From NCBI GenBank assembly GCA_019096065.1, contig JAGUCH010000003.1:10416001-10480000 (forward strand): a stretch of DNA of 64,000 nucleotides, given 5' to 3'. The DNA comes from Paracyclopina nana (taxonomy: Eukaryota; Arthropoda; Copepoda; Cyclopoida; Cyclopettidae). This document shows positions 1-64,000 of the stretch, in pieces. The notes beneath the pieces are model-generated. The model saw only the letters and a program-made list of their open reading frames with translations, did no database searches and had not been told where the DNA came from. How positions within the stretch are numbered: the first letter of the stretch is position 1; each line of letters starts with the position of its first letter. The translations under genes were made by a program, and so were the position numbers.

Positions 1-131
1 ATTTTTTGAGATATTATATCTAATATTATGCGCAGGTGAACCAGGCCTATAATGCTAAAAAACGCTATTACGGCTACGGTTATGGCAGATTTGTGAAAGT
101 CATCAACTTTGAGTGGAAGCTATTTATTTAG
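1..131 (+). other. Open frame at the window edge, overlapping a repeat end; possible terminal exon
   Basis: After a possible splice acceptor near base 36, a frame stays open for about 31 codons to a stop at 129-131. It contains a Tyr-Gly-rich stretch (KRYYGYGYGRF). The first 60 bases also match the end of the hairpin repeat seen at 26050-26465 (a GCAGGTGAACC-AGGCCTAT-type end), so the frame may be an accident of a transposon end. It could equally be the last exon of a gene that lies left of the window. No function is proposed. Confidence 0.2.
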
Positions 132-827
132 AAATTGTGGAGCAGCGATACAAACTTCAGTGCAAAAAAGAAAGCTTATTTCAAAATGCAATCAGAAATT
201 AGCCATTTGACTCAAAGCTTCTTTCTCTCATTTTGAGCAGCTTTGCTGGCTGCCACGATGATGATGCAGTGTTATAGGCGCTTTTATTGCATATTTCTTG
301 AGAGCTTTGTGCACTTAATTGTGTACTTAATGAGGCATTTAGTGTTTTTGTTGGATCGTTGTCCTCTTGGAGATGATTCGATTACAAACTGGCCTAAATT
401 CACCCATGAAGACACCCCAAAAAATAATATAAAAAAGGCCAGAAAAAGCTTACGTCCATTTTTAAATGTCTCAACTTGCCATTTTTTCCGAGCAATCTTC
501 AAAATTGCTGCTTTCCTGGAGAAATGCAATGAAGGGTGGTGCTCGTTCTAATTTCGTTCCATCTCTAGTGAAGGGCATGTCGCATTTTCTTTTGCTGAAA
601 TGCAGTTTCTTCTTTTGTAGTTCTCGATAAAAGCTACGCAGTTGCCGAATTCATTTGCGCAGAAAAGTGAATGAATATCCCCTTTTTGAAGACGAACTTT
701 TTTAGAAAAGTGCGCCAAGCGGCTTAAAATTGGGCACAAATTACAGGGGACCGGAAGTGGCATTTTCGGACGTCCGACGGACGTCCAAGGAGTCAGTCTT
801 CTAACTAAAATATATATCCACTTTCAG

Positions 828-929
828 GCCCACTGGAACATGTCCATGTTGCAGAGTGAAGACTTGGTGAAGGCTGCCACAGCCTTGATTACTAAGGACG
901 AAGAGCCGCCAACTTTCTCAAAGCTTTGA
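828..929 (+). CDS. Possible last exon of an unknown gene
   Basis: A pyrimidine-rich acceptor (CACTTTCAG, ending at 827) is followed by 33 open codons and a TGA at 927-929. The encoded tail is hydrophilic and amphipathic (AHWNMSMLQSEDLVKAATAL, then acidic and Pro-rich, ending FSKL). The other two frames of the segment hit stops quickly, which supports this frame. The upstream exon is not identified and may lie left of the window. It also has an in-frame ATG at 840, so it could be a very short independent ORF. The family is not recognised. Confidence 0.3.
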   Translation, partial: AHWNMSMLQSEDLVKAATALITKDEEPPTFSKL

Positions 930-1388
930 AGTCGAATTTTTACCATATCATAATGCTTTTCTACTCTAACATGATGAGAGCTCTGAAATACATTTAGAAC
1001 TATATTTATTCTTTTGGGGGGCAAACCAATAAGAATGTTATTGGATCGTTTCGCCCTTTTTAGGGCCTTTTTTGCAGCTCTTCGATGCTCGTATAGCACT
1101 TGCAAAAACAGTATAAGTGTGCAACTTTATTTCTTTTCAGCCATTTATTCGCAAATGTCATAATGTATTCTTGAGCATAATAAAAAATGGAAGCTTTCTG
1201 GCGAATTTCTATACGTTTAGAATATGTACTTGCCTTTTTGGGCATTCGAGAGCAGGATCATCGTAATAAGCTTTGACTTCAAAAGATCGAGTACACAAAG
1301 AGCCATTTCTAGCCCACCTGAGCATAAGTAGGTCGAATGCAATTATACACTGCAAAAAAGAACACTAGAACACTCGCATATTTCCACA

Positions 1389-2584
1389 ATGAAGGTGTAC
1401 GCCATTTTGATCACCCTTTACATAGGTAAGATTTGCTTCCAAATCAGATTATCAGCTTATTTCAGGTTTTTGAGGTGGCTTTTCTCAAGCACTGTTTGTG
1501 GTTCTGGCGAGTGAGCATGAAAGGGCAAAAATATATCTGGCCTTTGGCTATCTATCTCGTATATGGATGATGTTGGCCTATGAATATACTACGTGTATGA
1601 AAAGACGAGGCAGTTGAAAGATGTTATGGCCACTCAATTTCAAACAGCAGTTGGCCATTTTTCACATGCAAATTCAAGTGTATTCAAGATATGCATCTTT
1701 TTTACTCCTACGAAATATGGCTTTATCTGAGAATAATGCTCTCCAGCAGCAGCAGCAGCAGCAGCAACTCCCTTTTATGTATGTAGTAGTAGTGTATAGA
1801 TCGAAAAAGCAATCTTGGCAGTCTTCCTTAAGGAAATTATTACAAAATGGCCTTAAATGAGTCGTATATGATGCCAAAAGTGGGGAAATTGTTACCCACA
1901 ATTCATAAATGAGTTTTGTGAAAGCACAATGACTTACCCTATAAAATTGCTTGTACTATTTATTTGAAAAAAATAAGTTGAAAAGATGAGAGTGAAAAAT
2001 TGCTTATTTATTGCTTGGTAAGCAATGAATTCAACTTAATGAAGTAGTCAACAAAACCTGCATGTGGACTTCTAAAAGACCCGCATAGGTATATACCTAG
2101 CTTAGTTATACGCACTACTACACTTGTTCTCGACTTGAGGGTGAACAAATTGTTTATTTCATATTATAATTATTTTCAAAACTTGATTTGCCCAGCTCTT
2201 GTCTCTATCTCGACACTACTGTCGTCATCCAGCTAAAAATAAAGCAATTAGAGCATATTATCCTACTATTTTGAGGAATGAACAACTTACTCCATGTAAA
2301 ACACTGAAAATTCTGCTTTTGGGCCTAGATTCTTCCACTTCGTCAAGCTGAAAGTAATTTCATTCAAAGTGGGATTAACAAAATCAACGAATTAAACATT
2401 CTTTAAATCACTTCTTTCAGTGGAAAAAGCCAACCCAATAAGGAACGATGGCGTCTGTTACGTAGTACAGTCAGCGCACCCTAGCGTGAAAAGCCGTGTA
2501 GTATGTTCACTACAGAGGCAGCTAAATAGCAATTCGAAATTTGCCAAAAAATTAGCCTTTCCATATGATTTCTGGAAAATTTGA
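1389..2584 (+). CDS. Candidate small secreted peptide, two exons (tentative)
   Basis: ATG at 1389 opens a 12-codon hydrophobic leader (MKVYAILITLYI) that ends at a strong donor (G|GTAAG, exon 1389-1425, phase 1). The best downstream acceptor that keeps the frame is CTTCTTTCAG, ending at 2420. The exon 2421-2584 then adds 54 codons and a TGA, giving about 66 residues with two cysteines. The leader resembles a signal-peptide first exon, but the second exon is only one of several possible continuations and has no family I recognise. A (CAG)7 microsatellite sits in the intron at about 1744-1766. Confidence 0.22.
1743..1767. repeat. CAG trinucleotide microsatellite
   Basis: About seven consecutive CAG units lie within intergenic or intronic DNA. 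No splice or coding context is certain. Confidence 0.9.
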
Positions 2585-2913
2585 TTAATAATATTTGTTC
2601 CCTATTATATTTCATGCTACCAAGTTAAAAAAAACCAGGCCGATCAGCAGAAAAAAGCGGGAAAATGCTTAAGTTCTTCATTTGCAATGTATTTTGAAAT
2701 TTTCCGCCTTTTTTAGCCCAATCAGAGCAGAGTTAAATAATGTTGGCTTTTATGGTGCTACCAGATAAAAACTTTTTTCATTACGTAATGAGTGATTCGG
2801 GCTGTTTTATGAAAATACTGGCAACTTTTAGCAGCTTTTGAGTGGTAACCTTAAAATATTTTTTCACACTTTTCCGTCAAAGCGTCATGCGTAAACAGCT
2901 GTACTACCTTACA

Positions 2914-2931
2914 GTGGCGCCATCTAGCATG
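2914..2931 (-). promoter_or_regulatory. CTCF-like motif
   Basis: The minus strand reads CATGCTAGATGGCGCCAC, matching the AGRTGGCGCY core known for CTCF in animals. Binding is inferred. Confidence 0.4.
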
Positions 2932-3040
2932 ATAAATTTCAAAATCAGCTCTTATTATGGCTGAGAAGAAGGAAATGCATCATTTCATCCTTTCTTGTGA
3001 CTAAGAGGGTATGTTTCCAAGCCATAACTGTTTACAGTAC

Positions 3041-3967
3041 TCAGACAATTGTGAACAAAGAAAGGTAAAAAGGCGCGGAAAAAACCCGCGAAAAAACGTA
3101 AACAAAACTCACCCCTAGCAAAACACGTGGTGGGCATGGCCTCACTGCCTTCTTGTTGGACTTTATGGAGAGCCACAAAATCAGGGGGACATAAGCAGAC
3201 CCACTAAAAGTGGTCCAGATATTTCTCAAGTTGGTGCTGAGATACTGAGTAGGAACTGTGAAGCTGAGAAAAATGGCCATGCCAAAATAGAAGAGTGAAA
3301 TGAGACATGACCTGATTGGAATGGTCACTTTGATGTCAGTATTGGTGCTCCATGGGATTAACCTGACAGGCTCCACTCTGGCTCTTCTCTTCATTATGCA
3401 AGCCAACATGATGTCAGTGAGGAAAGAGACCAAAAAGCACGTGGAGCCAAAAACAACCCAAAAGAGGAGCAACAGCTTGGCCGCCATTTTAGGCACTTGG
3501 TCTGAGCCCATGCATTGAATAACAACCAGGGGGACATCATTGAAGACATCATAGACAAGATAGAGGCAAATGAGAGAGATGATGAGCATGCAAGCAAAAG
3601 CTCCATAAGTAGCCCATTTGAGGTAAGCATGGTGGATCCTCAGGTTGTTTTTGGTTCGGTCAGTCATATGGAATCTTATCATGGAGATGAGCAAGGTCAT
3701 CAGGGCTAGTATTATGGAGTTCAACGGGTAGGGCATGTTCATGACTGAGCACTGAGCCACACCATGGTTGTCATCAAGGAGATACCAGACATGGCCAATG
3801 AGTCCAATCAGCTGGTAGATAGTGGAGATGGCCAAGGTGATGACCAAGACCCTGAAGATGTGGATGGTGATCTTCAGCCTGGTGATGACATACACAAGAC
3901 TGGCAATTTTGGACAAGAGCCCAAGGATCATGACCAAGACAAGAGCAATGTCACTGACTGCTACCAT
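3041..3967 (-). CDS. Orphan seven-transmembrane receptor-like protein
   Basis: The frame is open and intronless through seven hydrophobic segments. I prefer the ATG at 3967-3965 (MVAVSDIALVLVMILGLLSK), which begins TM1; an in-frame ATG at 4084 would add about 40 residues with another hydrophobic stretch and an N-glycosylation site. TM1-TM7 are all visible, TM3 ends in IRFHMTDRTK where a DRY-like motif would sit, and a basic loop (KRRAR) separates TM5 and TM6. TM7 is followed by KSNKKAV. A good donor (CTAGGG|GTGAGT) lies at 3112-3111, so the last residues may be replaced by a short spliced exon nearer 2950-3030. Without splicing the frame runs to a stop at 3041. It looks like a class A-type or lineage-specific arthropod GPCR; the ligand is unknown. 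Confidence 0.6.
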   Translation of the reverse strand: MVAVSDIALVLVMILGLLSKIASLVYVITRLKITIHIFRVLVITLAISTIYQLIGLIGHVWYLLDDNHGVAQCSVMNMPYPLNSIILALMTLLISMIRFHMTDRTKNNLRIHHAYLKWATYGAFACMLIISLICLYLVYDVFNDVPLVVIQCMGSDQVPKMAAKLLLLFWVVFGSTCFLVSFLTDIMLACIMKRRARVEPVRLIPWSTNTDIKVTIPIRSCLISLFYFGMAIFLSFTVPTQYLSTNLRNIWTTFSGSAYVPLILWLSIKSNKKAVRPCPPRVLLGVSFVYVFSRVFSAPFYLSLFTIV

Positions 3968-4444
3968 TTTGGTGTCTCTTGGAGAACTGGTGAGGTTTGA
4001 AGAGAGAAGGATAAAGAGGTATATATAATTGAGAGCAAATAATCCACTTTTTATGTCTGCTGACCAAATTGAGAGGCTAAACATGGCAATTTTCACTAGG
4101 GAAATTAAATGTGTAGCCTTATTTAGATTTTTATATACTGTAATACGATTTCCTCGTGTTATAATTCAGTTTACCGATCCGACTCAGCTATTTTATATCA
4201 CAGTTTTTTCTAAGCATTTTGGGGGATATTATAGTTATTTATATACTGTAATACGATTTCCTCGTGTTATAATTCAGTTTACCGATCCGACTCAGCTCTT
4301 TTATATCACAGTTCTTTCTAAGCAATTTGGGGGATATTAAATACTTAACGGCCCTGGAATCAAATTCGAGGGATTTTAAGTAGCTTAATGCCCCTCATAT
4401 TCCATGGAACTAATCAACATTCCAAAGAAGTTAGAAAAGAGAGA

Positions 4445-4517
4445 ATCTTCCAAGATTTGAACCTCAGCCAGTTGGATAAGCATTCCAATACTCTAACCAC
4501 TGAGCTATGGAAACACC
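4445..4517 (-). repeat. tRNA-like (SINE head) module
   Basis: On the minus strand an A-box-like sequence (AGCTCAGTGGTTAGAG form) and a B-box-like sequence (GAGGTTCAAATCT) are spaced as in a tRNA. The acceptor and anticodon stems do not pair well, so this is a tRNA-derived repeat rather than a working tRNA gene. It is the inverted mate of the module at 5549-5624. Confidence 0.5.
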
Positions 4518-4586
4518 ATGAAAATTGCATGCTATGTATAAGACTTAAACATAATTTAAGCCAGATAAAGAAACCAAAAAAACAAG

Positions 4587-4658
4587 GAATGACTGGGGTT
4601 TGAACCCTAGACTGCGGAATCAAAGCCAAGCGCTCTGACCACTATGCCATGGCTGCAA
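4587..4658 (-). repeat. tRNA-like module
   Basis: The minus strand reads GGCATAGTGGTCAGAGCGC (A box) and GGGTTCAAACCCC (B box). The acceptor arms do not pair, so a functional tRNA is unlikely. It is similar to the modules at 5402 and 6084. Confidence 0.5.
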
Positions 4659-4833
4659 CTCACAAGAATTGTATTCTTAAAGTCTGTTTTATTGCTCTCA
4701 AACCACTGGATGTTAGCTGATGAGAGCCAGTGATACATAGCATAAAAACCGAGCAGCATTTTCTAGGGCACAGGGCAGCCCAGTAACTTCATTAAAACAC
4801 TCGAAAATCGTATTACAGTATATAAAATTGTAT

Positions 4834-5020
4834 ATTTTGAGCTGGGGCACGTAAAATTGGGTGATTAAATAGCTGAGCGAGGATTTTAAAATGGAAAAAC
4901 ACTCGTACAATTACAGCCCTCGCAGGCTCGGGCTAGTAAAGCTGTACTCGAGTTTTCCCATTTTAAAATCCTCGCTCAGCTATTTAATCACCCTACTTTA
5001 CGTGCCCCAGCTCGAAATAA
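4834..5020. mobile_element. Foldback (hairpin) element, copy 1
   Basis: The ends are GAGCTGGGGCACGTAAA and TTTACGTGCCCCAGCTC. Inside them TAAATAGCTGAGCGAGGATT and its complement also pair, so nearly the whole unit can fold into one hairpin. Confidence 0.8.
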
Positions 5021-5030
5021 ATAACTATTA

Positions 5031-5216
5031 TTTCGAGCTGGGGCACGTAAAGAAGGGTCATTAAATAGCTGAGAGAGGATTTTAAAATGGGAAAACTCGA
5101 GTACAGCTTTACTAGCCTGAGCCTGCGAGGGCTGTAACTGTACGAGTGTTTTTCCATTTTAAAATCCGAGGTCAGCTATTTCATGACCCAATTTTACGTG
5201 CCCCAGCTCAAAATAT
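5031..5216. mobile_element. Foldback (hairpin) element, copy 2
   Basis: Same ends as copy 1 (TTTCGAGCTGGGGCACGTAAA ... TTTTACGTGCCCCAGCTCAAA) in head-to-head orientation with it. The loop contains the same CAGCCCTCGCAGG-type sequence reversed. The close match to copy 1 forms the core of the large palindrome. Confidence 0.8.
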
Positions 5217-5401
5217 ACAATTTTATATACTGTAATACGATTTTTGAGTGTTTTAATGAAGTGACCGGGCTGCCCCGTCCGGTCCCCTAGAAAAGGCTGC
5301 TCGGTTTTAAGTTGCTATGTGAATAATACTGGCTCTCATGTGCTAGCATCCTGTGGTTTGGGAGCAATAAAATAGACTTTTTAAAAATCCATTTCTTCCA
5401 A

Positions 5402-5477
5402 GGTGCTCCTATGGCACAATGGTAAGAGCGCTAGGCTCTTCATTCAGCCGTCTGAGGTTCAAAACCCAGTCATTCAT
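5402..5477 (+). repeat. tRNA-like module
   Basis: Contains ATGGCACAATGGTAAGAGCG (A box) and GAGGTTCAAAACCC (B box). It is a degenerate tRNA fold and probably the head of a SINE. Confidence 0.5.
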
Positions 5478-5548
5478 TAACTTTTTCTGATTTCTTTATC
5501 TGGCTTAAATTATGGTTAAGTCCTGTATATAGCATCCAATCTTCATGA

Positions 5549-5624
5549 TGTTTCCATTGCTCAGTGGTTGGAGTATTGGAATGCTGATCCAACTGTCTGA
5601 GGTTCGAATCTAGGATGATCCTCT
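5549..5624 (+). repeat. tRNA-like module
   Basis: Contains TTGCTCAGTGGTTGGAGTAT (A box) and GAGGTTCGAATCT (B box). Inverted mate of 4445-4517. Confidence 0.5.
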
Positions 5625-5944
5625 CTTTTTCCAACTTCTTTAGAATTTGGATTACTTCCATGGAGTATTAGGGGCATTAAATTACTTAAAATCCCTCAAA
5701 TTTGATTCAAGGGCTATTAAGTATTTAATATCCCTCAAATTTGATTCAAGGGCTGTTAAGTATTTAATATCCCCCAAATTTCTTAGAAAGAACTGTGATA
5801 TAAAAGAGCTGAGTCGGATCGGTAAACTGAATTATAACACGAGGAAATCGTATTACAGTATATAAAATACTTAATGGCCCTGGAATCAAATTTTATGCCC
5901 CTCATATTCCATGGATCTAATTCAGATTCCAAAGAAGTTGGAAA

Positions 5945-6010
5945 AAAATAGAGGAACTAACTAGATTTGAACCTCAAACAGTTGGATTAAACCATTGAGC
6001 TACGGAAACT
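5945..6010 (-). repeat. Degenerate tRNA-like module
   Basis: Same family as 4445-4517 (minus strand GAGGTTCAAATCT B box), shortened by a deletion between the boxes. Confidence 0.4.
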
Positions 6011-6083
6011 TCAAGATATTTGGCTGCTATTACAGGAGTTTAACATAATTTAAGCCTGATAAAGAAATCAGAAAAAGTCAAGG

Positions 6084-6159
6084 CATGACTGGGATTTGAA
6101 CTTCAGATAGCTGATTCAAGATCCCAGTGCTCTAGCCATTGTACCATAAGAGCACCTCA
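6084..6159 (-). repeat. tRNA-like module
   Basis: The minus strand reads ATGGTACAATGGCTAGAGC (A box) and AAGTTCAAATCCC (B box). Same family as 5402-5477, inverted. Confidence 0.5.
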
Positions 6160-6225
6160 GGCACGGGGCAGCCCGGTAACTTCATTAAAAAACTAAAAAA
6201 TCGTTTTACAGAATATAAAATTGCA

Positions 6226-6412
6226 TATTTTGAGCTGGGGCACGTAAAATTGGGTCATTAAACAGCTGACCTCGGATTTTAAAATGGAAAAACACTCGTT
6301 TCTTTAACGCACTCACTTTGTTTGTGCTTATAAAGTGGCACTCGTGTTTTTCCATTTTAAAATCCTCGCTCAGCTATTTAATCACCGAACTTTAAGAGCC
6401 CCAGCTCGAAAT
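6226..6412. mobile_element. Foldback (hairpin) element, copy 3
   Basis: It has the same ends (TTTTGAGCTGGGGCACGTAA ... AAGAGCCCCAGCTCGAAAT) and stem as copies 1 and 2, but a different loop, so it is an independent or diverged copy. Confidence 0.75.
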
Positions 6413-9400
6413 AAATAACTATTATCACATGCATGCTTTAAGTTGCGCAAAAGGAAACGATTTTTTCTGAGGACAAATTACAGCCAAATCAGCATAATGC
6501 TTGAGTAGTATGAGGGAGAAAAAACACAGCCTAGTGTCTTTGCCAGAATGGGCTGCCAACAATCCGTCTTACGCTATTCTTTTATATCACATCACTGCAC
6601 AGCTGAAGCAGAAGAGCTTTCGAAAGAGAAACTTTTAATTTGCAGCCTAATTCCACTGAGACAGCAGAATCTAAAGCAAGTGTCTTAGCTAAGTAAGATA
6701 GGGTGGGATTTTTTGCACAACCATGCTTTTTGGCCCAGTGTGCTGCTTGGTCCTTTTCTCAGCATGGGGGATGCTTTTGGCCCACTTATACTATATTCAA
6801 CATTCCCTTCACAGAGAAGAAGGAGAAGCTTTGAACCCGGAGAAATGATAAGGGCACTGAAGCAAATTGATTCTTTCATCAGTATTGTCATGCCAGCCGC
6901 ATCTTTTGTAGCCTTTTGTACTGAGCTTTGCAGTCTCATGGTCAGCCCAAAACTGAGGAGATGCAGCTAAGAGAGGGAAAAAATTATGCCAAAATACGTC
7001 AAGTATCAAGTTCATGAACTGTAGATGTCCCAAGGGAGGCTTATTTTTGGCCTAAGGGATGGCTTTCACCCAGTCAGCATTTCAGTGTGGAATATTATGG
7101 GAGCTAGAAAGCCCCCAAAATGATTCACATTGAAGAGGTTAAATTGCAAATGCATGCAAGGCCAATGCTTTTGAGGCCTTGTTTACGTATTTGATCTACT
7201 GTTATTATATGATGTTGACTTTGGTGTATATAGAGCTGGCACTAAGCACAATAAAGCTCGCCAAAAATCCACAGCAGCATCACTCTTGCCACACACACAC
7301 ACATAGCTATGAATATATCCCAAATTGTTGGCTCTTGGAAGGACAATTTGCCAACACGTGATCATTACAACTCACTTGAATACCTTGTGAAGCAGTGGTA
7401 TTTTTTGTGGTAATCATTTTTATGTTGCAACATCCACAACAAAAGGCTTTTCTGCCTGTCAAAGCCCAGATGAAAAGACATGTAACATAGAAATACCTTG
7501 GATATCTCAATATACAAGCCTTTGGAATTCCCTCACCCAATGCAATCATGCCATTTTGCCCACACACATAATCTGCTGGATATCCTTTGTACATTTGCCT
7601 CAATTCTGGGGGGAAATAAAAAGGGAACTATTTTCCGTTGCTTTTGAGGCCGGCCAATCAAAATCAAGGACTTTGTTTTGAATTGCTCCGATGTAAACAA
7701 TAAGCGCCAATCAGAACGCTGCATGAATCGCCAAGCTGAAATTCGCGGGAAATACACAACAACAATGAAAAAAGGAAGAGATGTCAGAGATTTCTTTTTT
7801 CTGCCTCGGAAGTTGCACTTTTTTCATGCAGCCAAGAAGACTTGAATGTGAAAAATTGATCTTACAGCCGGGGAAATTGCAACTAGCTCTATTTATTGGC
7901 AAACTTTCACCCAACATCAGCGTATTTTTTGCCCAAGAAGCTTCCATAGCTAGGAAACGTCAGCCTCACCTTTACTCCAATGTTATTTCTTCTTGGAAGA
8001 AGAAGAAGAAGTGGATAAGGCATTTGGACAACTTTTTGGGGGCAAAAAAGCCTTATAACATTGATGCTACTTGCAAGCTAATTTCAAATAGGATTTCATC
8101 ATTGAAGCTTTCACTTTGTTTTAGAAAGCTGTCAAGTGGCTAAATGGCTATTGCAGTATGATCAAGTTGTTCAAGCATCCTTAATGTCATTTGAGAATGC
8201 GCAAGATTCTCTTTGTGCACAGTGGGCTCCATATGGCCACTTTTCCGCGGCTCCAAGCTCTCAAATGTATCCAATTTCGAAGCTCGTAATAATTTCGCCG
8301 GCTCTTTCAAAATGGCATATGTGTGCCAATTGCGAAATTGCCCACTGTGCCCGTGCACAATGGCAGCCATCTAGCTGCTGAGCAAAGCTAGGCTCTTTAG
8401 GGGGCGAGCTCAATTTTTTGTCCTCTTTTTGCTTTTGCTTTTGCACGCGCGCGCGAGCGTTGTTTGGTAGGGAAACGACCATTGAACATGGCTGTCTAAA
8501 GAAAACAAGTCGGAGATAAGACTTTACACATGCTGAGCTGTTTTAAAAAGGCTCCCATAGTGCGCGCAACGTAGTCCTCCTTTTCGTGATACTACTACGT
8601 ACAATCTGTATCTTACATTTATGGGCCGCGCGGATACAGCTGCTGTGTATTTACTGGTACATTCAAAGTGTAGTAGTGAGCTCATTAATGGCCACTTGTT
8701 TATGGCCAAAGGCGTGAATATCCCATGGATATATGCAAAAAGCAAAGAAGTAGCAGAGTATAGCGGCTCCAGCTCAAATTCCACTTTCCGCAGCTGTATT
8801 TCACTGTAGCTTTTGACCCGAATTCTCGTGTGATGTAGATGTTGTATTTTCCTCCGCGTGTGAGTGTGTCATTTGTACCATTGTCGCAAGCAAGCTTTTT
8901 TGACCACACACAAGGAAAAAAGGAGTCGTGGTGATGTTTCTGAAAGCATGAGCTGCTGCTGCTTTCAAAAGTGAGAATTTTCGAAAGCAGCAGCATGGCA
9001 TGTCGGAAACGGGTGGTTTTATGGCCTTGGTTAGCGCAATCTCGCTCCTTGTTGTTGTTTGGGCTTGTACAACTAGCTCTTTATGCCATACAGAAAGGTG
9101 GGAAAAAAGCATGGACATTGTACCAAAATAGCACCCTAAAGAACCATGCAAGACACCGAGGGATTTGCGGTGGTGAAAGGCACAAAAGCATCATTTTGGG
9201 TCAATTTTCTTCATGTCTGCTCATGGGGCGAAAATGTTGCCAAAAATGTTCTACAACTACTCATGATTAATGTCATATACTACTACTGCAATAAGAAACA
9301 TATATGTATTTGGCGCCAAGGTCGACATCGAGACAGGTTTGGCCTACTTGGACACTTTTGCAACGAGCAAATACAATCAGAAGATTGCATTGTGTCTCTT

Positions 9401-10052
9401 GTGTGATAGAAGATAATTCAGCCCCTATATAAAGCCAAAATGTCCTTATAACAATTCTTTTCATGAGGGAAGCTAGGTGAGTTGTCATGTGCAGTTTTGA
9501 CAAATTTTCCAAGTGACAAGACACATCAGATAGTTAACAGGGTGATTTTGCAGCCAATTCTGCTGTGTCATGGTGGCACAAACAGAAATTTCGTGCAAGG
9601 AATCGAACATATATACAAAAGTTTGCAGACAAAGGCTTATTTATATGGAGGCTCAGCATTTTGACATGCTGACATCTTAATTTCTAGGCATTATTGGGCA
9701 GAAAGAAGATTGGCAGCTTTTTCATGTGTAATTTTGAGGGGTTGGAAAATTCAGCTCAGATGCTGAGCCTGGGATGCATCATTACTTTAAAGGGGAGCTG
9801 GGATATGCTGGCTTGTCGTCGTCAGAACAATTACTACGCAAAAGTTAAGTAGATGAACAAGTTCTTCTGAGAAGTCATAAAGTTTTGATGAGGCTTGCAA
9901 ACTCAATAGAAGCTGCATGAGAGAACAAAAAAGTGCACATATTACTTCTATCTGTGTGTGTGCACTTTCCTTGTGTTTAGAATACTAAAAAGTGAGACGA
10001 AGGATTTCTTTCTCCCTTTCTTGCTGCAGAATTTCTCTATATCAAGATCAAT
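6413..10052. other. Gene-free stretch
   Basis: No splice-supported coding frame was found on either strand. The frames present are short and lack conserved motifs. Contents noted: a short (AC)n run near 7290, a GAAGAAGAAGAAG run near 8000, GCGCGCGAGCG near 8450, and a short strong hairpin at 8949-8996. Confidence 0.6.
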
Positions 10053-10058
10053 TTTATT
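10053..10058 (-). terminator. Poly(A) signal of the Sidestep-like gene
   Basis: AATAAA on the minus strand, about 95 bases after the predicted stop at 10153. Confidence 0.6.
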
Positions 10059-10152
10059 TTTTTTTTCCTTTCCAAAAAGAGGATTGACAACATTTCAGAT
10101 TATCACAGATTTCAACGGTATTGAGATGAGAGCACCGGGGCCGTTTTTAGCT

Positions 10153-13100
10153 TCAAAACCTGGTTAATCGCAGATCTGACGAGCTTTTCGAGCCCAGACT
10201 TGCCTGCAATGCAAAAAACAACAAAACTAATAATTATTGATTGAGCTTCCCTTTTTTTATTATATGGATACATTGAAAAAACCCAGCCTATTCATTGCTA
10301 GCTTCTGAAAGAGAAAAGCTACTGATAAAATCTTGAGTAGACACAACAAAAGCCTCTATAATCACTCAGGAGAGAGACTCAATGCGGCTTATTTCTGCAA
10401 AAATAGAAGCTGTACTACAATTTTCACGCGCCATGACGTCATCACTCATCCAATGATGCCTACAAAAAAGGGCTTTTACTCCAAATCCAGTTTTTTAAGT
10501 GTCATATACCAGAGTCTGATCAATAAAAAATCAAACCAACTAAAAAAATAGAGTCTGATGCATCAAAAAGCCAACTTTGCAACATAAATGAATTTATATA
10601 AAAAATTTAGAATATCTCATATTTTTCCCAGTGCCAGAATTGGCCTTTTTGAGAATCACTCTTTAAATGGTATTGGTTTAGGCCAACAAGCCACCAAAAA
10701 AAGGGAATAGTGGTTTGGTGTGTCGTCCTAAAGTGGTTTTTTGCCATCATTTACACATCTGCTTACATTTCCAGGCTGGTGCTGATGATGGCCAGAAGAA
10801 TCTCCCAATGCTTCTTCAGATGAGGAAGAGGATTCGTCTGCGAATTCTCTGGGTGGTTTGGTGGTTGAACTCAAACCACCACCACCAGGAAATTCCCCAG
10901 TTTGCAGCTGATGTTTCAGCTGAGCCGGAGACGGCTGAAACGTTGATTGGACAAACGTTTCCTTCTTCTTTTTGCTCCCGTCAACATCTTCTTGTACTTC
11001 CCCATTCTGGAGTAAAAAATCCACCAAAGAACCATGATTAATGCTTTTGGCGGCAATTTCTGCGGCGCGTGAAAATTACCAACAACTAATAGAAGTTTAG
11101 GGACATTTTTGCGCGCTAGGGCGCGCTGCGGCCAGAATGTAAACAAAGCTTTGGAGGCGGGAATTTCAAAGTTCAAAAAATGACTCCCTCAGCTGGGACT
11201 TGATGTCATCAAGTGAGGAGAGTGGTGCCATATATTTGCAGTTTTCAACTATCCTCAGAGGAGGAGTTTCAGGATTTTTTGGCACCAGACATCTAATGGT
11301 AATCTCATTTTCAGCACCTTTTAAGGAAGGCTAGCTCTACTATGCTTTTGCTGCTACTGTGTATCTGAGCATTGGATCTATTAAGTCTATCCATTAGGCC
11401 ATCACAGCAAGAGTAGCTGCCTTCCAATGAGGAGAGTGGCCAAAAATGATCATTTGCTCGCGAGCGCGCAGTGAAAGTAAAAAATGCTAATTATCACTGT
11501 AGTATCAGCTTGAGGGGCCAAAAGGCTTTTTCATAAATGCCATTATTCCACCCAACTACAAAGAAGGCATAAATTAACTCTCCCAAGTTTTGCAAACTCC
11601 AAAAAGTCACATATGTAGCATAACAAATTAGAATGAGGGGAAAGTTAAACTGCCATCTCTTCATCTGAATAAATTCCAAAGTTGAGCTCTTGAATTGCTT
11701 CACTTTTCACTTTCTTTTGAAATCAGTAGATTTTTTTTCTTTTGCCAAAAACTGCACAAATCAAAAGTGGCTTGGATTATCGAGTTGATTTTCGGCCGTT
11801 CTCTGCAGGCGCGGTATCTAAAAGAGATGCTGATACCTTTAGTGCCACTTGCTGCTGATGAAACGGCCTCTGCTGCCTCGGGATTGTAGTGTAATGCAAA
11901 TAAGGCGTGGAGGATGGAGGAGGCAAGACTGAAGAAGATCCGCAAATGAGGAGGTCATTAGTCACTTTACTAGCAGCAGCCTCTCCTGATGACCTCCGAG
12001 GTCGGGCTGCAAATACATATTTGCCCTTGGAAATTCGCGAGGTGGTGGCCGAACCAGTTTGCATCAAATGATGATGCGGAGGCCTCCATTGCTGCTGCTC
12101 AACCAAGCAATGTTGGTAGCCTGAAAAAATCACGTTTGATTACAAATGCTAAATCTCTATCCTCAGGAGTAGAAAGGCCAAATAGGCTGAAAAAAGTCCG
12201 TGTCGTCCTTCTCTGGGAAATCTTTCCAAAGTCACACGAATACGTGACTGTCATGCCTATTGCTATGCTCACTTGGCCATCTCAGCGCGCTGAATCGAAG
12301 CCTAACCTTGGAAAATCGTGGAGATCAAAATAAGGTCTTTTTTCGCTTGAAGTGATCAAAGTGCGACCTCAAATTTCGAATAAAGCCTCAAGAATGAGGC
12401 TAGCATTACGTAAATCGAGCATGGGTGAGAATAGCTCCCAGCAAGCCGTGTAGGCGATCTGATTGAGGGCCGATTCTGACGGCGACAGTTTTACACTCTT
12501 GAATATTGGATGAGACCATTCGATAGATACGCGCGAGCAGCTCTGTTGTTGGCCTTTATTGGTGTCACAAAAAGGCCACTTGCCAACGGGATTCCAAAAT
12601 TGCACAGTGGCCGCCATTATTTTAGTCGAGGTTGCGTGAGTGACGACGCGCAAATTGCGACTACATCTAACGCGTCCTCTACGTGTCAGCTGTTTATTTT
12701 TCAATTTTCCGCCATTTTTCCTCCGCTGCTCAAGATTGCGGTCTAAATGCAGCAAAAGTAGAACTGGGAGCAAAAAATGTGACTTCCTAATGGAAGCAAA
12801 TCTTGGAGTGCTGAAGACATTGTTTTAGGTTTCTCCTAGTGGTGTATCGAATTTGGGCCCGAGCTGCCGAGAATAATGAGGCAGATTTGCTACTGCATGC
12901 CTATACTGTGCTACGGCCAATAAAAAAGTGCATTAGCAGCAAAAAAAGGGGACTTTTCGCGCTGAGAAGCAGGAAAATTGCGGAGCTGCTCGCGACCCTT
13001 GTTTATGGGGAGGTAAAACGGACAGAAGAAATTACGGGACGCATTCGACCAAGTAATTGGTGAGCATATGGGGGAAAAGTCCCATTGCTACTGCAAAGGC

Positions 13101-16100
13101 AAAAAATCCCCAACTTTGCAGCCTGATCATCAAATACACACTGCTCTTTTTTGTGTGACTAACGAAGTGACCCATTTCCTTGGTTTTTTCAAGGATCAGA
13201 GCACCAAGGTGGCTTTTTGGCATTTACATCTTGGGCCTCCCATTTTTATACCTAGCTGGGCTTTCTAGACGTACAGAAAAATTAGGCCATGCATTCGTGC
13301 TCATGAGATAATTTTCACTCTATTTTTAAGGGATAAATTGAATAATTGGCTGCTTTCTATTTTGTAGAGCTGCAGAGAAGTTCTTTAAAAGGTGGATTCC
13401 TTTGAAGTATACTATATAGACACTTTTCTTCAGCTACTTCCACGTCTTCTTCTTTTATGTGTAGAGGAAAAGATACTCCCACTTCAGCCATGGAGTTGTT
13501 GCTTTTATTGACTGAAGCTTTTATTGTGGGCATGGATTGTTTGTCACTCTGACGAAAGCCTATTTAGATGCAGCAGGTAAATAAACTCCATTTCCAACCA
13601 AATTACACAGCTCGATTTGTTTTACGTCCAAAAACCACCAAAGCAAATCAATCACACACCACCACCAACACATGTTCCATGCATGTGTTTTAGTGTAATC
13701 AAGCACGAAAAAGCCCTTCAATCCAACTTTTTGCCCTTTTCTTAGCCAGAAAATGAAATTTTCATGCGAAAACCTTTTTACCCTTTTAGAAAATGGGAAA
13801 GAGAGCCCCTGATGCTATATTGATTAAGTAGCCTATTTTAAGTGCAGAATGCCTTTCAGCAGAAATTAATTTCAGGAGTTCCTTTCAAGATTATTCACTT
13901 GAAAAAGAAGCCTCAGTGGTATCAATTCAAAAAGTCGCAACTATTTTTGCCAGCACTTCTAATTTCAAACCAAGAAGGTAATAACTAACTATAGGTGATA
14001 GAAAAATTGAGGGTAGAATAAAAACAAGGAAAAACAGCACCTAAAAGTTGTATATAGCAATATTTAGAGTGGCTTTCAAGCTTTGCTTCATTTGCATTTG
14101 GGCTTTAATGGGCACTTTTGCTGCTGCTCAGAGAAAGAAGCATCTTTTTTCACACTTGGCAGCATTTAGGAGAATGAGTGTTGTAGCAAAAATGGCCTTC
14201 TGCAGGTTCCTCTTTTGCCGCTAACGCGCATTTCTCCAACTTTTGTTCAGACTCGTGAGCAACATTTTAACCAAGTGGAAGGCGAAACTCTTCAAAATTA
14301 GTAACAGATACTTCAGAAAAGTAGTGGCAATGCATATTGCAAGGAAACTGCATCAAATCCCAAACTTTGTGGCATCAGGAGGGCAAAAAGCTCGATTTTC
14401 GCATGCATAGGTTGCGCAACAATTGTTGCTGCGCTACTCACTCACGCAACCTCGCGGTAAATAAAAAAGAGTGTGCGGCACTGGCCTTGACTGGTTTTTA
14501 CGGTAATACCCCTAGCTGCTATCCTCGAATGAGAACAGCCTAATATGTCCAAATTGTCAGAAAGAAGACCTTGTTAGAATATAGAGGACCTCCATTTGAG
14601 CTGACATTTTACTGCAGTCAGTGCTAAGTTGCAGGGAGCAAAACTCTTCCACTTTGAATCTTGTGGATTTGCTGAGTCATGCCAATGCCAAATGTTTTGA
14701 CAGCAGCATTTCCCAAATATACAATTCCAGTAGGAGAACTTTTTTTGTGTGGCTGTGAAAGAGACAAATAAGCCTTTCCTTTTTGTGTGGCTCCAATAGC
14801 AGCAGAAGTAAGTCAGATGGATTGATGCGAAAAAGTATGAAATTTCAGAGTTGCTCTCCTGAGAGCTAGTTTAGCTTACATAGTTTAGAAGAAGTTTCAA
14901 GGAGGGCTTTTTGCTAACAATGAGCAAACAACAAGCAAGTAGCATAAAAAATTCTCCTGGTCTGAGAATTTCGAGAGCAAGAACCAACTTTCCACTTGGG
15001 GGGAGGAAGACCGAAACTTTTTCGCAGCATTGTTACTCCATACATTAGTAATGGATCGAATTCAAGCCCGAGCACCTCTGAAATCTTCACTGTGTGTACT
15101 ACCCTTTTAAAGAGGAAAGTTGAGTGCAAAAAAGGCCAACACCAGGCAACTTTGGCTTTCTTGCAAACTTCCAGCTCTTTGGCAGCATATCAAAGCTTGA
15201 TTACGTAAAATGGCATAAATCTAACCAGTAAGGCGAACCGTGCGGATTTTTTTCAGGCTCCCAATACAAATGGGCAACTTCTTCCAGCCAATAAAATCTT
15301 TTGCCAATGCAATGTTGCCATCTAGGGGTACTCACTACTGTCCTTGGAAAGGTCCACTGTGGCCACTGAGGAGGAAGCTGTGGTGGCCGTCATTTCGTGA
15401 TCCCAATGACGCTCTTCATTATTGGCACCACGAGGAGGAGGAGGTTCATGCTTGAACAATGAGCTGGAATTGGCGGACGACAAAGCCGTTGGAGCCGAGT
15501 GAGTGGTGGTGGAGGTTGAGCTTCTGGTAGCCCTGCGAATAGTCCTGAAGATGCCAGCTGAAATGAGGCAGAAGAGGAGAGGGAGGAAAACGGTGATTCC
15601 GATCCATCCTGGGGACAAAGCTCTGATTTGAGTGGCTGCAGGATGCTCATTAGGAACTTGTTCTGCCTGCAGCTCAACTTGACGTTCAGCACTTCGAAGG
15701 GTGAAAGCTCTCATCACAAATGCCAGACTGCGACCCTGCAATGTACAATAAACCAGAATTATGCATGAGATACTCCTTCAAGTTAACACACTGGCCCTGG
15801 CTGCCACAACAATAGCTGCTAAAGCTTATTGCAACATTGTTCTTCTTGCAGCAGTTGTTGTTGTGGTCTGCTGTTGTGATGCATTTATTTCCACATTGTT
15901 TTAATGGATCTTGGCTTAAATGCCATCATTGCATCATCACAGCTCACAAATAATGCAAAGGGCGAATTTGTTATGATGTTTGCTTTTAGCACATACGCTG
16001 GTTATTTGGGCAGCGATGGCTCGGTTATATGGCCCGATCTGGGCAAACTAGCTGCAGATATCGCTGTTGTCACGATCATCGGATTTATGATCGTTTTTTG

Positions 16101-19100
16101 TGGATCGAGCTGGTTTGGTGCTCAGTCAGAGAATTCACTCGACCACGACCAGTGTGCGCGCTTTCTATACACTTTCTGTAGTATAATGTATAGTAGTGCA
16201 ATAACGAGCCAAATTGTTGGCGATTCTGAATACATTTCCTTGTTAAGAATGGCAAACGACCGCAGCACACACTCAGATTTCTTGTTATTTTTGCTCCACC
16301 AAGAATTCAATTGTTCTTTTGTCTAAAATGGTCTTTTCGAGGAGGAGGAGGAGAAAAGAGCGCAAATGTACTAGTAGTTAATTCTTTATTGTTTTTGGAG
16401 TTTTGCGCTAGATGGCGCAGCGCGTAGTGGGTGTATGGCGCCAGTTTGTCTACGAGCTTCTTTTCCCCTCATTAACCTCAATGCCAATCTTTTATACCAT
16501 CAAGGAGATGATCTGGCTTCAAAAAGAAATGCTCGTTCTATAGATGAACCCTCGTTACTTTTTCCTTTTCCCAGTTCAACAAAAGGGGACTGTCTTTGCC
16601 AATCTAAAAGTTCAATACTACAAATCGAAATCAAGCTTGTTTACTTTCTCAGTTGTATCATAGCTCAACAATTGGGGTGAGCTGCCATTTTGTTTGAGCC
16701 GTTGGCTTTTAAAAGGGGGGTGCTAGTGGTCTCTAAAAAGCAAAAGTCAGTGGGGCAAAAGAAGAGAAATTGTTTCACATTTCTTGCTGTGAGTCCACAA
16801 AAAATGCTCAAAACTAGAATAAAAGCAAGAAAGAGCTGTCTTTGGCTCAGGTTATTTGAGTATATAAAAAGGTGAAATCAGTTTTAGAAAGCCCTCATGA
16901 AGAGCTTCTCTAAATTATTTTTATCTGAGCTACATATAAATATTTCTTGTCTGGTGAAAGTCTTACAGTAAATAAGCTGTCAAAATTGCAATCATCAGTG
17001 CCAAATAGCAGAACAAATAGGGAAAACACTCAAGGTGAAAGCTATCGGAATTCGATGAATTATCAGATAGCAAACTACTCAAATATGATAAGCCTTTCCC
17101 TCCTCAAGAGTTGACAAGGCATCGTTATATGATGGTGTATATCGTGTGCTTTTTTATTATGAAAAGGGGAATGCATCTTTCCGTCCAATGTAGGACATCT
17201 CTGTCAAACTGACAGATTTTTGGGTGCAGCCAATTTTTCAACATGCTCAAAAAGAGCGAAAGTTTTTTTTCACAAGAGAAAAAAGGAGGAAGAAGAACAA
17301 TCCAATCAAGCAGCTTCCAGCTGAATTGATTCAGAATTCTCCGGCTTTCACAACTGCGAAAAATGGCTGCATGCTTGCTTGCTTGGCGACCTTTTTCATA
17401 AAGGATCGAGAAAGTCAATCTGGTCACTTTTGCAACCAGAGATCCAGCTTCCATTTCTTAAAGCCAGTGAAGGCTACTGCAAATATTTGGTAGTCTGATG
17501 TGCCAGTGGCGCAAAAAGGAGGCAGCCTGTTTACCTTGACGTTTTGCGCAAAAATGGCCACTGTGAAGGGCGATCCATGCGGCAAGTGCTCGAAATTGAA
17601 GCTGGCCCCTTGGAAACTTCGCTGACTCGCGATTTCGTTGTCACATTTGAGCTTGTCCATGGTGACCAAATTGGACTCTGGGGTGCTGGTTTCAACCACC
17701 ACCTCGGCGAAGGTATTGTAGGGGCACAAAACGGCCACGAAATACTGCTTCAGCCCGCCATCATAGCCAGGATTGCAATCCAGGGAAATGCTGGTAAACG
17801 TCTTGTTCCTCACCTGACAGCCAGTCACTGGATCAGGGGGCCCTGAAAATTAACAGAAGCATCAGGGTCAACACTTTGAGGGAGGGGGATTAAAAGATCT
17901 ATCTCTACTCATTTGAATTTGAGCTGCCAAGATTTACTTCTCCCATTTCTACTAGCTACAGCTAAAGTAAGGCTAATGTAATGTACCTGGGTTTTTGAAA
18001 ATTAACAAGTAGAGGAAATAATTATACTTATAATTGGTTGGTATAAGGAATATTTGAAAATCCTGTTTTTTTCATACTTTCTGGAATGATGAAAAGCCTG
18101 ATACATACTAAGCCTATGGGATTTTTCAGTAGAGAAATAGAGGGTTCTCGTTTTCCACTACACAAAGTTTGGATAATTGAGAAGGACTCCTTGGCTAATC
18201 AGAGTAGAAACTCGAGTTGGCAAAACTTTGGCACAAAGAATTAAAGAGTAATTGAAGATAATTGAAACGCAGAACTCTGCAGCCCTGCTTAATTATGGAT
18301 TTTTGCAGCCAGGAAATTACACAAGTGTAATCAGCGTTTATATAAGGACACAAAGCAATCTAGATGGATGAGGAAGAAAGGGAGAGGACCAACTCGTTTG
18401 GATGGCTCTTGAAACTGATGAAGAACAAAGTGAAGAAAGCTTTGTCTGTGTACTTGTAGGGCAGCTCTCGTAAAATATTGCTCGATTATCCTCTCTGTAG
18501 TCGCAAGAGAGTGGAAACCGTAATTTTTCGCGACATACTACACTACGTTTCGAGGGATCGAGTTAAAGCCCAATCCATATCCTCTACCCAAGGCGATCTT
18601 ATCAACGATCTTGTATTAACTGCTACGCAGCCTGTCAAATGGAGATTGAATGGGCACAGCCCGCAAAAAACCGGCTCTTTTCACATGCTACTACTACGTA
18701 AAAATGGCAAAGAACCGCCACTCAACAGCTGACTTTGCAGTTTTGCGCACACTAGGAAAACAGGCTTTTAGGCCGGATTGGGGGCCATTTTTCAAGTTGA
18801 ATCAACCCACGTTTTATCTGGTGGCCAGATCTTCTTATTCAATAGATGAGGCTCCAATTTGAGAGGAGCTAGTTGCTCAATACTATTGACTATTGGGGCA
18901 AGTTACCTGCAGGTATGACGTGGAACACACACGGACTCTTTTGGAGGCCGACCTCATTGCTGGCCCAGCAACTCAGGGTGCCATAATCGATTTCGCTCTT
19001 GGGCGTGTAACTCGCCACGCTCATTGAGCCATCCGTGAAAAACTTCTCAGGGGGAAGGGTAGCAAAGTGAGTGGAAGAGTTGAACCTCCATCTGAAAAAG

Positions 19101-22100
19101 AGGAGAAATGGTGGGCTGAGTATGTACCCGCTTTTTAAAAGTTAGACGTTAGATTAAGGGGCGCGTTAACCGAAAACGGAAACTTCCTCCTATAAGCAGT
19201 TCCTTTTTGAGTTAACGCACCCCCATTCCGAAAATACATCTCAAAAGCCATTATATTTGTTTCTAACATCATTTCAATTTTTTGTAGGGAAACATTGAAA
19301 TAAACGCACTATTTTCAGTGTATTTGTTTCAAATGTCCGCGTACATACCCAGCCCCAATGGAAATGTATCCAATCAGGCACTTTCTGGGCATATGTAATT
19401 ATGCCGTAATATAGCAGCTCTTTTATCACGCTCGAATAACCCTGGGCGGGAAATTGTACTACTACTGGGTAGGTCGATAATTGTTTTTTCGGGCCGGTGA
19501 GCAGGAGCTGAACGGTTGTTGTTTCATGAAAAAGGGGCAAATCTAATAAGAGTAATGTAAGCCTGGTCTTACTTGATACTTGATGGCGGTGGATTTGAGT
19601 CAATGTGACAAATCAGCCGCGCTTCCTCGTTACGCCCCACTCCCATGGTCTGCACTGGGCGCCCGCATCTCGGGCTATCTGTCGATCCATCATCAATCAC
19701 ATTAGTCAACTAAAGACAGCCAGTTTCTCCTCATAGTATACTTACATTTCACATCGAGAAACACTTGCTGGCTTGACCCTTTGCCAGCATCGTTGGATGC
19801 CAGGCAGCTGTATTTTCCTATTGAATGATGGCCCACGTTTTGCAGCACCAGGGAAAACTGGTTAATCAGGATGCCCTCCTTTTCGTTGGGGGAGAGGGTG
19901 TCATTCTGCAAGAAAAAAGATGAGATGATGACAACCACCATTGCTATTGTTTTGCCATCATCAAAAGACCTGCTTTTTTAATTAATTTTCTGTCAATACC
20001 AGCTTGTGAGAGTACGAAAAAAACCTTATCAACATCAAGCTGCAAAAATAACGTGCACATCAACAAATTAAGTAGATGGCTTTCTAATTTCTCTGTCACA
20101 GCATGTTTTGCTTCTCTCCTCCACTGAGTTGTGCAAAATGGCAGAATTCATGCTACTATTGTTGTCAGCTCAATTTTTCTGGGGCTTTTGTTCCCCTAAC
20201 AAGCCCAGTTGTAGAAGAAGAAAAGTGTGCTAAAAGAGTAAATCTCGAGCCCAATGATGATCTCATCAAAAACCACTTGCAACCGACAGGAAAACGTATT
20301 GAGTAGCATATACTAGACGATTTTCAATAGAGCACTACTACACTTGTAGTATATCGACAGCTCACTATATTCTCTCCTCCCTAGCTGCTCTATATTCTGC
20401 GAAATAGCTGCTCTTCTACGCCTTTAAACACCCCATTTCCCAGATAGATAGGGAGATCCTTTTCGATCTTTTTACACGTCTCGTGAGCATGAAAAATACA
20501 CCACATCGTATTCCAAAGTCAGCATTTAAATTCTAGAAGAAGAAGAAAGGTCGAACGAGAGGAGCTCTTTATAACCCCGACATTTCGCCTATAAAAGATA
20601 GGAAATCAGCTTCACTTGACCAGCATAACGAAGGCAGACTTCTAGGGTGAAAAATGGCTTTCTCCTCTTTATGTATAGAGTTGTAGAGATAAATGTTCCT
20701 GTATAGTAAAAAGGTGGCTTGTATAGAATCTGAATTGAGCAAAATATGACTGCATTTGGCTCCTAAAGTGTAGTACTAAGGCCCACGTTTCACCTTTCGC
20801 GTCTTCACAGCTTTCTACGCTCATAAACAACACTTGGGACTTCACTACCTATATACCAAAATAGGTACGTACTCCACCGTAGGAAAAGCGAGCCTCGTTA
20901 CTTAAGGCATCAGCAATCGAGTTAGATTTTGATGCGTAGGAGAGCACTTTCACTTTTTTGAAAATGGCAGGGAAAAGCCGAGTCTTCATATGTGCTTTCG
21001 AATAATAAGCTTTTGCAGATCCTCAAATCCTACTGTGCTTTTCCCTCTGAGGAGGTAAAAAGGAAAGATAGCTTTTTTATCCTTGTGTGCCTTTTTTCAT
21101 ACACTAGAAATTTGGGAGCAGGAAAAAGGCTTTTTTCTACATACCTCCTCGTAATATTCTTGCCAACTTTTTTATGAGAGCTCCCAAGGGACGACGTGAG
21201 AAGGTCAAAGAGTACGAAAAACAATTTGAAAGCAACTTTGGTTGACGACAAACTTTAATTTGGAGAGCTTTTGTGCGCCCAGAATTGCCTTTTGAGTTCA
21301 ACAGGGAGAGAGTGAATAATGTGTGCTACTTACATCCTTTTTCCACGAGATTCTCTCGGCAGACGGGAAAGCATCAATTGTGCATTCAAAGTAAACATCA
21401 TCCCCCTCGCGAATGTCCACGGCATTCAATTTCGAGCCCAATTCCACACTGACCTCGGGAGGATCTGGAACGATACAATAAAGCTGTAATGTATACAGTA
21501 ATTTCATTGGAAATCAGTCAGAATGCAATATCCATTTCCTTGCGGCTTTCACTTTTGCTTCTAAGTTCACGCACAGATTTGACTTCTTTATGGCTGCAAA
21601 AACGGCTGCACTATTCATGGCAAGCTAACTTGCTAAATTTCTATCTGAACTCCAAGCAAGTGAGACACCCATTTGAGGCTTTCACTTTTACTTCGACGGC
21701 ACCTATTTATTTTCAAATGTTTGCAAACTCGAAAAGTTTGTGACAAGAGAAACAAATTAAATTATTGATCATGGCTTTCACTTTTACTTCGACGGTATCA
21801 CCTTTTTGTTACATAAACTTAATTATGAATCATGGCTTTCACTTTTACTTTAAGTGTATTTTTCTTTCATTTCAGCTACGTTTTTCCTTCACATTGAAGT
21901 TGAGTAAATTATCTTTACACAACCAAGTATGAAGGCACTAATTCTGAGAGGCTTTCACTTCGACTATATCCCAACTTATTTGGAGCTATCGTTGTAGCAT
22001 TTCATGGTGACCTCATTCAAGCAAGCTTCGCTAAGCACTCGCTCCGCTTGGCTACGCTCAAATAATCAATGCTTGATAGATGATAGCCCAAGAAGCCAAT

Positions 22101-25100
22101 CTTTGTTCTGATGGCCATTATGAAGATGACAGTTAATAAATTCTCGATGCGCTTGCCTAATGAAATATGGCTGCCATGTCCCATTTCCGCAGCCAAAGCT
22201 CCTTTTAAAGGACTGACACAACCAGGAAAAGGCCAATAGACCTGCCTTGAGGCCTTAAGGCAAAAACGACACCGAGATCAAACGATGATTCTCGCTCATT
22301 TTCAAAAAGCTGTTGAGCATAATTCCATCAAATGGAGAAATTTTTTCTTTTAAAAAAAAAACGCTTTCCTCCGCCTTTTGTGTGTAATAATATAATGGCT
22401 CTCAGCTCGGAAAGTTGCTTTTCATGTTGCAGATTTCACTCTCTGGTTTATAATTGATGAGTGAGCTGAAATGCAGCTCTAAAGTCTGACCTCGAAGCTC
22501 AAAAAAGGCAATAAAAAGCTGCTTGAATTTCATGCACAAAAGATAAGGGCCTCTTTAGCTTAGCTTCAATTCCTGTGGAATAAAACGCTCACTTGATTAT
22601 TGGCTGCAGTCGAGAAGGACTAATAAATGACATCATAAAATAAGGAGAAGCCTTTAAAGCCTCCAAAACGAAGGCCTCAATAAAGTCACTTTCCCCACCA
22701 GAAAATCTCATTCCCAAAAAGCTGACAACTGACTATTTTTCCCAGCATATCAATCCCTGAAGTTCAATAACTCAACTCGTATGGGAAAAGTAAAGATTCT
22801 GATGATGATGGGAAAATTCACTACTGCAAAAAAAATGGAAAATCCGCAAATCATTTGCCACAATTGTGGATTGGACGAGATTTGTTGGGAGAGACTTACA
22901 ATGAATCTGCAGTTTTTGGCTGGCCTTGATCTCGGAGTTTGGCACCAATGGATTTTCTACTTTGCAGGACAGCTTTCCACCATGCATTTCACGGCTGGCA
23001 CTCAGGAAAAGCGTTGACACGGTTCTGTTATCCTCTGTCACCTGCAATTTTTCAAGATATATATCTCACTTTGGCCCTTATTTTATACACCACACTGCCT
23101 CCTTATTTCGATGCCCCCCCTCGATCGTGGTATATCCAGCAGCTAGCATTGCCATTCAATTATGGCGCGACTAAAAGGCGATAAATCAATTTCTGCACAA
23201 ATCACCATATCCTCTACACCAAGTGCATAAATGAAAGCTAGCAAAAAACAGCTTAAAGTTAAGCTACAGCGCGCGTTTGTGCCACGTGGCGTGCCGCGCC
23301 GGCAAAGGCGCACGGTAAACAAACAGCTGTCAAACTCAGTTTACCCTCCTGTGAAGGCTAAAAGGCAAATATGGTCATTTCGAGTTTACGAAGAGACATT
23401 TTGGGCAACATCACGAGGGAGAGCTCTTCCAACATTTGATGTGCGTCAGGTTATTTTCCGATATTTTATGGAGACTCAATTTTAAAGTGCGCGTTCGGTG
23501 GTAAAGAGTTTACCACCACCACGTGGAGGCATACAAAATTGTAAACAAGCTCTGAAGATAGCCCTTTCAAGCTACTGTGAGTCCCAGTGTGCAGTGAAGA
23601 GAGTTGCAGATAGTTTGTTGCGGGGCAGCTTCGGAAAGGGCTTTCACTTTCCCAAGGGACTTGGAAGTTTCCATAAAAATCACAACTCAAATTGAATTTC
23701 GCCTACATCTACATGGCTGTCAATTTGGAATCGATCATCTATGGTCCATTTTATGGAGGGAGGGGGATAGGAACCAAAGGAGATGCAGGTGAAAGTCCTA
23801 TTTTGGCCAGCTATCACTGGCGGCTGCTGCTGATCCTCGTTTTTGATCTCCACTGACAAAGGTCGCACTACGAAAGGCAGAGATTAAAATTCACACTGAA
23901 ATGTACTACAGCAATGCGAGCTCACAATACAAATCCAGGATTATGGACTTGGAGAGAGCCTGGGACCTGTTGTTATTGTTGCCAGAACACGTGAACTCCG
24001 AGTGTCGATGGCGTCGAGCTAAGCTCTCAACTTTCATCGTGTTTCGAGATTTTCCCGGAATTATTTCTTCGTAGGAGCTGTCCAAAAGTTGGCCGTCCTG
24101 CCACCAGCTCACAGTGGTCGCAGGTTTGCCTGAAAACAAATTTTTTAAATCACTTTATCATATCACCCTTTTTACAACCATATAAGGGACAAAATACCAG
24201 AAGTGGGGCTTTTTGGGCGTTTTTTAGGGGCGAATGGCGAAAATACAGCAATTTCATGCAATAAACTCAAAAAAAACTCAGTAGCTCAATAAGGAAAAAT
24301 AAAAAATTTTAGCCTGTTTGAAATTAGGCCTAATAGAATAGAGCAAAAAAAAAGTTTTTTCCAGGTATAAACAAAGGTTGCAAAGTGCAATTTGGCAAAT
24401 TGGCAAAAAAGGTGATGATGATGAGTACTGCAGTTGCTTTCCATTAGTGTGATTTTTACCTCCTATTATGTCGCACGTGAGGATCAAAGTAGATCCCTCA
24501 AGGACAGGTCCCACTTTGTTACCAGCGATGTCCATGCCCCTCTCGTCCATGATAATGGCCTTTGAAGGTGGCACTAAAAAGAAGAAGAAGAAGGCATTTT
24601 TCAGGCAAAAGCTACTACATCTATTACAGGGAGCAGGGCTAATTAAATGATGGTGGTGGAGACTTTTAGAGCCCAAATGTAGATTCCCAATTAGTGGGAG
24701 TTGCTGTAGCTTGAGGGTATTTTCCAAGGAAGCTAGAAACTCATGGTACAACATGGCCTACTGGCGATTCTCTGTGAAACTTCCACTCTGTAATATAGCG
24801 CACAAAAGGAAGCCCTTTTTAAAGGGCGTAGCATTTTTCACTTAGATTCGAGGGTAACAGCTCAAAGGCCCTGCGAGCCCCGAAGGAAAGCAATATTTTT
24901 TTTTCGTACACTCGCCGAAAAAAAGATAAACAAAGGAGCTCAAGGATTTCCATTCTGAAAGTTTTGATGGCTTCAAACAGCAAGAAACTTCAGGCGTCTA
25001 TGCAGCTGCTGCTGACCACGCGTCACTGTCACGCGTCAGCTGTTAAGTTGAACTCTCTCGCGCGCGTAATGTTGACCCGTGCTTCGGTAGTTTTTCGGAG

Positions 25101-28100
25101 CAGCGAGCTTCTTAAAAATGCCGCTAGGTGGCGCTGCATGTATTTCTGTTAAACACATCAATGATGTGCAATGAGAGTTCAGAGCAAAAGTTCAATACAT
25201 ATGAGAGGCGACAGTAGATTTTATGCGAAAACAGCATTTTAATCATGTCAGGCAGGAAACATACGGTAGAATATTGCTAGGATATAGGAATCTAGGTAAC
25301 TGATCGAAAGTATCTGAAAGTATTTTTTTTAAAATTACTAGCAAGACCTTCGTGATTGTTATTCTTGCTCATTGAACTTCTCTAATTTCTATCAGTAATT
25401 TATTGGCAGCTGCAAAAAATAATAGCGGCCGAGAATCCATCATTAGAGATACTTGTGGTGTGTCGAGCTAAGAAAAGTTGGGCTCGGGTTAGTGATGGAA
25501 CGAGCCGGAAATTTTCAGCTTGATCAAGCTTCAAGCTTTTTGAAAAGTGTTCGAGCGATCCCAAGCTTTTGAAAATTATTATCAAGCTTTTTCAAGCTCA
25601 AAATTTCACATTTCAAGCTTTTTTCAAGCTTTTCACTTTTTTAGTACTTTAAGATAAAAAATTGTGATTTAGTCACCAGATTTGACAAAATTGCCCAAAA
25701 AATGTAAAAAAAAATGACAGAAATAGCTTTAACTTTGATTATGTACTGCATTCCCTTAACTATTTGTTAACTTTAAAATCAGACCTTTTTCTTTTGATTA
25801 AAAATGAATTAAGTTTTTTTTGGGTGTCAAGCTTTTTCAAGCTTTGCATTTTTGGGTTTCAAGCTTTTTCAAGCTTTTCAAAATTTGGTTCGAGCGATCC
25901 CAAGCTTTTTGCTTATGTAGCTCAAGCCAAGCTGAAACTCGTTCCATCACTAGCTCGGGTCGGGTCGGGCCGGGCCTGAACTTTTTATTGAGGCTTCGGG
26001 CATTTTCGGGCCTGTCTAAAAATGTTTCGGGCTTTTCAGGCTGAGACATAGGCCTGGTTCACCTGGATATTATGGCCCTGTTCACCTGCATTATTATCAG
26101 CAAAATAACGCGCGATATTATGCTGATATTTGCAAATATCCGGTATTTGTAAAATCATTTTTCAGATTTTGACTTCGGAATCGATCTATTGCTACCAAAA
26201 GCCATCCTGCACCAAAACAAAAAATCTCAGTTTCTCAGTATTTCTCTCCAATATTTTGCCAAAATAACGGCAATAATAAGCAGGTGAACAGGCCCTATGA
26301 CGCGTCATTATGGCGCGATATTATGAGGATATTTGGAAATATCGGGTATTTGCAAAATAATTTTACGAATTTTTTCTTAAAGTCTCGATATTTCCTTTGA
26401 TTTCGCTCCGATATTTTGTAATATCGAGCCATAATGACGCGTCATAATATCCAGGTGAACCGCGCCATAATCTACAGTTTTTCAGGAAAAATCTGAATAA
26501 AAATCACTTTGTTGTTAAGAAATTCACCTCAATTACTCAAGGTTATGCAAATGAAGGGATACTTAACAATCAAACTCAACATTAAAGCCCATAATCGATA
26601 ATCTGGAGAAATTGTTTTTCTGATATTGAACAAGTTTTAGAATTTAAAAAAAGTGTCATTCAGGCCACTTCGGGCTTTTTCGGGCTTTCTGAAAATTGGC
26701 CCGAGTCGGGCTCGGGCTGGGGTCTTATTTAGCTCGGGCCAGAAATTGGTATCGGGCTTTCGGGCTCGGGCCTGAGCCCGATACACCTCTAAGAGAGACT
26801 TGAGTCGGAAAAGTAGTGCTTGTGCTTGGCTGCTTGCAGTCTAGGAACACGCCCAATTATTGGGATTGAGCATTAGCGATTGAATTGAAGTATGACCGAA
26901 AATTCGAAATATAATTCGAGCTGGTTAGAGATTAAGAGTGAAATGCTTAAGTTGACCTAAACTTTAAGTCGAGTGAAATGCTTAAGTTGACCTAAACTTT
27001 AAGTCGAGCTAAATGCCTATGTTCTTTGAGTTGAAACTCGTTCCTTAACTACGGAACTGTTCGAGGTGACAATTTAAAAAATAAGAATCGTGCTAAATCT
27101 TACCCTGAAATGTGGATAACGAATTCAAGCATGTTCGAGTCGACTCATTTTGAAGATGAGCTCGTTGTAGGTAGTGCAAAGTGCCTATAGTGGCTTAAAA
27201 TGACCAAATTCATCCGATTAATCGATAATTTATTTAAAAAATAATGGAATTCCATTCGAGTTCAATCGCATAACAGATCAAATTTTCAAGTTATTCAAAA
27301 ATTGTTGATCATTTAGCAAACAAGGCCATGAAGTATTTTTTAGAGCAAAAAATAAAATTGGGCTTGAAAACACATTTACTAAATAAATTCAAATGAACTA
27401 AGCTTGCAACCATTTGAGAATTAACGCGCTAACCGATTGGCGAAATATGGGCCGATTTCCATTTCACTCATGTGTCAATCGAGCTAACTGCGAGCGAAGC
27501 AGCATAGCAAACATCCAACTTTTTCAAATTGGCACTAGGTGGCGCTGTATTCATTTGCTTACAAGAATAACAAGGCAGGATCGCATCATTACAAATGAAT
27601 TGAAACGCTTGCTATCATTCAATATAATCGATGAATGCAGCTTGCATGCCAAAATGGCTTTCATTCACATTTACAAGAGAAAAGAAGGGGAACATGTCTT
27701 AAAATACTGTGAAAAATATCAACACTCAGTTGATACTTTATGTAATTCTACTATTTGCGCGTATCCATAACAATCTCGTCGTCCCTTTTTTAAGGCGGCA
27801 AAGGCGCTTTGTGGGAGGATCGCATATTACGTAATATTTATGTGCTGATTACTCAGCTCTATCTAAAGTTATTAATAACGTAATGCATGGAATAGATTAC
27901 AAGCCCAAAAAGAAATGCTCATGTGCAAGTAATGTAGTGTCTGACCCTGGGCTGATCAGTTGGTCAGTTAAACCGGCTTGCCAATAAGCTTACTGTTATT
28001 CACATAAGTATCATAACAATAACATTGATGTAGGGCGATCCCAGCGGCCTTTATGGGCAACATTTGTGATTTTCAGCTGACACTGCTCGAGCAAAAAAAC

Positions 28101-31100
28101 TGAGTTACCGCGTTTTTGCGACTCGTAAAGTAGTTCGAAATAAAGACCCAAGCACATAAGAGTTATCAATTTTTGTAAAGGATTACTTTATGACAGTAAA
28201 ATAAAATGGGTTTAAATCTATTTTACCCAATAAAACTTAAAACATCAAGACGTTAGAGTCCTGAAGCTATGCATTTGTAAAAACAAAGTAACCATTTACT
28301 ATAGCTATTTGCCCTAAATAAAGTGGCTCAACTAATGCATACAAAATGTGATTTTGAACTCGGCTCACAAGTGTTTCTTCAAAAAACTCGGTAGATGGAG
28401 TGTCTTTGTTATGATGCTGCTGTCTATTGGAAGAATATCTATTTATATATGTAAACAATTTATAAAACAAGCTAATAAAATAGCTGAGCAAATTTTGTAA
28501 AGTAAAAATCGAGTGGCATTTTTGCGGGCTCGAGCTTGCGAGAGCCAAGTAATGCTACGAGATTTTTACTTTGCAAAATGAGCTCAGTTATTTTGTAAGC
28601 CTGTTTTATAATTAGTTTACATATATATACGATTTTATATGACGGAAAGTAATTTTCAAATGTTAATGAAGTTACCAGACCATGCAATCTTGACTTAGCA
28701 TCTGATCCATTACTTTAAAGGCTTGGGTTGAGAGGCCCTCAGTAGGGCAAGAGTAGTTGAAAGCGTTAATCAATCAATTAAAAATTTGCATTTTGAATTT
28801 GGCACTTTTTGGAGCTTAAAGATCTGTTAATCAAGTTTTGTCTGGTCTCTCTGATAGAGCCTCTACTCTTAGCTCAGCTTAGAATAAGCATAAAATGGAA
28901 TTCTAGCAACAACTTTTCTAACTGTAATGGTAGCTCCGGCAGTAGAGCGCTGGATTCCTAATCCTTGGTTACTGGGTTCGTTCCCCCTTCATGGCATTTT
29001 TTCTCTTTTTTTCAGCAATCGGCTTTACTCCTTGGACAATGTCATTGTAACAGCGGTGCAACACACCTTATAAAATACTTTATAATGTGTGTCACTTGAT
29101 AAAGTTAAACGTCAGAGCTTTTATATATGTGTAGTAATATGAACTGAGACGAATTGGTAAACTGAATTATACATGCGAAAATTGCTTTCCATCATATAAA
29201 TTTAAAGAATGCCTTGCTTTCAGTTATGATAGTTGATATTGATTTTTCATCATAATAGTTCACTAATTACTATAGAAAATTAAAAATATTGAAATACTGT
29301 TCCAGCATAAATAAATCACTCTTCACTCAGCATGACTTCAGTGCAGGGGGAAATATGTCGTTTTTTGGGTTTTCGAGCATTTAGGGCGATTTATGGCGCA
29401 TTTCCTTACCAATGACGTCGAGAGCAATTTTTCTGTATCTGGTTGGCGATCTCTTGAAGTCGACTCTGCATCGGTACGTTCCCGCGTCTTCCTGATTGAC
29501 TCCATGCAACGCTAAAACAGCCGTGGGCACAGAATGCGTGTGAAGTTGGGCTCGAGCCACTTCAATGTCCGTTTCCGAGGCCCAAATCTTGCCCTGGCTA
29601 TCGAGGCTTTGTTGTCGCAGGTCAAAACTAAAGTAAGAAAAAATGGGCACAAGCATTATTATAAGTATTGTATGGCAGCTTTCGAGTTTCGAGCTGCTCC
29701 AGTAGGAGCAATAAGGTGTCATATTTTACGAGCCACAAAAAGGGAAAGCAGCCTTTTTTCAGGGGAAAAAACTAAAGCAGCCTCGGATTAAGATTGTTAC
29801 ACAACTTGCTGCACGATGACTTGACCTTAACTTCCTCCTTGAAAATTAAATCAGGCTTAACTCTGCAGCAGACCAAAAACGAAGTTAACTTGGCCACCAA
29901 ATGAAAAGGAAAAAGATATATGTATTAGACTGAGAGGATTTTGCCAAATCTGCTTTTGATATCTGCCAATTTCTCCAGTTTTCAAGGCCATGTCACCAGC
30001 GCATTGTTATAATGTAAAATACAGCTGAGTAAGCAAAGAATGCCAGAATGCCATAAATGTAATGAGAAATTTCAAGGATGGTAATTTAATAACAGACCTC
30101 TTACTTAAGTTGGCTGGAAAATATTACAAGTGGCTGGCATTTGCAATTAACTCTAATGAAATTTCATGTATAACGTATTTAGCGCAAAAAGTGAAAGCAG
30201 GCTTCAAAGTCTTAAAAAAATAAGAAAGTATTTCTTTATATACCATTTGTATATACTGAAAGGCTCCTCACCTATATAATGGTTTGCCCAATCCATCTTT
30301 GTACCATAAAACAATGTTGACACGGTCACTGGGCGATGACGGAGTTATGTTACAGGGCAAATTGGTCAGCATTCCGGCCACAGACTGAATGCGAGTCACG
30401 GGAACTGGAACAATAAAGAAAAAAGGGATGACCAACCAAGGACATGAAAACTATCAAGCTAAGCTATTATACACATTGGCTCGTTCTTCATTCGGATTTC
30501 TTTTATTAACCAGATAACGGATTTTAACGACTCTCATAAACCTAAATGGGTTGTAGAACTATAGAGCACTTATTTAATATCCTAATTGTTACTTTTTAAA
30601 CAGTAGCTTGTTTAAAAGGAGGCTTTTTCAAGAATACGTAATTTGCAAGTAATGGTAACGGTTTTATTTGGCCTTGACTATTTTTAAGGGAGTTATGAAC
30701 AGAAAATGAGGCTTTAAAAAAAGGACCTTTCCACAAATTAGAGCGAGAGGATAATTGAAAACCGTAGCATGGTTACTATCAAAAAATTGAATAATGGTCA
30801 AGCCTCCGAATCTGTTTACACCATCTTTCACAATACGTTACCAGACAATGAACTAAAAGGGATGTACAGAACAAGCCGTAACCTTTAGTGAAGGCAATAT
30901 CCCCCACAAAAAAAGAAAGAACTGACAGGTTACAGACTCCAAAACAAAAAAGAAGCAAAATTCTGGCTCATTTTTGGCATTGCGAGAAAGCAGCCAAAGG
31001 AGTAGCAGCAACATCTTGATTTGCTATGTAAGATACGATCAAAAATAGCTAGTATCTTAATGGTTTTCTGACTGATTGGCTCTGCGATAGCTTGAGTTAT

Positions 31101-34100
31101 GATCCATAGGCTTTTATCTGATTTTTTGGCTGTAGTACTGCTTTATGATGGCTTGGTTTGCTGATCAGGCTCAAAAACTTGTGGAGGAAATTGGTTCATT
31201 AGGTCTTGAACAAAGTAGGCAGCTCTTCATCAAACTTTTTTCCTCGAATGAAAAAAAGTCGAGCTTTTTTACACGCAGCAGATCGGATTAGCTCACCACA
31301 GCACAGTCTAGTTTATATGTGTCAGCTTTTCAACTACCTTTAAGAGAAGAGAGTAGTAACAGGAGACAGTTTGGAAAACAAAATCCCCAAGGGGAAAAGT
31401 AGGCCGCCAGAATTGTTTCCCCAGCCCCAATTTTGACAGCTCGCTTCACCGTGAAATCGATCGTGAAAAAGTTGCCTTTTCCGTAATTGCATCCAATTTG
31501 CGACAACTTTGCAGTGGGATAAACTTGACTGCCTCGTACTATTTTTCATGATTTCTTCATTTCACTCGTATAACTGTAACCAGTGTAATGATGCGAACCG
31601 ACAAATGTAAGGCCGCTTCTTAAGACAACAAGATCCGTTTCAAGAACTTTTGAGGACTTGGATTATTTCCTTGGAGGTGGAAAGCATCAGAATTTTAGGC
31701 TTAGTATCGAAAAGGCTGCGTTTGATGCCATATTTCTGACAACACAGAAGCTACGTGTTTCCCTGTCGAATCGGCACAAAAAGCCGATCAATCACCCGCA
31801 TTAAGTGGTTTATTTTGGCGCGAACAGCGTTATAAACTATAAAGGCGTTTTTTTTGGCCATCAGGCAGAAAAAATGGCCCTGAAAAACTGAGCCCACTAA
31901 ATCCTAGATGAAAAAGGATCGTTTTATTCTCACTTTCTCCTTTGTACCCAATTTCGCGGGGTAATTTTTGGCGGCCTCCAATTAGCATGAGAATGGCGCC
32001 AACCACCTCAGCTCAGATGAAGATGATCATGGATCTTTCTACAATTCCACTAACACGTCCAAGTCGAAAAACTTTGTTCCTGCTTACTTGGCAAATGCAC
32101 AGTGGGTCCCGTTGAAGCATTTTCCTCCATTTCTGATTTTTCGTCAAATCGGCAGTGCATTAGAAAAGCCCCTAAATGACTGTAAAACTCGAACTTTTAA
32201 CTCTTTCTAGCAAAGTCTTACGCACATCCACGCACTTTTTTTGCAATCCAACCCTGTTCATATTACTTTTTCTCTAATTTGACAGTGTTATAGGTTGGAC
32301 AACCTTGGACATAATAAGTTCTGCTAATATTTGGTTTAGTTTTACATGGAAATAGAAGAGTCATCTTTTTGGGTCAATTTTGACACTTATTTTAAATGAA
32401 ATCCTGTTCTCTTGTGGCCTAAAATACTTAAACTAACTCTAATTAAAGGCTTCAACAAAAAAATCATAGTTCTAATGGAACAGTAAAAGCTTGTAGCCAC
32501 TTTTTGACATTTCTTTTTTCTTAGATTTTTTTATCAAAATCAGGATGCTTCTCAAACATGATCTTCAATTCACAAATCGAATTGAATTTAGAGCCTTTTA
32601 AATGGCCAATTCTGATCACCAAGAACCCATAGGAACTATTATAAGATAAAAAAGTGTTTGAAACTGGATTTCATAATTTAGCTGAAATGGAGAAATAAGG
32701 GTCTCCGTGGCCCACTGTGAAATGGAAGAAGTTTTTTTCCTCTACACCACTTTCTTTTTTAAGGCCGGCCCAAGGCTCGAGCAGTTATATTTGGTCAAAA
32801 ATAGTCTTTTTTAGGGGGGCCGCGACGACTTACGAACGCAGATCGAGCCTAGAGAGCCATTTAGAAAGCTCAAAATTCATTGGCAATCGGACCACGTCTA
32901 CATTTGCTTGGACGGAAATTGGGTCACACATTTACTACAATATATACTATATATATTTGTGGATGTGTGTGTGTGTGCAAAATCTGCCATTTTTGCCCAC
33001 TCTTTTATATGGGCTAGCCCATAATAGCGTGAAAGATTGCTCTTTCCCGCCTTTGCTATAAATGTGGTCCAAAATGGAGGCTATCCTCCGTTTTGCAAGT
33101 CTGTCTGCTTCAGAAAATGCATTTCTAAATATCACTTTCAAAGTTTGCTCGCCAGGGGCGCTGCATGCTTTTGTTTTGATTACGCTCTAACAAGGAATCG
33201 AACCTGAGTTCATGTACACAAGTTTGCAATTTCGACGCTAGGTGCGCTGCGTGTATTTGAGTGCATGATAAATAGCGAGCCCTGTGGGAATCGAACCATG
33301 ATTCATGCGGAGAAAGGCATACAGAGCTTTTTGATGAGAAATTGGCCTTCATGAGGCTTAAATTGGAACAGGATGCTTTACTCGACTTGTCCCATAATTC
33401 ATGTGGAGGACGTGCTCTTTAATATATACCGCCCATGTACGTAGTACACTGCTATGTGAAGTATGTCAAGCCAAAAAATTCCCCAAGCCAGGAAAGCTCA
33501 ACAGGTGAAAAATGAATTCCAATTAGAATAGGCCAGAGTAAAAAAGAGAGATCGTGTACACCGCGGAAAAAAAATTGCCATAGCTGGATAAAAACGAGTG
33601 CCATAAAAAGTGACCTCGTGTGGAATTCCGCAATCCGGATCCAATTGTCAAAACGGATATTGGAGTCAAGGGTAGCAGTGTAGGGGATTATCTTTGCGGC
33701 ACATGGCTCCGAAATGGTTTACGACATGAATAAATGGCGTCACACATCATACATACGACGACGAGATGTGACATCGTTAGTGTGTCCCATAAAATTTGAC
33801 CCTCCCTCCCTCCCTCCTTCTCCCCAAAATAAGGGGGAGAATTCGTGGAGCAAATAAAGAAGAAACTGAAATCCAATTTAGACTTTGCAAATTATCGGGT
33901 TTGCAGCTGCAAAATTAAAGGCCTTCAACTGTATGCCACCAACCACGACTGAAATTGGCCTTGACTTTGGAAATTATTCTTGGCACTCTTTGGCAGTGTC
34001 AAAGAGTGTCTCCCTAACAAAATGGCAGCACCAAGTTCAACTTTTGTTTTTGGCAAATCCAGTCCATATACTACTTTGGTGTACTATTGTTAGCTTGGGA

Positions 34101-34353
34101 TTAGCAGACTGGTAAACTACTTCTACTTATTGTGACAATGGCAAAGCGGAAATCAGCTTTTTTGGGGGCAATTTCCGGCGGGGCGCAGAAGCCCCATTTT
34201 TTGTATACCCATATACACATAACTATAAATGTATTTACCGTTGTCGTCATCACTTTGGCCAAAACTCGACCTTCCCTCCACAGTGGGCTGGTTGGCAACG
34301 AGAACGCAGTTCAAAATGGCCGCAAAGGCCGCAAGTCCCCTCGGAAAAGCCAT
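10153..34353 (-). CDS. side-like: Sidestep-family immunoglobulin cell-surface receptor
   Basis: Sixteen exons join in phase (5' to 3'): 34353-34239, 30404-30272, 29627-29410, 24573-24460, 24129-23926, 23867-23713 (or 23707), 23041-22900, 21464-21334, 19905-19746, 19678-19573, 19091-18907, 17842-17535, 15735-15336, 12120-11837, 11006-10767, 10203-10153; about 981 residues. Order: signal peptide (MAFPRGLAAFAAILNC), Ig1 39-155, Ig2 156-261, Ig3 262-360, Ig4 361-457, Ig5 458-554, FnIII from 555, TM about 701-720, then about 260 cytoplasmic residues. Family marks are clear: WYKDGLGKPLYSFDLR, EDAGTYRCRVDFKRSPTR, a VPP link into Ig2, and CHIDSNPPPSSIKWRFN in Ig5. Known members such as Drosophila Sidestep bind Beaten-path proteins in motor-axon guidance; that role is inferred here. 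The donor of exon 6 is ambiguous (two in-phase GTs). The tail is rich in Ser, Pro, His and Gln and is unrecognised. The last 17-codon exon is the least certain. Confidence 0.92.
12121..15335. other. Intron of the Sidestep-like gene; no second gene seen
   Basis: A 3.2 kb intron between the TM exon and the first cytoplasmic-tail exon. Frames at 12369-12773 and 12510-12746 are short, overlap one another in antisense and have no motif. Confidence 0.5.
15904..16326 (+). other. Unexplained 140-codon open frame inside an intron
   Basis: ATG to stop is open for 140 codons on the strand opposite the host gene, within its intron 15736-17534. It contains a hydrophobic stretch near residues 50-70 (AADIAVVTIIGFMIVFCG). 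I see no family match, promoter or splice site, so it may be chance. A CTCF-like motif lies just downstream at 16405-16421. Confidence 0.2.
16405..16421 (+). promoter_or_regulatory. CTCF-like motif
   Basis: Reads GCGCTAGATGGCGCAGC, within an intron of the Sidestep-like gene. Confidence 0.4.
21536..21980. repeat. Dispersed GGCTTTCACTTTTACTTC repeats
   Basis: At least four near copies of GGCTTTCACTTTTACTTCGA lie at about 21550, 21680, 21773 and 21834, with a shorter one near 21950, all in the same direction within an intron. The spacing is irregular, so this is a decayed tandem array or repeated small insertions. Confidence 0.6.
25121..25140 (+). promoter_or_regulatory. CTCF-like motif
   Basis: Reads CCGCTAGGTGGCGCTGCATG. 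Its flank resembles that at 27531 and 33236, so the motif may be spread by a short repeat. Confidence 0.45.
25480..25962. mobile_element. Foldback element rich in AAGCTTTTTCAAGC
   Basis: The ends are inverted: GCTCGGGTTAGTGATGGAAC on the left and GTTCCATCACTAGCTCGGGT on the right. Inside both ends, copies of CAAGCTTTTTCAAGCTTTTC and TTCGAGCGATCCCAAGCTTTT are repeated. No coding frame. It lies in the 4.8 kb intron between the Ig1 and Ig2 exons. Confidence 0.7.
25955..26790. repeat. TCGGGC-rich repeat interrupted by the MITE
   Basis: Segments 25955-26045 and 26655-26790 consist of variants of TTTCGGGC, CTCGGGC and TCGGGCCTG in the same orientation on both sides of the nested MITE. The simplest reading is one TCGGGC-rich element split by insertion. 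Confidence 0.5.
26050..26468. mobile_element. Nested inverted-repeat MITE
   Basis: The outer ends are GGCCTGGTTCACCTGGATAT (26052) and ATATCCAGGTGAACCGCGCC (26448). A second inverted pair lies within: GGCCCTGTTCACCTGCATTA (26073) and TAATAAGCAGGTGAACAGGC (26277). The right half repeats the left-half pattern (GCGCGATATTATG, ATATTTGCAAATATC), so one copy appears to be inserted into, or duplicated within, another. Confidence 0.75.
26941..27022. repeat. 35 bp tandem repeat, about 2.3 copies
   Basis: The unit AAATGCTTAAGTTGACCTAA... begins at 26941 and again at 26976, then tails off at 27011. Confidence 0.8.
27531..27550 (+). promoter_or_regulatory. CTCF-like motif
   Basis: Reads GGCACTAGGTGGCGCTGTAT, very close to the general CTCF consensus. 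Confidence 0.45.
28445..28628. mobile_element. Foldback (hairpin) element
   Basis: The left arm (TATATATGTAAACAATTTAT... AGTAAAAATCGAGT) pairs with the right arm (CTACGAGATTTTTACTTTGC ... TTAGTTTACATATATA). The loop near 28530 reads GGGCTCGAGCTTGCGAGAGC. It is a different family from the 4.8-6.4 kb hairpins but has the same design. Confidence 0.75.
28921..28990 (+). repeat. tRNA-like (SINE head) sequence
   Basis: Contains GGTAGCTCCGGCAGTAGAGC (A box) and GGGTTCGTTCCC (B box) with a seven-base loop whose centre would read CCT. The acceptor stem does not pair, so it is probably a tRNA-derived repeat. Confidence 0.4.
30405..34238. other. First intron of the Sidestep-like gene
   Basis: A 3.8 kb intron after the signal-peptide exon. 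It holds a (GT)n run at about 32965, a (CCCT)n run at about 33802 and a degenerate CTCF-like motif at 33236-33253. No nested gene is evident. Confidence 0.5.
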
Positions 34354-36535
34354 TGTAAAAAATGGCCACTGCTGTCAAAGGGCATCCATAATGCACTACA
34401 TATTTCACTGCGTGATGCACAAATGAATGAATAATTTTGGGCAGCGTCGAGCGCCTTTAAAATGCTCTGTATTTTGTTGTATGTAGAGCGGTGCTCTTCT
34501 CTGTTGACTGGTGATAAGAGCAGACTCAAGGCTCTCTATATACTGGCAAAGACTTGGTTGGGATGGATGCAAGAAGCGCGGAAAAGGCCAAAAGCGCCGC
34601 GCGCTGCCATGCGATGCTAGCTGCTGCTTCTCAATGCGATCCCTAGCCTTTCTTCCGAAACCATTTCTATTTAAGGCCAAGCCATCAAAATTCAAATTTA
34701 CGGCGAGCGCGCGAGTGAGAGATTGACATACTTCCGATCCGGCGCAACTCAACCAGTAACGCGAAGCGCGTTGACAAATCTAAGGCGCTGAGGTGGAATA
34801 TTTGTAATGAGCTTTGCGAGGCGAAATATGAATTTCTGAGCAAAGCTGCTGCTGGCTACTATGCTGGCAGCATCTGGAAGCTCCCGCTCCTTCCTTGGAC
34901 TGCTGCTGGTATTGGCAGTTAAAAATGAGTTCAATTCAGCAGCGCACCAAAAAGTTTTCAGTTTTCAAATGAGAGCAAAGGGCTGCCAGAAGTAGCCATC
35001 TCAAGCATTCTTTTGGCGCTCACAAGTTCTCCTAAATGAGATACAGCTCTTTTACTAAGGAGGGATGTTTTAAAAATGCAGCAACCAAGGTCATTTGCAC
35101 TCTCACGCGAAAAAGAAAGCTTTTTCGCAATTTTTCAAATCAGCAATGGAAGATGAGCGAGTGGCCGTAGAGATCTTTTGGGCTTCAGTACGGTCAGCCC
35201 GAGCACTTGAGCCAACTTGTACGAAATTAGAGTGGACAAGTGAGGAAGGGACGCTTGTATAATGTTGCTTTCTCTAGTGTCCTCAAAGGACCTCGACGGT
35301 AGTTCAGAAGCTTTTGTGCCGTCGCACATAGTGGGGGAAATTTCAAATATAATCCCCCTTACTAACCATGATGCCTCAACCTCCCTCACTCAGTATCACC
35401 ATTATCCTCTAAAAATTGAAAAATGGATTTTTGGAACATTTGCCCCCAGTGTGGCTCGTCGAAAGCCTACAATTTAAATCGTCAGCCGCCCATGGGACCG
35501 AGAGAAGTGATTGTAGTTGTAGTAGTGGCGTGCAAAAGAAAAATCCTCATATTGCTTGGGGAAATCCGCATCCTCTCTTTTGGTCTTCAAAATAGAAAAT
35601 AAAGGCCAAGCAGGATAAATATTTGATGGAGGAGGACTTGATCAGAGAATTCCTGTAAAAGTTTCTTTAAGATGCAAATAGTAAATGCTCCTTTAAATTC
35701 AAGAGATTCCTTGTCAGCCTTGCATGCAGGCTAAGTTGGAGTGGTGATGCAAAGAAGGATGGACCCTTGGAATTATTCTACTTTTTTGTTGAATTTCAAG
35801 CAGAAAAGAAGGAGGAGGAGGAGGACATTTTTTTACCTTAAAAGTTGGCAACAAGCAAGCTTCTATAATAGGGGGAAAGAAGACAAAAAGACATGCAAAC
35901 ACCAAAGCTTGCCTAATTGCAATTCCCCAACCCTACATGAAAAAATCCCCTTAAAAATGCTCCACATTCTTTATTTAAGCTGGACTTACTCAAACATTTT
36001 TCATATTTATTTCAGCTTCAAAAAACAAAGATTCAAAGTTCAAGTGCAACTGTACAGTAGAGTTTGAGAAGTAGTGGGCTTTTAAATATGCTTTTAGTAA
36101 GTATTAGAGGCAGTTTTTCCATAATAATAATATCATTGATAACGCATAAGTGCATGAGATTTTGTAGAGCTTTCTTCACCTAGACCTACTAACTAACTAG
36201 AGCCGCCGTTTTAATTGCAAAAATCAACCTGTCAAGTGCTTTTTCTTCCAAAATAAAGAGAGGTTGCGTGACTGTGAGTCAAAGTTGTTGCGCGCGGTCG
36301 CAACTCGATGTTTGGCCTAAAAAGCTATGAAAATATCTGTCTAGGACTAGCTATAAAATGATGAAACTAGCACACTAATCATAGCACATTCGATTTCTTC
36401 CGCCAAAATGGACTAATTTCTGGTTGATGCTGAGCAAGGCAGCTCATTTGCGGCGTTTGCGTTGTTCTCCTTGTGTTGCTGCAGCTGGTTAGTAGATGAA
36501 GATGCTGATGCCCCGAAATCCAGGGCATATGTTTG
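34354..36535. other. Spacer between the Sidestep-like gene and NAPRT
   Basis: It contains the upstream region of the Sidestep-like gene (minus) and the 3' region of NAPRT (also minus). A GGAGGAGGAGGAGG run lies at about 35810. AATAAA on the minus strand occurs near 36006 and 35970 and could end NAPRT transcripts. No coding frame is supported. Confidence 0.5.
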
Positions 36536-39500
36536 TCAAGAGAGCTCCCCAATGGGCTGGTTCTCCAGCCACAAGTCGTGGATGAAGTGGTACAAATCAT
36601 CGGACACTCCCACCTAATAATGAAGAAATGAAAATGGACATTGAGTCTGAGCAAGTGGGTAACAATGGCGGGCTGCCCGGGCGGAGCGATTTTGTATGGC
36701 GAATTTGGCGGAAGAGCGGGCTCGAGACGCTCACCTAGAAAAAAGGGCCATTTTTCAGGAAAGCCCACTTCAAACGAGCCTACTTTTATGTCTTTCACCT
36801 ACAGTTTTTGTTTATACATTCAAAAATTGTTGTGATTGTCTTCAGGGGACGATCCGTCTTGGTGCGCAAAACGTAAACAAAAACAAAGCAGGCGGCCGTG
36901 GTCAGCGGCGCAACTTAACGAGTTAGAGATGTGCGAGCAGCAATTTTTAGGGCACCTTCCATTCTACTTAGTTATTGTTTTATGTGGTGAATTACCTTGT
37001 AGGGCGTGGGGTTGAGCGACCTCTTGTGGTCCTGGCGTAGAGTCTTGAGTGAATTCTGCACATTTTGTCGGATCTCCGCCAAATTGGGATAATCAATGGG
37101 AACGTGACCATCGGACCACCAAAGAGTGTATAAGGATTCAACCTTTGATGGAATCACCCACGCCCGTTTAGACTCCTTTGGTAAAAAAGAGCGATAATTG
37201 GCAAAAATATCAATCAAGTACATTCATGCCAAAGTAGTAATGATGGCAAATCATCACCAATAAGTGGGAAAAAGGGGCACCTGAAAGGGATGTCTGCAAA
37301 GAACCCTCTTGTTGCACTCAGGAGGGTTTTCGTCGGGCCTCTGCAGCAAATCGATGAGAGCATGTCCGTCATTGCTGTACAGCCTATAGGCAATTTTCTT
37401 GCCTGGCATCGTGACTTTTTCGACGTCTTGCGACAACTTTATCTTGGGCTTGCCATTAATCTCGACCAGTTTGTAGACACAGCCCAACGCAGGCTGCCTC
37501 TGACAAGTCACTGAAAATTAAGAGCATTTCGTTAGCATTAATTAATTGCCAGCAAAGAAAAGGCTTTTTTTTCAAAGCTGCTTACCCAAATGAGTGCCAA
37601 TTCCAAAGACATCAATCGAGTGGCCTTGGTCGTTGAGAGACAAAATTGTATCCTCATTGATGTCATTAGAGGCCACCACGATGAGGCTAGCAAACCACTC
37701 GACCCCAAATTGTTTGCTGATGCTCTCAAAAGCCTCTCTGGCCAAAATGGACAGGTAGGCCAAATCTCCGGAATCGATCCTCACTCCCAAGGCTCGATAG
37801 CCAAGGTCATTCAAGGCCATGGCCACAGCAGCAAAGTTCAAAATGCCACTCCTGAAACAGCAACTCGAACCTTGAAGGCCTTTTTCGGGGTGGATTCAAG
37901 CACTAGATGTAATTTCGGGTGCACATTCAAACGAGAGTTGTGCAAAGAGTGTGTGGCCTTCAAAAAATGGCCTTGCTGATGCTGCTGGCCAAAGTGGAGC
38001 AAGACGTGTGTGAGGTTGCAAACGGGAAAAAAGATCATTGTGAGCCGGATTTATGCTGACCACCAATCATAGTTGGGAAGAGCAGCACGAAATTGGACAC
38101 AATCAAAGAAGTCTTATCCTTACGAAACCAAAAAGAGTGCACACTCGTTGCCTATACCTGGAAACATCGTACGTGTCAATTAAGGCCAGAAATCCGTCGG
38201 GAAAGGCCACGGCGTAGCTGGCAAAGGCTGCCAACTCTCCATCGTGGGCTTCATCTCGCATAATTTTCAAATGCGAGGCCAACTTGGTACGCCACTCCAG
38301 ACACTTGTCGAAAAAGTTGCGCTCCACATAGTCCTCGGAGTTGTGCTTAATTTCCGCATTCACCAAATCCTCAGCGCCAGTGAACGAGGTCACATACGCG
38401 TGCGCATGAGTCCCCTTGACCGGAATGTTGAACATTTTGCCAGCCAGAACGTTGCTTGTCCCATCGAAGCCACCTGAACATGAATAGAAAGGAATGGAAT
38501 TCAGTCAGCTTCAAAACCGAAAACTAGTCTTTCAAATACACTCTTTACAAGGACTACTGCACTAGGTTGAGAAAGTTGTAATGCTCACAGCGATAAAATG
38601 CAGCCGCCTTGGCGTTCTTTGCTGATTTAATACAAATCCATACAAATCAAAAGTTAATGGCTGACACTCAAATATAATAAATCAGAATGCAAAAAATGAA
38701 CATATTTGATGCAGCTAGAAGCGCAAAGACTTCTGCGTAATGCTGAAAGAGTTTGATGATTGTAGCAATTCCATGCAGTGGTCCTAGTCCGGAATAATTT
38801 TGTTTGCCTAGTTTACGGTTTTCCCATTGGCTGAATTCGATGAATTGCACACTACTGTAAAGCATGTATCGTCAGTTTCTTTTGTGGCTAGTTGAGATGC
38901 ATCAATGGAGGGCCTAAGCTAATATTTGCACATGGCCAATGCAATTTTTCGCAATGATCATGTTAATCCGGACAAGGTTTGCTTTCAGGATTATGACCCA
39001 GTTGCTGTGCTCCTGCAGTCACACTATAGGACCTATTACACAGCTGAGTTGCATTTTTGGCCTTCATTTGGTAAGTGGAGGAGGAGGGAGCAAGGCCGAA
39101 AATGATTGAACACGCAAAAAAGTAAAAGGAGTCGTCAGGCCATCATCAACAGGGGAAAAGCAGGCGTTTGCTTGGTCGATGAACCTGTCATCGACTATGG
39201 CCTTCAAGTGTCGTCGTCAAAAACTTACCAACATAGGCATATTTGGAGGCCGAGAGGCCGCCGTCCGGGCCCTGCGCGCGGCGAAGGCCAAACTCCAAAA
39301 GCTGGATTTTCCGAGGTCCGGCTGCAATGCGGTATCTTGCTGCATTGGTCGCAACCAAACTACAATGACAAGAAGAGGAAGTCGTAAAAAATTATTTCCT
39401 TCTTCTTTTCTACAATTTTTAAATTATATGCACGAGAAGAGACTGCAGAGTACACACCAAGAATGAAGGCCAATATTTGCAAAGTTACCTGGCGTAATTG

Positions 39501-40126
39501 ACCAGAGTCAGAAACGTGGTTTCCAGAAGCTGAGTGATGATCAACGGCCCTTCAATTCGCATCAATGGGATCCTTGGAAAAAAACATGCATTTTTCAATA
39601 TTTATCATAGGGGAAGAAGACAACCAATATAGCTTTACCTGGGAAAGGCGATGGTGCCTTCATGCAAAGCGTAGATTTTAATCTCCCTCGTTGAAATCGT
39701 TTTTAAATACTGGAAGAACTCCTCTTCCACATTGGAAGGCAGAGCTTTGCGCAAGTACTCCAAGTCACTCTCGGAGTAGGTGAAATTCTCCAGGAATTTG
39801 AGGCACTCGGACAAGCCGGCGAAAATGGTGAATTCGCCATTGAAAGGGTTCTTCCGGAAGAACAAATCAAACACGGCCTGATCTTCAATGCGTCCGGCTT
39901 TCCAATACGCATACGCCATCGTGATTTGGTACAAATCTGCAATGGCAAAAATCATAGCAAAATGGAAGTTGGAGAGGGCAAAACTACGAGGTAAAATGGA
40001 GTTAATCGAGATGTTAGATTGACCTGTCAAGAGGGGTTGGATGATGGCATTTTGGCTCCCATGGGCATAGGACACGCAGGCATCCGTGTCCATTTTGGGC
40101 CTTTCCTCAGAGGCCTCGGAGGCCAT
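36536..40126 (-). CDS. NAPRT: Nicotinate phosphoribosyltransferase (NAPRT), NAD salvage
   Basis: Joins nicotinate to PRPP to make nicotinate mononucleotide, the first step of the Preiss-Handler route; cytosolic. Nine exons in phase: 40126-40024, 39936-39639, 39572-39489, 39359-39229, 38473-38158, 37851-37586, 37510-37281, 37175-36996, 36613-36536; 561 residues against about 538 in human. Family signatures are present: [18 protein letters not shown] at the N-terminus, [40 protein letters not shown] (the His228/His230 region, including the active-site histidine), RIDSGDL (phosphate binding, about 336-341), [11 protein letters not shown], and the C-terminal LYTLWWSDG region. No residue is obviously lost. 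An alternative first exon lies upstream at 40528-40561. Confidence 0.97.
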
Positions 40127-40527
40127 GATTTCAACTAAGTGTAGCGTTAGCTGAAACGAGTTAAGCGTTGGACGATCAACACTGAACTAAGCAGGGAAGG
40201 CCTCCAAATAGACGAACGTCACACACAAGTTTAATCAATATGCATGTTGAAGTGAGGAAGAAATCACTTTGGTGGTGCATAGAAACTCACTGCTGGTACC
40301 AAATAATACTGGATCAAAGTTGTTAGCAAATTTAAGGCTTGCAAATGTTCCCACAGTGGAATCTCATCAAAACAGCATAACAAAAAAAAAACGAAAAATA
40401 ATACATTTGCCCTTGGCTAAGAACACTTAAAGAAAGGTCTGCAATACAACATTGATTAAACAAGTCTTGTCCCAAATCAAGGCCAAAAAAGGCCATCAAC
40501 GTGTCAGGATTATTACTCAATACTCAC

Positions 40528-40561
40528 CTGTTAGCAATTGAAGCTTTGAAAAGGGTGCCAT
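40528..40561 (-). CDS. NAPRT: Alternative first exon of NAPRT
   Basis: ATG at 40561-40559 encodes MAPFSKLQLLT and ends in phase 1 at a strong donor (ACAG|GTGAGT). This is the same phase and the same LLT sequence as the end of the 40126-40024 exon. Splicing to the acceptor at 39936 rebuilds [14 protein letters not shown] exactly. The two first exons would give proteins with 11- or 34-residue leaders. The match is too specific to be chance, but use of both promoters is inferred. Confidence 0.75.
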
Positions 40562-41341
40562 GATGGACGTAATAGAGATGACACCAAAATCGTGGCCCAA
40601 AGGCCCAAAAAAATCAACCTATAATACAAAGAGATGGCATTAGGGGGCCATTTTGGTGTTGTCATGGCCTTTTTTGGCCTTGACAGTCCATTTGATGGTC
40701 TGTGCGTGGCAATAATTGCAGAAAATAAAAACACCTAAACAATACCTTGGCTCCTAACAACGGAAAAAATAAAGGTCATTTGGCTATTTCAAAAGGTGGA
40801 AATTCAGTTAGAAATGAGGTTTGTTTTGAAGCGAGAGCCAAGGGAAAAAATGTCGCGAAATGACGCAGGGCGAATCTGAGAGTGCAAAAAGTTGCGATTT
40901 ACCGAGTGTCAACGATGTTCTAAGGTCGAATTTGCAAGCTCAAAATTGGTCCCAAAATTGAAAGCTGGATAAAATGCACGAATGTGCCTATTCAGCTGAA
41001 ATTCGTGAGTGCGAGCCGAACGTTAAATTTTGAGGCAAAGTCAAAACTTTAAACCTCCTTACAAACTGCAAATACGAATTATTTAGCTTCAAGTTTCCAA
41101 CTTTCTCTTTGAAAATATATTTATAAAATATAAATGCACATATTATTGCAATGAAAATATGTTTTACGAAAGAATGCCGTTTTAATAAAATAGGATTGAC
41201 TTTATTCGATCTGTCATAAAAACAAATATTTGATAGATGAAGCTGTGAAACTCCCGAGAATTGAAGACAGCTGAAAAAAGAAAAACAGGTTTTGACGCTA
41301 TGTTATCAGTGACCCGCTGTCGCGAGTTTGTCCGTGACACT
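40562..41341. promoter_or_regulatory. Shared head-to-head promoter region, NAPRT and LAMTOR1
   Basis: The 780 bases separate divergent starts (NAPRT alternative exon on minus, LAMTOR1 on plus). No coding frame is supported. No clear TATA box is placed at a useful distance for either gene. Confidence 0.45.
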
Positions 41342-42328
41342 ATGGGATTGTGCTTGGGATGTTGCCCGAGGGATTCGGGTGATGAAAGCCCCGACAATGA
41401 CGGGGATCGATCCAGACTCATCAACGGGGAAGTTTTGCCAGGTGAAACTTCCAGCTCGTGGAATCCACAAGCCAGTGACTATGACAATGAAAATGTGCCC
41501 AATGGAAGCCTGGATGATTCTCACGTTGGTAAGAACTCAGCCATTTTTTACAGATCTAAAATTAGAATTTTGCTTCTAGAAAAATGAACCTGAATATGTC
41601 ATTTAAATCAAACTTGCAATATTTAACTTGATAAAAGGCTATTTTTAGTCTGTTCAATAATTACCAAAAAAACTAATGAAATCAAATAAATTGTCACGGC
41701 AGTGATTTAAAACAAGAAGACAAAGAAATGGTATCACACTCGATAATGATATTTAAGCATTTTTTCAATAAATTAGTATTTCATACCAATATCGAATAGT
41801 TATAATCACCTTATTTTTGCTGCAGGCTCCGGAATCCACTTCTCGTCGTCATTGCCCAAAACCAAGAAAACTGAGGAGCAAGCAGCCCTCTCTGATATTG
41901 TACACCACATGGCAACCAATATCATCGATGTAAATACTGCACACTCCACTCACACCTTGGAGCCATCGGAGCTGCAAGAACGAGCGCACGAGTATGGCCG
42001 CAAATTGGCCTCGGTCTCGGCCAAACTTGCCAACAAGTACAGCCATTTGAGGCTGTCAGCCTCGAGTGGGCTCAAGGATGCGGGGCATCAAGCTGACACC
42101 CTGATTGCCTCGGACATCTTGGCCACCTCTGACAAAATGCTGATTAACGAGGTCGCAGTGCGAGCTCGTGAGGCTGCCTTCGAGTTCCAGGTGGAGCCAG
42201 TGCCCAATCTGGTCCAAGTTTTCGGAAACAATGCCAATAATCACGAGGAGCCACGTGATGACAATGACGAGGATGAGGAAGTCAGCCAGCAAAACTCCGA
42301 AGAGGACGAGGATGACGAGAGTTCCTAG
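41342..42328 (+). CDS. LAMTOR1: Ragulator complex protein LAMTOR1 (p18)
   Basis: Lipid-anchored scaffold that holds the Ragulator complex, and through it Rag GTPases and mTORC1, on late endosomes and lysosomes. Two exons, 41342-41528 and 41826-42328, give 229 residues (human about 161). I chose the ATG at 41342 because it yields MGLCLGCCPRDSGDESPDND: Gly2 for myristoylation followed by cysteines for palmitoylation, as in the family. An upstream in-frame ATG would bury this signal. The core motif EEQAALSDIVHHMATNIIDV, followed by HEYGRKLAS, matches the family helix region. The C-terminal 25 or so residues form an extra acidic tail (DEDEE, EEDEDDESS) absent from the human protein. Poly(A) signal at 42512. 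Confidence 0.93.
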
Positions 42329-42511
42329 TAACATTGTCAGGATTATCATTTAGGAGACGCGTAATCTAAAATCCAGAGGAAAAGAGCTTGCTATAAAACC
42401 AGAACAAAACACGAAGATACTGAAGAAGTGGTTATTGACGTATTTATTTTTATACTCTGCTCTTTTTGATGAAGCCTGGAGTTTGTTCTACTATATAGAT
42501 TGTTAGAAAAA

Positions 42512-42517
42512 AATAAA
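42512..42517 (+). terminator. Poly(A) signal of LAMTOR1
   Basis: AATAAA about 185 bases after the LAMTOR1 stop and only 65 bases before the next gene's first coding exon. Confidence 0.6.
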
Positions 42518-42581
42518 GAAAGTCCTATGGCATTAAAAAACAATTGGCACTGACGATCACCGATAGTTTTTCTAATTTCAG

Positions 42582-45500
42582 ATGATGCTGACGTCATCAT
42601 TGCCGAGTCCACTCCAGAAGCTGTCTGCGACCAGCTACTTGAACTTCCTGGAAGAAGAATGTGCCAGCTATGTGATGCTCACCAATCTGAACAGCGCCCT
42701 ATGGAATCCTGTCAAGGTGACCTTCATATTTACTCTTTATGCCAATTTTTGCATTACTATAGCGTTTTCATTTTCCCTGTCAATTTACATGTGAAAAAGC
42801 TTCAAAGTGTAGGAATTGAGTAAATTTGAATTATTCCGCCTAGGAACGATTGCTCAAATGCTTGAGAAATCATTTGAAGGCCTCCTTCAAGGCTGACAGC
42901 AAAACCAGCGGCCTTATTCGAAGCCTGCTGATGAAGGAAATCCTGCTTGGCCATTATCCGAGTTCAAAGTTCAAGAATGAGCACAAAATAAGGAATTGCA
43001 AATCTCCTTTTACTGATGATATCGTGGATAAAAAGTTGGCTACGATTCGTGTGAGTGGCAGACGCTGTTGCTCACCTTGTTGCACTGGAGCTTTCATCGC
43101 CGAAACCATGCTCGTAGTCCTCGTAAATCAAGACATCCACACCCTGGAATTCCAGCCAAATCTCTGCGACAAAATTTACCAGGTATTTGATTCCTGCTTA
43201 AAAAAGTCTCAGACTTTGCAGCTGTTCAAAAAATATGTCAGCCAGATTACCAAGGCTTGAAATTGGCGCTTTTTTTTTTTGGCCTTATATAAGTAAGGCC
43301 ACCAGATTTTCAGATTTTGACCCCACCTACTGCTGAGGTTAATCCGAAATCTTACTCCTACATGAGTTGTCATTCTTGAGTTTTGGTGCTCTTTGCATCA
43401 AAAGAAAGCATTATGAAAGATTTTGAAAATGTCATCATGGCATTTGTTGCTTTCCAGAATAAGGCCATTTCCAAGCTGCTCTCGTTCGACATCAACTCCA
43501 TTTTGGTGCACTACATTTTGTCCCTGAATGAGGCTGAGGAGAAAGGCCAATTTCAGGCACCTTTGTCTTCCTTGGTCATTGACAGTCCCAACATGGGATC
43601 GATGGCAAGCCAGAGCATCCACAGCAAAATGCTGAGACTTTTCGACGAGACAAGCACCCACGTCGATTACCCTTTCTCGTTGAGTAAAACGTACCCCATT
43701 CTGCAATTTGTCATGCTCTCCTTGGCTAACCTGTTTGACAGGCCTGCCAACTACTTTGGACATCTCACCCAGCTTAAGGTACTAAATACTAACTTACTCT
43801 CATGGGAAAAATGAATAGAATGCAATATATTGTGTGTACTTTTCAGCTGAGTGGAGAATGCATCAATTCTCGAGCCAAGGCCACAGGTCCTAAAGGCCAA
43901 GGAGTGGCCTCGATTATGGCCTGCATTGCTCGCACTTGCCCAGTATTGAAAATCATTGACTTTTCCAAAGTCACCTCAATCACTCCGGAATCTCTCATCA
44001 ACTTATGCTACAAGGTTATTATTATAATAATTTAATTAATTCAAGGCTATATAATTACTTTTCGTATTATGCAGGATACCTATCGAATTCTTCACAAATA
44101 CACGTATTTACGTGGCACTGACATGGATGGGCCTGTGGAAAAGCATGACCAAGTCCAAAACTGTAATTCAAGTAATGGCAGGAGAGACAAGTCCATTTTT
44201 GTCCTTGATGACCGGTTGTACCACTACATCGAGTCCAAGGCTGAAAATCCATTGGCTCTATTAGAGGATTGTGTCAAAGTGAGCCAATTGCTCGCTGCTT
44301 TCACTGATCCAATCAACTGCATGGATCACCAAGGTCACGCTCAAAACTCCTACACTTGAAACCACGAATTTTCTTTTCCATAATGTTGGCAAAAGCTGGA
44401 AAAATCCATTTTTTGTAGGCTTTAAGAGAAGCTGAAATGGCCTTTGTTTTTTCCTTCCTTCCCTGAAGGAAGGAAGAGAACTTTTTATTAGTAAATGATG
44501 ACAATTTGGTGTAGCAGTTTTGAGACTTTTCCCCAATAATTAAAGTTGCGTCTGAGGATCAAATCAAGGCTCCATTATGCAACTCTCTGGTCGAACTGAA
44601 GCTGCCCTCAGATGCCACCGACTCAAGATCCTGGATTTTGCCACTCTTCTTCGCAGCCATGCCCAATTTGACTACCTTGGGCGAAGCCAATGTCAATGAT
44701 GGCCTCAAGGTCTTGCAAGACTTGCTACCTCACCTGGAGGCCACCCGACGGCCTCTAGAATTGACTGAGGCTGTTGTCAGCCTCAAAGAGTCTGAGATTA
44801 CTCATGTCAAGGAAAACAATGCCAAAAGGTTGAACAGCTGCTCGTTGACCTCCACAATCTGGAATAATTTCATAGAGGCTGAACAAGGCCTCGGCCTCTC
44901 TGATTGGATATCCACTGACCTCCAGGATGACATCAAAGATGAGCAATCTCTGCACCAATTTTGGCAATCCCAAATTGAGACCCTCGTGTCATTTTGCCCT
45001 CAGTTGAAGACCCTGAAGCTTACAATCAAGTCAGGTGTACTGAGTCCCGATTCGACCTCCATTTGGCAGCCTCTGGCCTCACTCGAGAACTTGGACGATT
45101 TGAGGCTCAAAACCTCGTGCATGACTGATGTCATCAGCCTCTTGAAGGTCATAGGCTCGAAATTGGCCCATTTCAACTTGACCTTTTTCGACTACGAAAC
45201 TCCCATGGATTTGATCAATGTTGTGCCCTTCTATTGTCGAAATTTGAAACGAGTCTCTTTTGGCTTTTTGCCTGGAGGGCCTCATTCCATTGACAAAAAC
45301 ACAGAAGAAATCCTCGTTCGAGATCCAAAGGTAAAAAGGAGCTGAGCATAACCAGACTAATAGGGTTATCGTGGAGCCCTGAGCACATACAACGAGCTGG
45401 AGACCTGAACTTTGGCACGTGCATCTGTCTTCTCATCGCGGACAATAGTTATTAGCGGCATTTTTCGATTTTCCGCCAAATGACAGACTTCCATTTTTCT

Positions 45501-48500
45501 CCGTTCCCCGGCGACGAAATGAGCTGAATTTTTGTGTGTGACTCTCATTTTGCAAGGGCTACAACTTTTATTAATGACTTTTTTACAGATTTGGACTCCC
45601 AAGGGCACTTGTTTATGAGCGTTTTTCGTATTTTCGCGATATCTCAGGCAGGCCTCAACTTAATGGACTGAATTTTTGTGAGTGACCCTAATTTTGTAGT
45701 GCCCGCAACTTCTATTAATACTATTTTTGCGCAAAAAGATATTAAAGGGTACCTCCTTCTGACTGTTTCTTGCCATAATCTCATGCACTGCTGCCTAATT
45801 ATTGTGGCCAAGTCAGTGCTTATGTGTTATTTTTCAAACAACCCAAATTAGCATTTTTTTGGTAGTAAAAATAATTTATCTTAACCAGCCTTTTATTGCC
45901 ATTTTGCAAATAGGATTGGTTACTGAGAGTCTTTAAGAGTGTAGAGAAATACTTGAGCAGCTCCAATGCGCATTGATTGCTTCAAAGGTAAATCATCATT
46001 GACCTCAAGGTATTGAGTAGCAGTTTTGATAATGGAGTAGTAGTGTCCTGATGTCACACTTCCAGTGTGAATAATTGCTGAAGTAAGAGTGTATGTGACA
46101 TGAGATCCTCCTCGTATTGCCACTCTCAAATCTCCCCCAAGTTGAATGATGTCCTCAATCTTTCGTCCAACCTGATTTTCTGAATCCCATGTGAATCTTT
46201 CAATGGAGATGACCAAGATTGGTGTGGCAGTTTCAAAAAACATGGTGTTTCTCGTGTGGTACACTTGATGGCCATTGTCACACTCAGCTACACTTGGATC
46301 TTGCAAGAATAGCTCAAACTCTTCTTGGAGGCTTCCAGTTGGGACAGGTAAGGTGAAGAAAGCTCGCTGAACTGATTCACTTGGATTTGATGTACATCCT
46401 GGAGAGCATGAACAATGCTCTCTGCTGAATACATTGTATGTTACTGGCTGAGCTATTCTTGCACTTAGGAATCCAGGGTTCCTTGGAGAAGTTGCCATAG
46501 ATGCAAAGAAGTCCTCTGTAGACTTGTATGAGCTTAGGAAGCTTCCATCAAGCTCCAGACAGTGGACAAATGTTTTGAGAGCAGAAAAACCATCAATTAC
46601 CAAACTTTGATTGAGATTAGCCCATACATTTATGGCAAAATCAAAACCATTGGGAGGCTGTGGCAAAGCTGCTGCTTGATCTTGCTCCATGAAGTCACTT
46701 GTCTTTCTGACTGCCCATAAGAAAGCAGTCAATCCTGCACTAAACCAACATAACATTCTGTTGGTATTTGTCAATTGGAGGATGTTCAAGTCATAGTGGG
46801 GTCTTGCTAGAAATGAAAAGGCACATCAGTATAAGCAATTGCCATGCTTGCTTTTTCACACTTACTTGGCATGTCCTGATAGCCATAGGTTGAATCCAAT
46901 GACACTTGAGCAGGCCTGTCAGATAAAGAGGAAGCATTCATTGAGTCTTCTGCAATCAGATGCAATGACTGATCAGTGATATCAGTGGCGGTTGGCTGAT
47001 CATCACACTCCATGTCTTCATCCTCATCCAAGTCGGAGATCTCATCTCTTTCAGACGAATTGTCAGGGGTGTCTTGCTCTTCATCTTCTCCTTCACTGTT
47101 GCCAGCTTTCTTCAATCCATCACCTAATTCTTCAGGAAAAGCCTAAAGGTAAAGTATATTAGAATTTTGTATTTCATGCAAAGTATTAGATGTTTATGCA
47201 CCTTAGCAAAAGCATATGTTGGCTGCAGGTTTTGAGGATTCCTTGTGTCTGTCAGTGCCATTCTCACCACTTTGCTGGGCTTATACCAATCACCACAGGT
47301 GGTCAGGATAGTTCCAGCCAAGACATGCCCTCCAGTGCACATTGGCCTAGAGCAGACATCAGGGACTTCACTTTTGGAGCTGCACCTCCATCCATACAAA
47401 GATTTCAGCTCATGCTTTAAATTGAGCAAATTGTGAGCCTCATTTGCAAAGCAGAGCATTGTGTGCTTGTCAAATTTCCTATCAATTTATATCAACACAT
47501 GTTAAATTGTTTGGTGAATCAATTAATTATTTTACCTCGAACTCATGCTCCTGTTGGCAGAAGGAAATGTTAGGTAGACACAAAGGACACCACCATGGGG
47601 CCAAAGACCCATTGAATTTTCTTCCCAATCATCTGGTGGATCAGGCATGTGACGCACATGAAGCAGTAGGTCCTCTGGTAGCTCTTCAATGGCATCATGG
47701 AACTTGTTGAAATCCTCAAAGGTATCTTCAACAGGCTTCAGCTCCAATCTTCTTGCCATTGTGACATAGAAGTTAGCTCTATCAAGCCTATATGGTCCCA
47801 TTGCTATAAGCAAGGAAATCACATGATTCAGAATAACGAGAACAAATGGTTTTTATACCAAGCTGCATAAGTGCATCTTTGTGGTCCTCTGGAAGTTTTG
47901 GGATCTCTATTGGAAATGCCTCCCTATGCTCATCAAGTTGTTTCAATGGAAATACAGTCCAACCAGGGTCGCTTTTCTGTGGGCACTTATCAATCTCAAA
48001 TGAAAATTCAAGACCCACATCAAATCCATTGATCAAGTTAAGTCGCTGTGTGACCAAATTGACCATCTCAACCTGCTCAGTAGAGTTCAGGTACTTGATT
48101 TTGAACTTGGGGTGGCAGTCATTGTACATTCCCACTGTGCATCCATAGAGGACCTGGAGCTTTGGAATATTTCCAAAGTCAGGACAAAGGCTGCAATCAT
48201 AACACCAGCATAACATTTAGTTAATTGTGCAGTTACTTTTAAGTGCTATTACCCAAACTTCTTGACAAAAGAGGCTCCAATTATTCTCATGTATTGATGT
48301 AAAAGCTTTTGTGAGAACATCTTGTCCATCTTGATAGCAGAGTGACTCTGCTCAACTCCATGTCGAAGCATGCCAACTAGTCCTTTGTGATTTTTGATGA
48401 GAATATTGCTCCCAAGTTCATCTTTGATCGATTGGAATTTGAATTTCCCTGTTGAGGCTTTAAAAATAAATGAAACAATTCAAGCAACAATAAAAGGCCC

Positions 48501-51500
48501 TTATAATTTATTATACCTTCAAACTGTATTACTTCCTCAGCATCTCCAACAACAGGAGACAGAAATAATGCTCCAACAGACTGGCAGAATTCCTTGATGT
48601 TCACTAAAAAAACCTCATTTACATTGAACTACTCATGCATGAAATGTATTGAAATCCTTACAAATGTTGTCTGTGACATTCCTTGGATAATAGTCATAGC
48701 CCCTGTCTGCTACAACTACCACAAAAAACTTGGAAGTTCCTTTGATGAGGGTTGATAAACCACTTTGCAATTGATCACCACTTTCAGCCCTAGACACATC
48801 ATCTTTCAAGTAAAAGCCTGTCAGGATAGAATCACCATGAGCGGGGCTAATTGAGGCTGCTGCACTGGTAAAAAGCACTATAATCCCATCAGGAGTGGAG
48901 ACATTGCTGAGAGTCACATAATGTCCTATAACATATTTTTCTAAGACCAAACTTTTTTACTTTAGCAATGCTCATGTTACCTGATTTCTTGCTGTAATGA
49001 GTTGACTTTTGAAACTCTTGGTCAGTCCTCTTTTGCACATCAATCTGTTAAGAATTTATTAAGGAAGAAATAAAGCAGTGATACATTAAGGCAAAAAATA
49101 CCTTTGTGGAATCAAAAGCAAAAATGACCCCTTTTCGATTTTGGCCCAAAGGATCCTCAAATCGTGATGCAAACTCATAATAGTAGGGCTCTAATGATGA
49201 AACATGATTAATCTGAACAATTCAGTATGGATAAGCAGGATTTTTTACCTAACGAGCTCAAAACTGACTCAAAGAAGCTGTTGATCCTCTCCTCAGAAAG
49301 GTTCTTTTCAGACCACATTCGAGGAACTTGGTTAGATATGTCAAAATGCTGGATGGCAACATACCTATATATTAAGAATTAAATAGGACTCATATTGCTC
49401 AACTGGATTCAGCTTACCAAAATGCATCGGCAGTACATCTTTGAGACTTGGTGAACAAGATGCTCAGCAATCTAGTCCCTACATTGTGCCTCAACTTCAT
49501 CCTAAGGTTGAAGATGAATGTGAGAAATGAAATCATTTGTCAAGGCAAATAGAGCTTATACCTATACAGGAGAACTAGAGAAGGCAGACTAAGGTCCCCA
49601 GGTCTCTTTGTAAGCCCAGAGTTAGCCAACTTGTCACAAAGTTTCCAGAAAAAAATAGCTCTGTAGCCACAAAGATTGAAAAGCCATTCCTCAGTTAATT
49701 TCCATGGCTGCAGGAACATATTTTGGTCGATGATGGCAGATTTGGGATATCTGTAAGAATCAAATTAGTAAAAGCATGCTTGGCCAAACTGAATTCAGAA
49801 GAGCCAGCACCTGTGTGGAGAAAAAGGAAATCCTTTCTTCTTTGAGTACTTCTTGTACTCCTGCAAAGAATCATCCATGTCAAGTGGTTGCTCTCTGACA
49901 CTGACTTTTGGGGGATCAACAAGTGAAACATTGACAGTTTTCCCTCCATTGCCAATTGAAATAAGCTCTGCACCTTTTGGAACAAGAACCATTTCACTAA
50001 GGATGTATACAACTTCCATAGCTTCATTGAGAACTTTGATGTTGGCATCAATCACCAACTGGTTGCCTTGGCCATTTTCAACTTTCTCAACCAGAATAGA
50101 CTTGAGCAGTTGACTTCCTCTTGTGCACCCAAAACCCTCCATGCCACTCACATTCCTTAAACCAATTGGAACGGATAGAGGAGGAAAAACTCCAGGCAGA
50201 ACTATCTTCTGCTCATAGCAAATCAGATACTGATTCAAAGGAGAAAGCCCCTTGATCAAGTTCCCCAAGTGGCTGTTTTCTCCCTTTAAATAGTAGATAG
50301 TGATGTGAGATTCATCAATCGATTGGGCTTTGGTGCAAGGATGTTTCAAAAGCTTCTCCTTTTGGGTAAACCTTCTTCCACAAATAGGACAATCCAAGTT
50401 TTGGACTTTCTTGTGTGAAGAATACCTTACATGCTTGGCAAAGTTCTTGAAAGCACTTTTCCGAAAGTCAAAAATGGACTCCTCTTTGGGGCAAAGTCTG
50501 CAGTAGCCAACAGATTGAGTGGGCTTTGGGATCTGCAAAGTAAAAGAGGAGGTCAACACTTTCATGCTACATTATTGCAAAAATGAAATTTAGCAGGTTT
50601 TCTCTCATTACTGGGTGACACCTCATAAACCTCACCCACATCAATCACCTCACTCACCTCAATCACCTCACTCACCTCATCAACCTCACAATCCTCACCC
50701 ACCTCACAATCCTCTCCCACCTCATCAACCTCACAATCCTCACCCACCTCATAAACCTCACCCACCTCATCAACCTCACTCACCTCATCAACCTCACTCA
50801 CCTCACTCGCCTCATCAACCTCACTCACCTCACTTGCCTCACTCGCCTCATCAACCTCACTCACCTCACTCCCCTCATCAACCACACTCACCTCACTGCA
50901 CTCGCCTTGTATTACATAACCCATTGCTTATAAAACTCAGTAATGATGCCAAAAATCGAAAAATGCTCTGATTTTTTATCTCTTTACAGTTTTGGAATCT
51001 AGAAACCAAACTGAACACTTTTTATTACAAAGTAAAAAAGATAGCTCAGCTAGAAGTCTCCGTAAAACTCAGCAGTTAGGCTGCTATTAAGCGGTAAACT
51101 TTGGCGCGCGAAATCTCCGGTTCTAGACCAGAAACGGAGCGTCTCAGCACACTTCAATTTACTATTTTAAAGTCAGGCTGAGCTCCTCTACAAGTTTATA
51201 CTTTATTGTCAAGTCCATAAAATGACTTGGGAAGAAGTCGAGTTTTCCAAAGGGGTAGCTTTAGAAAAAGTGGCCGATTTTTAAAAGTACTCCAATTGAG
51301 CTGAAACTTGGTATGATTGGTCTCCGTCACATTTTGAGCAAATAATCTCAAGTAAACATATGCCCAAAAACGCTCAGCAGTGGAGTTATTCAGCCTCCCA
51401 TTTGACCCCATATTCAGAACTTTGCATAATAGCTCAGCAGAATGATGAGATATATCAAATGTTTTTACTGATAAATGATCACTGTCTTATGGGCTATTAT

Positions 51501-54500
51501 AAACTGTCATCAGTTTTTATCACAGCTCAGCTGGTTCTCAGCTGAGCAGAGTTTTATGCAGAGCATATCTGGCTAAATAACTCAGCTGCTGAGCTGCTGA
51601 GCACCAAATCCTTTGGTGTGCTGACTCATGGCATCTGGTAGATCATTTGTGCCAAGTCTCAGCCCAATCGGAGAACTCAGCGAAAATCAGCACTTTTTCT
51701 GGGGGCTCAGCAGTAGTAAACTTTGACGATCAATATCTCAGCAACGGAGCGTCCCTGCTCAGATCAATTTACTGTTCTGAAGTCGTGCTGAGCTCCTCTA
51801 CAACTTTGGACTTCAAAGTCAAGTCCACAAGTCCACATCCAAGTCCGCTTGTTCTGTACTGCTCAGCTCTCAGCGCTATCTCAGCTCGTAGTTATCCGAT
51901 TTTAAAACTATTTACTTCTATGGAATCCTGAGACTCAGCAAATTATTTTTTTTATTTCATAGCAAACGTGATATATCCACTTTTACTGCCGCTAGTTCTG
52001 AACGAAACGCTCTATGTAGTACGTAGTACATTAGGCTACCGTTTTCAAAAACTGCTCCGATTTTGGAGCTTTTTACAGTTTTGGAAATGGGGGATAATGG
52101 AACACATTTTATTACATAGTAAACAAGATAGCTCAGCTAGAAGTCTCCGTAAAACTCAGCAGTTTGGCTACTATTAAGCGGTAAACTTTGGCGCGCAATA
52201 TCTCTGGTTCTAGACAAGATATCTTGCCCCAATTTGAACCTGTGAAGTCAGGGCAACCTCCTCTACAAGGTTTATTAGAAGTCCAAGTCCGCATTTCAAC
52301 TTTAAATCGATCGCCCAAAATTTGACGGTACCCGTTTTTCGCGGAAATTTCCGCTTTAGAAGGCTATAATGTTATCAAATTCATGAAATAGTCAAAGAAA
52401 AGACTAAAAAGAAGACTTGGCAGCAAGGATTGCCCCTTATCCGTTACTTTTAGCCCCAAAAACAGAAGTAAGAATTCCCCCATTTCCAGCTGTTTCAGCC
52501 CCAAAAAGAGCGCCCAAGTGTTGCGCGGCGCGCGCCCAAGTGTTGGGCGCGCCCAAGTGTTGCGCGGCGCGCGCCCAAGTGTTGTGCGGTGCGTGCCCGG
52601 GTGTTGCCTGTTGCGCGAGGTGCGGCCTAAGAGGAGCGCGGGAATCAGAGACACTTTCGCTTTCTTACATTATTTTTTGGCGCGTTAATTGTTTTTGTAA
52701 TTTTTTTGGCCAAATTAGCGCATGAAATAAAGAACTTTTCTAAAAAGTGAGAAAGTACTGAAGAAATTGCACAATGGCATACCCAAATATATATATGCAC
52801 TTTTATGGTTTTAATGAGAAATTACATCCAATAACCTAAAACACAATGCACTGGCTCCACAGTCAACCAATCAAATTGCAGGAATCCCTGCGCAGTTGGA
52901 GCTCACTTTTTTATATAAATACAAGGGCCCCTTGGGGCATTTCAGTCAAATCTAGATCATTGAAGTAAACACTTCCCTTGGGCTATAGGATGGAGCTTTC
53001 ATGTAGAGTAAGTGAATTCTTGCTCATGAAATGCTATAAAACTGAAGCTACTAAGATGATTTTCATTTTAGTCGTACATTCATGGAGTAGAGGGACGTGC
53101 CCCAAGCACATATTTGTGTGGCTCCATATGCGAGGAGGGCTCCACTTTGTGGGCAGGGGCAATTGAGAATGAGGCCCAGAAACTGCTACTCCCTGGACTC
53201 ACAGTTTGCTCGGGAGACATGTAAGACTTTTAAATTCTTGAAAAAGGTGAATGCTTACAATGAGTTTTCATTTGCTAGGTGCAATGAGCGGTTGTGTAGC
53301 AAGACCTACACAGTGGAAATTGTGGCAAGCGTCATCTCAGCCATTTGCTTAATTGCAATATTGGTAGCAATGATGGCTAAGTTTAAGGCTGCGAAGGCAT
53401 TTTTGAGGTAAATCATGACAACAATATCTAATTTTTAAGCTAATTTTCTGTATATCTCTTAGCTCAATGTTTAACAGAGTTGCCAGACTTTGGCAAATGA
53501 AAAAGTCGGAAGAGGTAGATCTGGACCAAGAACTAGGCAACAGCAATGAGGCAACCGCCAACCCCAACCAATACTGTGGCATAATGTGAATACATTCAGG
53601 ACTCACTTTTTGGCTTTCAACTCTAAATCATCTGTGATATTCTAAATTAACTGTGATATGAGAAAAATAAATGTGATAGAATAAAAAGAATCAAAACTCA
53701 GCAGACTTTCACTTCCTTTAGTTTTAAGTGGAATTGCCAAATCAGTTTCAACTGAACTATTTATGTAGTACTTCATAGAAAAGGAGCAAAAAAGGTTCGC
53801 ATGAATCACATATAGGAGCGGGCTTATGTTTACCAAGCTACATTTGTCTTGACAGTGTCTTGACTGCTATGCTTAAAGCCTCTGCTTGCTACAAATGCAT
53901 GGCTGCATGTGAGGAGAGAAAGCCACATATTGCTGACTCTAAAATTCATTCGTAACAAAAACAGGTTCTCATTGATACTGTAGGTAGAGCAGAGTGTTTC
54001 GTGCTGGAATTGAAACAAGATGTTTCAATTTTGGCTTTCACTTTTTTATTTTGCAATTTTTTGCTCATTTGTCAGTTCTCAGGTAAGTCTATTGCATTGC
54101 TTTTGCATGAGTATAGGCATTAATATATATACTTTTATTTTCAGGCATCAGAAAATGAGTATTTTGTTATCCACAGATACTTTCACTATGGAAATCTGAC
54201 TGCCATGGGGAACCAATTGGCCAATGATCTGAGGAGAAGAATATCATTTTTGGAGAATCCTATTCCTTTGGGGTTGCCTACTGAAAAGGTTTTTATTGCT
54301 TTCTAAAGTGGAATTTTCCGAAAAACAGTTAGCATCATATATATTCGGGCGATCGGTTTAAAGTTGGTCTACGGTCTTTGACCACTTATAAAACTTGTAG
54401 AGGAGATTGCCCTGACTTCATTGGTTCAAATTGGGGCCAGATATCTGGTCTAGAACCGGAGATATCGCGCGCCAAAGTTTTCGCTTAATAGCAGCCTAAC

Positions 54501-57500
54501 TGCTGAGTTTTACGGAGACTTCTAGCTGAGATATCTTGTTTACTATGTAACAAAAAGTGTTCAGTTTGGTCTCCCATTTCCAAAACTGTAAAGAGTTCCA
54601 AAATCGGAGCATTTTTCGAATTTTGGCATTGAATAGACGGATGAAACGCAGCCTTATGTACTACGTACTACATAGGGCTTTTCGTTAAGAAGTAGCGGGT
54701 GTAAAAGTGGAGATTTCCAAATTGCTATGAAGTAAAAGTAGTTTCTGCTGAGTCTCTGGATTCCATAGCTGTAAAGAGTTCCAAAATCGGAGCATTTTTC
54801 GAATTTTGGCATTGAATAGACGGATGAAACGCAGCCTTATGTACTACGTACTACATAGGGCTTTTCGTTAAGAAGTAGCGGGTGTAAAAGTGGAGATTTC
54901 CAAATTGCTATGAAGTAAAAGTAGTTTCTGCTGAGTCTCTGGATTCCATAGCTGTAAAGAGTTCCAAAATCGGAGCATTTTTCGAATTTTGGCATTGAAT
55001 AGACGGATGAAACGCAGCCTTATGTACTACGTACTACATAGGGCTTTTCGTTAAGAAGTAGCGGGTGTAAAAGTGGAGATTTCCAAATTGCTATGAAGTA
55101 AAAGTAGTTTCTGCTGAGTCTCTGGATTCCATAGCTGTAAAGAGTTCCAAAATCGGAGCATTTTTCGAATTTTGGCATTGAATAGACGGATGAAACGCAG
55201 CCTTATGTACTACGTACTACATAGGGCTTTTCGTTAAGAAGTAGCGGGTGTAAAAGTGGAGATTTCCAAATTGCTATGAAGTAAAAGTAGTTTCTGCTGA
55301 GTCTCTGGATTCCATAGCTGTAAAGAGTTCCAAAATCGGAGCATTTTTCGAATTTTGGCATTGAATAGACGGATGAAACGCAGCCTTATGTACTACGTAC
55401 TACATAGGGCTTTTCGTTAAGAAGTAGCGGGTGTAAAAGTGGAGATTTCCAAATTGCTATGAAGTAAAAGTAGTTTCTGCTGAGTCTCTGGATTCCATAG
55501 CTGTAAAGAGTTCCAAAATCGGAGAAATACAAGTAGAGATAGCGCTGAGCACTCAGCAGTAAACAACTTCGTAAATGTAAGTGGTCTTAGAGCCTTGCAA
55601 CCCTGATAAAAGTTACAGATAATTTTATTACGAATTCATAGCATCAAAAAGAAGAAAGCTGAGACGCTTTGTTGCTGAGTCTAGAACCGGAGATATCGCG
55701 CGCTAAAGTTTACTGCTTAATAGCAGCCTAACTGAGTTTAACGGAGACAAGGAGCTGAGATATCTTGTTTACTATGTAATAAAAAGTGTTCAGTTTGATC
55801 TCCCATTCCCAAAATGGCTGTACATGCTACGCATTACAAAGACTTACTTACCTCAACTGTGTCATTGACAAAGCTTATTGCAGCACTGCAGTTTTTAACG
55901 ACAACGATACTGATGATGTTGCCTTCATTTTTTCGAGTTATTTCACACATTGCCTCGTAGGTCAAGTCTCTTGCATCTTCTTTGTGGAATGCCACGAGAA
56001 TGTCCCCTTTGCTTATAATGGGGACTTCACTAGATCTAATAATGAAACTGTCAGGGAATAATACGAGTATTGGCTGATTTTTCACCACTTTATAGTGAAT
56101 TTGGATTATTGCAGCCATGGCAAGGCTGCAATAAACTAAACTGTGTGGAAGAACTTCAAGAAGGGGTGCTTCGATGATCTTTGATAAGGAATGACCCTTG
56201 GGAGTGCATGCTCATAAACAAGCAAATATCCTAGATTAATTTTACCACTTCCATGATCTCTGACATTTTTTGAAAATGGCTTTGGCTACTTAAACTGCCA
56301 AAAGAAATTAAAATAGTGTTTTCTAATGAAAACATTAGAATCAAGGAAATTCATTATAAAAAAGCCATTTATCAATCACTGTTATCAAAGCATGCTGAAT
56401 AATTGTCTAACCTAACATAAAAAGAGCCAGCATGTAAAAATCATGAGCTCATAAAATGAGCATTGGTTTCGTGACAATATTTTTATATTAATTTTCTTCA
56501 ATTGTACTTTATTAATTTTAATCAATATAATTCTTCATCCAGCACTTTGTGGAATTGATCTTCAAGTAAGCCTAAATCAAAAGGATCAATTCATCTGCAT
56601 TGATATTTGTCCATAAAAGTTTATTTAAAAAGACTACTAATTATCAAATAATAAAACTTGCAAAATGTAACACTACTTCATGATCACAAGAGAATTGAAA
56701 TAACTTTCTAAACTTTGTTAGACTTTCATTAGGCAAATTACTTGCACATGAGCAAGGCAGACTACAAATCTGAACTTGAGCAGATGAGAAAGCTTGACTT
56801 ATGATTGTGGCTTTTTCTGTTTAGAAAATGCACACATGGCTCATGTTTTTAGCTAGCAAAATATACGGAAGACAATCTATTTTTCATGCTTCTGTTTTTG
56901 CTTTCCAGGTTTTGCACTACAACCCAATCATGGACTTTCAAAGGGCTGTTGAAAATACCGACTCTTATGTTCATAAAGTTACATGGGAGTCTCTTGTCAA
57001 ATTGGAATTGCTCAACAACAGGACAATGAAGAACTGGTTTACTGAGTTGGAGAGCATTGCACTTACTCCTCCCAAGAAGAATGGTTATGTCCAGGCCTTT
57101 CCTCCCAAGTCATCAAGCCCAAACACCTACATGAAAAAGCACCCTTCCATGTACTATTGCACTTATAAGAAAATAAGATATTTTCCCTCATATTTTTATT
57201 CAGTGAATGGGATATGGGTGACTTTGCATCAGACATTGTCACAATTGTAGTTTCACCCTCAAGCTTCAAAGCCAAAAAGGTTGCCAAACATTTGCAGAAG
57301 CTAGACAAAGAGTCAAGTATGAGTGCTTTGACTAAGAGTGATTTTTTTAGCAAGGTCATTCTTTTTTGCAGGCTACAACTTTGCTGCAAGCACATTGCAA
57401 GGTCAATCTCAAAAGCTGCTTTTGGAGTACTTGGATATCTCTGCAACAATGACTTTCTACCTGAATGGCTTCTTATCCAATGAGGTTCAACATCTGTCGC

Positions 57501-59305
57501 CCAGAATTCTACCCAAAGATGAGCTTGCACAGATTTTGGAGAAACTGAAGACCTATCTGGAGGCAAACAATATGGAAACAAATGTGACTGCCACATCAGC
57601 TTATGCTGAAAGGTTCATGGCAGACAAACAGTAGCTTTTCTTCACCATAACTTGCTCCATTTCAGGAATGTTAAAATCACCCGGACTTGGTCTGTCATGG
57701 ACCAAATAGTGGACATCAACATACTTATTCCTATTGCTCAGAAAAACTCAGACGTGACTAACCAGGGCCAAGATGTTAATCCTGAGTATCTGTCCATCTC
57801 TCTTGTGTCCCTCGTTGGAGGCTTTCAAATAATGCTTGCAGTGATTATTTGGTGCCTGTGGAAAAAAGTTCACAAGTTGTCTTCTCTGGCCAAAAAAGAG
57901 AGAAGAATTGAACTGAACAAGCTGGCTGAAGGCAGCATCCTGGGATGATTACTTCATGCCCAAACATGCCATTCATTTTATTGCAATATGTTCTCACAAA
58001 AAGTCTTACTCTATAACATTCTCATGCAATGTTATAATAAAATAATAAAAAATATAGTACTGATAAGTAGTGATCTGTTTTAAGCTAACTTTCAACTATT
58101 GTTAATCATTTGCAAACACTTCTAAAAAGGCTTAGCTTAAATATCCAAGCTCCTGTGACCCTTCTAAGGCAAGTGAAATCAAGAAAGACTTTGCAGGGTC
58201 ATGATTAACATAATTTAGAAGTTACGATGCAGATATATCAAATATATGCATAATGTTCATAAACAAGTGCATGGCATAGCCCGATTATGAGAAAAATGTA
58301 TTAATATAAGTTGTGGGGACTACAAAATTAGGGTCACTCACAAAAATTCAGTCCATTAAGTTGAGGCCTGCCTGAGATATCGCGAAAATACGAAAAACGC
58401 TCATAAACAAGTGCCCTTGGGAGTCCAAATCTGTAAAAAAGTCATTAATAAAAGTTGTAGCCCTTGCAAAATGAGAGTCACACACAAAAATTCAGCTCAT
58501 TTCGTCGCCGGGGAACGGAGAAAAATGGAAGTCTGTCATTTGGCGGAAAATCGAAAAATGCCGCTAATAACTATTGTCCGCGATGAGAAGACAGATGCAC
58601 GTGCCAAAGTTCAGGTCTCCAGCTCGTTGTATGTGCTCAGGGCTCCACGATAACCCTATTAGTCTGGTTATGCTCAGCTCCTTTTCCTTAATATTTAAAT
58701 GTCATTTGGAAGAAAGCAATTTTGGGGAAACTTTTCAATTCTAACAAGATTATAACTTGATTCCCACAACTTGAAACTCGTGACATTTCATATTTCAGTT
58801 TGAGTGCTTCAGTGGTTTGACCCATTTTGAGGCAGCCGGGCCAATGACTCAAAAAGCATTTTGCTTTGTGTGGAAACATGCCAAAAATCTGGAGAAGCTT
58901 GAGGTGACTGGAAAAATCATGACCAATGCTGAAGAATTCGTCTTCAAACCGATCATGATTGGTCCTTTGTTCGCTCTCAATCCAGCCCATAATCTGACCT
59001 TTTTCTGCGTGCCTTTGGCCTTTGACAGCATTGGCACAGCAACGCTCTTCCTCGACCATTTGCCCAAATCTGTCAAATTCGTGGCCTTACTGATGATCCA
59101 GGTCAATTTGGTGCCTGGTGCTGGCAATCTTGATGAAGTTGTGGGCAGAATGCAAGCTTTTAGAGATATCTGCAAGCTTCGAGAGGATCAGGATGGCTGC
59201 CAAATCAAATGGGAGTGGAAACCTGACCGGATGTTGAGCATCCATTTGAGGCATGCTGAAGAAGATGATCCTTCTTTCAACGTCTCTTCCACAGCCATCA
59301 TTTAG
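42582..59305 (+). CDS. Uncharacterised leucine-rich (F-box/LRR-like) protein, split by a transposon
   Basis: Seven exons join in phase: 42582-42716, 42844-43182, 43458-43778, 43847-44014, 44075-44333, 44546-45330, 58799-59305; 837 residues. The N-terminal 80 residues (LQKLSATSYLNFLEEECASY...) resemble an F-box-like helical region followed by scattered LRR-type segments (VLKIIDFSKVTSITPESLIN, FCPQLKTLKLTIKSG, LASLENLDDLRLKTS, NLKRVSFGFLPGG, NLEKLEVTGKI). No catalytic motif is seen. The last intron contains the whole 13.35 kb transposon, so the reading frame resumes only at 58799, directly after a good acceptor (CATATTTCAG). Both sides have the same phase and composition, which supports one gene. 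I do not recognise an ortholog. Exons 2 to 5 rely on splice choices (for example the acceptor at 43457) and are somewhat less sure than the last two. Confidence 0.72.
45334..45728 (+). repeat. Left terminal inverted repeat
   Basis: Pairs with 58291-58685. Identity stays high to about ATTAATA at 45720. It includes a subrepeat: two similar blocks each reading GAATTTTTGTG-GTGAC, around 45528 and 45671. Confidence 0.88.
45892..45897 (-). terminator. Poly(A) signal of the transposase-USP gene
   Basis: AATAAA on the minus strand, 23 bases beyond the stop codon at 45920. Confidence 0.6.
45920..50924 (-). CDS. Zinc-finger / DDE transposase / ubiquitin-specific protease fusion
   Basis: Fifteen exons join in phase: 50924-50622 (donor uncertain), 50532-49811, 49750-49562, 49501-49418, 49364-49249, 49190-49102, 49044-48981, 48925-48662, 48603-48517, 48457-48253, 48190-47859, 47803-47536, 47478-47202, 47142-46866, 46806-45920; about 1387 residues. 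Order: acidic E-V-S/D repeat (1-101); C2HC-like zinc fingers (YCRLC, then DCPICGRRFTQKEKLLKHPC); DDE core resembling DDE_Tnp_4 proteins, with candidates Asp about 498 (FAFDSTK), Asp about 596 (VVVVADRGYD) and Glu about 675 (RHGVEQSHSAIK); an acidic linker near 1010-1035; and a C-terminal USP domain with Cys about 1112 (NTNRMLCWFSAGLTAFL), His about 1347 (TGSVTSGHYYSII) and Asp about 1363 (EVNDD). Inferred role: mobilises the element; the protease may deubiquitinate the transposase or host factors. A start at 50565 would skip the acidic repeat. Superfamily assignment is tentative because the D-D and D-E spacings are long. Confidence 0.82.
50620..50905 (-). repeat. Acidic-coding minisatellite with repeated splice donors
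   Basis: The array consists of CTCACTCACCTCATCAAC variants; on the minus strand it reads as repeats of Glu-Val-(Ser/Asp/Gly)-Glu. Seven copies contain GAG|GTGAGT, a strong splice donor, always in phase 0. Confidence 0.85.
50990..51190 (+). repeat. Internal transposon repeat, copy 1
   Basis: Shares long stretches with 52060-52280: AAGATAGCTCAGCTAGAAGT, CTATTAAGCGGTAAACTTTG, GGTTCTAGAC. Confidence 0.8.
52000..52290 (+). repeat. Internal transposon repeat, copy 2
   Basis: Direct copy relative to 50990-51190 and inverted relative to 54390-54600; it also includes the TAGTACGTAGTACAT motif found reversed in the 183 bp array. Confidence 0.8.
52506..52610. repeat. GC-rich tandem repeat
   Basis: Four to five copies of a unit close to GCGCGCCCAAGTGTTGCGCG with variation, in an otherwise AT-rich element, about 300 bases upstream of a TATA box. 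Confidence 0.8.
52912..52919 (+). promoter_or_regulatory. TATA box
   Basis: TATATAAA, 71 bases before the ATG at 52990. Confidence 0.5.
52990..53589 (+). CDS. Transposon-borne single-pass membrane protein with CaaX-like C-terminus
   Basis: Four exons in phase, 52990-53007, 53072-53220, 53279-53407, 53463-53589; 140 residues. The N-terminal 70 residues carry six cysteines plus a proline and acidic stretch (TYLCGSICEEGSTLWAG; VCSGDMCNERLCSK). A TM segment follows (VEIVASVISAICLIAILVAM), then a basic juxtamembrane stretch and an acidic tail ending Cys-Gly-Ile-Met, a good CaaX prenylation signal. No cleavable signal peptide is seen, so the N-terminus may be exported through the TM as a signal anchor. 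Its short introns have clean GTAAG donors and the frame is undamaged. A TATA box lies upstream and AATAAA at 53666. The family is not recognised; a structural or delivery role for the element is only a guess. Confidence 0.7.
53666..53671 (+). terminator. Poly(A) signal of the CaaX membrane-protein gene
   Basis: AATAAA, 77 bases after the stop codon. Confidence 0.6.
54020..57948 (+). CDS. Transposon-borne type I membrane glycoprotein
   Basis: Six exons in phase: 54020-54082, 54145-54288, 56909-57150, 57204-57316, 57372-57630, 57666-57948; 367 residues. A signal peptide fills exon 1 (MFQFWLSLFYFAIFCSFVSS). The ectodomain of about 290 residues has N-glycosylation sites (NLT, NRT, NVT) and almost no cysteines. 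One TM lies near residues 325-345 (ISLVSLVGGFQIMLAVIIWC), followed by a basic tail of about 28 residues. The 2.6 kb second intron holds the 183 bp tandem array and an antisense PDZ-like frame. The donor of exon 3 (CCAT|GTACTA) is weak but keeps phase and gives an open join. The layout recalls surface or envelope-type glycoproteins found in some virus-like elements, but I see no furin site or fusion-peptide signature and no recognisable family. Poly(A) signal at 58036. Confidence 0.68.
54390..54600 (-). repeat. Internal transposon repeat, copy 3 (inverted)
   Basis: Reverse complement of copy 2. Together with copy 2 it brackets the CaaX gene and the first two exons of the glycoprotein gene. Confidence 0.8.
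54586..55524. repeat. 183 bp tandem array, five full copies plus a part
   Basis: Units start at 54586, 54769, 54952, 55135 and 55318, with a partial unit from 55501. The start points differ by exactly 183 bases and I see no differences between units. Each contains ATGTACTACGTACTACATAG. The array lies in the second intron of the glycoprotein gene. Confidence 0.92.
55675..55815 (-). repeat. Internal transposon repeat, copy 4 (inverted, partial)
   Basis: Repeats CTAGAACCGGAGATATCGCG and TATCTTGTTTACTATGTAAT from copy 3. Confidence 0.75.
55834..56118 (-). CDS. PDZ-like open frame inside the transposon
   Basis: A single open frame of 94 codons starts at ATG 56118-56116, antisense within the long intron of the glycoprotein gene. 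The middle reads SKGDILVAFHKEDARDLTYE and ends ISIVVVK. This fits the second half of a PDZ domain (GD-I/L-V-N-G-x-D, the helix 'T-x-E-A', then the last strand). The usual carboxylate-binding GLGF loop is not clear. It may be a stand-alone small adaptor carried by the element, or a captured exon fragment of a host gene. No promoter is evident. The resemblance is by eye only. Confidence 0.4.
   Translation of the reverse strand: MAAIIQIHYKVVKNQPILVLFPDSFIIRSSEVPIISKGDILVAFHKEDARDLTYEAMCEITRKNEGNIISIVVVKNCSAAISFVNDTVEVSKSL
56119..56908. other. Intronic stretch of the transposon
   Basis: AT-rich DNA between the PDZ-like frame and exon 3 of the glycoprotein gene. Nothing further seen. Confidence 0.5.
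58036..58041 (+). terminator. Poly(A) signal of the glycoprotein gene
   Basis: AATAAA, 88 bases after the stop codon. Confidence 0.6.
58291..58685 (-). repeat. Right terminal inverted repeat
   Basis: Reverse complement of 45334-45728, ending GGTTATGCTCAGCTCCTTTT. Confidence 0.88.
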
Positions 59306-59457
59306 AAGCCGAATTATCCAGCATTTATGCCAAGATCTCAAGGTTTGAACTGATCGGAATTTTCTTGGATTATTCCACTACTTATTGGGTCAGCCAAGAT
59401 ATTCTATATTTTAGATGCTCTTTTTAATTGATAACGATTTCAATTTCGACTCTAAAA

Positions 59458-59463
59458 AATAAA
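59458..59463 (+). terminator. Poly(A) signal of the leucine-rich protein gene
   Basis: AATAAA, about 150 bases after the stop at 59305. Confidence 0.6.
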
Positions 59464-61053
59464 CGTTTGAGCTTTCGTATGAGCTATAAAAGGGTAATTT
59501 TATGTAATAAATCAATTACATTTTGCTTTCTAGGTTCATTTTAAATGCATGTAGAAAAATGACTTTGGGCTTTCTAATTACATTTTGAATATTTGCACAG
59601 TCCACAAAAAGTCTGAAGATTGTCGTTGTGATTTAAATGTGCATTGTATTTCTAATTCATATTAAGGAATGGCAAAATTAAGAAAAGTACATGGATGAAA
59701 AAACGAGAATGGGAGCATAACACTTCAGTCAAAATGATGCAATATGCCAACTGTTCTGCTTAAAAATTGATCAGCAATTTGCGCAAACGTTGAAGCACTT
59801 GCGCAATTCTGTGGCAAACGTGGCCTGATTTAGTCGTAAAAATCTTAAATATTGGCCTGAATTGCTTGATCTGAGGAAACTTCCGAGAAGAAAATTATCC
59901 AATAATAGGAGCAATGCTACTAAATTCACAATCGATAAATCGTGTATATTATACCAGGCCTTGAAATCTGTTTTGCGAACGAAATAATTTTTTCGAGTAG
60001 TTTAGAAATTAAGGCCGAATTTTTTGTGTTACTCTCTCATTTTGTGCGTTGTGCTTCAATTCTCGAAATTGATTCGTAAACAATCGCATTAAAAATTAAG
60101 CTTCAATTAAGTCTGATTGGCAGACGCGCGAGCGCTATATTTATATACTACAATTATTTTAGGCCTTTTTCACAGGCCTTTTGACGCACAACAACATATA
60201 CTACGTATATAGCTAGTCTATTAGTAGATCATCTTGGCTAGTCTATAGCATTCTTCTTTGTCTCTTAGCTAGGAAAAAGCAGTTTTTCCACTAGACCGGG
60301 CGTTTTGAGCAATTACGCATATTCCCACTTTTATAGGCCTTAAAATAGGAGATACTTCGCTCAAGGACCCACGCTTTACGTCAAATTAATCGAAATGGTA
60401 AATCTCTAAAGAGCCCACTGAAAAATGCACTTTATTTCAAAAGCTACATGTACCAATGCATCAAGTCTGTAAGTCAAGTCTTATGAAACTCATAGCTCCT
60501 TGGTAACAAGTAATTCTTCATATTGGCTCGTTCCTCACACACATTTTTGTAATTCATACTCAGGAAAAGGGTAAACTTATTCCCCCAATTATTTTTGCTA
60601 AGTTGCATAGGCCAAAACCACGGTCTGATTACCGTTAAAAAAGCGTGTATGGAACGAGCCTTTTCATCTATGGATTAATAAGGACACAGACGAATGGCCA
60701 AAGGTTGCGCAAGAGTACCAAAAGAAAACGGTTATTATCTAGTTTGCCTTTGATTGTAAATCGAATTTCTGTTTGCTTTTTTAAGCTTCTGCCATTTGTA
60801 GCGGGGATTTGCCTTCAATGAAATCCTTATTGGTTTTAAAGCTCAGAATGACGTCCGTTGAAGCTACGAACTTTGCTGCATAAACTGACACGCCAATCTC
60901 TTTAAATAATCATAGCACTTCAATTATCTTGACTTAATTATGAACGGCGCACTGGATTTCACCTGTTCCGGATTGAAGCAAACAAACAATCAATAGAACA
61001 ACGAGATAGAATGATAATGAAGAGAATTGCTAGCTCCAAAAAAATGGCTTTCA
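59464..61053. other. Convergent intergenic spacer
   Basis: 1.6 kb between the 3' ends of the leucine-rich gene (plus) and the glutamine-rich gene (minus). No supported coding frame. Confidence 0.55.
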
Positions 61054-61059
61054 TTTATT
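61054..61059 (-). terminator. Poly(A) signal abutting the stop codon of the glutamine-rich gene
   Basis: On the minus strand the stop TGA (61062-61060) is followed at once by AATAAA. Confidence 0.6.
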
Positions 61060-61880
61060 TCACACACAAATGAGAAAGTTGTCATCGAAGTCAGAGAAAG
61101 CTTCAGTGAGGGTGATTTCTGGTAGCTCATCATCCACTGCCATGCCTTGGAAAATGTCAGCATTGGGAATTAGGCTGTCAAAGTTGGCTTCGGCTGGCCT
61201 TTCTTGGCCACCAGCTTGGCCTTGATTTGTACCTGTCACATCTGAGGGTTGTTGCTGCAATTGCTGTTGAAGTATTTCCTGGCCATCCTGGAATCCCTGG
61301 CATTGTTGGCTTGGCATGCCAAACTGATGACCAAAGTCCTGGCCTTGATGACCTTGATCATTTGCATAGCCTTGGTAGACATCACATTGATTTTGAGCAA
61401 AACCACCATTACATTGTTGTTGTTGTTGTTGTGGTTGGTAGTCTCCTTGTGGGATTTGCTCATGATGGGTGAAATCCTGGCTTGCTCTTGAGATTCGTGA
61501 TTCACACGAAGCTATGGAATTCCTCTTTTTCATTCTGGCCAAAATGGTCTTCTTGAGGATCCGCCTCACTTGCTTGTTTTCGTATCCTGCAAAAATAGAA
61601 ACAAATTGAATACATTTAATATGTATTTTATAAATTGTATCTTACCTAGAGCAGATTCTGCTGATTTCCTCCTCGGTGTGCTGATCTCCCTTGGAATCAT
61701 CCTTGGTGGCAATTCCTCTGATTGCCTCCGCATTGGCACCTCTGGATCCAGAGTGCATTGGTACTCAAATGTATTGTGTATTTCGAAATTGGGCTGAGTC
61801 CACATGGCTGTATTTTGGCTGTAATACTGCTGAGAGTTGGCCGAGTCGGTATTAGCCATGAAAAATTGATTGGCGGACAT
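61060..61880 (-). CDS. Glutamine-rich protein of unknown function
   Basis: Two exons, 61880-61646 and 61586-61060, join in phase (TCTAG|GTAAG donor, TTTTGCAG acceptor) to give 253 residues. The ATG at 61880 (MSANQFFMANTDSANSQ) is the first methionine in the frame. The frame is open upstream to about 61925, where an acceptor-like CTCTGTGAG could join another exon. Features: a proline-basic segment (RRQSEELPPRMIPREISTPR); a basic helix around residues 80-105 (NKQVRRILKKTILARMKKRN); a Gln-rich middle with QPQQQQQQ and QQQLQQQ; and an acidic, hydrophobic end (DELPEITLTEAFSDFDDNFL) like an activation domain. The basic patch plus Gln-rich and acidic parts suggest a nuclear regulator, but no DNA-binding fold is recognised. 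Confidence 0.65.
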
Positions 61881-62409
61881 ATCTTCTTGCTTCGAGGACG
61901 GTCGTGAATCTAGTATGATGCTCACAGAGAGACAAATGGCCTTTATAGTAGTGCTACCTAATGTCGGAAAGTTTTACTCTCCTCTTCTAGAATAAAAAGC
62001 CGCAGTTAAGTAGACTAAAGCTGCCATGGGAGAGCGCGCGCGCGCTTCTCCGCGCACTCGTTCCTTTGTTACAAATTTAATGTATTTAAGACTTGCTATA
62101 CCAAAGAAAAGCAATTTTAAAAACTTCTAACCTTCGCTTTAAAGTCACGTTTCCTGCTTGTGCCATTTGCTGGCAGCTTTCTAATTTTCAGAAAGCTAAA
62201 TAGCAATTATTAGTGTTTTCCAGGTATGAAGACTTGAGGATTATTTTTTGAAAGGTTGCACCGTTAAAGGTACGTTTTGCCATTAATTAGTATTTTTTCC
62301 TGAAAAAAAGAGTACTTTCGTTTTCCCATTATAAAGGAATGGACAAATAACCAATCATATATGCTTGTATTAGGAAACTACTTTTTTTAAAAAAGATGGT
62401 AATTGAAGA

Positions 62410-62415
62410 TTTATT
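62410..62415 (-). terminator. Poly(A) signal overlapping the stop codon of the DUF268 gene
   Basis: The minus strand reads CAATAAATC, where TAA (62413-62411) is the stop and lies inside AATAAA. Confidence 0.6.
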
Positions 62416-63631
62416 GCCTTTTCTCAACTACAATGGTAGGCTGGTAGCAATAATCACATTCCTGGGAAAATAGGGAAAAATCCAGGTCAGAGTACACTTG
62501 GTTCCAGTTGGCAAACAAGTGGGCATACATGAGAGGTCCATAGATCCTGTGGCTGTTAAAGATGACCTTGTCTGGTCCAGAAGGAACTCCGATTAAAGCT
62601 TTGGCCCTTGGCTTCAGTATGCACCAAGATTTGGCCATGCCAATTAAATCTCCCCAAGGATTTAAACTGTCTCCATACCTGGATAGATAGATTCAAATAT
62701 TGGCGTTTTTGCCCTATTTTTGGCTCTTTTCCAAGTACTGCGTCTACCTGCCGAGACCAGAATGCTCCAATGAGGAATATGAAACAAGACCATCGAAAAG
62801 AGGCAAAGTTCCTTGCAGGTATTTCTCGTTCATGTCAAAGGTGGTCATAACTTCAATTTTGGGGTGAGCACTGGCAATTTTGACATAATCCACTGAGGTC
62901 ACTTTTTTGGCTCCTTTACTTAGCAAGATCATTTCAATCCAAGGAGATTGGGAGCCAAGCACCAAAATGTGCTTGTCTTTCACCTCGAAATGAGAGTCGA
63001 TCATTTGCTCAATTTCTTCTACTGCAGCCCTTCCATAGAAGCCTGCAATAGCGTTTTTCCACTTATAGTATACCACTTTAAAATTGGTAATTTTTGGCAA
63101 TTTACCATGCAAGGTACCCTCGTTAATTCGCCGTTCGAGTGTTTCGAACATTTCCATCGTCCAATTTGAAAAGTGAGTCGAACCTTTCGAGTCGTCGCGA
63201 TAATAGTAATCAATTTGGACTTGGCCGTTATAACCGTAATCGTGGTATAACCATTTTGGTATACGCATTGGAGGCTCGTCAAATTGGCCGGGTGTGTCGA
63301 TACCGTGATTTTCAAAAAGGGCCTGGCAGTTGACCTTTTTCGAAATTTGATCGAAATAACGGCCCTTGTCTCCTTTTCTTTCGGATGTATCGCAAATTTC
63401 CCCACATGACTCTTTGATGGAAGCCAAATTCGTCTTCAAATTTTGGTAGATTTCCTGGCTGGTCAACTTTTTTGGTGGTTTGCCATTTTGCTCGTCTTCA
63501 AAATGAGCCGAGTATTTCTGCCTTACTTTGGAGATGCTCTCATCATCTGTGTGGAAATACTGGTTAATGTCAATTGTTGACTGGGCAACATGGCCGCAAA
63601 AAAGGGCGAAATGCAGCGCAGCCAACTGCAT
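62411..63631 (-). CDS. DUF268 family protein, secretory-pathway methyltransferase-like
   Basis: Two exons, 63631-62748 and 62678-62411, join in phase to give 383 residues. I chose the ATG at 63631 because it begins a signal peptide or anchor (MQLAALHFALFCGHVAQS). The C-terminal half carries the family marks: HILVLGSQSPWIEMILLSKG and TSVDYV (a Rossmann-like SAM-binding look), LVSYSSLEHSGLGRYGDSLN, NPWGDLIGMAKSWCILKP, and FNSHRIYGPLMYAHLF, ending in PTIVVEK. DUF268 proteins are known from nematodes and other invertebrates and have no established function; methyltransferase resemblance is an inference from fold-like motifs. N-terminal residues 20-150 look lineage-specific. A TATA-like TATATA lies near 63720, about 90 bases upstream of the ATG. 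Confidence 0.9.
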
Positions 63632-64000
63632 TTTGATCAAATGGTTACTGAAGAAAACACCTGAGTAATCTTGCTATCTACCTGTGAAAAATAAGTCACC
63701 TGGTCAACAAATCATTACTGTATATATTAGGAAACGCGCTTGCTTGCTACGTAACCTTATAAATATCACTTAAACATAAATCTCAATTTTTGTCAGATTT
63801 TAAGCTAAGGCAACAAGAGGTACATAACTTTTTCTCAGATTTGGTATACTCTACTATACCAAAGGATGTAGGAAATTAGCAATTAAAGAAAAAAAACCAT
63901 TTTTTTTTTTGTCTGAAAACAATTTTTGATCAGAAACTCTGTTACTACATGAAAATTGAGTTCTCTTTTTGTCAGAATACTAAACTTTTTGCCAGGTATT
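63632..64000. other. Upstream region of the DUF268 gene
   Basis: Nothing coding is seen. A TATATATTA at about 63720 could serve as the TATA box on the minus strand. Confidence 0.4.

Follow-up and report, generated by a model that had tools for sequence, protein, structure and literature searches.

A stretch of 64,000 nucleotides from the copepod Paracyclopina nana (the window, part of contig C3 in a 92-Mb genome of 10 contigs) contains what we read, with a probability of about 0.8, as a giant Spy-like cut-and-paste transposon that keeps a selected module of likely membrane proteins. The element is a real transposon, documented by other copies, by empty sites and by purifying selection. The original prediction that no described family resembled it proved half right. 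Its transposition core and mode of insertion are of the Spy type, and what sets it apart is the fusion of a ubiquitin-specific protease (USP) to the transposase together with the membrane cargo; no USP-fused or membrane-cargo element of the PHIS superfamily was met in the literature searched, which comprised open-licence papers only.

The element and its copies in the genome

The predicted unit was a 13.35-kb transposon at 45334..58685 with nearly identical terminal inverted repeats (TIRs) of about 395 bp. We found that the inverted repeats at 45334-45727 and 58292-58685 (394 nt, 99% complementary) have target DNA, AAAA and TTTT, as their outermost bases, and the unit was therefore trimmed to 45338-58681 (13,344 bp). 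Counting these bases as part of the TIR was rejected because empty sites contain them. The unit and its repeats thus stood, and four bases on each side were reassigned to the target. After trimming, the TIRs measure 390-391 bp with three mismatches and one gap over 391 columns. The left TIR (45338..45727, + strand) begins GGAGCTGAGC, with host AAAAA (45333-45337) outside it, and the right TIR (58292..58681, − strand) ends GCTCAGCTCC, with host TTTT (58682-58685) outside.

A genome search with the TIRs, in which 40 of 134 candidates were scored, gave at least 47 matches. Seven of the 47 were second matches inside the same repeats, and the remaining 40, with two further partners, were grouped as at least 17 head-to-head pairs and eight single ends. 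Thirteen of the 17 pairs span 2.9-6.7 kb. The other four are long and delimit full elements of 10-16 kb, namely the window copy (element A, 45338-58681), element B (C6:1567894-1577959), element C (C2:14455208-14471174) and element D (C6:6479247-6493727). Other copies with the same ends therefore exist, and the cargo of A recurs in C and D and, without the glycoprotein, in B. Neither outcome that the original prediction had named as refuting, a single copy or cargo lacking from every other copy, was found.

Incomplete copies were also recovered. A short TIR pair at C1:10484155-10490870 carries transposase residues 725-1295 only, and a single-ended copy at C2:10622323-10627185 matches transposase residues 31 to 1243, its N-terminal exon adjoining the TIR. 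Searches with the cargo genes gave no match in the latter, indicating that cargo retention is not universal. Two 4.8-kb derivatives (C8:4326813-4331600 and C7:1415672-1420460) have both TIRs and a piece of the small transmembrane (TM) gene, and neither yielded a match in the searches with the transposase, the glycoprotein or the PDZ-like ORF. A 15-base TIR-like match in locus L069 (E 0.21) was not accepted as an element end.

Insertion between AAA and TTT

The bases AAA lay directly outside the terminal G in 27 of the 31 ends examined; the exceptions were a single AGAA, a truncated end and the two ends of a degenerate element (L054). When left and right ends were considered together (n=11, leaving out L052, L053 and L054), ten pairs had AAA before the left end and TTT after the right end, and the eleventh was the one with AGAA. 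The flanks of ten elements were joined and searched in the genome, 40 of 528 candidates being scored, and those of four elements (B, C, D and a further one, C7a) matched paralogous empty sites across the junction. Empty sites of B were found in many places (best 99%, 162 of 162 bases), that of C was identical over 160 bases (100%), those of D lay in ten places (97-98%; eight of exactly the query length and two longer by 2 bases), and that of C7a matched at 99% over 163 bases. A few weaker matches of B differed in length by 1-3 bases, and no empty site of the other six elements was seen among the 40 of 528 candidates scored. Since the best matches of B, C, D and C7a had neither gained nor lost bases, these results indicate insertion between AAA and TTT without target duplication. 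The comparison of copies proposed in the original prediction thus fixed the ends at AAA/TTT, with no duplication at the empty sites of four of the ten elements.

A transposase fused to a ubiquitin-specific protease

The transposase-USP fusion gene (45920..50924, − strand) has 15 exons encoding 1297 aa. Its domains follow the order N-terminal C2H2-like zinc finger, helix-turn-helix (HTH) plus DDE core, and C-terminal USP/UCH domain. The gene model of A was made by manual splicing on GT-AG signals, and the genes of B, C and D were found with a purpose-written spliced aligner that penalises stops. With this aligner the fusion reads without stops in all four full elements, and the proteins are 60-65% identical among A-D and 98.6% identical between C and D. 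The first exon (50892-50924, −) gains no support from relatives, as the aligner recovered it from none of B, C and D, and the C and D models splice the acidic linker in another way; given the stop penalty as well, these parts of the models are uncertain. A minisatellite of 18/27/45-bp units (50619..50896) lies in intron 1 of the transposase model and overlaps its start at the edge.

The last exon (45920..46806, −) encodes the protease domain, with candidate residues C1022, H1257 and EVND (1270-1273). The domain matched UCH (PF00443) at E 8e-10 (39.2 bits, cut-off 23.9), and 4/4 elements keep the Cys, His and Asn/Asp motifs of a USP; judged by the profile match and these motifs, the fused protease is of the UCH/USP deubiquitinase type. 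The transposase-protease fusion announced by the original prediction is, as modelled, a single open spliced gene, and the three main genes said to be intact after splicing were all found present and open.

Exons 3-10 (48253..49750, −) encode the HTH_Tnp_4-like and DDE_Tnp_4-like core, for which the Pfam matches were weak. HTH_Tnp_4 reached E 0.0017 in B, and DDE_Tnp_4 reached E 0.0023 in C, 0.0029 in B and 0.089 in A, all below the curated cut-offs, in the order expected of PHIS transposases. Because these scores are below cut-off and the same scan returned a chance-looking match to RdRP_2 at E 0.0036, the fold is unproven by the Pfam matches. Candidate catalytic residues D408, D506 and E585 are conserved in all four elements; the D-E spacing is 78. 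The N-terminal C2H2-like finger (E 0.0026) was likewise below its own cut-off. Searches of 5.8 billion proteins, a collection of uncertain eukaryote content, gave no relatives of the whole transposase at E 0.001 and none of the DDE profile at E 0.01, and the DDE profile met nothing relevant in the PDB.

A module of predicted membrane proteins

The type I TM glycoprotein-like gene (54020..57948, + strand) has six exons encoding 361 aa, with a TM segment at 309-334 and a short tail. The protein thus has the TM of the original prediction, and the putative signal peptide is read from the hydrophobic N-terminus. The proteins of A, C and D share sequons at two positions; the ectodomain is free of Cys in A and contains a single one in both C and D. 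The gene has the same six-exon structure in A, C and D (A is 37-40% identical to C/D) and is absent from B, so that three of the four full elements carry it. Beyond these elements the genome search matched it only in a fragment at C1:15498191, which lies next to a weak transposase remnant. Intron 2 of the A gene measures 2,620 bp in place of about 50 bp; it is enlarged because a satellite and the PDZ-like ORF lie between exons 2 and 3, and it shares its donor (GTTTTT) with C. The satellite is a 183-bp tandem repeat of 5.2 copies (54578..55524). The A gene is thus read as split by a 2.6-kb intron with an antisense PDZ-like ORF, and its six-exon product is predicted. No relatives of the glycoprotein were found at E 0.001 among the 5.8 billion proteins of that same collection, and its profile gave no match in IMG/VR and no convincing match in the PDB.

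The small TM gene (52990..53589, + strand; four exons, 140 aa) is present in all of A-D. As predicted, it is open after splicing and has a CaaX-like end (CGIM). The A protein has a single TM and no N-terminal hydrophobic stretch. Six Cys precede the TM in A and B, and five are invariant in the part aligned across A-D. A and B have the first mini-exon (MxLSCRS) and the CGIM terminus in common; C and D have other ends. The profile of this protein had no match in IMG/VR and no convincing match in the PDB. Just upstream of the gene, at window positions 52912-52946, TATATAAATA is followed by an initiator-like site, TCAGT, and the two together make a plausible promoter of the small TM gene.

The PDZ-like ORF (55834..56118, − strand; 94 aa plus stop) lies antisense inside glycoprotein intron 2. 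The genome search found it once in each of A, B, C and D and nowhere else, and a chance ORF was rejected on its presence in all four full elements. A PDZ_6 match was obtained in one of the four ORFs (E 0.025, weak), and three of the five hits of a profile search in the PDB were PDZ chains (E 0.45-1.1), none of them convincing. A single-sequence structure model had a pLDDT of 35 and was discarded. The predicted frame is therefore conserved, and its PDZ identity rests on weak matches.

Selection on the cargo and possible exchange of modules

We estimated dN/dS by the Nei-Gojobori method; in comparisons of A, B and C/D with one another every dS is above 1.8 and rough, and several dS values are saturated. 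The transposase gave 0.12-0.21 over six pairs. For the glycoprotein, the C/D ratio was 0.31 in the aligned part and 0.35-0.43 on the full gene by three methods, the ratio for A against C or D not being computable. The small TM gene gave 0.10 (A/B), 0.19 (A/C) and 0.24 (C/D), and the PDZ-like ORF 0.17 (A/B) and 0.16 (B/C), the other three and four pairs, respectively, not being computable. All computable pairs thus fell within 0.10-0.43. Conservation of the cargo in other copies, which the original prediction had named as support for a true element, was seen for the small TM and PDZ-like genes in 4/4 full elements and for the glycoprotein in 3/4. At the thresholds used, the close cargo matches found elsewhere in the genome were confined to shortened or decayed relatives of the element. 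Together with the other copies and the empty sites, purifying selection gives good support to a true transposon whose membrane-gene cargo has been kept repeatedly.

The gene order varies. In C and D it is transposase (−), PDZ-like (−), glycoprotein (+), TM (+); in B it is transposase (−), TM (+), PDZ-like (−); and in A it is transposase (−), TM (+), glycoprotein exons 1-2 (+), satellite and PDZ-like (−), glycoprotein exons 3-6 (+). At the base level, C and D are 98.9% identical in the transposase and 99.3% in the PDZ-like ORF, compared to 90-93% in the TM and glycoprotein genes and 80-92% in many other aligned blocks. This unevenness suggests exchange or conversion of modules among the elements.

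A distant sister family

Diverged transposase-USP genes, with identities of 31-47% in single exons, were found at C8:5797475-5801810, C1:13040004-13044007, C1:9905261-9909601 and C9:837145-841574, and USP pieces alone at C5:106764, C1:1305465 and C3:1940645. Five of the seven loci have type I TM ORFs at a distance of up to about 1-3.5 kb (C8:5792646-5801810, C1:13040004-13049402, C1:9905261-9911904, C9:837145-846058 and C5:106764-109275), and none was found near C1:1305465 or C3:1940645. The C8 locus and the one at C1:13.05 Mb each have two divergent TM copies, and one sister glycoprotein copy (L062) has a broken frame. Against the A/C/D glycoprotein profile, one of the sister TM proteins was collinear over 223 columns at 22% identity, with a score of 24.8 where 100 shuffles reached 22.2 at most (E 0.011, HH probability only 3.8%). 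The following sister piece aligned at the next position (E 0.045, probability 1.2%, without shuffle control), and HMMER matched the sister exons to the glycoprotein at E 0.0084 for one and about 0.6 for two others. These comparisons are suggestive, not proof, that the sister-family proteins are perhaps homologous to the A/C/D glycoprotein. On the boldest reading, to which we give a low probability, the glycoprotein would already have been present in the ancestor shared by these two families, whose split is deep.

Relation to known transposons and alternative readings

According to the published descriptions, Spy elements of the PHIS superfamily insert between AAA and TTT without target duplication, and those described have a single gene, the transposase (PMC4482050), of more than 500 aa with a DNA-binding domain and a DDE domain (PMC4482050, PMC11304231). 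In an active Spy (cgSpy), whose ends span 467 bp, insertion was seen without duplication (PMC11304231). The window element resembles Spy in its AAA/TTT insertion without duplication, its long TIRs and the length of its transposase, more than 500 aa, in which the DNA-binding and DDE domains are candidates from matches below the cut-offs. It differs in the 1297-aa transposase with fused USP, in the 10-16 kb of the full elements, and in having four genes in A, C and D and three in B. Since the insertion mode is that of Spy and the gene content differs, we call the element Spy-like, a likeness drawn from its target behaviour and the published descriptions, and do not count it among the Spy elements.

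Membership in Maverick/Polinton, ISL2EU or PIF/Harbinger was rejected on the gene content of the ORFs scanned and on the empty sites, which showed no target duplication. Maverick/Polintons are large elements with TIRs that encode a protease and, in some lineages, have membrane or fusogen genes; their hallmark genes are polymerase B, a retroviral-type integrase and capsid; Teratorn includes a herpesvirus part. The 10-16 kb size, long TIRs, protease and membrane proteins are shared with the former, and a virus-like element of that kind which has lost capsid and polymerase is nevertheless barely credible here. No polymerase, capsid or retroviral-type integrase was found in the ORFs scanned (the domain scan covered a subset of the window ORFs), the same short gene set recurs in four elements (B without the glycoprotein), the core is DDE_Tnp_4-like, the empty sites show no target duplication, and the two membrane proteins had no IMG/VR match. 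Teratorn is described as a 180-kb composite with a piggyBac-like transposon (PMC10175614). Our element likewise joins a cut-and-paste transposon to extra genes possibly serving spread, but it has four genes and no viral genome. As for ISL2EU, also a PHIS group, the published account reports an HTH plus DDE core, GG ends, sometimes long TIRs (up to 259 bp), an AT duplication and two genes, the second being YqaJ, and states that ISL2EU and PIF/Harbinger groups make AT or TWA duplications (PMC4482050). The HTH_Tnp_4 and DDE_Tnp_4 superfamily signature, the GG ends and the long TIRs would suit a conventional ISL2EU or PIF/Harbinger element in which the ORFs are there by accident. We regard this as very unlikely, for neither AT nor TWA duplications were seen at the empty sites, neither YqaJ nor Myb/SANT, the mark of the second gene in PIF/Harbinger, was found in the ORFs scanned, and the cargo ORFs are conserved and under selection.

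What the cargo does is a separate matter. Large DNA transposons can carry captured genes, and the cargo might consist of host genes travelling as passengers without a role in the element's life, which would agree with the transposase copy at C2:10622323-10627185 without cargo match and with the lack of the glycoprotein in B. We consider this unlikely, as the cargo has been kept across elements whose transposases are only 60-65% identical, its dN/dS is 0.10-0.43 where computable, and none of it was found outside elements or remnants in the genome at the thresholds used. A selected module could instead act inside the host cell as a host-manipulation or anti-silencing device, by receptor or immune modulation for example, or with the USP stripping ubiquitin marks, and not as a transfer device. 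The USP, the PDZ-like ORF and the CaaX-like TM tail are signalling-type parts, the type I ectodomain is without a conserved Cys, and searches of the PDB and IMG/VR matched no known fusogen; against it, the hydrophobic N-terminus, two conserved sequon positions and a Cys-rich ectodomain suggest a place at the cell surface or in the secretory pathway. We put its chances a little short of even. That the membrane module serves transmission between cells or into the germline we rate slightly lower; cell-to-cell transfer, which the original prediction had suggested, is possible on the signal-peptide and TM anatomy.

For the Spy-like transposon with a selected membrane module, the following mechanism may be proposed. 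The transposase, through its zinc finger, HTH and DDE domains, would bind the ~390-bp TIRs and excise the unit, which is inserted between AAA and TTT without target duplication, as the empty sites demonstrated. The fused USP would most likely deubiquitinate the transposase or chromatin/host partners, protecting the transposition complex. The type I glycoprotein, the small Cys-rich TM protein and the PDZ-like adaptor may act at the host-cell surface or membranes, and our best guess is that they would favour spread, for example by adhesion/fusion, germline entry or manipulation of host signals. DNA transposons often move between species, and a cut-and-paste transposon with selected membrane-protein genes makes one possible cell-to-cell route testable. 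With a DDE transposase fused to a deubiquitinase, transposition may moreover be tied directly to the ubiquitin system. The Spy group, described so far as single-gene, may gain a giant multi-gene branch.

The host locus

Element A appears to lie in an intron of a host gene (45331..58798, + strand). The splice signals, GT at 45331 for the donor and AG at 58797-58798 for the acceptor, are in phase with open frames on both sides, and the host intron without the element would be about 124 bp. The flanking ORFs of the host gene (44524-45342 and 58784-59302) are in phase, the predicted exons being 44524-45330 and 58799-59305, and a Pfam scan of both ORFs gave no match. Ordinary host genes are found nearby, with matches to DUF268 (62747-63673, −), NAPRTase (39638-40186, −) and LAMTOR (41777-42325, +).
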